From Alistipes sp. (GTDB taxonomy: Bacteria; Bacteroidota; Bacteroidia; Bacteroidales; Rikenellaceae): 39,234 nucleotides of DNA. Below, piece after piece: positions 1 through 39,234 of the stretch. Both the position numbers and the translations under genes were made by a program. The notes under the pieces are model-generated. The model made no database searches and had not been told where the DNA came from. It was given only the letters and a program-made list of their open reading frames with translations. The stretch is taken from assembly GCA_017505725.1 (NCBI GenBank), contig JAFVOR010000010.1, forward strand, positions 1 through 39,234. Reading direction: 5' to 3'. Within the stretch, counting starts at the first letter, position 1. Every line of letters begins with the position of its first letter.

Positions 1-468
1 AATGAAGAGGCAGAGCCGATTTTGTATATGGGTTTGATTGATATTATAGAAAAAGGGGAGCTTTCAGAAGAATCGGTAAAGGTTGCAATTTATAATTTAG
101 TAGATATGAAAAAACGCCTTGGATTAAATTTTGAATTTGTTTCTGGCTGGGCGGGTGCAAAGGCTTTTTATTCCAAATTTTTGAAATACTTTAGTGATGA
201 ACAAGCTTATGAGTTTCTGAAATATCAAGAAAAGCCCGAGGTTAATACCAAGCTCCAACCTATCTCATACAATTCAGCGATTAAAGTTTTGAATAAATAC
301 TTGTCTGAAGAAGAAAGAGTTTATGAAGATTTGACGTCTGAAGAGTTAAAATTGGCTTATAGAAAATTAATGTTAAGATATCATCCTGACATTAATTCTG
401 ATATGGGGGCAAAAGATATTTTTAATGAGATTAATCAAGCGTATGAAAAGTTGAAAGGGGATATGTAA
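1..468 (+). CDS. J-domain (DnaJ-like) protein, C-terminal part
   Basis: The frame is open from the first base, so the gene probably begins left of the window; a TTG at 22 and an ATG at 28 are less convincing starts. The last ~55 residues form a J-domain: a helix ending in [13 protein letters not shown], with the HPD signature encoded at 382-390, then a helix ending [12 protein letters not shown]-domains stimulate the ATPase of Hsp70 (DnaK), so this is probably a co-chaperone or a protein recruiting DnaK. The N-terminal ~90 residues match nothing I recognise. The gene is AT-rich and unlike the codon use of the rest of the window. Its stop abuts the ATG of the next gene, suggesting an operon. 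The J-domain is secure; its cellular role is not. Confidence 0.75.
454..460 (+). promoter_or_regulatory. Canonical Shine-Dalgarno (AAAGGGG)
   Basis: A purine-rich AAAGGGG lies 8 bases before the ATG at 469. Bacteroidota rarely use such sites and I see none before the other genes here, so it is a hint that this end of the window is foreign. Confidence 0.5.
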
Positions 469-756
469 ATGCAAGTAAAACCACTTTCTTTTAGTCAAAA
501 CTTTGTTTCATTATTTCGCTTTTCTTCTTACACTGATTGTAATGGTCGTTACAGACAAACGCAGAATACAACAGGTAAGCGAGATGACTTAGATTATGAT
601 GAGTGTGCTAGGTTGATAAAGCAACGCTTTTCTAAGTTTGATAAGATTAATATCATGCCGATGAATGGCTCGGATGGTACAGAATCGTATTTGTTGGCAC
701 ATTCATTGTTAAAAGTTTTTGGAGAGAAGATTATAAAGGCTATTAACGGCAAGTAA
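469..756 (+). CDS. Hypothetical protein, probably truncated at a sequence junction
   Basis: This 95-residue frame starts directly after the J-domain gene, with a strong Shine-Dalgarno. It begins MQVKPLSFSQNF, a style I associate with Gastranaerophilales (Melainabacteria) proteins that carry short PISF-like N-termini. It also has an NGSDGTESYLLAHSLL stretch resembling the glycine-rich segment of CheR-like methyltransferase proteins from that group. That assignment is from memory and uncertain. The last six residues and the stop fall inside the TAACGGC/TAAGGGCC low-complexity repeat that starts near 738, so the natural C-terminus was probably longer and has been replaced. It could instead be a genuine short protein. 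Confidence 0.45.
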   Translation: MQVKPLSFSQNFVSLFRFSSYTDCNGRYRQTQNTTGKRDDLDYDECARLIKQRFSKFDKINIMPMNGSDGTESYLLAHSLLKVFGEKIIKAINGK

Positions 757-829
757 CGGCTATTAAGGGCCATTAAGGTAGGGCGCAGAAAATGCTACTA
801 GCCTTTACTAGCCCTTATTGGCCTTTAAC
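738..829. repeat. Low-complexity imperfect inverted repeat
   Basis: Repeated words of the form GGCTATTAACGGC, GGCTATTAAGGG and GGCCATTAAGG on the left face CTAGCCTTTACTAGCCC and TTATTGGCCTTTAA on the right. The arms near 762-777 and 812-828 match at 14 of 16 positions as an inverted repeat, so a long imperfect hairpin is possible. The style matches the hairpin-rich spacers elsewhere in the window and marks where host-like sequence begins. Confidence 0.55.
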
Positions 830-840
830 TTTCGCGATTT

Positions 841-872
841 TTTGCTCTTTCAAAAATAAATTTCTAAATTTG
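841..872 (+). promoter_or_regulatory. Bacteroidota-type promoter (TTTG-N20-TAAATTTG)
   Basis: The -33 box TTTG is at 841-844 and the -7 box TAAATTTG at 865-872, with a 20-base spacer, close to the Bacteroidota sigma-ABfr consensus. Transcription should start near 878. No start codon with a plausible frame follows for about 300 bases. It therefore drives either a non-coding RNA or a very long leader for the lipoprotein at 1173. Confidence 0.6.
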
Positions 873-875
873 TGG

Positions 876-1024
876 TGCAGTCCGTTGGATTGCAGACATA
901 TTAGAAAGTGTTTTTCGCACTCCTTGACTGAAAATGTGGAAGTTTTCTAAACTAAGGGAAGAACGAACAGCACTCATTTCTTGTATATATAGGTATGGCA
1001 TATCTTGTGCCATAGCCCTATACT
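876..1024 (+). ncRNA. Candidate structured non-coding RNA or long leader
   Basis: Downstream of the orphan promoter are three hairpins. CAGTCC/GGATTG has a 3-base loop (878-892). TTAGAAA pairs with TTTCTAA (901-907 with 944-950) and encloses an AGTG...CACT segment. TATGGCA pairs with TGCCATA (994-1000 with 1008-1014), extended by ATAGG/CCTAT. No U-run follows the last hairpin. The length would suit a 6S-like or other small RNA, but I cannot match it to a family. It may instead be the 5' leader of the lipoprotein gene. Confidence 0.3.
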
Positions 1025-1172
1025 ATACAGGTGTGGGGCATTGTTAGTCGTTTGTTTTAGTTTGGGTATTCCACAACCTTCAGTCAGACATTCGAGAATC
1101 AACTCCACACTTTCTTTTTTATAAATAACACACCGCATAGGAGTTGCTACGGTACAAATGTAGGCTACAAAT

Positions 1173-1517
1173 ATGAAACTATTTGTAACAATGTTGATTT
1201 CGGCAACTCTGTTTTCTTGCAAGTCGGAAACAGCACGATTTGTTGACCAATACAAGCAATTCACAACCGAATTATCCGAGAAATACTCCAAATATGGCTC
1301 AATGGAGCGTGATTCGGTGCGCATACAGTATAAAGTATTGCGTGATAAGGCAAAATTATATGAGTCACAATTAACGAATGAAGAGCGAGTTGCGATAGAT
1401 AGTTGCAACTACAAAATCAATGCTGTTTTAATCAGGGCAACCTCCGACAAAGCAATTAACTCGGTGGGTAATTTTCTTAACGAAACAGCCGGCACAATCA
1501 AAGAACTTATCAAATAA
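1173..1517 (+). CDS. Small predicted lipoprotein of unknown function
   Basis: This 114-residue protein opens with a short signal peptide (MKLFVTMLISATLFSC) whose lipobox ends at Cys16, so it should be lipid-anchored in the envelope. The mature part is a mostly helical, charged ~95-residue domain (FVDQYKQFTTELSEKYSKY) resembling small Bacteroidales lipoproteins of unknown function. I recall a DUF6565-like family but am not certain. There is no Shine-Dalgarno, as expected for Bacteroidota. The next gene begins 42 bases downstream in the same direction and the two are probably co-transcribed, possibly from the promoter at 841. A reverse-strand frame over the same bases lacks any recognisable feature, so this strand is preferred. 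Confidence 0.75.
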   Translation: MKLFVTMLISATLFSCKSETARFVDQYKQFTTELSEKYSKYGSMERDSVRIQYKVLRDKAKLYESQLTNEERVAIDSCNYKINAVLIRATSDKAINSVGNFLNETAGTIKELIK

Positions 1518-1559
1518 GTATATCAAATTTTATTAATCTTAACTTAAAAAATTACAATT

Positions 1560-2279
1560 ATGCACAACGAAGATGTATTGATCTCTCACGAGGAGTATTG
1601 TTCTGGTAAGTACCAAAATGTATCAACAATTTCGGGTAAGCACTATGCTCGAATATTTTATGTGAATGGTGAAATCAATCCAAATTCAACCTATTCTGAT
1701 AGCTACCTTCGCAAGAACAAACTTGGCAAGTATGCAGGTAGTGGCTCGTCATCATCGTCAAAGTCGTCGAAGTCATCTGGACGAGGCTTAGGTGCAGCTC
1801 TTGGCGGAGGCGTTGTAGGTTTGGCAAAGATGGCGTTTGAGGAGTCTCCCGAGGAGAAAGCAGAGCGTGAACAAGAGGAGAAAGAGCGTGAGCGTATAGA
1901 GAAAATGGTAGAGCACAAAATGAAATATTTTAAGCGAGACATTAAAGATGCATATCCATTGAATGGCTCTACTGATGAACTTGTCCAAAGAATCGAGGAG
2001 TTGGTAACACAAGCCGAAAATTACAAGATGGAGGAGAGCAACCCTCATAAATTAACCGCCAGACTTGCCGAGGAGAAGAAGAAAGCGACAGCTTGGTTGG
2101 CATTCAAATTGTGCAAACAGGTGAAAAAGCAAGACCCCGAGCGAGCAGCTCAGCCCGATATGAAAACGTGGCGTAAAAAGGCTAGCAGATACAGCCAGCG
2201 ATCGCTCATTATTGGAGTACTTATTTTCTTTTTAGCGGTAGTCTTGTTTGCTATAATTGCATCACTTTTGGGCTATTAA
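1560..2279 (+). CDS. Hypothetical protein with Ser-rich linker and C-terminal membrane anchor
   Basis: This protein has 239 residues. The N-terminal ~60 residues form a small polar domain I do not recognise. A Ser/Gly linker follows (about 61-77), then a glycine-rich stretch (GLGAALGGGVVGLAK), a highly charged Glu/Arg/Lys helical segment likely to form a coiled coil (about 92-125), and a second helical region. One strongly hydrophobic helix (about 215-237) lies at the very C-terminus, preceded by basic residues, so the bulk of the protein should face the cytoplasm as a tail-anchored protein. It follows the small lipoprotein by 42 bases and probably shares its transcript. An AT-rich stretch without a Shine-Dalgarno precedes the ATG. 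No enzymatic motif is visible. Confidence 0.75.
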   Translation: MHNEDVLISHEEYCSGKYQNVSTISGKHYARIFYVNGEINPNSTYSDSYLRKNKLGKYAGSGSSSSSKSSKSSGRGLGAALGGGVVGLAKMAFEESPEEKAEREQEEKERERIEKMVEHKMKYFKRDIKDAYPLNGSTDELVQRIEELVTQAENYKMEESNPHKLTARLAEEKKKATAWLAFKLCKQVKKQDPERAAQPDMKTWRKKASRYSQRSLIIGVLIFFLAVVLFAIIASLLGY

Positions 2280-2316
2280 CACATATAATAGAGGTAATTA
2301 AGGATTCTCAAATAAT

Positions 2317-2355
2317 GGATAGCAGTGGCCAAACTCGTTTGAGCTGCTGCTATCC
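2317..2355 (+). terminator. Hairpin downstream of the membrane-anchored protein gene
   Basis: GGATAGCAG (2317-2325) pairs perfectly with CTGCTATCC (2347-2355). Inside it CAAAC and GTTTG form a second stem, giving one rod-like hairpin. There is no T-run afterwards, so it may be a 3'-end stabiliser or repeat element rather than a classical terminator. Confidence 0.35.
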
Positions 2356-2458
2356 GCTATAGCATCCCTGTACTACAACGACAATGACATACAATGGCAA
2401 TGAATAACAGCGCAATCTGCGACTGCTTAATGACAAGACACTTTTTTTGGTCATTCAA

Positions 2459-2503
2459 TGCCATTCAGCGAGCGTAAGCGAACGCATGCCATTCGTTGCC
2501 ATT
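2459..2503 (+). repeat. 45-base TGCCATT-type dispersed repeat
   Basis: This segment reappears in inverted orientation at 9869-9912. Both read TGCCATTCAGCGAG, a variable centre (CGTAAGCGA here, TGTAACGAG there), then CGCATGCCATTCGTTGCCATT-like sequence. Only the centre differs, and only by a few bases. Confidence 0.65.
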
Positions 2504-2617
2504 CTATGCCATAGGTATCGAAAGCGATACCCACCCCACAAGAGGAGCGCACCCACCGCAAACACGGGTATTAAAAATCATACCCACGACATAGGGAGCA
2601 TAGGGTATTTAATGAAT

Positions 2618-2650
2618 ATAGGGAGAATAGCATCGCTAAACTCCCTATTT
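2618..2650. terminator. Hairpin with trailing T-rich stretch
   Basis: ATAGGGAG at 2618-2625 is an inverted repeat of CTCCCTAT at 2641-2648 with a 15-base loop, followed by TTTTCTCT. It could terminate plus-strand transcription from the 1173-2279 genes, although it lies 340 bases downstream of them. Confidence 0.35.
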
Positions 2651-2692
2651 TCTCTAATCTCACTAAAAAAGCTAATAGTTTTCCGCTTTAAC

Positions 2693-2759
2693 CCTGCTTT
2701 GCAGGCTTTTCCTCCTTCGCGCCTCGGCATAGAATGCAAGCATTCTTTGCTCTCGGCTT
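2693..2759 (+). repeat. Two-hairpin dispersed element, copy 1
   Basis: CCTGC-TTT-GCAGG (2693-2705) forms hairpin 1. A conserved linker follows (CTTTTCCTCC... CTCGGCATAG), then hairpin 2, AGAATGC-AA-GCATTCT (2731-2746), and a CTCTCGGCTT tail. Copies 2 and 3 keep the linker but have different, still complementary, stems. Confidence 0.6.
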
Positions 2760-2772
2760 GTCGTCGGTTAAT

Positions 2773-2837
2773 CTTGCTTTGCAAGCTTTTCACCGCTCCG
2801 CCTCGGCATAGTGAACAAGTTCACTCTGCCCTCGGCT
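2773..2837 (+). repeat. Two-hairpin dispersed element, copy 2
   Basis: CTTGC-TTT-GCAAG (2773-2785) is hairpin 1. After the shared linker (CTTTTCACCGCTCCG... CTCGGCATAG) comes AGTGAAC-AA-GTTCACT (2810-2825) as hairpin 2 and a CCCTCGGCTC tail. The stem words differ from copy 1 but base-pairing is preserved. Confidence 0.6.
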
Positions 2838-2887
2838 CAATCGCGGCGTTCCGTTTTCCACTCCAAGCGTAAATCGAAAAACAAAAG

Positions 2888-2932
2888 TTTTCCGTTCTCC
2901 GTTTTCCGTTCTCAACTCTCAACTCTCAACTC
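2888..2932. repeat. 7-base tandem repeats overlapping the end of ybeY
   Basis: TTTTCCG, TTCTCCG and TTTTCCG (2888-2908) are followed by three copies of TCTCAAC (2910-2930). The latter encode the last residues and stop of ybeY on the minus strand, as GAGTTGA repeats. A related TTTTCCG/CTTTCCG array lies at 11956-11983 beside galE. Confidence 0.65.
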
Positions 2933-3355
2933 ATCGAGCAGAGCGAGATACTTGTCCTCCTTCTTGTGCATCTGCTTCTCGGCGCGAGGGGTTTTGTCCT
3001 TCTGGCCGCAGAGGTGCAAGACTCCGTGAACAATAACTCGCAGCATCTCCTGGCGTGCCGTTGCGCCATACAGGCGGGCATTGTCACGCACGGTCTCCAC
3101 ATCGATGAATATGTCGCCTGCGATGTAGCCCTCCTTGAGGTTGCTATCGTCGAAGGTTATGATGTCGGTAAAGTAGTCGTGACCGAGGAACTCGATGTTC
3201 ATCGCACGATGACGCTCGGCCGAGCAGAAGATGTAGTTTATCTCCCCAATTTCGTAGTTGCCCTCCTGCTGTGCCACCTCGCGCAACCAGCGACGCATAA
3301 GTCGCTTTTGCGGTAGGCGGTAGGAGCAACCGTCGGTATAAAACATAATATCCAT
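2912..3355 (-). CDS. ybeY: Endoribonuclease YbeY (rRNA maturation factor)
   Basis: YbeY is a zinc-dependent single-strand endoribonuclease involved in 16S rRNA 3'-end maturation and ribosome quality control in the cytoplasm. The 147-residue length fits the family. The metal-binding motif is visible as HGVLHLCGQKDK near residue 110. The substrate-pocket stretch EFLGHDYFTDIITFDDS is typical of Bacteroidota members. The start is fixed by a TATCTTTG promoter box exactly 4 bases upstream of the ATG, so the transcript is probably leaderless. The final residues (ELRVES) are encoded by GAGTTGA tandem repeats that continue as TTTTCCG-type repeats in the spacer, so the C-terminus may vary by slippage. 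It appears to be a single-gene unit. Confidence 0.93.
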   Translation of the reverse strand: MDIMFYTDGCSYRLPQKRLMRRWLREVAQQEGNYEIGEINYIFCSAERHRAMNIEFLGHDYFTDIITFDDSNLKEGYIAGDIFIDVETVRDNARLYGATARQEMLRVIVHGVLHLCGQKDKTPRAEKQMHKKEDKYLALLDELRVES

Positions 3356-3359
3356 AGTG

Positions 3360-3367
3360 CAAAGATA
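3360..3367 (-). promoter_or_regulatory. Promoter -7 box (TATCTTTG) 4 bases before ybeY
   Basis: On the minus strand the order is TATCTTTG-CACT-ATG. With the usual distance from the -7 box to the start site, transcription would begin at or next to the A of the ATG. No clear -33 box is seen. Confidence 0.6.
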
Positions 3368-3451
3368 GAAAAAATAGTGCTGATACGATAGATTCTCGCC
3401 AATTTTCTCTCTTGATAGTTGGGTGTCAAGTATATCTCCTCTTAGCAGTAG

Positions 3452-4309
3452 TTAGTAGGAGCGGGCGCTGCGGGTACCTATGGTGAGCATCGCTATAAGC
3501 TCGGTTATCGAGGCGTTGTAGCTCATTGCGTAGTAGGCGTCGGCGAAGTTGTAGCTATTGGTGCGACACTCTATAATCTGAGCGGTAAACTGCTTGGGCA
3601 TCACGCTCGAGATATCCTTGAGTAGCAGGGCGTAACGGTCCGACAGAGGTAGCTCCCCTTCGGAGGGGAATATGATTGGTGGATGGAGTGTGTTCGACGA
3701 GATGTGGATATTCACAAGCAGAGTGTTACCGTCGTTTGTTCCGCTCTGCATCAGACGGTGCGCAGCTCCGCGCAGCACCTCCTCATCGGCATCCGAAGCC
3801 TCACCGTCGGTGATGTTAAATACGATGGGTGGAAAGCTCTCCCTGTGCGACTCCTCGAGGCACCATCTCTCGACAATCTCGTGCACACGGGTGAACATCT
3901 TATACATAGGTGTATCGCCCTCGGCGCGCGGCTTTACCCACAAGGAGACATCTTCGTAGAAACTGCTCACTCCGTTCAAAGTGAGGTGCGAGAGCAGGTA
4001 GGAGGTATGTGCCACCTCGCGTTTTGCAAGCTGTGCGATGGGCGCAAAGCCAAAGTCGTTGTCGAGCAATGAGTAGACATCACCGTCCGAGTAGCCCACA
4101 ATGGCTATGTCGTAGTAGTCGCGGATGGTGTTGTCGCGCTTGGAGCGCAGGATAAGTTCGTCGATTATTCGCCCTGCAACCATTGCCACCGCCTCCGCCT
4201 TGGAGATGTTCCAACCGTCGACCACCATACGACCACCCATCGAGCAGGATTGGTCTATGGCTATGACGATCGCAGCCTTATGGGCCCGAGTAATCTCTTG
4301 CGAATACAT
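3452..4309 (-). CDS. VWA-domain protein
   Basis: This is a 285-residue single-domain von Willebrand factor A protein. The metal-ion-dependent adhesion site is recognisable: D19-x-S21-x-S23 (DQSCS), the Thr of GDTPM near residue 133, and the Asp of NITDGEASD near 168. There is no signal peptide or membrane helix, so it is probably cytoplasmic. VWA proteins of this form bind partners through a divalent cation, often together with MoxR-type AAA ATPases, but none is encoded nearby. The gene lies 8 bases after the EnvC-like gene and is probably the last gene of the TPR-EnvC-VWA operon, which hints at a link with envelope or division processes. The partner is unknown. Confidence 0.8.
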   Translation of the reverse strand: MYSQEITRAHKAAIVIAIDQSCSMGGRMVVDGWNISKAEAVAMVAGRIIDELILRSKRDNTIRDYYDIAIVGYSDGDVYSLLDNDFGFAPIAQLAKREVAHTSYLLSHLTLNGVSSFYEDVSLWVKPRAEGDTPMYKMFTRVHEIVERWCLEESHRESFPPIVFNITDGEASDADEEVLRGAAHRLMQSGTNDGNTLLVNIHISSNTLHPPIIFPSEGELPLSDRYALLLKDISSVMPKQFTAQIIECRTNSYNFADAYYAMSYNASITELIAMLTIGTRSARSY

Positions 4310-4317
4310 AGTTGTTG

Positions 4318-5439
4318 TTATTTCTTGAAACAGTTTGCCGCCGAGAGTTTCACATCGGGCGATGGGGCATATATTCCGAATACAATCTTGTACTCCATCT
4401 CCATAGTCGAGATGTTGACCGCCGAGCCTATCGTGCCTATGCGCTCGCCCTTCTTCACGATGGCATTCTTGAGCACATTCACTGCCGAGAGGTTGGCGTA
4501 GGATGTGATATACTCGCCGTGAGCGATGAAGATGTCGTATTTGTTGGTCACCTTGTTGCGCTTGATATCGACCACCTTACCCTCATAAATTGAGGTTACA
4601 GCAGCCCCTTCTGGACCGACAATCTCTGCCATATTGCCCTTGTAACGCTTCACTTTACCACCCACAACGGGGATATTCAGCGCAGTGGTCTTATCCGAGA
4701 ACGACGCTCCCGCCTTATTGCCCTTGATGAGCTTGCGGAGTTGCTTGATTGCGCTATCGAGCTTCTCCTCGTGTGCCATCTTCGAGCGTAGGAGCGCCTG
4801 CTGCTTGCTCGACATCTTGCTTACGCTGCGCTTTGCCTCCTGAACATTTGCCAGGAGCTTGGTGCGTTGCTTGTTGAGTCGGCGCTTGGTCTCGGAGAGC
4901 TCGGCACGACGCTTGGTCAGGAGTTCGCGCTCGGCCTGCACATCACTGCGTGTGGCTGAAACCTGCGAAATCTGCTGCTGACGATATTGGGTTGCCACGC
5001 GGAGCATCGCTATGCGTCGGGTGAGCTCGGTGAACGACTTTGCCGAGAATAGGAATGTCAAGTGGTTGTGGTAGCGGTAGTTACGGTATGCCGCACGCAC
5101 AATCTCGGCAACACTCTCCTCGAGCGAGTTGAGCTGTCCGCCCAGCTGCTTGAGTCGTCGCTCCGAGGCCTCCACCTCGGCGGTGAGTTGCTTGATCTGT
5201 CGTGTGGTCTCGCTGATGAGCTTGTTGCGTTGCTCGATTTGGCGCGTCAGAGCCACAATCTGTTGCTCGGCCGAGGCTTTGCTCTTTTTGAGCTTGGCAA
5301 GTTGCTTCTCCTCTTGTGCAATGCTCTTTTCGAGGTTGGCAATGACACGCTTCTGCTCCTCGATCTTGCTTGTCTGCGCCGAGGCAGAGGTTGCAAATGC
5401 GAACAGCACCGCTATGAGTATGCACAACTTCTTTATCAT
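4318..5439 (-). CDS. EnvC-like murein hydrolase activator (degenerate M23/LytM domain)
   Basis: The protein has 373 residues. A signal peptide (residues 1-21, ending ATSASA) exports it to the periplasm. Residues ~24-245 are a long Lys/Glu/Gln-rich coiled coil, and ~255-373 are a LytM/peptidase-M23 fold (GGKVKRYKGNMAEIVGPEGA, HGEYITSYANLS). The first metal-binding motif of active M23 enzymes is absent and only the HGEY segment remains, as in EnvC. That protein does not cut peptidoglycan itself but activates N-acetylmuramoyl-L-alanine amidases at the septum under FtsEX control. The activator role is inferred from this architecture. It follows the TPR gene by 6 bases and precedes the VWA gene by 8, so the three are surely co-transcribed. 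The same TPR-EnvC neighbourhood occurs in other Bacteroidales, as I recall. Confidence 0.85.
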   Translation of the reverse strand: MIKKLCILIAVLFAFATSASAQTSKIEEQKRVIANLEKSIAQEEKQLAKLKKSKASAEQQIVALTRQIEQRNKLISETTRQIKQLTAEVEASERRLKQLGGQLNSLEESVAEIVRAAYRNYRYHNHLTFLFSAKSFTELTRRIAMLRVATQYRQQQISQVSATRSDVQAERELLTKRRAELSETKRRLNKQRTKLLANVQEAKRSVSKMSSKQQALLRSKMAHEEKLDSAIKQLRKLIKGNKAGASFSDKTTALNIPVVGGKVKRYKGNMAEIVGPEGAAVTSIYEGKVVDIKRNKVTNKYDIFIAHGEYITSYANLSAVNVLKNAIVKKGERIGTIGSAVNISTMEMEYKIVFGIYAPSPDVKLSAANCFKK

Positions 5440-5445
5440 TGGTTC

Positions 5446-7143
5446 TTACTTTTTCTTTTCGGTTTGGGGCAGGAAACGCCTCTCTATCTCCTCCTTGTCG
5501 GCACCACGCTCGAGAGCCTTGCGCCAATATGTCTTTGCCATAAACTCCTCTCCCAAAGCGTGGAGAATGTCGCCATAGTGGAGAGCGTACTCGGGACTCT
5601 TGCTACGGTCGAGCGAGATGGCATATTGCATCACCTTCTTCGCCTCGGCATAGCGACCAAGTTTGTAGAGCACCCACGCCTTTGTGTCGAGGAAGGTTGG
5701 GTTGTTTGCCGAGAGTTCAAGCGCACGCTCCACCATCTCGAGTGCCTTGTCGAGGTTACGCCCCTCAAGGCTATATTCGTAGGCGAGGTTGTTCAGCACA
5801 GTGCTGTTCTCGGGGTTGTACTTCAACGCCTTCTCGTAGGCCTTGTAGCAACGCTTCTTGTCGCCACGCTGATTCTCGATTATACCTATCGATGCCCAAA
5901 TGTCGCCACGCTCCTCATCCTTCGAGGCATACTTCAGGGCTTTGTTCATCCAACCAAGCGCCTCCTCATACTTCTTGTGCTCCTGTGCGACATAGCTGCG
6001 TAGTTGGAGCAACTCGATATTCTGCGGAAAGTGCTTTAGTGCGAGGTTGGCGTAGTGTGCCACCGAGTCGAGTCGACCAAAGTTCGACTCTATCGATATG
6101 ACATCGCTGAAATCTTCGATTTTAGGCTCTTTCTGCTGGCGCAGATACTGCTTCATAAAGTTGAGAGCCTGCTCCTTTTGTCCCGAGACATAGAGATGAC
6201 TGCAGTATATCTGGTTGACCTCGCGGTTGTCGGGGTGGCGTATGAAGAGCGTCTTTGCCAAGTCGTCGTAGAGAGCATAGTACTTCGAGTAGGAGTCGTA
6301 GTCCTTGCTAAATGTTTTCCACTGTGCAATCTTCTCTTTCAACGGGAAGTGGTCGTACTTGAAGAGGTGCTGCATAATCATCAGACACACCTCCTTACGC
6401 TCCTTCTTTTTGCTAAAGTCGTAGAGCTCCATCCAGGGCCATATCTCGAGCGAGTCGAGGCGTATGGCGTTGATGTAGGAGTTTATTGCCAACGAGTCAC
6501 GGTTAGTTAGCGCGTAGAGCTTGGCGAGCGAGATGTGGTTTTGTGCCAGGTAGGGAGCCTCCTCGACAGCCCTCTTAGCATCCGCCTCAGCCTCGAGCGT
6601 CTTGCCCAGCTTCAGCAGGCAGAATTGGCGCAATCGGCCAAGCTCGGGGATGCGACCAAAGCGCATATTGGCACTATCCAACACCGCCAAAGCCTCCTTG
6701 CATCGATTCTTGTTGTCGAACAGGATTGCAAGGATGCGAAAGTCGTTTGGCTCGGTGCTATGGCGCACTATTCGCTCGAATATGGGTATCGAACGGTCGT
6801 AATCCTCGGCGTTGATGAGTGCGCGGGCATAATCCTCCAAGTAGTAGCGATTGGTCGTGTCCGACTTGTAGGCTCGCTCGGCATACTCCACCGCATTTTT
6901 AGGTTGTCGAGTGATGCGTGAGAGCAGATTCAACGCAGGCGCATAGTTCGAGTCCTGCTGAAATATCGCCTCGATGGCGGTGAGTGCGTTGGTGGTATCC
7001 TTGCGTATGGTCACCGACTTTATCGCCTCGGTATATAGCTCCGAGATAGACTTCTGTGGGGCTTGTTCGCGCACCGCCTTGTGCTGTGGAATGAATCCGC
7101 AACAAAACAGAGCAACTATCAATATAACAACACCCTTTCTCAT
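5446..7143 (-). CDS. Exported tetratricopeptide-repeat protein
   Basis: This 565-residue protein has a hydrophobic N-terminus (MRKGVVILIVALFCCGF) that should act as a signal peptide; the Cys14-Cys15 pair is a poor lipobox, so lipidation is uncertain. The rest is a run of TPR helices: early repeats (APALNLLSRITRQPKNAVEYAERAY), a middle block, and clear canonical repeats from about residue 395 (YEEALGWMNKALKYA, CYKAYEKALKYNPENS, LDKALEMVERALELSANNP). It ends in a basic tail, QTEKKK. TPR arrays scaffold protein complexes. Here the likely setting is the periplasm with the EnvC-like protein encoded 6 bases downstream. Whether this gene has its own promoter or is read through from pheS is not clear; only a 9-base tandem repeat lies between them. 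Confidence 0.85.
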   Translation of the reverse strand: MRKGVVILIVALFCCGFIPQHKAVREQAPQKSISELYTEAIKSVTIRKDTTNALTAIEAIFQQDSNYAPALNLLSRITRQPKNAVEYAERAYKSDTTNRYYLEDYARALINAEDYDRSIPIFERIVRHSTEPNDFRILAILFDNKNRCKEALAVLDSANMRFGRIPELGRLRQFCLLKLGKTLEAEADAKRAVEEAPYLAQNHISLAKLYALTNRDSLAINSYINAIRLDSLEIWPWMELYDFSKKKERKEVCLMIMQHLFKYDHFPLKEKIAQWKTFSKDYDSYSKYYALYDDLAKTLFIRHPDNREVNQIYCSHLYVSGQKEQALNFMKQYLRQQKEPKIEDFSDVISIESNFGRLDSVAHYANLALKHFPQNIELLQLRSYVAQEHKKYEEALGWMNKALKYASKDEERGDIWASIGIIENQRGDKKRCYKAYEKALKYNPENSTVLNNLAYEYSLEGRNLDKALEMVERALELSANNPTFLDTKAWVLYKLGRYAEAKKVMQYAISLDRSKSPEYALHYGDILHALGEEFMAKTYWRKALERGADKEEIERRFLPQTEKKK

Positions 7144-7162
7144 AAACCGAAAGCGCTTATAC

Positions 7163-7198
7163 CCCTAACGACCCTAACGCCTCTAACGACCCTAATTA
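7163..7198. repeat. Telomere-like 9-base tandem repeat at the pheS stop
   Basis: There are four units of 9 bases: CCCTAACGA, CCCTAACGC, CTCTAACGA and CCCTAATTA. The last unit contains the pheS stop codon (TAA on the minus strand at 7198-7196). The array fills most of the gap between pheS and the TPR gene. Confidence 0.7.
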
Positions 7199-8236
7199 GA
7201 GTACACTGTCGAACTGGTGGAGGAAGCGCACATCGTTCTCGAAGTAGAGACGCAAATCCTTCACACCAAACTTCAGCATTGCGATACGCTCAACTCCCAT
7301 ACCAAAGGCAAAGCCCGAGTAGACCTTCGAGTCGATACCATTGGCCTCCAAGACATTAGGGTCAACCATACCGCAGCCCATAATCTCCAACCAACCTGTA
7401 CCCTTACATACAGGGCAGCCCTTGCCACCGCAGAGGTTGCACGATACATCCAACTCGGCCGAAGGCTCGGTGAATGGGAAGAACGATGGGCGCATACGAA
7501 TCTGTGTCTTCTCGCCGAAGAGCTCCTTCGAGAAGTACAGGAGCGACTGCTTCATATCGGCAAACGATACATTCTTGTCGATATACAAGCCCTCCACCTG
7601 GTGGAAGATGCAGTGTGCACGGTACGAAATAGCCTCGTTGCGGAATACGCGACCAGGGCAGATTACACGGATTGGCGGCTCCTGCTGCTGCATAGTGCGA
7701 ACCTGAATCGACGAGGTGTGGGTGCGCAACAATACATCATCAGCCGAAGGCTCCTTGCCCGCCTTCTCCACGAAGAAGGTATCCTGCATATCGCGTGCAG
7801 GGTGCTCCATCGGGAAGTTCAAGCGCGAGAATACGTGGTTGTCGTCCTCGATCTCGGGACCATCGGCTACTGTGTAACCGAGGCGCGAGAAGATGTCGAT
7901 AATCTCCTGCTTCACAAGCGAGATAGGGTGGCGCGAACCGAGCTGCTCGGCCGATCCCGGACGCGACATATCGTCGATCTGCGGAGCCGAAGCTGCCTGA
8001 TTCTCGAGCAACTCCTTCTGCTCGTTGATCTTTGCCAAGATGCTGTTCTTCAAGGCGTTGAGCTTCTGACCAAACTCACGCTTGAGCTCGGGAGCTACGG
8101 TCTTGAACTCCTCCATCAGGGCTGTCATCTCACCCTTCTTACCCACCATCTTGATTCTGAAATCCTCAATCTCAGCCAACGATTTAGGCGCAAAGGCCTC
8201 TACCGCTTGGGTGAGAGATGCAATTTTTTCGTTCAT
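7196..8236 (-). CDS. pheS: Phenylalanine--tRNA ligase alpha subunit
   Basis: PheS is the catalytic subunit of the (alpha-beta)2 phenylalanyl-tRNA synthetase and forms Phe-AMP and Phe-tRNA(Phe). The 346-residue length is normal. The N-terminal ~80 residues form the tRNA-binding coiled coil. The class II core is evident: GSRHPISLVKQEI, the motif-2 region RTHTSSIQVRTM and CPGRVFRNEAISYRAHC, FPFTEPSAELDVSC, the cysteine cluster CGGKGCPVCKGTGW seen in many Bacteroidota PheS, and motif 3 FGMGVERIAMLKFGVKDLR. The beta subunit (pheT) is not adjacent, as is common in Bacteroidales. A TACCTTTG box lies 42 bases upstream, giving a leader of about 35 bases. Confidence 0.96.
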   Translation of the reverse strand: MNEKIASLTQAVEAFAPKSLAEIEDFRIKMVGKKGEMTALMEEFKTVAPELKREFGQKLNALKNSILAKINEQKELLENQAASAPQIDDMSRPGSAEQLGSRHPISLVKQEIIDIFSRLGYTVADGPEIEDDNHVFSRLNFPMEHPARDMQDTFFVEKAGKEPSADDVLLRTHTSSIQVRTMQQQEPPIRVICPGRVFRNEAISYRAHCIFHQVEGLYIDKNVSFADMKQSLLYFSKELFGEKTQIRMRPSFFPFTEPSAELDVSCNLCGGKGCPVCKGTGWLEIMGCGMVDPNVLEANGIDSKVYSGFAFGMGVERIAMLKFGVKDLRLYFENDVRFLHQFDSVL

Positions 8237-8277
8237 ACAATCTATCTGTTTTTTGTTATCTTTCCTCTATAATGTCG

Positions 8278-8285
8278 CAAAGGTA
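8278..8285 (-). promoter_or_regulatory. Promoter -7 box (TACCTTTG) for pheS
   Basis: TACCTTTG on the minus strand lies 41 bases before the pheS ATG. No good TTTG/TTG box is found at the expected distance. It predicts a leader of roughly 35 bases. Confidence 0.5.
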
Positions 8286-8305
8286 CACTTTAATTTTGAA
8301 TTAAT

Positions 8306-8372
8306 CCTGCTATCGCAGGCTTTTCCTCCTCGCGGCTCGGCATAGTGCAAATAAGTTTGCCCTCTGCTCTCG
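8306..8372 (+). repeat. Two-hairpin dispersed element, copy 3
   Basis: CCTGC-TATC-GCAGG (8306-8319) is hairpin 1. The linker CTTTTCCTCCTCGCGGCTCGGCATAG closely matches copies 1 and 2. Hairpin 2 is GCAAA-TAAG-TTTGC (8347-8360), followed by a CTCTGCTCTCGCT tail. It lies between pheS and the 3' end of the ABC permease gene. Confidence 0.6.
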
Positions 8373-8419
8373 CTCCGCAGCGTCGGTTCTGAGTTTTGCA
8401 TTTTGAATTTTTAGCTTTG

Positions 8420-9745
8420 CTAATTTTTAAGCCAACGCCACAAATCTTTCAATTTCGGTTTTGTTCCGTGCATAAAGATGCCAATCTTGTAGATCTTCGC
8501 TGCACCCCACACGCAGAGTGTGAAGGTGATGTAGAGCACCACCAGCGACACCGCAATCTCCCACATAGGTATGTCGCTCGGAATGCGTGCCACCATCACT
8601 ATCGGCGAGGTGAATGGAATCATCGATGCCCAGAATACGAGTGGCGAGTTCGGATCCTTCATCACCACCATCATCACCACAAATGCGAGGATGATAGGTA
8701 GTGTCACCACACTTGTAAGTTGTTGTGCATCTTGAGCCTGGTCGACACTCGCTCCGATAGCTGCATAGAGCGAAGCGTAGAGCAGGAAGCCTCCTACCAG
8801 GAAGAGGAGCACCACGCCCACAATCATTGCCAGGTGGCCAGTGTCGAGTAGCGAGGCCATTGCGGTGAGCATCTCGGGGTCGATATCTTGCTGTGTGGCG
8901 AGAGCCGAGATGTCGGCACCACTCTGTACCGCCTCCACGCTTGCCATCATATTCTCCGGCATAATAGCTGGTAGAATGGCTGCACTGAAGAGCATAATCA
9001 GCACTCCCCATACCGCCACCTGAAGTGCCGCTACGAGTGCCACACCGAGAATCTTACCCATCAGCATCTCGAATGGCTTGACGGTCGATACCATCACCTC
9101 GAGTATGCGCGATGACTTCTCCTCGATAACGCTCTGCATCACCATTGAGCCGTAGATGGCAAGTATGAAGTAGAGCAGAAATCCGAGTACCATACCCGCC
9201 AGCGACGATGCTATGGCAGATGTTGCAGCACCCTCCTCATCCTTGTCGGTGCGGAATGTAGCAAGGTGTACCGAGGCCTCCACTTGTGCTAGTATCGCTT
9301 CGAGATTCTCGATATCATACTGCTTGAGACGCTCCTTCTCGATAATCGACTCTATCTGCTCGGCAATGCTTGCCTCGAGAGTCATCGACGACGAGGATGT
9401 TGTGTAGAGTCGTGCATCGTTCGGATTTGCCACTATATCCTTGCCTATGTAGAGCACTCCAAAGCACTCCTCATCCTGCGACATTGCCACAAGCGACTCA
9501 GCAAGATCTCTCTTCGAGAGGTCGAATACCACCTCCTTGTTCGATGCGAGTCTTTCCGCCACAATGCCACTCTCATCAACCACCTTTATATGGTGTGTTT
9601 CGCCCTCTGCAAAGGCCATAATCAACGATGGAGCTGCACCCATCGCCAACATAAAGAGTGGCACCAATATAGTCGTAAATATAAACGACTTCTTCATCAC
9701 CCTCTCTCTGAACTCTCTACCGATTATAAGTGATATATTTCTCAT
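8420..9745 (-). CDS. ABC-2 type transporter permease (NatB-like)
   Basis: This is a 441-residue membrane protein of the ABC-2/NatB type. One membrane helix near the N-terminus (FIFTTILVPLFMLAMGAAP) is followed by a large extracytoplasmic domain of about 150 residues. A C-terminal block of five or six helices includes EEKSSRILEVMVSTVKPFEMLMGKI, the coupling segment that contacts the ATPase. NatA/NatB-type exporters extrude Na+, drugs or other small molecules; the substrate here is unknown. The ATG at 9745 is preferred over a TTG at 9775. The ATPase partner is upstream on the same strand but separated by ~280 bases of hairpin repeats. Confidence is high for the family and low for the substrate. 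Confidence 0.88.
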   Translation of the reverse strand: MRNISLIIGREFRERVMKKSFIFTTILVPLFMLAMGAAPSLIMAFAEGETHHIKVVDESGIVAERLASNKEVVFDLSKRDLAESLVAMSQDEECFGVLYIGKDIVANPNDARLYTTSSSSMTLEASIAEQIESIIEKERLKQYDIENLEAILAQVEASVHLATFRTDKDEEGAATSAIASSLAGMVLGFLLYFILAIYGSMVMQSVIEEKSSRILEVMVSTVKPFEMLMGKILGVALVAALQVAVWGVLIMLFSAAILPAIMPENMMASVEAVQSGADISALATQQDIDPEMLTAMASLLDTGHLAMIVGVVLLFLVGGFLLYASLYAAIGASVDQAQDAQQLTSVVTLPIILAFVVMMVVMKDPNSPLVFWASMIPFTSPIVMVARIPSDIPMWEIAVSLVVLYITFTLCVWGAAKIYKIGIFMHGTKPKLKDLWRWLKN

Positions 9746-9805
9746 TCTTTTGTTGGTTAGCTTAAATTTCCTCAATCGCCTCCGATTTTCTCTCTTTCCT
9801 AGCTG

Positions 9806-9830
9806 TTAGCCATTAGCCATTGGCTTTTTT
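9806..9830. repeat. Short 7-base tandem repeat (TTAGCCA)
   Basis: Two direct copies of TTAGCCA (9806-9819) are followed by TTGGC and a run of T. It belongs to the low-complexity spacer between the two ABC transporter genes. Confidence 0.45.
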
Positions 9831-9841
9831 TAGCGCAGTAA

Positions 9842-10014
9842 AATGGCATGCGCTCCCGTTGGTCGCTGAATGGCAACGAATGGCATGCGCTCGTTACACT
9901 CGCTGAATGGCAAAGCGCCACATTAAGCACTCCTATTGGAGTGCGCTGCCATTAAATGCCATTAAGGGCTGAAAGCCCGAATGCCATTAAATGCCATCTT
10001 TTTGGCGCTCACCT
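9842..10014. repeat. Array of TGCCATT spacers and small hairpins inside the ABC transporter operon
   Basis: Two copies of a 37-base unit start ATGGCATGCGCTC (9843 and 9880), each continuing to CGCTGAATGGCA. The second is an inverted copy of the repeat at 2459-2503. Next come a hairpin GCACTCC-TATT-GGAGTGC (9927-9944), a TGCCATTAAATGCCATTAA spacer, a hairpin GGGCT-GAA-AGCCC (9966-9978) and another TGCCATTAAATGCCAT spacer. If the two ABC genes share a transcript, this array would be in the message. Confidence 0.65.
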
Positions 10015-10023
10015 TTCTCCTAT

Positions 10024-10947
10024 CTATAAAGTGCCGTTTACGGCACGAATAAAGATATCGTTCATACTTGGCACAATCTCGGTGAACTGGCGCATCTCCA
10101 CCGTATCGTTCACGAGTGCCACCACCGAGCGGACATCCTCGTTGCGAGGGATATGCACCTTGAGAGTGGAGTGGCCCGTAGTCGAGATATCGTTTGCGAG
10201 CACCTCACACACACCCTGTAAGCGGCTTGCGAGCACCTCGCCATCGCCCTTATACTGCACCGAGAAGATGTTACCTCCGTGTGAGCGGCGGATATCATCG
10301 ACCTTGCCCGAGAGGATGTTGTGTGACTTGTTGATCAGGGTTATATGGTCGCAAATCTCCTCCACCGACGCCATATTGTGTGTCGAGAATATCACCGTAG
10401 CACCCTCGTCACGCAGGCGCAGAATCTCCTCTTTCAGCAGGTTGGCATTGATGGGATCGAAACCCGAGAATGGCTCGTCGAAGATAAGCAGATCGGGGCG
10501 GTGGAGCACCGTCACTATAAACTGAATCTTCTGTGCCATACCCTTCGAGAGATCCTCAACCTTTCGCTCCCACCAATCCTCAATACCAAAGCGCACAAAC
10601 CACTCCTTGAGACGCACCAAAGCCTCGTGGTGTGACAACCCCTTCAACTTGGCGAGGAAGAGTGCCTGTTCGCCCACCTTCATCTTGCGATAGAGGCCTC
10701 GCTCCTCGGGGAGGTAGCCTATGCGGAAGATATCCTGTTGGGTTATGGGGCGACCATCAAAGAGTATGCGACCCTCGTCGGGCAGCGTTATGCGTGTGAT
10801 GGTGCGGATAAGGGTGGTTTTGCCGGCGCCATTTGGGCCAAGCAGACCATAGACCGATCCGCGAGGAATCTCTACTGACACATCGTCGAGTGCGGTGTGT
10901 GCCGCAAAGCGTTTGGTGATGTGTTCGGCGGTAATAATGTTGCTCAT
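10024..10947 (-). CDS. ABC transporter ATP-binding protein (NatA-like)
   Basis: This is a 307-residue ATPase subunit. Visible motifs are Walker A (GPNGAGKTT), the Q-loop region, the signature LSKGMAQK, Walker B (LLIFDEPFSG) and the H-loop (FSTHNM). A ~90-residue C-terminal extension is typical of NatA-type exporter ATPases. It should power the permease encoded downstream at 8420-9745. The start is placed at the ATG of MSNIITAEHITKRF; a longer frame adds 12 residues that do not resemble the family. There is no promoter box right upstream, and deoC ends only 86 bases away on the same strand, so read-through from deoC/galE is possible. Confidence 0.92.
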   Translation of the reverse strand: MSNIITAEHITKRFAAHTALDDVSVEIPRGSVYGLLGPNGAGKTTLIRTITRITLPDEGRILFDGRPITQQDIFRIGYLPEERGLYRKMKVGEQALFLAKLKGLSHHEALVRLKEWFVRFGIEDWWERKVEDLSKGMAQKIQFIVTVLHRPDLLIFDEPFSGFDPINANLLKEEILRLRDEGATVIFSTHNMASVEEICDHITLINKSHNILSGKVDDIRRSHGGNIFSVQYKGDGEVLASRLQGVCEVLANDISTTGHSTLKVHIPRNEDVRSVVALVNDTVEMRQFTEIVPSMNDIFIRAVNGTL

Positions 10948-11033
10948 AACTTTTCTATAAATTCGGGTAAAAGAGGCTGTCACAACACTAACTATTGGAC
11001 ACCCTCTTTCCCTTTATGTGTGAAACTTCTCTC

Positions 11034-11912
11034 CTAGAAGTGGACAACCTTCTCGCCTACAACTGCCGAGAGGAGGTTGTTGGCGGCCGACGATGCACCT
11101 ATGCGGAAGAGGTCGGTGGTGAACCACTCCTCGCCCAAAATCTCCTCTACGATAGTGTAGTAGAGTGCGGCATCCTCGGGTGTGCGAACACCGCCTGCAG
11201 CCTTGAAGCCCACCTTCACGCCTGTCTTGTCGTAGAAGAGCTTGATGGCGCGGCACATCACCACTGCAGCCTCGGGTGTTGCTGCCACATCGATCTTACC
11301 TGTCGAGGTCTTGATGAAGTCGGTTCCCGCCAACATCGAGATGAGCGATGCGTCGTGGATGAGTTGCGAACTCTTCAAGGCTCCGGTCTCGAGGATCACC
11401 TTCAAGATGGTGTCGTTACCCATCTCCTGGCGGATAACCTCCACCTCCGAAGCGGCCTCGTCGTAGTTGCCCTCAAGCACCTTGCCCACATTGATCACGA
11501 TGTCGATCTCGTCAGCACCATTCTCGATAGCCATAGCCACCTCGAGCATCTTCACCTCGAGGAAGGTCTGCGAAGCAGGGAAGCCTGCCGCCACACTTGT
11601 GATGCGCATTGGTGAGCCATCCACAGCCAAGCCTACGGTCTCCACAAACGATGGGTAGACGCATATCGAAGCGACATTGGCGAGATCGGGATATTTGGTG
11701 TAGAAATCTACCGCACGCTGAGCAAAAGCCGAGACCGACTCCACCGAGTCGTTGCAGGTGAGGGTTGTCAGATCGACAGCCGAGAGAGCGAAGGCATAGA
11801 CCTCCTTGCGGCAGTTGCGTGCCGAGAGCTCCTTGATGCGTGCCACCTCTGCCGAAACCTCTGCATCGGTCAATGCTGGTGCAAATTCTATTAGTTTATT
11901 TTTGTACTCCAT
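11034..11912 (-). CDS. deoC: Deoxyribose-phosphate aldolase
   Basis: DeoC cleaves 2-deoxy-D-ribose 5-phosphate to glyceraldehyde 3-phosphate and acetaldehyde in deoxynucleoside catabolism, in the cytoplasm. The TIM-barrel protein is 292 residues long, the longer form usual in Bacteroidota. The Schiff-base lysine is in DFIKTSTGK, the second active-site lysine in VGFKAAGGVRTPED, and the catalytic Asp region is ENGADEIDIVINVGK. It lies between galE (72 bases upstream) and the ABC ATPase gene on the same strand. A 7-base tandem repeat fills the galE-deoC side of the gap, and no promoter box is evident. Confidence 0.95.
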   Translation of the reverse strand: MEYKNKLIEFAPALTDAEVSAEVARIKELSARNCRKEVYAFALSAVDLTTLTCNDSVESVSAFAQRAVDFYTKYPDLANVASICVYPSFVETVGLAVDGSPMRITSVAAGFPASQTFLEVKMLEVAMAIENGADEIDIVINVGKVLEGNYDEAASEVEVIRQEMGNDTILKVILETGALKSSQLIHDASLISMLAGTDFIKTSTGKIDVAATPEAAVVMCRAIKLFYDKTGVKVGFKAAGGVRTPEDAALYYTIVEEILGEEWFTTDLFRIGASSAANNLLSAVVGEKVVHF

Positions 11913-11955
11913 AAGTCTATATTTTGCGAAAGGAAAATTAGCTTTCAGCTCTTAG

Positions 11956-11983
11956 TTTTCCGCTTTCCGCTTTCCGTTTTCCG
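11956..11983. repeat. 7-base tandem repeat between deoC and galE
   Basis: The units TTTTCCG, CTTTCCG, CTTTCCG and TTTTCCG end directly before the galE stop codon. The same word forms the array beside ybeY (2888-2908). Confidence 0.7.
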
Positions 11984-11984
11984 T

Positions 11985-13022
11985 TTATTTGATGCCACGA
12001 ACATTCTTCTCCCAAGCCCAAGCCGAGCGGAGAGTGTCGTCGAGCGAGCGTTCAGCCTTCCAGCCGAGCTCCTCGTTGGCGAAGGTTGTATCGGCCCAGA
12101 TAGCCACGACATCGCCCGGACGGCGAGGTGCCACCTTGTAGTTGAGCTTCAACTCGTTCACGCGCTCGAAGGTGTTGACCAACTCCAACACCGATACTGC
12201 ACGACCTGTGCCAACATTGAATATTTCGTAGTTCTCCTTGCTCTTCTGGTCGATCATACGCTTGATAGCCACCACGTGAGCCTTTGCCAAGTCCACAACA
12301 TCGATATAGTCGCGCAAGCACGAGCCATCAGGGGTGTTGTAGTCGTCGCCGAACACCGAGAGGCACTCGCGAACGCCTGCTGCGGTCTGGGTGATGAATG
12401 GCACGAGGTTCTGCGGTACGCCGCGCGGAAGCTCGCCAATGAGAGCCGATGGGTGAGCACCGATTGGGTTGAAGTATCGGAGTGCGATACCCTTCAAACC
12501 CTCTGCACCGTATGCTGCCACCGAGTCGCGCAAGATATCTTCGCACATCTGCTTGGTGTTGCCATAGGCCGATGTTGCAGGCTTGCGTGGAGTCTGCTCG
12601 GTCACAGGCAACTCGTCAGCCTCGCCATAGACGGTAGCCGACGACGAGAATACGATGTTGTGGCGGTTGTGCTCGCGCATCAAATCGATGATGTTCATAA
12701 ACGAGAGGAGGTTGTTGCGGTAGTACTTCATAGGGTCTGCCACCGACTCACCCACAGCCTTGTATGCTGCAAAGTGAATCACCGAGTCGAACTCATACTT
12801 CTCGAACACCTCGCGACGGAATGCCTCCTTGTCGCAGCAGTCCACATTGATGAAAGGTACATCCACGCCAGTGATCTTGCGAACACCCTCCACGCCCGAC
12901 ATATCCGAGTTCGAGAGGTTGTCGGCAACCACTACATTCAAACCTGCGTTAATCAACTCTACGGCGGTGTGCGAACCAATGTAGCCCGCGCCACCCGATA
13001 CCAAAACGGTCTTCTTGCCCAT
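11985..13022 (-). CDS. galE: UDP-glucose 4-epimerase
   Basis: GalE interconverts UDP-glucose and UDP-galactose with bound NAD+, serving the Leland pathway and surface-glycan synthesis. The protein has 345 residues from the ATG of MGKKTVLVSGGAGYIGS; a longer frame adds 30 unrelated residues. The NAD-binding motif GGAGYIGS is at the start, and the catalytic Ser/Tyr-x3-Lys set appears as FSSSATVYG and SAYGNTKQMCED. The substrate region RYFNPIGAHPS and the C-terminal RRPGDVVAIWADTTFANEELGWKAE are typical. It is followed by deoC and preceded by a 38-residue small ORF and the large repeat lipoprotein, all on one strand. Confidence 0.96.
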   Translation of the reverse strand: MGKKTVLVSGGAGYIGSHTAVELINAGLNVVVADNLSNSDMSGVEGVRKITGVDVPFINVDCCDKEAFRREVFEKYEFDSVIHFAAYKAVGESVADPMKYYRNNLLSFMNIIDLMREHNRHNIVFSSSATVYGEADELPVTEQTPRKPATSAYGNTKQMCEDILRDSVAAYGAEGLKGIALRYFNPIGAHPSALIGELPRGVPQNLVPFITQTAAGVRECLSVFGDDYNTPDGSCLRDYIDVVDLAKAHVVAIKRMIDQKSKENYEIFNVGTGRAVSVLELVNTFERVNELKLNYKVAPRRPGDVVAIWADTTFANEELGWKAERSLDDTLRSAWAWEKNVRGIK

Positions 13023-13053
13023 AATTCTATTCTGTTTTTTATTTATTGTACTC

Positions 13054-13170
13054 TTAGTAAACAAGTTCGTCGTTCTCGGTGCCAAAGCCCGGCAAACCGA
13101 CGCTGTCGCCATAGCCTCGCTCGGCTACGATGTCGAAAATCTCGAATTGTGGTCTTATGTAATTTTTCAT
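13054..13170 (-). CDS. Small ORF (38 residues), Bacteroidales small-peptide type
   Basis: This short gene lies between the large lipoprotein gene (19 bases upstream) and galE (31 bases downstream). It starts MKNYIRPQFEIFDIVAERG and ends GLPGFGTENDELVY before TAA. The pattern of an MKxYIxPxxE opening, a hydrophobic acidic segment and a glycine-rich acidic tail resembles small peptides I have often seen beside cell-surface protein genes in Bacteroidales. The codons fit the host (GAG, GGC, GCC, GTC). I know of no established function. It may be a small secreted or regulatory peptide. Confidence that it is a real gene rests on composition and placement only. Confidence 0.6.
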   Translation of the reverse strand: MKNYIRPQFEIFDIVAERGYGDSVGLPGFGTENDELVY

Positions 13171-13189
13171 AATCTATACGTATTTGCGA

Positions 13190-16100
13190 TTAGTTGAATG
13201 TTGGTTTCGATGTCAGGAGTGTACATCCGTCGTAGTTGTCGGTGCCTGTCCAATCGGTGCTCTTGCCACTACCATAGATGTAGTTGTGGAAGTTCGACGA
13301 GTTGAGCTTTGTCCAAGTATACTCTTCATCCTCCTCGTTGTACTCGCCTGTAACCGAGCCACCCACCTTGAAGTTGGTAGCCAACGATGTTGCCGAACGA
13401 GCCGATCCGCTGAACATACCCACCTGAGCGATAGGCACATCCACAACCTTCATATTGCAGTACGATGTTGCGTTGTCTACAGGGCTCGAGCAGTAACCGA
13501 AAATACCACCCACCTGAACCAATGTCATTGTCTCGGCCAAAGTCACATTCTCCATAGTGATATTACCTGTGTTCACAACATTTGTGAGCTGGTGAACAAA
13601 GTTGTCATCGTCGTAACCAATTGCACTACCGCAAGAGATACCACCCAAGCGAATATAAGTACCATTTACGGTCAACGACTTCTCAGGAGTACCAAGAGTG
13701 ATATTACCCGAGTTCACAACGCCATCGAGGTTGATTGCCGCCTTGTGCTGTGCGCCGATACCACCAATTACGATGTTTGTACCCACAGTACCTGTGATGG
13801 TGATATTACCCGAGTGGCTACCCTCGTACTTGTCGGTTAAGGAGCCGTGGTTGATGTTGCCCCAGTATCCACCGTAGCTGATATACTTACCAACAGTGCC
13901 CGAGCAGGTGAAGTTCTCCTTAATCTCGGTTTCCTCATCCATAATAAGGGTTGCCGAGATGTAAGCTCCTACACCACCCGACTCGATGTTGTTGCCGATG
14001 GTACCGCCAACATTGATATTCGACTCATTCTTGAAGCCCTTAACGGTGTAGACCGAGCCACCACCATAAGGGTAGCGGCAGAGACCGCCGTGAGCGAAGT
14101 TGCTGGTTGTCTTTCCGGTGAAGTTGAATGTGGTCTTAGCCACGCAGTCGATGATATCTACGGTCATACTTCCGCTTACCTTGATATCGGCCTGAGAGTT
14201 ACCACCTACGATACCCGAGTGAGCCAACAAAGCAAGACCTGTCGACGATACATCTACTGTACCATAGTTCGAACATCTCTCGAAACGATACTTATCGCCA
14301 CCCGAGTACTGCTGGCAGTGTGCTGTCCAACCTGTGAGAGCGTTGGAGGTCACCTTCGCAATCGACAGGGTAATCTTCGATGTTGCAGTTGCCGTGCAAT
14401 CCACAATGTTCGAGCCCTGCTGCAAGTAGCCAGCAAAGTGTGCAGCCCAGAGGTTCTTGATGGTACCGCTACCACTAACCTCAATCTCGCCCGAGTTCGA
14501 GCAACCCGAATACTCGTCGATCTCAGTACCTACTGTCACATAGCTTGCTCCGCCAGGGATTGAACGACCAATAAAACCACCAATCTGTGCCATACCTGTA
14601 ACATTTGTCGGTTTGAGAACAACCTTACCGCTGTTCGAGCAGTTGGTGAAGCTACAAGCATTAGGCGAATCTTGTGTACGGTGAGAGCTGAAGCCAATGA
14701 AACCGCCCTGGTATACATTTCCAACATCGCCTGTGGTCTCTACGGTTACATTACCCGTATTGTGGCAATCGTTGTAGTGCATCTCTGCCAATACATACGA
14801 AGTGATACCACCTACCACGTATGAGCCTGCAGTGCAGGTGCCGCCAAGCGTGATATTGCCACTATTCTTCACGCGAACGAAGTTCACAGACATATCGGCC
14901 TTATTTGCCCACAACTGACCGAGAGCACCTCCGAGGTATATGGTCGAGAAGGTATTGGTCTTGATATCGATTACTGCATTATTCTCACAATCAGCAAGGG
15001 TAATAACCTGATCTACAAGCGAAGTTGTTGGGCTGATATATCCAATCAAACCACCAATCATAAAGCCATAAGCAAAGTTGTTAGCTGCAGTGGTAAACTT
15101 TGCACTCGAGAGGTTCTCGCAATGGCTGATAGTACCCGCATTGAATGTGCTCACAAGACCCGCCATATACAAACGACCGTTGTTGCCGTCGTTGGTATTC
15201 GAGATGCTACCTACGGTCAAAGTACCGCTATTGGTACAGTTTGTCATCTCTGCGCCATCGCCACCGAAGGTATCAACCAAACCTGAAAGCTTCACCAAGT
15301 GGCTGAAAGTGATGTCGTCCTCAACGGCGAGAGCACCCTTGTTGTGGCAATTCTTGACGCTACCGCCCGAAACCTGGAAAATCAAGCCGATGAGCTTTCC
15401 GCTTGATTGTTGCGCGCCCTTGGCGATGGTCATCTTACCAGTATTCTCGCAATTCTCGAACGACGAAGTTGCGGTGTAAGATACAATACCTGCACCATAA
15501 GCATAGCGACACTTACCGCCGAGAGTGATATCGCCCGTATTCTTCAAGTTGCTGAATACGGTCTCCTTACCCACCCCCGAAACTACGCCTGTGATACCGC
15601 CAATGAGCAAGTCGTTTCCACAAACAGACTCAGCCGTCTGAATGATATCGCCATTGTTTGTACAGTTGTTAAGCTCGGTGAAAGGGATCTGATCTGCAAT
15701 ACCCTGCGCACGACCTACAACACCCGAGAGGTAGAAATTCTTCTTGGTCGAGCCCGAGAATGTGATGTCTCCATTGTTCACCAATCCGTTGAACTTACAG
15801 CCATTCACTGCTCCACCGACAACGCCACCAGCGTTTACGGCGCAAGTAGTCTCGCCAGCCAACGAAACCAAAGTAATCTTGGCATTGTTGGTACAGTCGG
15901 TCATCACACCGCCATTACACAAACCTACCACACCTGCGTATGCAACGTCGGCATACGAGCCAACCGAGCCTGTGTAAGAGGTGTTATTGATGGTAATCTC
16001 ACCCGAAACCGAGCAGCCGGTCATTGTTCCCAAGAGCTGGCAAGCTATAGCACCCGAGAATACATTTGTGGTCTCGGTGTAGGCCACATCCACCAACTTC

Positions 16101-17161
16101 ACATTCTTGATGTCGCCATAAACAGAGCCGAACAACGGAGCGCTCAAGCCCTTAATCTCGAAGTTGCCACCATCGAAGGTGTGTGCGCCATACTCCGCAA
16201 TTGTGGTCCAAGCCTCACCTGTCATATCGATATTTGCGGTTACAACAGCCGAACCTATAGGATTTGAAGCAAAGCTGATAAGAGCCTCCTTGCTATCGAT
16301 AACAAAGGTCTCGCTAGAGGCAGTAGCACCGTAGCTGAACTCCGCAAACTCACGAACAATACCAGCCTTGATAGCCTTCTCGCCATCGCTGTTGAACTTG
16401 ACAACCATCTTGTCGGTTGCGGTGTTGAGCACAACCTCAATCTCGCCATACTCGCCAGCAGGGAGTGCCACATAGATTGGAGTAGCCTCTGCGCCGAGTG
16501 CCAAGCCCTCGCTAAAGGTTACGGTCACAACATTTGTTGCATCGGCCTCTGCCACCAATGCTCCGTTGCTGCAATCTACGGTGAAGTCACCCGCAATTTT
16601 GCCAGTCTCGGTAGTTACGGTCATCGAGGTGAGGGTTACGCCCTCGCCCTTAGGTGCAAAGCGCAACACGCCAGCCAAGTGGTGCAAGTTGATAGCCTCG
16701 CCAGCCGCTGCAATCTGTCCGTAGAGCGGTGCTGCGCCCTCGGCAAACGAGCCAGCCTTGTATGGCTGCTCGGCGAGGAACGACACCTTCTGCGAGTTGT
16801 CGGTACGCACGCCACCCAAATCTACATCGAGCTTGGTAACAGGTGTAGGATAGACAATGTTGTACGGATAGGTGAGCTCGCTCTTGAACTCGAATACGGC
16901 CGAAACTTGACCATCCGCCTCGGCAGCAAGAGCCTCCGAAGCCACGCCATTTACGGCAATCTTGTCGCCCTCACTCCAATAGAGAGGATAGCTATCGCCC
17001 GACTTCTCGCCAATGTGGGTCTTGGTACCCTCCAACGAGATGGTAAGCGAGGTCTGGATTCCGTTGTCCACCTGAACACCGAGGTCCTCGGTTGCGTCTG
17101 TTGCACAAGAGTATGCAACCAAGGCGACAACCGCCAAGAAAATCTTTGATAACTTTTTCAT
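13190..17161 (-). CDS. Very large repeat lipoprotein (GLUG-like beta-helix), fimbrillin-like N-terminus
   Basis: This 1323-residue protein has a signal peptide MKKLSKIFLAVVALVAYSC with the lipid-anchor Cys at 19 and acidic residues after it (ATDATED), which in Bacteroidota favours surface exposure. Residues ~30-285 form a beta-rich region (EGTKTHIGEKSGDSYPLYWSEG style) like fimbrillin-type Bacteroidales adhesins. From ~290 to ~1260 there are about twenty irregular repeats of 40-55 residues, built from NC(T/S)N(S/N)G(D/K/N)I followed by a polar strand and a GG(I/V/F)xG(Y/R) turn, like GLUG motifs. They should stack as a right-handed beta-helix, similar to adhesins or glycan-binding proteins. 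No C-terminal sorting domain is seen. It is transcribed divergently from the GH123-like gene. The promoter is probably the TATATTTG box at 17225-17232. Its ligand is unknown. Confidence 0.85.
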   Translation of the reverse strand: MKKLSKIFLAVVALVAYSCATDATEDLGVQVDNGIQTSLTISLEGTKTHIGEKSGDSYPLYWSEGDKIAVNGVASEALAAEADGQVSAVFEFKSELTYPYNIVYPTPVTKLDVDLGGVRTDNSQKVSFLAEQPYKAGSFAEGAAPLYGQIAAAGEAINLHHLAGVLRFAPKGEGVTLTSMTVTTETGKIAGDFTVDCSNGALVAEADATNVVTVTFSEGLALGAEATPIYVALPAGEYGEIEVVLNTATDKMVVKFNSDGEKAIKAGIVREFAEFSYGATASSETFVIDSKEALISFASNPIGSAVVTANIDMTGEAWTTIAEYGAHTFDGGNFEIKGLSAPLFGSVYGDIKNVKLVDVAYTETTNVFSGAIACQLLGTMTGCSVSGEITINNTSYTGSVGSYADVAYAGVVGLCNGGVMTDCTNNAKITLVSLAGETTCAVNAGGVVGGAVNGCKFNGLVNNGDITFSGSTKKNFYLSGVVGRAQGIADQIPFTELNNCTNNGDIIQTAESVCGNDLLIGGITGVVSGVGKETVFSNLKNTGDITLGGKCRYAYGAGIVSYTATSSFENCENTGKMTIAKGAQQSSGKLIGLIFQVSGGSVKNCHNKGALAVEDDITFSHLVKLSGLVDTFGGDGAEMTNCTNSGTLTVGSISNTNDGNNGRLYMAGLVSTFNAGTISHCENLSSAKFTTAANNFAYGFMIGGLIGYISPTTSLVDQVITLADCENNAVIDIKTNTFSTIYLGGALGQLWANKADMSVNFVRVKNSGNITLGGTCTAGSYVVGGITSYVLAEMHYNDCHNTGNVTVETTGDVGNVYQGGFIGFSSHRTQDSPNACSFTNCSNSGKVVLKPTNVTGMAQIGGFIGRSIPGGASYVTVGTEIDEYSGCSNSGEIEVSGSGTIKNLWAAHFAGYLQQGSNIVDCTATATSKITLSIAKVTSNALTGWTAHCQQYSGGDKYRFERCSNYGTVDVSSTGLALLAHSGIVGGNSQADIKVSGSMTVDIIDCVAKTTFNFTGKTTSNFAHGGLCRYPYGGGSVYTVKGFKNESNINVGGTIGNNIESGGVGAYISATLIMDEETEIKENFTCSGTVGKYISYGGYWGNINHGSLTDKYEGSHSGNITITGTVGTNIVIGGIGAQHKAAINLDGVVNSGNITLGTPEKSLTVNGTYIRLGGISCGSAIGYDDDNFVHQLTNVVNTGNITMENVTLAETMTLVQVGGIFGYCSSPVDNATSYCNMKVVDVPIAQVGMFSGSARSATSLATNFKVGGSVTGEYNEEDEEYTWTKLNSSNFHNYIYGSGKSTDWTGTDNYDGCTLLTSKPTFN

Positions 17162-17224
17162 TTTGTTTGTTGTTTTTTGGTTATTGTTGATTTGTCATTG
17201 ATTCGTATTAGGGCATATTCGGAG

Positions 17225-17232
17225 CAAATATA
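17225..17232 (-). promoter_or_regulatory. Promoter -7 box (TATATTTG) for the repeat lipoprotein
   Basis: TATATTTG on the minus strand lies 63 bases before the lipoprotein ATG, inside the AT-rich divergent spacer. A -33 box at the usual distance is not clear. Confidence 0.45.
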
Positions 17233-17291
17233 TAAAAAAACTTTCAGTTTTTATCCTCAATTTCTAAAAATCTTTACTCTGCAACCGAAAG

Positions 17292-17323
17292 TTTGTAAAA
17301 TTGATAATTGTTTGTTACTTTTG
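17292..17323 (+). promoter_or_regulatory. Promoter (TTTG-N20-TACTTTTG) for the GH123-like gene
   Basis: The TTTG at 17292-17295 and TACTTTTG at 17316-17323 are separated by 20 bases, a full Bacteroidota promoter. The predicted start is near 17330, giving a leader of about 32 bases. Confidence 0.65.
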
Positions 17324-17361
17324 CCGAACGATTTCTACCAAACTAAACAAATATTAAGCAG

Positions 17362-19134
17362 ATGAAAAAGAACATTTTACTGTTGGCTGTCCTTGCGGCA
17401 GCAATGATGGGCTGCAACTGCCCATCGGTCTCAACTCTTGTTGAGGCTAACGACCCTGTTGCCCTCACCGAGGCCGATGCTGCGGCTTGGGAGGGAGTCA
17501 AGGGTGTGAACTTTGCGTGGGGTACTCCCGATTTGGTCTACTCGCGCAGCCTTGTTCCGCAGAATGTGACCGATAGCTACACTGCTACCGCTTGGCGTGG
17601 TGAGCGTGTATCGGCTCAGGCACTCTACTGGAGCGCAAAGGATGCCGACTGCATCGAGTTCGAGATCTCGGATTTCAAGGGCGAGGGTGCAACACTCCCT
17701 GCCTCAATTGCTACGGTGAACTTCGTGCGCTACACCTTGGCCGACAAGGTTGATGAGTCGTGCCGTTGTGGTCGTCCGAATGGCCACCCTGCAATTCTTC
17801 AGGCCGATATGCTCGACGATGCAGAGGCTTTGAGCGTTGCAGCAAAGACCACACGCCCAATCTGGGTTACTGTGGCTATCCCTCAGGATGCCAAGCCAGG
17901 CACCTACAAGGCAACCTTGAAGGTTAAGGGCGGTTGCTTGACTTCGGTGAAGCTTCCTCTCGAGGTTGTTGTCATCGACGAGCAGCTTGCAGCACCAAGC
18001 GAGTGGGATTTCCACCTCGATTTGTGGCAGCACCCATCGGCTGTGGCACGCGCTGCAGAGGTTGAGATGTGGAGCGACGAGCACTTCGAGGTTATGCGTC
18101 CGTTGATGAAGCGTTTGGCCGATGCAGGTCAGAAGGTTATCACCTGTACCCTCAACCGCGACCCTTGGCGTTACCAGTGCTTCGACGACTACGAGGCTAT
18201 GATCTATTGGAAGAAGTACGACAACGATAAGTGGGAGTACGACTACACCATCTTCGACAAGTGGGTTGAGTTTATGATGTCGCTCGGCATCGACAAGCAG
18301 ATTAACTGCTACGGTATGTTGCCTTGGGGACAGTGCATCCTCGACTACCAGGATATGCGCTCGAATGCCAAGGATAACCGCCTCCGTCAGGTGAAGACCA
18401 CTCCGCAGCAGGAGGCCTACGAGAAGACTTGGGCACCATTTCTCAAGGATTTTGCACAGCACCTCAAGGAGAAGGGCTGGTTGCATATCACCAATATGGC
18501 AATCGATGAGCGTAGCCCCGAGGATATGGATGTAGCAGCAGCGCTCATCGCAAAGTATGCTCCTGAGTTGGGCTTTGCAATGGCCGACAACCACGATTCG
18601 TACAAGCGTTACGCCAATATGCGCGATGTTTGTGTAGGTCAGAGACACTCGCTTATGTCGCAGGAGGAGATTGCTGCCCGTCGTGCAAATGGCGATGTAT
18701 CGACCTACTATGTATGCTGCAGCACCCTCTTCCCTAATGCATTCACCAACTCGCAGCCATTCGAGTCGGAGTTGCTCATTCTCTACGCTTTGGCACACGA
18801 CTACGATGGTATGTTGCGTTGGGCTTACAACTCTTGGCCTGCACGCCCTGAGTACGACTCGCGCTTCCGCCGTTGGGCTTCGGGCGACACCTATATCGTC
18901 TATCCGGGCAATCGTTCATCGGTGCGTTTCGAGCGCTTGGTCGATGGCGTAGAGCTCTACGAGAAGGTACACGCACTTCGTGCGAAGTATGGCGCAAATG
19001 CACCTCAGCTTGCCGCAATCGAGGCTAAGTTGGCGGAGTTCCGCGCTTTGAATAGCGAGTTCAACAATAGCAGTTACAATTGGGTAGCGTTCCTTGCCGA
19101 GATGAACAAGCTCGTCAACTCGGTGGCGAAGTAA
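17362..19134 (+). CDS. GH123-like / DUF4091 glycoside hydrolase lipoprotein
   Basis: The protein has 590 residues. The signal peptide MKKNILLLAVLAAAMMGC places a lipid-anchored Cys at 18. Residues ~40-210 form an N-terminal beta-sandwich and ~215-540 a catalytic (beta/alpha)8-type domain of the DUF4091/GH123 kind. GH123 enzymes are N-acetyl-beta-galactosaminidases that use neighbouring Asp-Glu residues in a substrate-assisted mechanism; here the pair is D382-E383 in NMAIDERSPEDM. Activity on GalNAc glycans is inferred from the family, and many DUF4091 proteins are uncharacterised. It has its own promoter, stands alone, and ends at a strong bidirectional terminator. It is divergent from the large repeat lipoprotein, which may bind related host glycans, although that link is only positional. 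No SusC/D pair is adjacent. Confidence 0.8.
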   Translation: MKKNILLLAVLAAAMMGCNCPSVSTLVEANDPVALTEADAAAWEGVKGVNFAWGTPDLVYSRSLVPQNVTDSYTATAWRGERVSAQALYWSAKDADCIEFEISDFKGEGATLPASIATVNFVRYTLADKVDESCRCGRPNGHPAILQADMLDDAEALSVAAKTTRPIWVTVAIPQDAKPGTYKATLKVKGGCLTSVKLPLEVVVIDEQLAAPSEWDFHLDLWQHPSAVARAAEVEMWSDEHFEVMRPLMKRLADAGQKVITCTLNRDPWRYQCFDDYEAMIYWKKYDNDKWEYDYTIFDKWVEFMMSLGIDKQINCYGMLPWGQCILDYQDMRSNAKDNRLRQVKTTPQQEAYEKTWAPFLKDFAQHLKEKGWLHITNMAIDERSPEDMDVAAALIAKYAPELGFAMADNHDSYKRYANMRDVCVGQRHSLMSQEEIAARRANGDVSTYYVCCSTLFPNAFTNSQPFESELLILYALAHDYDGMLRWAYNSWPARPEYDSRFRRWASGDTYIVYPGNRSSVRFERLVDGVELYEKVHALRAKYGANAPQLAAIEAKLAEFRALNSEFNNSSYNWVAFLAEMNKLVNSVAK

Positions 19135-19147
19135 TCGTTACCATCGC

Positions 19148-19188
19148 AAAACAAAAACAGGTCGCACTGCGCGACCTGTTTTTGTTTT
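19148..19188. terminator. Strong bidirectional terminator
   Basis: A perfect 18-base-pair inverted repeat (AAAACAAAAACAGGTCGC at 19148-19165 with its complement at 19171-19188) has a 5-base loop. The A-rich left arm and T-rich right arm let it work in both directions, for the GH123-like gene and for the kinase gene, whose stop codon touches its right edge. Confidence 0.9.
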
Positions 19189-20320
19189 ATCTCCGAAGCG
19201 GATTCTCGAATATCTCCTCCGAGCCACCCTTGCGCCTGATTGTTGTGCGACCATTGCGGAAGGGCTTTATCCCTTCGCCCTCGCCACAGCTGAGTACCAC
19301 CTCGCCCTTGTGGTCGATGAAGTGCCACCACTTGGCTATTCGCACCAGTCCGAGCCCCTCAGTGAAGTCAAAAGCGAGATCGTAGAGTGGAGGTATCACA
19401 AACTCCTTCCCGACTCTGTAACCCCATCCGTCGTCACAAAAGTCTGCCGTGAGATTCTCCACCTCTGTTGTGCGAGGTTTAGCCTCGAGCAGCGGGCGCA
19501 GTTGAGGCAGCTTATAGCTCTGCGAGCGAAGCAGACGGGCTATGCGGTAGTGGCGAGCATCACCCACCTTCGCAAAGAGTTTTTCTATACGGTCGAGCAC
19601 CTTGTCTTTGCCTGCGATAGCGAGTTTAGGTGTAATAAGCAGGTGGTCATCGTCGTGCAACAGATTTGTTAACAAATGATTTTTCGACATTGCCGCCAAT
19701 GCGGTGACTATTAAAGCAATAGGATAGTCGTCGATGTGAACATCAAAAGCTCTTTTGTTGCGTTTTGGATGCTGAAACAAGGGTGTGCCGACCTCCACGC
19801 ATTGGTCTATCGTGAAGCCGGGTCGATACATTGCATCGAAGTCTATCAGATGCATCCCCTCTCTGCCGATAATGATGTTGTCGGGCTTGATGTCTCCGTG
19901 TGCCCAATCCTTGCCGAGCAGTTCGAGTGCAAACTCCTCGAAGTAGCGGGCGAGAGCACCCATCTTTGATGGCGAAGATGCAAATTTCTCGATCTTGCTC
20001 TGTAGCGTCACGCCGTCTCTCCACTCGCAAAGAACCACATCCGCGAGTCGTCCTTCAGCGGCGTATGCGCTCACCATCAGTTCGTTAGGGTAATAGTTGT
20101 CGCCATATATGGCACGGAGATTTGGATGGTTGCGCGTGTAGATTCGCATCGCCTTGTGTACGCCATTGTGCATCACCTCCACGATGATTACCGAGTTGCC
20201 TACCCAGCACTTTACCTCGCCACGCTCGTTGGTTATGGGATATATCCGCTCGTTTCGCAGCCGTCTCGACATCACGTCGAGATACCCAATCGATGTGATA
20301 TATTGCGAGTAGCCAAACAT
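19187..20320 (-). CDS. Protein-kinase-like domain with C-terminal WG repeats
   Basis: This 377-residue protein carries a compact eukaryotic-type kinase fold. It shows a candidate ATP lysine K56 (KAMRIY), an alpha-C glutamate near E80 (PNELMV), the catalytic loop H141-G-D143-I-K-P-D-N148, the metal-binding D160-F-D162 in place of DFG, and the alpha-F aspartates (HIDDYP). A glycine-rich loop is not obvious. After a helical linker, residues ~300-375 contain WG-type beta repeats (GLVRIAKWWHFIDHKGEVVLS), which usually bind proteins. There is no signal peptide or membrane helix, so it is cytoplasmic. Catalytic residues appear intact, so an active Ser/Thr or small-molecule kinase is plausible, but the substrate is unknown. 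It is the last gene of the methyltransferase-DUF2520-kdsC operon, 12 bases after kdsC, and ends in the bidirectional terminator. Confidence 0.78.
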   Translation of the reverse strand: MFGYSQYITSIGYLDVMSRRLRNERIYPITNERGEVKCWVGNSVIIVEVMHNGVHKAMRIYTRNHPNLRAIYGDNYYPNELMVSAYAAEGRLADVVLCEWRDGVTLQSKIEKFASSPSKMGALARYFEEFALELLGKDWAHGDIKPDNIIIGREGMHLIDFDAMYRPGFTIDQCVEVGTPLFQHPKRNKRAFDVHIDDYPIALIVTALAAMSKNHLLTNLLHDDDHLLITPKLAIAGKDKVLDRIEKLFAKVGDARHYRIARLLRSQSYKLPQLRPLLEAKPRTTEVENLTADFCDDGWGYRVGKEFVIPPLYDLAFDFTEGLGLVRIAKWWHFIDHKGEVVLSCGEGEGIKPFRNGRTTIRRKGGSEEIFENPLRR

Positions 20321-20332
20321 CTACTCTTCTCG

Positions 20333-20872
20333 CTATTTGTCCGAGATAACCCCCTTCGAGTCGAGTGCCCAAATGCCCTTGACGCGGAGTACCTGCTCGA
20401 TGATGTCACGCACAGCACCCTCACCGCCATTGCGCTCCGATACATAGATAACCTCGTCGAGCACCTCGGCACAAGCGTCGGCAGGAGCTACGGGGATACC
20501 CACATAGCGCAACACCTCCAGGTCGGGGATATCATCGCCCATATAGATTACATTCTCGCGGTTGACACCTGTCTTGGTCACAAAATCGTCGATTGCGGCA
20601 ATCTTGTCCATACAGTTGAGGTACTTATGCTCGATGTGGAGACGGTTGAGGCGGCTCTCGAGATTCTTGCCAAAGCCACCCGAGATTACACCAATCTTGA
20701 ATCCGTGACCTACAGCATAGGCCAATGCGTAACCATCCTTGGCGTTGTACTTGCGGATGAAATCACCATCCGAGAGGGGCATAATGCCTCCGTCGGTCAT
20801 CACTCCGTCGACATCGAATACGATAGCCTCGACATCGGCTAACAACTCTTTGAAGTTTTTGTCCTTTCGCAT
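20333..20872 (-). CDS. kdsC: 3-deoxy-D-manno-octulosonate 8-phosphate phosphatase (KdsC family)
   Basis: KdsC removes phosphate from KDO 8-phosphate, supplying KDO for the lipid A inner core. The 179-residue length and small HAD type-C0 fold fit. The motif-I nucleophile and acid are D20 and D22 in VFDVDGVMTDGG; motif II is IGVISGG, and motif IV is YMGDDIPDLEVL. The segment IRKYNAKDGYAL is characteristic of the family. Its start overlaps the end of the DUF2520 gene by 34 bases, so translation is probably coupled. A general HAD phosphatase on another sugar phosphate is the alternative. The kinase gene follows after 12 bases. Confidence 0.9.
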   Translation of the reverse strand: MRKDKNFKELLADVEAIVFDVDGVMTDGGIMPLSDGDFIRKYNAKDGYALAYAVGHGFKIGVISGGFGKNLESRLNRLHIEHKYLNCMDKIAAIDDFVTKTGVNRENVIYMGDDIPDLEVLRYVGIPVAPADACAEVLDEVIYVSERNGGEGAVRDIIEQVLRVKGIWALDSKGVISDK

Positions 20873-21615
20873 ATATCTTCACTTATTTTGTCGTAAATAT
20901 CTTGAGTATGAGGTTTTTCTGCCAACATCGCACGGTGGCGAAGCAGGGTTTGGGTATCACCTCGGCGTGCAGGGCCCGTCTGCGAAAGTGTGGGATTTCC
21001 CACCTCGATAGCCTTCTTGGCAGTCTCCTCGATTACGGGCGCAACGATGTCGAATGGCAACCCCTCCTTTGTCAAAATCTCGGCAGCATTGGCATACATA
21101 GCATTGGCAAAGTTGCAGGCAAATACCCCCGAGAGGTGTATCACTGCGCGTCGTGCGCTATCGGCAGGCAAGACCTTCTGCGTGAGGCGGTGTGCCGCCT
21201 CGTATACCACTCGCAATGCGTGGTCGGTGGCACCCTCGACAAAGATGTAACCCTTGGTGAAATCGACCTTGCGACCTACCGAAAATGTCTGGAATGGGTA
21301 GAACACCGCGCGATGCAGATGCGGAGCAAGCGCCTCCAACGGACAGCATCCCGCAGTGTGTGCGACAACCGCACCCTCTGCCACCTGCAACCCCTTGGCA
21401 ACATCTGCTACTGCATTGTCACTCACCGAGATAAGGTAGAGATCGGCCTCTGCCAGGCGGGTGTTACTCCACTCGCACTTTGCCAACTCGGCAACCTTGC
21501 GGCCTCGCTCCTCGTTGCGTGCAAAGAGCTGCACAAGCTCCAAACCTTCGGCCTCTGCCACAGCCTGAGCCAGCGACTCCGCCACATTTCCACTACCTAT
21601 TACTACAACTTTCAT
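20839..21615 (-). CDS. DUF2520 Rossmann-fold oxidoreductase-like protein
   Basis: This is a 258-residue protein. It has an N-terminal NAD(P)-binding Rossmann domain (VVVIGSGNVAESLAQAVA) like F420/NADP oxidoreductase and ketopantoate reductase, and a C-terminal helical domain with the family segments VFYPFQTFS, HLSGVFACNFANAMY and LSQTGPARRGD. The substrate is not established for this family. The ATG at 21615 is chosen because it overlaps the upstream methyltransferase stop as ATGA and begins right at the Rossmann strand; a longer frame adds 31 unrelated residues. The DUF2520-KdsC pairing is common in Bacteroidales, as I recall. Confidence 0.88.
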   Translation of the reverse strand: MKVVVIGSGNVAESLAQAVAEAEGLELVQLFARNEERGRKVAELAKCEWSNTRLAEADLYLISVSDNAVADVAKGLQVAEGAVVAHTAGCCPLEALAPHLHRAVFYPFQTFSVGRKVDFTKGYIFVEGATDHALRVVYEAAHRLTQKVLPADSARRAVIHLSGVFACNFANAMYANAAEILTKEGLPFDIVAPVIEETAKKAIEVGNPTLSQTGPARRGDTQTLLRHRAMLAEKPHTQDIYDKISEDICERTKTSKSC

Positions 21616-22769
21616 ATAGAGTTCATCTTTATTGCCAAAAACTTTTCGCCTATGCGCGTGAAGCACCACCTCTCGGCTCCACCCTCCGAGCAGCGATAAC
21701 GCTTGCATATCTCGGCGTTTGCCATCGGGAAGTCGCGTCGATAGATCTCCACCTTGCTCCCTCGCATCATTCGTTTGAACTCGCTGTTGAGTTCATAGAT
21801 GCCCTCCACCTCGAATATGCGACCAAGAGGCTCGGATGGTCGCTCCACCGATAGGGCCACGCCATTGTTTGACCACACATCGCACTTGCCCTCGAAGGCT
21901 GCTGCCACCATACGGGAGTGTTGCAGAGCCACATCGGGCAGGGTTATGTAGCGGTATTGAGCGAAATCTGATAGTTGAGTGCTCCACTTTGCGTTGTTGC
22001 GCTCCTCGACGCTGCACGAAAACTCTCCTATGCCTATCGCAACAGCCGAGAGTTGCGAGTCGGAGCCATCGATGTAGATGTTGACCTCCTTTGCCTCACC
22101 CGATAGCGATACCGTCTCGACCGAGCACGAACCAAAGAGTCGGAAAGCCTCGTCGACATCGAAGAGAGGCGAACACTTTATGCAGATCTTGTCGGCAACA
22201 CTCTTCAGCCTATCCATCAGAGCCACTACATTGGGCGAGCAATCTTCGAGTCTTACCAGCTTTTCGCCCCTCTCGCCTCGGCGGTCGGGATCGGAGAAGC
22301 ACCAGTCGAAGTGGTCGGTGCAGGTTGCGAGATACTCCTCGGCGGAGGAGTTTATCACCTCGATATTCTCTGCACCAAGTCGACGGAAGTTCTCGCGGGC
22401 AACGGCGGCTACCACCCCGTTCCGCTCGATGGTCACCACCCTCTTGAAACGCTTCGATAGGGCATAGGCATCGACACCCAAACCGCAAGTAAGGTCGAGA
22501 ACGCTCTCACCCTCAAGGCGTTTGCGTAGGGCGCACTCCTCGCTCGACGACTGTTCGTAGGCGAGTGTCGGCACAATGGCCTGCACTGCGTAGTATGACG
22601 GGAGCTTCGTGCGGCACTTCTGCAGATTCTTCACCTGCGTTGCCACCACCGAGGCGTGCACAATGCGTCGGTCAAGGGCTATGTCGGTAGGTTTGCGACC
22701 AATATTCTCCTTGACAGCTTCGTAGCACTCTGCACTACATAATATCTTGAGCTCCTCTTGCGAAAACAT
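21612..22769 (-). CDS. SAM-dependent methyltransferase with THUMP-like C-terminal domain
   Basis: The protein has 385 residues. A helical N-terminal part (to ~90) precedes a class I SAM-binding domain with motif I VLDLTCGLGVDAYALS, the acidic strand-2 end VVTIERN, and a motif-IV variant DWCFSDPDRRG in place of DPPY. The last ~90 residues form a THUMP-like domain, suggesting RNA as substrate. The exact base modified is unknown. A TATCTTTG box sits exactly 4 bases before the ATG, predicting a leaderless transcript for a four-gene operon (methyltransferase, DUF2520, kdsC, kinase). Its stop overlaps the next start by four bases. Confidence 0.85.
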   Translation of the reverse strand: MFSQEELKILCSAECYEAVKENIGRKPTDIALDRRIVHASVVATQVKNLQKCRTKLPSYYAVQAIVPTLAYEQSSSEECALRKRLEGESVLDLTCGLGVDAYALSKRFKRVVTIERNGVVAAVARENFRRLGAENIEVINSSAEEYLATCTDHFDWCFSDPDRRGERGEKLVRLEDCSPNVVALMDRLKSVADKICIKCSPLFDVDEAFRLFGSCSVETVSLSGEAKEVNIYIDGSDSQLSAVAIGIGEFSCSVEERNNAKWSTQLSDFAQYRYITLPDVALQHSRMVAAAFEGKCDVWSNNGVALSVERPSEPLGRIFEVEGIYELNSEFKRMMRGSKVEIYRRDFPMANAEICKRYRCSEGGAERWCFTRIGEKFLAIKMNSI

Positions 22770-22773
22770 AGTG

Positions 22774-22781
22774 CAAAGATA
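22774..22781 (-). promoter_or_regulatory. Promoter -7 box (TATCTTTG) 4 bases before the methyltransferase gene
   Basis: The minus strand reads TATCTTTG-CACT-ATG, the same string as at ybeY. The 29-base gap to the comEC stop leaves the rest of the promoter inside the end of comEC. Confidence 0.6.
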
Positions 22782-22798
22782 CTATTTTTTACGAAAGA

Positions 22799-24241
22799 TT
22801 ATCTACTTTTCTCGCCTCTAAAGAGGAAAAAAAGGAAGGTCACCATCACCATCACCGCATACGCAAGCCAGAGAGCCCATTCGGGCAGAGTGATTGAGAA
22901 GTGACCATAGGGCAGAGATGCCGCCCACTCCACCGCGCGATTTTGCCACTCGGCACACCACACCGCAATTGCGCCCAACCGAGGTATTGCAAATGTTAAA
23001 ATACCCGACAAAAGTATTGCGTTTGCGAGCAAAATGACCAACGGATTTATCAGAATACCCACAACAGATACTATCGAAAATGTGCTTGATATCAGCGGAA
23101 TAGTCGAAATTGTAGCTGCTGCACCCACAAATATTACACTCACAAGTGTGTCAACAAATCTGTTGCGCGTGCGACACACTCTTATCAGGGGCATTGCCCA
23201 CAGTAGAATGGCCGCCACCGCAATGAATGAGAGCTGAAACGAGATGTCGAAGAGCAGGTGAGAATCGAACACAAGCATCACAAATGCGGTCGCTGCCAGG
23301 ATGTTTATGCTCGAGTAGTTGCGCAACGAGGCGAACGAGATTTGTAGTGCCGAAAACATTATGGCGGCACGCACAGCACTTGGCGAGAAGCCGCAGAGCC
23401 ACACATAGAGCCAGATGAGTGCGACCGCCGCAACCGAGCGCACCACATTGCCATAGTGGAAGAGTACGAGTGGCAGGAGCAGAAGGTTTATCAGAAGGAA
23501 TGCGATGCCGATGTGGAGTCCCGAGACTGCGAGCAGATGCGATGTTCCGCTTGCCGAGTATTTCTCGCGTAGCGCAGAGGATATTTCGCCCCTCTCGCCT
23601 GTGGTCATCGCCAGCACCACAGCCCTGCCATCGCTCTTCTCCATTGCACCTTGCAGTCGTGCTACCGCTCTGTCGTGCAGCGTTTTGCGTTGGGTGGGCA
23701 GATATTCGTAAACCGCTCGGTGACTTACCGATACCGAGCCTACAAAACCTCGATGGTGCATCAGTCGGGCATACCTCTCGCGCTCGGCTCGAAACGGAAA
23801 AATAGGCGTTGTGAGGTGTAGTCTGTCGCCGGCGTTGAGGTGCATCAGCGAGTCGCCCCATACCACCACCTTGCGTCGCTTGAGTGAGAGCTCCTGACAA
23901 TCCTCGATTGTCGCCTCTGCCGATGTGTAGCCTCCTCGCGATGTGGATGAGCGCTCGATTTTCAGCGTCATCTCGACAGGAGTATTGTAGCGCACCTCGC
24001 CACGAAAGGAGAGTGAGTGGAGCAGCGCTCCCGCCATAAAGACGGAGATAACGATGGCAACCACACGCAACCACTTTGTTAGCACAACTGCGCCGACAAG
24101 AGCCACAATAGCACCCGTCAGCAGCAACCATAGTGGAAGGGTGAGCCTATCACCAAAAAAGATACCCATAGCAAATGGGATAATCCCCACCGCCATAGGT
24201 ATCTTTGCTATCTCTCTTTTAAGAATCTCTGCTCGGCCCAT
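22799..24241 (-). CDS. comEC: ComEC/Rec2-family DNA-uptake channel, short form
   Basis: ComEC forms the inner-membrane channel for single-stranded DNA during natural transformation. This 480-residue protein has N-terminal membrane helices, a soluble DUF4131-type region (~90-200) and the Competence domain with its hallmark TSHLLAVSGLHIGIAFLLIN, followed by 7-8 hydrophobic helices. The C-terminal metallo-beta-lactamase-like nuclease domain of longer ComEC proteins is missing; the frame ends after the last helix (FLFFLFRGEKSR). The ATG at 24241 begins MGRAEILKREIAKIP. A TACCTTTG box lies 4 bases upstream, so the message may be leaderless, and the lysozyme-like phage gene ends only 13 bases before. 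Whether the cell is competent cannot be told from here. Confidence 0.88.
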   Translation of the reverse strand: MGRAEILKREIAKIPMAVGIIPFAMGIFFGDRLTLPLWLLLTGAIVALVGAVVLTKWLRVVAIVISVFMAGALLHSLSFRGEVRYNTPVEMTLKIERSSTSRGGYTSAEATIEDCQELSLKRRKVVVWGDSLMHLNAGDRLHLTTPIFPFRAERERYARLMHHRGFVGSVSVSHRAVYEYLPTQRKTLHDRAVARLQGAMEKSDGRAVVLAMTTGERGEISSALREKYSASGTSHLLAVSGLHIGIAFLLINLLLLPLVLFHYGNVVRSVAAVALIWLYVWLCGFSPSAVRAAIMFSALQISFASLRNYSSINILAATAFVMLVFDSHLLFDISFQLSFIAVAAILLWAMPLIRVCRTRNRFVDTLVSVIFVGAAATISTIPLISSTFSIVSVVGILINPLVILLANAILLSGILTFAIPRLGAIAVWCAEWQNRAVEWAASLPYGHFSITLPEWALWLAYAVMVMVTFLFFLFRGEKSR

Positions 24242-24245
24242 ACCA

Positions 24246-24253
24246 CAAAGGTA
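24246..24253 (-). promoter_or_regulatory. Promoter -7 box (TACCTTTG) 4 bases before comEC
   Basis: The minus strand reads TACCTTTG-TGGT-ATG. The box sits between the stop of the lysozyme-like gene and the comEC start, with the upstream promoter region inside the phage gene. comEC could therefore be expressed alone or by read-through. Confidence 0.55.
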
Positions 24254-24254
24254 A

Positions 24255-24680
24255 CTATTTTGGACCAAAATCTGAAATAAAAAGTTCCCAACCTCGCCAA
24301 ATATCTCCCATTTTTGCCGCTACGCCATTCTCCACCTCGGACATAGCCGCCACAATGGCTGTCATCACCGCTCCGTCGGTGGTGCAGATACTCTCGTCGG
24401 CAGCGAGGTGTGTGGCTTCGCATACTCGACGAATGTAGCTCTCGGTGTGGTTCTCGCAAGGGGGTGCATAGCGAGATATCATCTCCCGCAAGGTGTGGCA
24501 GTGATGCTTCACAGCATAGGTGTGCAACACCACAAACATCGCTCGATAGCCCCACTCAATCGACTCGAATTGACGAAATGCCGCATCGCTGCTCACCGCC
24601 TTCTCACCCTTGTAGCGCACCCCTCCGAGTCGAATATTTCCGGGGTTGAGGTTTCGTAATCCTCTACTCATCTTCGCCAT
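24255..24680 (-). CDS. Phage lysozyme-like protein (P5-type)
   Basis: This 141-residue protein begins with the RGLRNLNPGNIRLGG motif, matching the N-terminus of phage PRD1 P5-like structural/lytic proteins and small Bacteroidales phage lysins. A second conserved region (SRYAPPCENHTESYIRRVCEATH) resembles the helical part of that family. It probably binds or cleaves peptidoglycan, and there is no signal peptide, so it would need the holin encoded just upstream. The start at 24680 overlaps the holin gene by 17 bases; an ATG three codons later (24671) also overlaps. It is the last gene of the phage-type cluster, 13 bases before comEC. Confidence 0.8.
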   Translation of the reverse strand: MAKMSRGLRNLNPGNIRLGGVRYKGEKAVSSDAAFRQFESIEWGYRAMFVVLHTYAVKHHCHTLREMISRYAPPCENHTESYIRRVCEATHLAADESICTTDGAVMTAIVAAMSEVENGVAAKMGDIWRGWELFISDFGPK

Positions 24681-25101
24681 ACTCTCCCATTTCGTGTTCG
24701 ACCTTTCGTTTCACATAGTTGCGTAGCCACATAAAGAGCTTGCGGTCGCTCAACACCGAGGCATTCTCCAGGAATGACCACATCTCCACGCCACAGATGG
24801 CTCCTGCCACGATGCGAGTGATGTGGAGTGCTACAAAGTTCAGCACGCACGACTCTACCAACCAGCACATACCGATGGTGAGAAGCACAAGTCCCGCCTT
24901 GCGTATGGTGCGCCACGCCTCGCGCGAGGAGAAGTACCACCTCTCACCTCGACCCTTTGCTTCGGCACGAGAGGCGAGTATGCCCGTCACAAAGTCGACG
25001 AGGATAAATAGGAGGGCGCAGATGACTACCTCGCGGATGGGTGCGAATATCGCAGCAAGGGCAATGACCATTCCGCTAAAAAATCTGTATGTAGCCTCCA
25101 T
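24664..25101 (-). CDS. Phage holin family protein
   Basis: This is a 145-residue membrane protein with three or four hydrophobic helices. IALAAIFAPIREVVICALLFILVDFVTGILASR carries the VDFVTGI segment typical of the phage_holin_4 group, followed by a basic loop and a second hydrophobic block. The tail is charged (KRKVEHEMGEYGEDE). Holins permeabilise the inner membrane so that the lysin can reach the wall. The ATG at 25101 is preferred because the longer frame adds residues that overlap the upstream gene without family resemblance. It overlaps the upstream connector gene by 26 bases and the downstream lysin by 17, a typical lysis cassette. Confidence 0.82.
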   Translation of the reverse strand: MEATYRFFSGMVIALAAIFAPIREVVICALLFILVDFVTGILASRAEAKGRGERWYFSSREAWRTIRKAGLVLLTIGMCWLVESCVLNFVALHITRIVAGAICGVEMWSFLENASVLSDRKLFMWLRNYVKRKVEHEMGEYGEDE

Positions 25102-25549
25102 CGATAGTACAGTGTTGCAGAATGTCGCTCTCGGCATCGTATGTCGGAAACTGCGATGCGTGAGCCTTCAGGTAGTTCGACAATCGTTTCAGGAGGATCT
25201 GGCGACGCAGGCGGAGCGACTTCTGGAGCATCTCCATTGCGCTCTTGGTCGAGCTGTCGGCTCGCAGCGACGAGGAGATACGCAACCCCGCCTGCCCTGT
25301 GCAGACATTCAGCGCAGGCTGAATCATTGTTCGCACTGCCATAGCGAGCGCAGGTGCGACAAAATCGTTACGCAGAGTCGGATGAGAGCCCTCAAGCATC
25401 TCCTCGTATAGCTCAGCTCCCACCACCGGTATAATGTAGTGAATAGCTGCTGCAGCGATGTCAGCATCGCCGACCACATCTGGCGACACATACTCGCCAT
25501 CGCCAAAAGCCAATTCGATAACTTCTTCATTTGTGATAATGTTTTTCAT
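25076..25549 (-). CDS. Phage head-completion/connector-like protein (DUF6712-like)
   Basis: The 157-residue, mostly helical protein resembles the DUF6712 group found next to capsid genes in Bacteroidales prophages (IITNEEVIELAFGDGEY... AAIHYIIPVVGAELYEEM). In related positions such proteins connect portal and tail. The family name is from memory and only moderately secure. The ATG at 25549 lies 4 bases after the portal stop; a longer frame adds four residues. Its 3' end overlaps the holin gene. Confidence 0.6.
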   Translation of the reverse strand: MKNIITNEEVIELAFGDGEYVSPDVVGDADIAAAAIHYIIPVVGAELYEEMLEGSHPTLRNDFVAPALAMAVRTMIQPALNVCTGQAGLRISSSLRADSSTKSAMEMLQKSLRLRRQILLKRLSNYLKAHASQFPTYDAESDILQHCTIDGGYIQIF

Positions 25550-25553
25550 AGGT

Positions 25554-26771
25554 TTAACCAATTGATTTCAGGTTGTACTTTGTGATTTCGGAGAGATAGA
25601 GCTGCTGTCGCTCGTCACTCTCGTCGTAGTCAAGTCCGTCGGCCTTGCGTGCCTCCCACACCTTCATATAGATAGGCTTCGAGCGTGTAGGCGGACGGTT
25701 GATGATCTCGAGCGAGGAGCAGTCGATGGCGAGAATCTCCCCTATGGCTCGCACGATGGGCTCGAGCAACTCGCTCTGTTCGCCCAGAATTATGGTGTTG
25801 AGTGCCACCTCATATTCGTGCAAGATGCGCTCGGCACTGAAGCCTGTCGAGTAGTCCAAGCCACTCAGCGAACGAAACCACGAGTGCGCCACCACAATGT
25901 CGGTGGTTGCCTGATCGTGCAACGCCTTCCAGTCGCCATCGTTGTGCGCCTCGATGGGGATAAATCGCGAGTTGTCGTCGGAACTCTCGTCACGGATTAT
26001 GAACATCACCTGCCCGGGCTTGCCCGCAAATCTTTGCTCGGCAAGTCGTGCCAACGAGGCAGCCTCGGCCTCGCTGTCCACCGCATTGTCGATCATCATC
26101 ACGCCCGAGAGCTGAAACGAGTTGTCCAGGCGGGCGATGTTCCATCGGTCGGTCTTGTAGGCTATGGCCGAGACATTCATACCGGCAATGTATTGAGGCA
26201 CACCATAGTGGGTAAACATCGGCTCGTAGTCCTTGTAGTGGATTATCGAGCGCAGAGTGCCATCGGCGTGACGCTCGAAACGGGGGTAGAGCGGGAGCGA
26301 ATGCGCCTCCGAAGCGCGAAAGTGCGTCCAGTCGTGGTGGAGAATAATGTGGTCGGAGCCCTTCGCCACGCGACAAAGTGTGGCATCCTGATGGTAGAGC
26401 GAGAGGAAGGAGTGTTTATCATCGGTCACCACCTCAAGAAAGGCGTTGCCGAAGAGCGACTTGTCGAAAGCGAGCTTGTTCAGCACCTGACGCAACGATT
26501 CTCCTTCGCCATTTACCCTCTCCACAATATTGCCGAGCAGGGGGATCGAGCAGTCGTAATTAAATCCCTTGCCCGATATGTAGTCGGCCTTGTCGTTGAG
26601 TATGCGACGATGGGCGGTGGAGCGGCGTGAAAGGAGAGCCAACGCCTCGGGGAGGTTGTTATCCAATCCCCATCGCCAGAACTCCTTGCTCTCGACTCTC
26701 TGTGCCGAGGTGGCGTAGATGTCGTCGGCTCTGTTTTGGGTTGTGCATACTATGCTTTTTCTTTTTTCCAT
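25554..26771 (-). CDS. Phage portal protein
   Basis: This 405-residue protein resembles the HK97-type portals of Bacteroidales phages. It has an N-terminal WGLDNNLPEALALLSRRS stretch, an ADYISGKGFNYD region, FDKSLFGNAFLEVV, and a C-terminal helical part with FSAERILHEYEVALNTIILGEQSELLEPI. Portals form the dodecameric DNA entry channel of the capsid and normally bind the terminase during packaging. It lies downstream of the capsid gene here, the reverse of the usual order. No terminase gene is present in the window. Confidence 0.8.
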   Translation of the reverse strand: MEKRKSIVCTTQNRADDIYATSAQRVESKEFWRWGLDNNLPEALALLSRRSTAHRRILNDKADYISGKGFNYDCSIPLLGNIVERVNGEGESLRQVLNKLAFDKSLFGNAFLEVVTDDKHSFLSLYHQDATLCRVAKGSDHIILHHDWTHFRASEAHSLPLYPRFERHADGTLRSIIHYKDYEPMFTHYGVPQYIAGMNVSAIAYKTDRWNIARLDNSFQLSGVMMIDNAVDSEAEAASLARLAEQRFAGKPGQVMFIIRDESSDDNSRFIPIEAHNDGDWKALHDQATTDIVVAHSWFRSLSGLDYSTGFSAERILHEYEVALNTIILGEQSELLEPIVRAIGEILAIDCSSLEIINRPPTRSKPIYMKVWEARKADGLDYDESDERQQLYLSEITKYNLKSIG

Positions 26772-26787
26772 ACTGTTGTAGGTTGGT

Positions 26788-27258
26788 TTAGATTAGTTCG
26801 GTCGAAAACTCTGTGTCGTCGGAGTGCAGTTGCAGCGTCACTCGGGGTGAGTCGTGCGCCCCTTCGCCCGAGGAGGATGTCAGCGAGTCGAGTCGCAAGG
26901 GCTGCTCGTTGCCGAAGTGTGCCGAGTAGCCCACCAGCACTCTTCGCCCGTCGCAGAGCGTCACCACAGCCACTACACCCTCGACTGCCGCACGCTCAAG
27001 AAAATCCTGTTCGAGCCACCTCTCGGCCGAGCGACGGTCTGCTACAAGGTGCAGACGATGCGTGACAAGGGTTGCTCCATCTTTATTTGTCGCCTCCTCC
27101 TCGTAGTGCGAGCCATCGTCGACGAGTTCCACCACTAAGGGTGAAGAGGCAAGCGTCAGCTCGCAGCCCCGACTCGAGAATAGTGCCGATGTAACCGCAT
27201 CGGTGGGGTAGAGCGCAACTTGCTCTACCCCTCCAACAGCTTTATAATTCGGATTCAT
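26788..27258 (-). CDS. Hypothetical protein of the phage-type cluster
   Basis: This 156-residue protein has no recognised domain. Its start is the ATG of MNPNYKAVGG, since a longer frame runs into the capsid gene. It appears to be a beta-rich two-part protein: residues ~5-75 (VALYPTDAVTSALFSSRG... LVVELVDDGS) and ~75-156 (LHLVADRRSAERWLEQDFL, VVAVVTLCDGRRVLVGYS). Its place between capsid and portal suggests a minor head or adaptor protein. It has 14- and 16-base gaps to its neighbours and an intact frame. Confidence 0.6.
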   Translation of the reverse strand: MNPNYKAVGGVEQVALYPTDAVTSALFSSRGCELTLASSPLVVELVDDGSHYEEEATNKDGATLVTHRLHLVADRRSAERWLEQDFLERAAVEGVVAVVTLCDGRRVLVGYSAHFGNEQPLRLDSLTSSSGEGAHDSPRVTLQLHSDDTEFSTELI

Positions 27259-27272
27259 CGCGAGGCTTGGCT

Positions 27273-28256
27273 TTAGATGAGCGAGACTCCTGCGTTGTAG
27301 ATGAAGCCCGCAAGAAGCGTATCGTCGACAAGTGCGGTGCCGATGAGGAATACCACGCGCTGACGATTCTCCATCTCGTCGGGGTTGTACCACATACGAA
27401 TCTCCTTCTCGGGCGAGTCTGTGGTGTTGAGCGCAAGAACAAGGTTGCGACGATCGGTCAACACACAGAACGAACCTGCTCGGTGGAGCGTTGTGCCACT
27501 ACGAGGAATCTCGACAAGAGGAATGCCGTGGTAGTTGAGCGCAGGGCGACCATTCACACCCTCACCATTCATATCGATGAGCCCCTGCGCCTCGAGGTAG
27601 AAGAAGTAGGCATCATAGATGTCGGAGCTGACAAAGAATGCGAGGTTTCCCTCCGGTGCCAGGGCGTGGATGTTTTCGCCGGCTAATCTCCAAGCGCTCT
27701 TGAATATCTCTTGCACGGGTACCTCCTGCTCCATATTGTAGACCTCGAGTGGCACATCATTGCCATTGTCGTTCTTGCTGGTGATGAAGTGCTTGATGAA
27801 GCCATTTACACAGAGGTTATCCGACACCTCGCCATCTTCGTCGCCAAACCAGGTGTGGATGTAGATGCTCTCGGTAAGTGCGCGACGGAAGAGCTCGGTC
27901 TCGGCAGCCTCGAGGTCGGTACCACTCAAGTCGCCGAGGCTCACCGCTGACGAGTTGGTGATCATCTCGTAGATGGTCGAGAAGTAGTCCTCGGCAGAGT
28001 AGCTCGACTCGGCCTTAAGCTTTGCCATCGGAATCTCCTTCTGGTCGAGGTTCTTGGCTGTGCCACCCTGCCAACCCGACGAGAAGGGCTTGAGGATGTC
28101 GTTGTTGTGCGAGAAGATAGGCACCTTGGTAGGCAGAGGCATATTGTAGAGCACTCTCACGCCCAAATCTTCGGCAGCCTTGCCACAAAATGCAGGGCGG
28201 AAAAAGAGGTTCTCAACATCGGTCAAACTGTAGATCTTTGAATTTTCGATAATCAT
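27273..28256 (-). CDS. Phage major capsid protein (HK97-like)
   Basis: This 327-residue protein fits the length and arrangement of HK97-fold capsid proteins in Bacteroidales prophages: an N-terminal arm and E-loop region (LPTKVPIFSHNNDILKPFSSG), a central helical P-domain (AETELFRRALTESIYIHTW), an A-domain segment with NYHGIPLVEIPR, and a strand-rich C-terminus (HRAGSFCVLTDRRNLVLALN). It lies directly after the ClpP-like protease gene, the classical protease-capsid order. The identification rests on overall pattern and context, with no catalytic motif to confirm it. Confidence 0.75.
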   Translation of the reverse strand: MIIENSKIYSLTDVENLFFRPAFCGKAAEDLGVRVLYNMPLPTKVPIFSHNNDILKPFSSGWQGGTAKNLDQKEIPMAKLKAESSYSAEDYFSTIYEMITNSSAVSLGDLSGTDLEAAETELFRRALTESIYIHTWFGDEDGEVSDNLCVNGFIKHFITSKNDNGNDVPLEVYNMEQEVPVQEIFKSAWRLAGENIHALAPEGNLAFFVSSDIYDAYFFYLEAQGLIDMNGEGVNGRPALNYHGIPLVEIPRSGTTLHRAGSFCVLTDRRNLVLALNTTDSPEKEIRMWYNPDEMENRQRVVFLIGTALVDDTLLAGFIYNAGVSLI

Positions 28257-28293
28257 AATTAAAGCATTTTTTAGGTTAATTTTTTAGTTGTTT

Positions 28294-29151
28294 TTATAGC
28301 CCTTTGATTCGCAGGGCATCTTCGGCATAAGCCAAAGCGTTTTGTGAGAGCGCACTGCCCTCCAATGAGGGGTCTTCGCGTGGCTCTGTTCGGGTGGCGG
28401 AGATGGCGTTCTGACCCTCGCGCAGCGATAGTGCCGAGAGGCTTCCGGCGAGGTTGTCGGGCAGGTGGAGGATGTTCGTCGCAGAGGGCAGAGGCGGTAA
28501 CCCCTCACTCTTGTCGGAGAGGTTCAACCAACCTTTAATCTTTGCCACAATCCCTTTGCGTTGAGGCTCCTCGCCAATGATGCGGTCGGCAAGTGCAGCT
28601 GCGACCACCTCCTCGGGAGCGAGCCAGCGACCTCTGCCGCCATTCTCGTTCATCAATGACACCATATCCTCGACACTGCGTCCCGAGCGTCGGGCATAGA
28701 GAGCCGCAATTCGCTCGTCGCTCTTCTCGAGCATATCGAGGCACTCCTTCATATCGGAGGCATTACCCTCGGTCGAGCAGTGGGCGCGATGGATGAGATA
28801 GAGTGCCGAGGAGGCCACCTCGCGACAACCCTCGCTTGCCGCCTGAGCTATGATGGTGGCTGCCGAGGCGGTATATCCGTAGCAGCGAGTTGTCACCTTG
28901 CACTCGAGCGAGGCGAGCACCTCATAGATCAGCAGCGCATCGTTCACATCGCCACCCGTCGATCGGATGTTGACCACCACCTCTGACGGTGCCATCTCGC
29001 GGATATGCTCCACCTCGCGACGGAACCTCTCGTAGGTGGCCACACTCTGCGATGAGTCGCCAAACTGCATCTCCTCGTCAACGCCAATCACCCCCTCGAT
29101 GTCGATGGTGCACACCGAGGCTTCGTTCCTAATTTCAATCTTTGTCTTCAT
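28294..29151 (-). CDS. ClpP-like prohead maturation protease
   Basis: This 285-residue protein has a ClpP-type serine protease domain at ~10-190: NIRSTGGDVNDAL (oxyanion-hole region), the nucleophile S96 in YGYTASAATIIAQAA, and the general base H121 in ALYLIHRAH. Its C-terminal ~90 residues are polar and disordered-looking (LPPLPSATNILHLPD...), like a fused scaffold. Phage enzymes of this type trim capsid precursors during head maturation. It sits 37 bases before the capsid gene. The alternative, a host ClpP paralogue, is unlikely given length and context. Confidence 0.82.
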   Translation of the reverse strand: MKTKIEIRNEASVCTIDIEGVIGVDEEMQFGDSSQSVATYERFRREVEHIREMAPSEVVVNIRSTGGDVNDALLIYEVLASLECKVTTRCYGYTASAATIIAQAASEGCREVASSALYLIHRAHCSTEGNASDMKECLDMLEKSDERIAALYARRSGRSVEDMVSLMNENGGRGRWLAPEEVVAAALADRIIGEEPQRKGIVAKIKGWLNLSDKSEGLPPLPSATNILHLPDNLAGSLSALSLREGQNAISATRTEPREDPSLEGSALSQNALAYAEDALRIKGL

Positions 29152-29169
29152 CTTGTTCGTTTAGTTGAG

Positions 29170-29421
29170 TTACTTGCTGTAGACCACCCCTCGTACCTTC
29201 TCGTAGGAGCACCCCAACTCACTGGATATCTGCTCGATGGCTCGCATCTTCGCCTCGCCACCCCTTACGCGGCGATTCACCTCATTCTGGATGTAGAGTC
29301 GCTCAATGGCCACACGGTTGAGGAGTCCTCGTTGCCACATTGCGTTGACCGCATCGTGGAGGTTACCACTCGGAACGCTCGATAGGAGCGATGTCAGCAA
29401 TTTTCTCTCTGTTGTATTCAT
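29170..29421 (-). CDS. Small helical protein of the phage-type cluster
   Basis: This 83-residue protein starts at the ATG of MNTTERKLLTSLL, whose position directly after the preceding stop fits tight packing; a longer frame overlaps the tail gene. Its C-terminal half (AIEQISSELGCSYEKVRGVVYSK) looks like a helix-turn-helix, suggesting DNA binding, possibly as a small regulator or terminase-small-subunit-like protein. That is inference, as no family match is certain. It separates the tail-type from the head-type genes. Confidence 0.6.
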   Translation of the reverse strand: MNTTERKLLTSLLSSVPSGNLHDAVNAMWQRGLLNRVAIERLYIQNEVNRRVRGGEAKMRAIEQISSELGCSYEKVRGVVYSK

Positions 29422-29423
29422 TT

Positions 29424-31790
29424 TCAATCTTTTAGTAGTCGTTCGAATGTGCATTGTGCAGTTTTGTGTTCGTTGTCCCACTTCTCGATACGCACCAGAC
29501 GGTAGAGCGAACTTTCGCCCCCGATGGCGAGACGGAAGGTGTTGCGAAAGGATATGGTTGCCCCCTCCTCCGAGAGTAGCGAAGCTGCCTCGGCGGTGGT
29601 GAGCGAGATGTTGAGGGTGATCTGCTGCCCCTCGCTTTGGCGCAAAAGACGAGGCAGATGGTAGCGACTCAAACCCTCGGTGTGGTTGCGCTCCTCGAAG
29701 CAGAGGTTTACCCCCTCCTCATCGACGAATGCTGCGTAGGGATAGCTTTGAGTTGCATTTCCCGCAATCCACACCTCGTTCTCGGGGAGCTCTCGCAGCC
29801 CCTTGTAGCAGACGATGCGTGGCGTAAAGCCGAGGTCGATACCCTGCTCCTCCTCGCCCATATCTCCCACTCGCATCAGCGATGCCGAGCGTGCAAATGC
29901 GAGCATTTTGGAAGCGTTGAGGGTTGTGGCAAAGAGCTTATCTCCCAGCTCGCGTGTCGAGAGCGTGGTGCCATAGAGAGGGTTGCGGTAGCTCCACTCG
30001 CCCAGCGTAGTCTCGTTCTCGAGGTTGAAGCGGTGCGAAGCCAAATCCCCATTGCGATAGGCAAAGTGGTGGTTTTGTGGCTTGTCGAGCCCAGTATCGC
30101 GAATCTCGATTCCGCCGCTGAGATCGATACGGTCGCTGATATCCATCTCCTCGTACCCCTCGTAGAACTCCTCCATCGGCTCGATGTAGACCTCGCGTCG
30201 GCTCTTGTCGGTGTGAAACACAAGGTTGAACATCTCGGCAAGAGCTACCAACAGGTCAATCTGTCGAATCTGACTTGGTGCCACATCCTTGTAACGAATC
30301 AACGAGTTGTAGCCGGGCACCGTTGTGAAGTAGGGGCGTAGGGTAGTGCCATTGCCAACGGTGATGTTCATCCCCGGCTCGGCACCTCCGAACCAGATGG
30401 TGTCGATGATGTATTGCCCACCTGCAGCAATACTCTTCGGAGGCAGACGCAGATCCATCACCACATCTATGCGCCCCTCTTCGTTCATATCGCCCTGATA
30501 GAGAGCCCAATCTTTGGTGTAGGGCATCCAGATCCCCGATGTGCTGTCTCGGTAGATGAGTTGGAGCGAGAGTGGGGCGGTAGCGGGCATAACCACCGTC
30601 GACGAGCGATCACTCCACTGCGCTACGCTGTGGCGATTGCCATCTGCGGTCTCGACCTCGAGTCTGTACTCTTGCCCATTGATGTGGTCGAATACGAAGG
30701 CGCGGTATTGCCATCTCGCTTTGGGTGCGTTGCGGTGATCCTTGAAGGTGTTAATCAGTGGGAACTCCACACAGACACCGTCGACACCCTCCACCACATC
30801 GAAGCCCACAAGTCGCTCTCGCGAGGCCACCTTGTAGTCGGTTGTGTACTCGAGGTGGAGCATAAATCCGACATTGACCGAGCGAACGGGCGTGAAGCAG
30901 ATGTCGCCATACTTTGTCTTCGAGAAGGCGTCAAGAGTGTTGAATGTCTCCCTCATCTGCCTGCCATCGCTATCGAAAGCCAATGGGTTGGCTGTATCCA
31001 CAATCGGGCCTACCGAGTGCAGCTCCACACTCTTCGAGGCGTAGACTCTGCCTGCGTAGTCTGCCGAGGCTGTGAAGGGAGCCGAGCGTCGTGCAAAGAA
31101 GTCGCAACGCTCTTTAGCATCGTGTGCATCGCTTCGCGAGAAGTCGCCACTCATATAGAGCGACTGCCCCAATTCGCTCTCGAAGAATCGGCTGCGCAGT
31201 TTGTATCCCGCCTTGGCGAACACTCTTCGTACCATCTCCGCCACCGAGATAAAGGGGTGGTAGTCGTCAGAGAGCATCACTCGCTCGATGGGTTGGTCCG
31301 ACGAGCCATAGCCACTCTGCTTGCCCTCGCGGTAGACGGGCAGGAAGCGCACCGCCTTCTCCCACTCCCACGAGTCGCTTATGGTGGCGAGGTTGAGCCT
31401 CTCCTCCAACTCTATATCCAGCTCGTCGAGTCGGTTGTGTACCACCTCCTCGATCCACTCGGCACCACCCTCGCTTATGCGGATGAGGTAACCCCCGTTG
31501 CCCCCTTGCAGAGTCGTGGAGCGGAGGTAGGCACTACCTTCGAAGATGGTCACATCGTCGCACTTGATGCAGGCGGTGTGGTGCTCGGCATTGAACCTCG
31601 ATAGCGCATAAATATCCTTGGATGAGGCGAAGATAGCATCGTTGCGTGGGGTGGATGGCAACTCAATCTCGATATCTCGACCACTCCTCGCCCCTTCCAC
31701 ATCGGCGAGTTGCTCGATATCGAATGTTATGGGAACGGTAGGCTCTTTGCCGAGGTCGCACAACGCTCCGTCAATCCATAACTCCATCAT
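29424..31790 (-). CDS. Large phage tail/baseplate-type protein
   Basis: This 788-residue protein has no signal peptide. It resembles large structural proteins found in the tail region of Bacteroidales prophages: an N-terminal beta domain (MMELWIDGALCDLGKE... IELPSTPRNDAIF), a middle with VAEMVRRVFAKAGYKLRSRFF, and a conserved segment QIDLLVALAEMFNLVFHTDKSRREVYIEPM typical of baseplate hub-like proteins. The name is based on remembered patterns and gene context, so the function is probable and not proven. Two ATGs (31790 and 31787) are possible; the start overlaps the previous gene's stop as ATGA. Confidence 0.6.
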   Translation of the reverse strand: MMELWIDGALCDLGKEPTVPITFDIEQLADVEGARSGRDIEIELPSTPRNDAIFASSKDIYALSRFNAEHHTACIKCDDVTIFEGSAYLRSTTLQGGNGGYLIRISEGGAEWIEEVVHNRLDELDIELEERLNLATISDSWEWEKAVRFLPVYREGKQSGYGSSDQPIERVMLSDDYHPFISVAEMVRRVFAKAGYKLRSRFFESELGQSLYMSGDFSRSDAHDAKERCDFFARRSAPFTASADYAGRVYASKSVELHSVGPIVDTANPLAFDSDGRQMRETFNTLDAFSKTKYGDICFTPVRSVNVGFMLHLEYTTDYKVASRERLVGFDVVEGVDGVCVEFPLINTFKDHRNAPKARWQYRAFVFDHINGQEYRLEVETADGNRHSVAQWSDRSSTVVMPATAPLSLQLIYRDSTSGIWMPYTKDWALYQGDMNEEGRIDVVMDLRLPPKSIAAGGQYIIDTIWFGGAEPGMNITVGNGTTLRPYFTTVPGYNSLIRYKDVAPSQIRQIDLLVALAEMFNLVFHTDKSRREVYIEPMEEFYEGYEEMDISDRIDLSGGIEIRDTGLDKPQNHHFAYRNGDLASHRFNLENETTLGEWSYRNPLYGTTLSTRELGDKLFATTLNASKMLAFARSASLMRVGDMGEEEQGIDLGFTPRIVCYKGLRELPENEVWIAGNATQSYPYAAFVDEEGVNLCFEERNHTEGLSRYHLPRLLRQSEGQQITLNISLTTAEAASLLSEEGATISFRNTFRLAIGGESSLYRLVRIEKWDNEHKTAQCTFERLLKD

Positions 31791-32752
31791 ATGCTACCCT
31801 CCTTTATGCCCCATTGGCGAAGGGTGAGTCGCACACTGTCGGGCTCGCCGAACAGGTTGCTGTCGATGACCGATGTGAGCACCTCCACCTCGTGAAGGTT
31901 GTTGCGTCGCTCGATCCACACCTTCGTCGAGGAGATGATCTCGGCCAGAGCCTTGGTGATGTGGCTAGGCTCGTAGCGAGAGTTGAGGAGGAGCAACTGC
32001 TCGGAGGTCGATGATACCACCTGCAAGCCATCGGAGGTGGTGATGGTGTGCTTCTCGCTCTTGCGTTGCGCCTTTGCAATGGCTGGAAAGGTGTATCGCT
32101 CTATCGACCCCTTCTCCGATATCCACGCCAGGCGCAACGATTTGTCGCGAGCCCTCACTACTCTGTAGTGCAGGGTGGTCAACCACTCACCGTTGTGGGT
32201 TATCTCCACCGATAGCGAGCCGATGTTTCTTTCGAAATCCTCGGTCGAAATTGTGAGCCTTACCGCACCTGTAGGTGATGTGTAGTCGAGTGATAAATCG
32301 TCGCCCTGGTCGCTCTCGATGTGGGCTGCAAAGTGGTCATCGACACCTCCTATCAGTAGTAGTTCGTCGCGCTCGCCATAGGCGATGGTGCGGTCGAGAG
32401 GCATCGTGGTCACAATCGTGGGTGCGCTCACCTCGCATCTGTTGACCGAGATGCGTATCGGAGTGGCCTCAACACCGTCGGTGCGTATGGTGTATTTGGC
32501 GGTGGGCAACTCCCCGAACGATGTGCCGACAAGCTGTGTGGGGCGATGCTCGGCAGGGAGTGTGGCGTAGGGGGCGATGTTTACCTCGGCCGAGGTCACC
32601 TTGCGAAGGCGTTGTCGAGCGATGGTCGTGTCATTGTCGCAGTCGACCACTTCGATCTCCACATCTTGTGGTGTGTCGCTCTCGCTCTCGATGCCGAAGC
32701 GCAGAGCAGAATTGCGAGGGGAGAAGTCGTGGGAAAGGGTTGTCAGAATCAT
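31787..32752 (-). CDS. Phage-type structural protein, possibly distal tail or tail fibre
   Basis: This 321-residue, beta-rich protein opens with SHDFSPRNSALRFGIES and later has SRYEPSHITKALAEIISSTKVWIE and a C-terminal VDSNLFGEPDSVRLTLRQWG-like segment. I associate the general style with proteins adjacent to baseplate genes in Bacteroidales prophages, but know of no named family. No catalytic motif is visible. Its stop overlaps the start of the 788-residue gene, so the two are translationally coupled. Confidence 0.5.
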   Translation of the reverse strand: MILTTLSHDFSPRNSALRFGIESESDTPQDVEIEVVDCDNDTTIARQRLRKVTSAEVNIAPYATLPAEHRPTQLVGTSFGELPTAKYTIRTDGVEATPIRISVNRCEVSAPTIVTTMPLDRTIAYGERDELLLIGGVDDHFAAHIESDQGDDLSLDYTSPTGAVRLTISTEDFERNIGSLSVEITHNGEWLTTLHYRVVRARDKSLRLAWISEKGSIERYTFPAIAKAQRKSEKHTITTSDGLQVVSSTSEQLLLLNSRYEPSHITKALAEIISSTKVWIERRNNLHEVEVLTSVIDSNLFGEPDSVRLTLRQWGIKEGSI

Positions 32753-32766
32753 AGTTGTTCTTTGTT

Positions 32767-33171
32767 TTAGAAAATTGTTTCAATCTCGGCTCGCGCCTCC
32801 ATCGCCACAGCTCCGTGGTGGTCGACCGCCTCGGCGCAGGGCGAAATGGTCAGATTGTCGACCACCGCCACCAAACCCTCTTTCGAGAGCTCGACGAAGA
32901 TTTCGAGGAGCTGCTGCTCCATCTCTGCATAGAGTTCGTTGCGCTCAGTTGGTGATAGCTTTGCCCCTTGTTGGGCGACGATGAGCGAGACATTGTAGGT
33001 TATTCGTCCGTGTTTTCGCCCCTCGATGGCAACAAATTTCGGAGTCGAGAGGAAGGCTGCAGGGTAGTGTGAGAGGGATGAGGGGTAGTACGACCTGTCG
33101 TGCTGACATAGCTCGTAGCCACACCTCGTTACCAACCCCTCAATCGCCCTGCACAATAGGGTGCGATTCAT
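32767..33171 (-). CDS. Small protein, first gene of the phage-type cluster (possible tail completion)
   Basis: This 134-residue protein has an N-terminal helix, a strand-rich middle (KFVAIEGRKHGRITYNVSLIVAQQG) and a helix-rich C-terminal part (LSPTERNELYAEMEQQLLEIFVELS). The length and alternating pattern recall tail terminator/completion proteins, but this is a guess. It is the promoter-proximal gene, about 155 bases after the predicted start site, and 14 bases before the next gene. Confidence 0.5.
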   Translation of the reverse strand: MNRTLLCRAIEGLVTRCGYELCQHDRSYYPSSLSHYPAAFLSTPKFVAIEGRKHGRITYNVSLIVAQQGAKLSPTERNELYAEMEQQLLEIFVELSKEGLVAVVDNLTISPCAEAVDHHGAVAMEARAEIETIF

Positions 33172-33256
33172 AGGTTAATAATTGTTGTAAAATGTGTTAA
33201 TAGATTGTTCGTGACTGTCGATAACTGTAGGAATGTTCCGAGCAGTCAGCAAATTT

Positions 33257-33289
33257 GGATGTTGATAAAGTTTTGAACAGGATGTTGAT
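33257..33289 (-). repeat. Imperfect direct repeats in the leader of the phage-type cluster
   Basis: GGATGTTGAT occurs at 33257-33266 and 33280-33289, each followed by a GTTTTGAA/GTTGAAAA-like word. They would lie in the 5' leader of the cluster transcript and could be an operator or an RNA-binding site. Confidence 0.4.
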
Positions 33290-33331
33290 TGCTGTTGAAA
33301 ACCTTGTGTCGATTGACGCCGATTGACGGTG

Positions 33332-33363
33332 CAAATATATAATCGGAAAAGGGGGCTTGTCAA
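33332..33363 (-). promoter_or_regulatory. Promoter of the phage-type cluster (TTGAC-type box, TATATTTG)
   Basis: On the minus strand, TTG (33363-33361, within CTTGACAAG) is followed after 21 bases by TATATTTG (33339-33332). This is one of the best promoters in the window and the only one seen for the eleven genes that follow. Confidence 0.6.
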
Positions 33364-33504
33364 GAGTTTTGGCAAAAAAAATCTAACTCTTTTAGAATCG
33401 AATCGGGGCAATCATCTCATAGTGAAATATTTGAGCGAGATTAAAAAATTGAAATTTTTCTACAAAAAATAGAGTTTTGGCGAACACTCTATACAAAAAA
33501 TGAT

Positions 33505-33512
33505 TATCTTTG
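33505..33512 (+). promoter_or_regulatory. Promoter -7 box (TATCTTTG) for mqnA
   Basis: TATCTTTG lies 63 bases before the ATG at 33576. The leader of ~58 bases includes a GGCTC...GAGCC hairpin (33523-33543) with a T-rich loop. No -33 box is obvious. Confidence 0.5.
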
Positions 33513-33575
33513 TGCGGATAAAGGCTCTTTTTTGGGAGGAGCCGTTAGGTTGAATCAAAACTACGCAAGCGATGG

Positions 33576-34346
33576 ATGATGGCAGTAAACGCAAAAATAA
33601 CCGCCGTATCGTATCTCAATACGATACCCTTCATCTATGGACTTCGACACCACTGTAGCCTCGGTGCCGAACTGTTGCTTGCACCCCCATCACTCTGTTA
33701 CCAAAATTTCGTCGAAGGCAAAGCTGATATTGCGCTTATGCCTGTGGCTATGGTGCCTTCACTCGCTGATGCAGAGATAGTTACCGACTACTGCATCGGT
33801 GCTGTAGGCAAGGTGCGCACAGTGGTGGTGATGAGCAATACCCCTATAGAGAAGGTTTCGCGCATCTACCTCGATGCCCACTCCAAGACCTCTGTTCAGC
33901 TCTGTGGCTACCTCGCCAAAAAGTTGTGGCACATCGAGCCCGAGTGGATTGCTCTCGAGGAGTACTCGCAGCTCGACCACGCCAAGGAGGGAGATGCCTT
34001 CCTGCTCATTGGCGACAAGGTCTTCGACAACGAGGGTCGCTTCGCACACACCTACGATTTGGCAGAGGAGTGGCAGAAGGCTACCAAGATGCCATTCACC
34101 TTTGCTGTGTGGGTGGCTCGCAAGGGCTTGTCTTACGAGGTGCGCGATGAGTTGCAGGCGGCATTCACCTACGGAGTGGAGCATATCTACGAGGCTATCC
34201 TCGAGAGCGACTACGCCGACCGAGAGTATGCCTACGAATATCTCACCGAGAATATCGACTTCTTGTTCGACATACAGAAACACAACGCGCTTAAAAAGTT
34301 CTGGGACTACGGGCTCAAAATCGAGCCGAAGGTCAATCCCGGCTGA
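33576..34346 (+). CDS. mqnA: Chorismate dehydratase (menaquinone biosynthesis, futalosine pathway)
   Basis: MqnA converts chorismate to 3-[(1-carboxyvinyl)oxy]benzoate, the first step of the futalosine route to menaquinone. This 256-residue periplasmic-binding-like protein shows the family features VSYLNTIPFIYGL, GKADIALMPVAMVPS, DAHSKTSVQLCGYLAKKL and LIGDKVFDNEG. There is no signal peptide, so it is cytoplasmic. The start may be either of two adjacent ATGs (33576 or 33579). Other pathway genes (mqnB, C, D) are not adjacent. corA follows in the same direction after a structured 114-base gap. Confidence 0.9.
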   Translation: MMAVNAKITAVSYLNTIPFIYGLRHHCSLGAELLLAPPSLCYQNFVEGKADIALMPVAMVPSLADAEIVTDYCIGAVGKVRTVVVMSNTPIEKVSRIYLDAHSKTSVQLCGYLAKKLWHIEPEWIALEEYSQLDHAKEGDAFLLIGDKVFDNEGRFAHTYDLAEEWQKATKMPFTFAVWVARKGLSYEVRDELQAAFTYGVEHIYEAILESDYADREYAYEYLTENIDFLFDIQKHNALKKFWDYGLKIEPKVNPG

Positions 34347-34358
34347 AGGTAATCAATG

Positions 34359-34445
34359 GTGTTCGGGCTCTTGATAAAACTTCTACCGAACACACAGCAG
34401 GAGACAAAAAAATCGAAGTTAAACCTCAGAGATCTTCGGGTCTCT
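34359..34445 (+). promoter_or_regulatory. Two hairpins between mqnA and corA
   Basis: GTGTTCGG (34359-34366) is complementary to CCGAACAC (34386-34393) with a 19-base loop. Further on, AGAGATC (34428-34434) and GGTCTCT (34439-34445) enclose a TTCG tetraloop, 15 bases before the corA ATG. There is no T-run, so neither looks like a simple terminator. They may form a regulatory leader for corA or an mqnA 3' end. Confidence 0.45.
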
Positions 34446-34460
34446 TAAAATGGAAAAGAG

Positions 34461-35444
34461 ATGATTACTATCTACTTGAAGCAATACAACAAAATTATTC
34501 GCAATGCCGATACCGAGCTCTTCGACGATCTCGGTTTCGATGATATTCTCTGGATCGATATGATGCAGCCTACCATCAAGGAGCAGAAGGCTGTCGAGAA
34601 CTTTATGGAGATCAGCCTCCAGACCAAACAGCAGGTCGAGGAGATTGAGTCCACATCAAAGTACTCCGAGACCGAGAATGCCATCATCTCGAACTCGAAC
34701 TTCTTTGTCCCTACGGGCGATAGCTTCGAGGTCGAGCCGGTGTCGTTCATCCTCTCGAACGAGGGTGTGCTTGTGTCGGTGCGTCAGGCCGAGATGCGTA
34801 CCTTCCGCGAGGCGGAGAAGCGACTGCAGATGAACTATCGCAGCTTCTCGACCGGCTACCACATCCTCATCTCGTTGCTCGAGGTGCGCATCGACTTCGA
34901 TGCCGACCTTGTCGAGTTGGTAGGCCGTCAGGTTTCGTCGCTCTCGAAGACCATCACCAAGGAGGACTCCATCGACAAGGATATCCTCTTGCGCCTCAGC
35001 ACCTTGCAGGAGCGCACAATGGTCCTCCGCGAGAATATCTTCGACCGTCAGCGTATCCTCTCGGGTATCTTGCGTAGCGAGCGTTTCCCTAACGATATCT
35101 ATCCGCGTCTGCAACTTATGATCAAGGATGTCAACTCCCTGATCTCCCACACCGATTTCTCGTTCCAGCGTCTTGACTATATTCAGGATTCGGCTCTCGG
35201 TCTTATCAATATCGAGCAGAACGAGGTGGTCAAGATATTCTCGGTGGCAGCAGTAGTCTTTATGCCCGCAACACTCGTGGCGAGTATCTATGGTATGAAC
35301 TTCAGGGTTATGCCCGAGTTGGAGTGGGTCTACACCCTTCCGAATGGTTGGAATCTCCCGTTGGGCTACATCTTTGCCATTGGTTTGATGATTCTTGCCT
35401 CGGGACTCACAATGGGCTACTTCCGCTACAAGAAGTGGTTGTAG
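34461..35444 (+). CDS. corA: CorA-family magnesium/divalent metal transporter
   Basis: CorA is a homopentameric inner-membrane channel for Mg2+ (also Co2+, Ni2+). The 327-residue length fits. A large cytoplasmic domain (to ~260) with long helices (SLSKTITKEDSIDKDILLRL, LMIKDVNSLISH) precedes two C-terminal membrane helices. The first (FSVAAVVFMPATLVASIY) runs into the signature YGMNF, and the second is LGYIFAIGLMILASGL, followed by the basic tail RYKKWL. There is no Shine-Dalgarno. The M20 gene follows after 34 bases and may be co-transcribed. Metal selectivity cannot be read from sequence. Confidence 0.93.
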   Translation: MITIYLKQYNKIIRNADTELFDDLGFDDILWIDMMQPTIKEQKAVENFMEISLQTKQQVEEIESTSKYSETENAIISNSNFFVPTGDSFEVEPVSFILSNEGVLVSVRQAEMRTFREAEKRLQMNYRSFSTGYHILISLLEVRIDFDADLVELVGRQVSSLSKTITKEDSIDKDILLRLSTLQERTMVLRENIFDRQRILSGILRSERFPNDIYPRLQLMIKDVNSLISHTDFSFQRLDYIQDSALGLINIEQNEVVKIFSVAAVVFMPATLVASIYGMNFRVMPELEWVYTLPNGWNLPLGYIFAIGLMILASGLTMGYFRYKKWL

Positions 35445-35478
35445 AGATTGCAAAAGGCAAAAACAGACAAACTTAAAT

Positions 35479-36897
35479 ATGATTAAAACACTCATTGCAT
35501 CAGCATTGTTGGTGTCGAATGTCGGTCTCGATTGGCTGAACTCAAATTTTGATACCTACGACAAAATTCAGAAACGGCTCTACGAGTATGCCGAGCCGGG
35601 CTATATGGAGCTCAAGAGTGCGGAGTTGCTCATCCGGCACCTCGAGGAGAATGGCTTCAAGGTGGAGCGTGGCGTGGCGGGTATACCTACAGCCTTTGTA
35701 GCGAGCTTTGGCTCGGGTAAACCGGTAATGGCGGTACTTGCCGAGTATGATGCTCTGCCGGGTTTGTCGCAGGACACAACGCCCGAGAACAGACCGCTTG
35801 TCGAGGGCGGTTATGGACACGCCTGTGGTCACAACCTCATCGGTACAACCGCATTGTCGGCTGCTGTGGCGGTGTCGAAGTGGCTCGCCGAGGGACACGA
35901 GGGAACAATCCGTCTCTATGGCTGTCCTGCCGAAGAGGGTGGCGGTGGCAAGACCTATATGGTGCGCGAGGGGTTGTTCAAGGATGTAGATTGCTGCATC
36001 TCCTACCACCCGTCGCGTCGCAACGACATACTCGACAAGACACAATCGGCAAAGATTGGCATCATCTTCGACTTTGAGGGTAAGACCTCTCACGCAGGTG
36101 CTACCCCTTACGAGGGTCGTTCGGCTCTCGATGCAGTCGAGGCGTTGAACTTTATGATGAATCTCAACCGCGAGCATATTCACCCCGATTGCAGAATGCA
36201 CTATGTGATTACCAATGGCGGTGAAGCTCCGAACATCGTGCCCGACAAGGCTCAGGTCTACTACTATCTTCGCCATCCGAATCCTGAGGTGTTGAAGGAT
36301 CTATTGAAGCGTACTTTGGCTGCTGCTGAGGGCGCTGCAATGGGTACGGGTACCACCGTTAAGCATAGCTTTGTGAGCGGTACATATCATATTTTGCGAA
36401 ACAACCATCTGGCCTATATGGCACATCGCAACCTCGAGAGGGTGGGCGGTGTGATGCTTAGCGAAGAGGAGAAGGCTTATGTCAGGGAGTTGCACCGCAA
36501 TGCGGGACAGAGCGGCGATGTCAATTTCTCGCAGTATGAGAAGATTTTGCCTCACAAAGAGGTAACTGTTGGAGGTGGTGGCTCGGACGATACGGGCGAT
36601 GTATCGCAGGTTGTGCCTCTCTGCCGTGTGCAGACCTGTGTAAGTCCAATGACCTCGCACACTTGGCACTTCGCCTCAATCAGTGGCACATCCATCGGTA
36701 CCAAGGCTATGATGAACGCAGCAAAAACCATCTGCCTCACATTTATCGAACTCTACAAGAATCCTAAGGAGCTGAAGAAGATTCGCCAGGAGTGGGAGTC
36801 GGTGCAGGGCAAGGACTACAAGCACGAGTGCTTGGTTGGCAACGCCCCACCAGCACTGGAGTTCTTTTACAACAAGGCAAAGAAGAGTCAGAAATAG
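35479..36897 (+). CDS. M20-family amidohydrolase (AbgB-like), copy 1
   Basis: This is a 472-residue M20D metallopeptidase-type protein, close to aminobenzoyl-glutamate hydrolase subunit B. Metal-site motifs are GYGHACGHN, CPAEEGGGGKTYM and SYHPSRRN, with a late histidine in SPMTSHTWHF. The dimerisation domain has SHAGATPYEGRSALDAVEA. The C-terminal SDDTGDVSQVVP matches AbgB. The true substrate is unknown; peptide-like amides are the family norm. The first ~18 residues (MIKTLIASALLVSNVGL) are hydrophobic and could be a weak signal peptide. The ATG at 35479 avoids overlap with corA. It is duplicated in tandem with the next gene at a fixed offset of 1440 bases. Confidence 0.87.
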   Translation: MIKTLIASALLVSNVGLDWLNSNFDTYDKIQKRLYEYAEPGYMELKSAELLIRHLEENGFKVERGVAGIPTAFVASFGSGKPVMAVLAEYDALPGLSQDTTPENRPLVEGGYGHACGHNLIGTTALSAAVAVSKWLAEGHEGTIRLYGCPAEEGGGGKTYMVREGLFKDVDCCISYHPSRRNDILDKTQSAKIGIIFDFEGKTSHAGATPYEGRSALDAVEALNFMMNLNREHIHPDCRMHYVITNGGEAPNIVPDKAQVYYYLRHPNPEVLKDLLKRTLAAAEGAAMGTGTTVKHSFVSGTYHILRNNHLAYMAHRNLERVGGVMLSEEEKAYVRELHRNAGQSGDVNFSQYEKILPHKEVTVGGGGSDDTGDVSQVVPLCRVQTCVSPMTSHTWHFASISGTSIGTKAMMNAAKTICLTFIELYKNPKELKKIRQEWESVQGKDYKHECLVGNAPPALEFFYNKAKKSQK

Positions 36898-36918
36898 CAT
36901 CACATAAATAGTCTATCA

Positions 36919-38337
36919 ATGAAAATTCTCATAGCATCATTCATGTTGCTCTCAAACATCGGTTTAGAGTGGTTTGATTCGCATTTCCATACCTACGATA
37001 AGATTCAAAAGCAGGTTTTCGAATATGCCGAACCCGGCTTTATGGAGTACAAAAGCTCGGAGTTGTTTATACGACACCTCAAAAGGAATGGCTTTAAGAT
37101 TGAGCGAGGTGTTGCTGGTATGCCAACAGCCTTTGTCGCTTCGTTTGGCTCGGGCAAACCCGTAATGGCGGTACTTGCCGAGTACGATGCTTTGCCAGGC
37201 TTGTCGCAAGATACTACTCCACAGAACAATCCTCTTGTTGAGGGTGGTTACGGACACGCTTGCGGACACAACCTTATCGGCACATGCGCCTTGTCGGCTG
37301 CTGTAGCAGTGTCGAAGTGGCTTGCCGAGGGGCATCAGGGAACAATCCGAGTGTATGGTTGCCCTGCCGAAGAGAGCGGTGGCGGCAAGACCTATATGGT
37401 ACGCGAGGGGCTATTTGACGATGTCGATTGTGCCATCTCCTACCACCCAACGAGACGTAATCAAATCCTCCGTAGTCCGCATTCGGCAATGATTGGCATT
37501 CTCTTCGACTTCGAAGGCAAGACCTCGCACGCGGGCGCTACTCCGCACGAAGGACGCTCGGCACTCGATGCTGTCGAGGTTTTGAACTATATGATGAATC
37601 TCAATCGTGAGCATATCCACCCAAACTGCAGAGTACACTATGTGATAACCAATGGTGGTGAGGCTCCGAATATCGTACCCGATAAGGCACAGGTCTTCTA
37701 CCAACTTCGACACCCCGACCCCAAGGTAGCGAAGGATTTGTTGAAGCGCACAATAGCCGCTGCTGAGGGTGCAGCCTTGGGTACAGGTACAACTGTTAAA
37801 CATACCTTTGTTTGCGGTACTTATCCAATATTGCGCAACTTGCATCTTGCTCGAATAGCACATCGCAACCTCAAAAAAGTGGGCGGCGTTATGCTCACCG
37901 ACGAGGAAAAAGAGTATGTTAAGGTGTTGTGTCGCAATGGAGGGCTAAAGAAAGAGGTGGATTTTTCGCGATACGAAAGTGTCGTGCCTTTCCGTGAGCA
38001 ATTATCGTCAGCTGGAGGTGGCGCAGATGATACAGGCGATGTTTCGCAAGTAGTACCACTCTGTCGTGTGGAGACTTGCACTAGCCCTATGACTGCGCAC
38101 AAGTGGCCTTTTGCTTGTATAAGTGGTACAACTATCGGTACCAAGGCGATGTTGAACGCCGCAAAGACCATCTACCTTACATTTGTTGAGCTCTATCAGA
38201 ACCCAGAGGAGCTGAAGAAGATTCGCCAGGAGTGGGAGTCGGTGCAGGGCAAGGATTACAAGCACGAGTGCTTGGTAGGCGATGCACCACCTGCCTTGGA
38301 GTACTTCTATAATAAGGCGAAGAAGAGCCAGAAGTAG
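36919..38337 (+). CDS. M20-family amidohydrolase (AbgB-like), copy 2
   Basis: This is a 472-residue tandem paralogue of the preceding gene, same length and colinear, with most residues identical by eye. The metal-site motifs are kept (GYGHACGHN, CPAEESGGGKTYM, SYHPTRRN, SPMTAHKWPF). Synonymous sites differ much more than protein, with more A/T-ending codons, except a block near the 3' end where 48 bases are identical (36768-36815 with 38208-38255). It begins 21 bases after copy 1, so the two form one transcript. It ends before a strong terminator. Differences near the active-site loop (DVDCAISYHPTRRNQILRS) may mean different substrates. Confidence 0.87.
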   Translation: MKILIASFMLLSNIGLEWFDSHFHTYDKIQKQVFEYAEPGFMEYKSSELFIRHLKRNGFKIERGVAGMPTAFVASFGSGKPVMAVLAEYDALPGLSQDTTPQNNPLVEGGYGHACGHNLIGTCALSAAVAVSKWLAEGHQGTIRVYGCPAEESGGGKTYMVREGLFDDVDCAISYHPTRRNQILRSPHSAMIGILFDFEGKTSHAGATPHEGRSALDAVEVLNYMMNLNREHIHPNCRVHYVITNGGEAPNIVPDKAQVFYQLRHPDPKVAKDLLKRTIAAAEGAALGTGTTVKHTFVCGTYPILRNLHLARIAHRNLKKVGGVMLTDEEKEYVKVLCRNGGLKKEVDFSRYESVVPFREQLSSAGGGADDTGDVSQVVPLCRVETCTSPMTAHKWPFACISGTTIGTKAMLNAAKTIYLTFVELYQNPEELKKIRQEWESVQGKDYKHECLVGDAPPALEYFYNKAKKSQK

Positions 38338-38356
38338 TATTGCTATATATATAAAG

Positions 38357-38386
38357 TATGAGGGTGTCCGTCGGGACACCCTCATA
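38357..38386. terminator. Terminator between convergent genes
   Basis: TATGAGGGTGTCC (38357-38369) and GGACACCCTCATA (38374-38386) form a perfect 13-base-pair stem with a GTCG loop, followed by TTGTTTTG. It serves the M20 operon and probably the converging transporter gene as well. Confidence 0.85.
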
Positions 38387-38412
38387 TTGTTTTGTGTTGG
38401 AACTACCAATCG

Positions 38413-39234
38413 TTACTCGGTTGGGATATCCTTGTTCACATTCTTGCAGCCTACCAAAGCGTAGTAGAGCAAGAAGGCAAGACCTGCAACGATTACCCAG
38501 TAGCTTGTAAGGTAGCTACCTGTCCAGTCAACAACTGCGTTCTGAACGAATGGAAGGATACCACCACCGCAAACCATTGCCATAAAGATACCTGCTCCCT
38601 TCTCGGTGTACTTGCCGAGGCCCTCAACTGCAAGGTTGAAGATACCACCCCACATAACAGAAGTGCAGAGGCCGCAGAGTACAAGCAATGCTGCATTTAC
38701 AGGAACCTCTGCCAATCCAAAGCCTGCTGTGCCCTTGAATACAGGGAGGCTAACACCAATATGAGGCAAGAACATTGCGCCCAAAACGAGGCACAAACCA
38801 ACTGCCGAAACAGCAATAAGCATATTCTTTGCCGAAACCTTGGCACCGAGTGCAGCACCTACGAGACGACCTACGAGCATCAACAACCAGTAGGTTGCGG
38901 TAACAGTTCCTGCGATAGCCTCAGCACCCGACTCAACATTCAAGCCGCCATTCTGCAACCACTTCTGCAATACATTAGGAATACCTACCTCAACACCTAC
39001 ATAGATAAAGATGGCAACAGCGCCGAGTACGAAGTGACGGAACGACATTGGACCATACTCCGACTTCTCCTCGCTCTTTGCCTCAACTGCAGGATTCTCA
39101 GGAATCTTGGTCAAGAGGATAACCACGAATGCAACGGCGAAGATACCGAGTGCAAGCCACATCAATGGCGATACATCGCTAATCTGAGCCTTTGCAATGT
39201 TTGGTACGAATACACCTGTGAGGAAGATAACCGC
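38413..39234 (-). CDS. FucP-like sugar:proton symporter (MFS), C-terminal part
   Basis: The frame is open to the right edge, so the N-terminal part lies outside the window; internal TTG/ATG codons at 39165/39162 are not the start. About 273 residues remain, containing roughly seven membrane helices. Recognisable segments are VGVEVGIPNVLQKWL, YWLLMLVGRLVGAALG and SVMWGGIFNLAVEGLGKYTEKGAGIF, the last being typical of the FucP/GluP sugar transporter family in Bacteroidota. These carry fucose, glucose/galactose or related sugars into the cytoplasm with protons. The substrate cannot be fixed from this part. It converges on the M20 operon across the terminator. Confidence 0.85.
   Translation of the reverse strand, partial: AVIFLTGVFVPNIAKAQISDVSPLMWLALGIFAVAFVVILLTKIPENPAVEAKSEEKSEYGPMSFRHFVLGAVAIFIYVGVEVGIPNVLQKWLQNGGLNVESGAEAIAGTVTATYWLLMLVGRLVGAALGAKVSAKNMLIAVSAVGLCLVLGAMFLPHIGVSLPVFKGTAGFGLAEVPVNAALLVLCGLCTSVMWGGIFNLAVEGLGKYTEKGAGIFMAMVCGGGILPFVQNAVVDWTGSYLTSYWVIVAGLAFLLYYALVGCKNVNKDIPTE

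Follow-up and report, generated by a model that had tools for sequence, protein, structure and literature searches.

The virion operon at positions 24255–33171 of the minus strand represents one half of a domesticated phage, the half that builds the particle, and is inherited with the chromosome of the Rikenellaceae. In relatives of the Alistipes sp. genome analysed here, a terminase and a divergent S24 repressor make up the other half, which lies elsewhere in most mapped genera. Domestication of the particle operon is near certain, packaging of DNA by the predicted particle is likely, and its candidate role is perhaps the movement of genes between cells. Our preferred reading, to which we give a probability of about 0.6, is a two-locus, short-tailed, gene-transfer-agent (GTA)-like particle of a Bacteroidota family.

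Gene content of the virion operon

The window, that is, the whole stretch of 39,234 nucleotides that was analysed, is the entire contig C101 of a 2.36-Mb assembly in 105 contigs that is 85% complete. As the original prediction proposed, it contains eleven intact genes on one strand (g1–g11, minus strand): all frames are open and are arrayed in tandem downstream of a single promoter, with internal ATG codons within longer frames chosen as the probable starts of g4 (29421), g7 (27258), g9 (25549) and g10 (25101). A domain scan recovers the expected core-gene flanks mqnA (PF02621), which is divergent from the operon, and comEC (PF03772), together with corA. The predicted lack of mobility genes is borne out locally: the 25 scanned flanking open reading frames (ORFs) include no integrase or recombinase family and no replication module, and no direct repeat of at least 15 nt that could represent att sites brackets the block. 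Nor do 44 family loci contain any additional gene family common to most of them. The block lacks the integrase, att repeats and patchy distribution of an active temperate prophage. Its supposedly host-like composition holds only roughly, segments of the block having G+C contents of 0.535–0.571 versus mostly 0.49–0.55 in the flanks.

The head genes are assigned largely as foreseen. The ClpP-type head maturation protease g5 (28294–29151) matches phrog_94 (E 1.9e-36) and PF00574 (2.2e-24). The major capsid protein g6 (27273–28256) is recognised through its predicted structure model, which shows the HK97 fold and has the RcGTA capsid structures 6tb9 and 6tsu among its matches; by sequence, its sole match is phrog_1623 (E 0.0014). 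The portal g8 (25554–26771) matches phrog_11226 (E 1.4e-20) as well as TIGR01540 (E 4.9e-18) and PF04860 (E 1.8e-8), the latter two below curated cut-offs. The predicted connector corresponds to g9 (25076–25549), a DUF6712 protein in head-tail connector position (PF20459, 6.4e-11, above the Pfam cut-off) whose phage homologs are found with hhalign probabilities of 97–99. Between capsid and portal, g7 (26788–27258) encodes a head protein related to equally placed phage genes (hhalign probability 94–98). Sequence searches of the PDB with capsid and portal profiles gave no credible match, and neither did those with the profiles of g1, g2 and g3.

On the tail side, g1 (134 aa, 32767–33171) occupies a tail-terminator-like position that suggests its function; it has no Pfam or PDB match, and hhalign relates it, with probability 87, to an ORF of 144 aa in phage G442 located upstream of that phage's g3. 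The tail-region protein g2 (321 aa, 31787–32752) resembles a 581-aa gene that precedes g3 in phage G443 (hhalign probability 94). The 788-aa g3 (29424–31790) is a tail hub of the gp27/gp44/VgrG type with a jelly-roll domain inserted at about residues 223–490; Foldseek rows pointing to birnavirus VP2 were read as jelly-roll resemblance only. The small g4 (83 aa, 29170–29421) is a homolog of 91-aa phage ORFs situated between tape measure and protease (hmmsearch 3.1e-11 and 1.8e-9 in a two-sequence database; hhalign probability 97.6). Both predicted lysis genes are present: g10 (24664–25101) is a holin of the Phage_holin_4_1 family (PF05105, 3.9e-11, above cut-off) and g11 (24255–24680) is endolysin-like (phrog_873 'endolysin', 5.7e-40; PDB 7q47 endolysin, 1.3e-10).

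Comparison with phages shows what the operon has lost. Among 14 loci retrieved from virus collections, three lie inside larger phage records; related phages do exist, but they are distant, with portals only 32–49% identical. The IMG/VR phages G442 (37.6 kb) and G443 (42.9 kb) share with the operon the order g2-g3-...-g4-protease-capsid-g7-portal-g9, and in profile comparisons g1 (at the probability given above), g2, g3, g7, g9 and the holin have phage matches arranged in the same order; for g11, these two phages have no equivalent. Their terminases differ from that of the family (PF03237 with Terminase_2 in G442), and G442 has a DnaB-type helicase. Both phages encode a tape measure, recognised as PF10145 in G443, between g3 and the g4 homolog, whereas the Rikenellaceae operon has none. 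Given this phage gene order and the homology of g4 to the 91-aa ORFs, the tape-measure gene is absent exactly between g3 and g4 in the Rikenellaceae. Indeed, no tape-measure profile matches any block-strand frame of 126 loci, and in 106 distinct loci g3 and the protease are never more than 1552 bp apart. Matches to the tape-measure profile A3 are scattered over 30 of 150 family genomes, as expected for ordinary prophages. The window's genome has one tape-measure match, on contig C58, in the same stretch as a Phage_integrase gene.

The tail and lysis genes bear on a different use of the particle. A killer of the PBSX kind would package host DNA, lyse the cell and kill non-kin through hub and lysin, with no gene transfer. 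Such a function would suit a hub with an inserted jelly roll that varies between species (31–56% identity to the window's copy), the recognition of a holin in 68 and a lysin in 69 of 91 distinct full-span loci, the resemblance of the portal to the PBSX-type TIGR01540 (below cut-off, as noted) and the SOS-type repressor that adjoins the terminase (see below). It is at odds with the lack of any recognised sheath, tube or tape measure in the virion operon, and with four mapped loci of genera g8 and g14 (genus labels), which by profiles lack genes g1–g3 but keep heads and terminase; we consider it unlikely. Since these four loci also have no tape measure, a delivering tail is doubtful in them. A tailocin or contractile injection system would be headless with sheath and tube, whereas the head genes are present in 91 of 91 full-span loci.

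Distribution, inheritance and selection

Of the 150 family genomes (Rikenellaceae, mainly Alistipes), 131 carry the portal, nearly always as a single copy and in 17 of 22 genera; among the 99 good family genomes, 95 do. A block confined to a few strains, with an integrase in close relatives, would have pointed to a mobile prophage; this distribution is the opposite, and the relatives looked at do not show that pattern. Outside the family the portal is rare: 7 of 295 genomes drawn from the order carry it, three being the window's genome and two others of the same family and four encoding distant versions (25–39%). Among the best 80 of 263 portal relatives in named genomes, all are from Alistipes or Rikenellaceae except one Tidjanibacter and one 'Bacteroidales'. 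Neither portal nor terminase was found in genera g2, g10, g12 and g22, sampled by 1, 2, 4 and 1 genomes.

In 125 of the 126 loci (118 distinct portals, counting that of the window), recognised genes follow a constant order; the exception is L072, in which the protease is displaced. All 91 full-span loci have a recognisable protease, capsid, portal and g9, and 88 have g2 and g3, while g4, g1 and g7 are recognised in 61, 52 and 48; the lower counts of g1, g4, g7, holin and lysin may reflect divergence or loss.

The history of the block follows that of its hosts. In a tree of five block proteins (30 genomes, 12 genera), 20 of 27 splits are common with rpoB, against a maximum of 2 in 500 label permutations; 12 of 15 strong splits are also strong in the rpoB tree, and none conflicts with a strong rpoB split. 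Single genes behave similarly, with 19/27 (portal), 16/27 (capsid), 11/24 (protease) and 14/23 (g3) common splits and no strong conflict. For the terminase, a tree of 23 genomes has 10 of 20 splits in common with rpoB (permutation maximum 3), again with no strong conflict.

Selection was estimated as omega from pairs with dS of 0.08–0.6, because saturated pairs make medians unusable; the pairs share ancestry and are non-independent, and this range contains no pair for g1 and one each for g7 and mqnA. Median omega is 0.20 for the portal (201 pairs, none above 0.5), 0.20 for the protease, 0.18 for the holin and 0.26 for g3 (up to 0.75). It reaches 0.34 for the capsid (16 of 137 pairs above 0.5, up to 0.66), 0.25 for g9 (12 of 59, up to 0.84), 0.24 for g4 (2 of 22, up to 1.03) and 0.23 for the lysin (14 of 82, one pair at 1.62). 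The terminase has a median of 0.11 (10 pairs), the lowest among particle genes with more than one pair, and host flank genes have medians of 0.08–0.23. Omega in unsaturated pairs is thus mostly well below 1, and not near it.

Portal distribution, constant gene order, purifying selection and agreement with rpoB together indicate that the block is vertically inherited and domesticated. The long residence under selection that had been proposed is therefore upheld by family-wide single-copy presence, constant order, low omega and the lack of strong conflict with rpoB. An immobile parasite, in the form of a very old defective prophage or satellite of no benefit to its host, could account for the existence of related phages, for loci without recognisable pieces and for genomes without one of the two halves. 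Against it stand the lack of an integrase beside the block, purifying selection comparable to that on host flank genes and the rpoB agreement across 12 genera, which together make such a parasite highly unlikely, the least probable of the explanations weighed here.

Terminase, repressor and promoter

The absence of a terminase noted in the original prediction is true of the operon locally but not of the family, in which the gene lies at a separate site in most mapped genomes, 2.6 Mb from the portal in G101. Of the 150 family genomes, 129 have a PF03237 match, mostly a single one, and a profile built from the family's own terminases finds the gene in 133 (a few matches being fragments) and in 95 of the 99 good ones. 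The 24 loci read out encode a full terminase with Walker A (PPQHGKS), Walker B and an RNaseH-like nuclease, L261 being a more distant copy. Across family terminases, Walker A and two nuclease motifs are present in 53 of 53, and Walker B and the third nuclease motif in 51 of 53. The candidate notion of heads without any terminase was overturned by PF03237, by gene reading and by the own-family profile. Other queries did not reveal the family terminase: one from a prophage-like relative matched 9 of 150 family genomes and a profile from two related phages matched 13 of 150. The profile phrog_2 has mostly weak matches in 139 of 150 family genomes, the one read in the window's genome looking like what we take to be PhoH; its silence means little, since it also missed the terminases of phages G442–G444. 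A PF03354 search of the window's genome showed no terminase, nor did any other profile used find one in this 85%-complete assembly.

Terminase and portal co-occur: 127 of the 150 genomes have both and 13 neither, while 6 have only the terminase and 4, including the window's own, only the portal (Fisher p 3e-11, kinship ignored). Of the 23 family terminase loci with long flanks, 21 carry beside the terminase a divergent repressor with helix-turn-helix (HTH) and S24-peptidase domains, two of these 21 as partial matches. An Ala-Gly pair before the Ser/Lys region is kept in 4 of 5 aligned repressors, as in LexA-type proteins. In the close relative G138, the terminase locus neighbours rimP and nusA. 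Some deep genera have terminase, protease, capsid and portal in one operon: in the single-contig genome G013, repressor, terminase, protease, capsid, portal and g9 occupy one 8-kb locus in which genes g1–g3 are not recognisable, G033 is alike, and in G007 terminase through g9 form one run. At about 50% identity, the family terminase resembles those of Bacteroides phages such as B40-8, yet records of B40-8-group phages contain no match to portal or capsid, and the element therefore looks composite.

These observations also bear on whether the particle carries DNA. With a functionally unrelated terminase, it might serve non-chromosomal cargo, as an empty, protein- or RNA-filled head. That the terminase is unlinked in most mapped genomes, and resembles the B40-8 group rather than the lineage of the head genes, would fit this idea, but the co-occurrence of terminase and portal, their single run with protease and capsid in several deep genomes and the particularly low terminase omega all argue for a joint function, so that non-DNA cargo appears very unlikely.

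Upstream of g1, one strong promoter, TTGACAAG-N16-TATATTTG (33332–33363, minus strand), agrees with the good promoter claimed. A looser expression, TTG-N18-22-TAnnTTTG, is present in 47 of the 65 loci whose upstream sequence extends to 4 kb or more (not deduplicated) versus 4.6% of random windows, and in each of five whole genomes TTGACAA-N14-20-TATATTTG matches 1–3 times. In G000 and G138, the motif recurs at four other places, which precede what by eye resemble host genes. To judge from the promoter position, the leader (33172–33331, minus strand) is probably transcribed; it contains TTATCRACA-like direct repeats at 33260–33268 and 33216–33224. At least one such forward-strand repeat is present in 58 of 105 loci (not deduplicated), with a mean of 0.89 per 450 nt versus 0.04 in background and 0.006 in shuffled sequence. 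A short-word comparison for an operator shared by the virion and terminase loci gave nothing clear.

Downstream, comEC (22799–24241, minus strand; PF03772, 5.9e-50) encodes a DNA-uptake channel and is not counted as a particle gene. It begins 13 bases past the g11 stop and is possibly co-transcribed with the virion operon. Of 119 loci, 37 (with 32 distinct portals) have comEC on the same strand within 76 bp; none of the fetched loci from other genera of the family is among them.

A probable GTA-like particle and its relation to known systems

The block combines intact phage-derived head genes, vertical inheritance and purifying selection with the lack of integrase and replication module, all features of GTAs; a terminase to package DNA is present in the family, though not found in the window's own assembly. 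In a GTA-like particle, damage-type signals would trigger self-cleavage of the S24 repressor and thereby expression of terminase and virion operon. The ClpP-type protease would mature a small HK97 capsid, which the terminase would load with chromosomal DNA via the portal. A short, tape-measure-free tail that recognises related cells may be built from the connector, g1, g2 and the jelly-roll-bearing hub g3; particles would be released by holin and lysin, and recipients would take up the DNA, perhaps via ComEC. Counting against this reading are the terminase missing from the window's 85%-complete assembly, the missing tape measure, the high-omega pairs noted above and the genomes that have only one of terminase and portal. 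Tentatively, a more detailed history can be proposed: the element may be a once-domesticated composite, with head, hub and lysis genes from one phage lineage and a B40-8-like terminase and S24 repressor from another, whose halves were later scattered. It might then be a short-tailed, tape-measure-free GTA, the first in Bacteroidota in the literature found, whose operon drives comEC in part of Alistipes and so couples DNA export and uptake.

Outside Alphaproteobacteria, few GTAs are known. If most of a gut Bacteroidota family has retained such a particle, gene flow in these hosts would become testable, terminase, protease, capsid, portal and connector would represent a minimal set kept by selection, and the question would arise of how a tail without tape measure delivers DNA. 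As particle and motor can be megabases apart, prophage scans may misfile such loci as remnants.

Encapsulins differ from the Rikenellaceae element, which has portal, protease, terminase, hub and lysis genes. PBSX of Bacillus subtilis is likewise domesticated, under SOS-type control and endowed with a similar portal family; it has a long contractile tail, whereas none is recognised in the Rikenellaceae operon. RcGTA of Rhodobacter, compared by description, shares the HK97 capsid, protease, portal, vertical inheritance and regulators located elsewhere. ComEC is needed in RcGTA recipients, and RcGTA has a tape measure, a siphovirus-like tail and a terminase within its main cluster; RcGTA-like elements (Rhodogtaviriformidae) are expected to have tape-measure and tail-tube genes, and tape-measure profiles match none of the block-strand frames of 126 loci.

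The element is not reported in the literature found, including the available portions of PMC12946183 and PMC7947584. The former, a 2026 paper, calls FpGTA of Faecalibacterium the first GTA in the human gut microbiome; in its available text, a faecal virus-particle study has Rikenellaceae abundant in total DNA, yet none of the hosts it assigns to 23 of its 25 GTA events belongs to them, which weighs against the GTA reading. FpGTA differs in its Firmicute host, in a head operon that includes a scaffold and in a terminase that sits with the heads, whereas in most mapped Rikenellaceae it is apart from them; its particles are demonstrated (PMC12946183), while those of the Rikenellaceae element, compared by description, are predicted from genes. 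The likeness lies in the overall plan: as far as that text describes it, FpGTA is also split in two, with terminase, portal and capsid, receptor-binding and lysis genes and no identifiable tail, and this layout, with small operons of 10.5 and 5.5 kb lying apart, makes particles filled with DNA of about 9 kb (PMC12946183).

Host genes and a separate prophage-like stretch

In the window, comEC (22799-24241) is located directly 3′ of the lysin gene that ends the particle operon, and it immediately follows the lysin gene in 37 of the 119 loci, an arrangement that looks as if comEC shared one transcript with the particle genes. Two neighbouring M20-family peptidase genes (35395-36897 and 36919-38337) are perhaps a tandem duplication. 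The window's own assembly contains a separate prophage-like stretch (L221; contig C58, 85000-104086), which encodes a Phage_integrase (PF00589, 1.5e-10) and a tape-measure-like protein of 1440 amino acids; no terminase was found in this genome.

Portal and terminase content across genomes

Two good genomes of the window's genus, G046 and G115, contain the terminase and lack the portal, and have possibly lost the virion operon. A portal sharing 86% identity with that of the window (L002/L114) is located on contig C22 of G103, a genome assigned to a different genus that additionally holds its own divergent portal copy; C22 is likely a foreign contig within that assembly. In other families, loci of G320 and G306 (L091-L095) combine distant portals with capsid and protease genes and a terminase close by; G320 has two loci of this kind. 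They may represent additional domesticated elements or prophages.

Operon-like records filed as phages

Brief 'phage' records, two from GenBank (L307 and L308, accessions MT838736 and MT838805) and others from IMG/VR (L031-L036, L201 and L202), look like pieces of the chromosomal particle operons classed as viruses. Gene order in L031-L036 is colinear with the chromosomal operons; L201, L202, MT838736 and MT838805 were assessed from a portal or capsid match only.

Leader repeats

The operon leader (33172-33331 in the window, and its counterparts in 105 related loci) is dense in TTATC[AG]ACA direct repeats on the forward strand, which resemble DnaA boxes.
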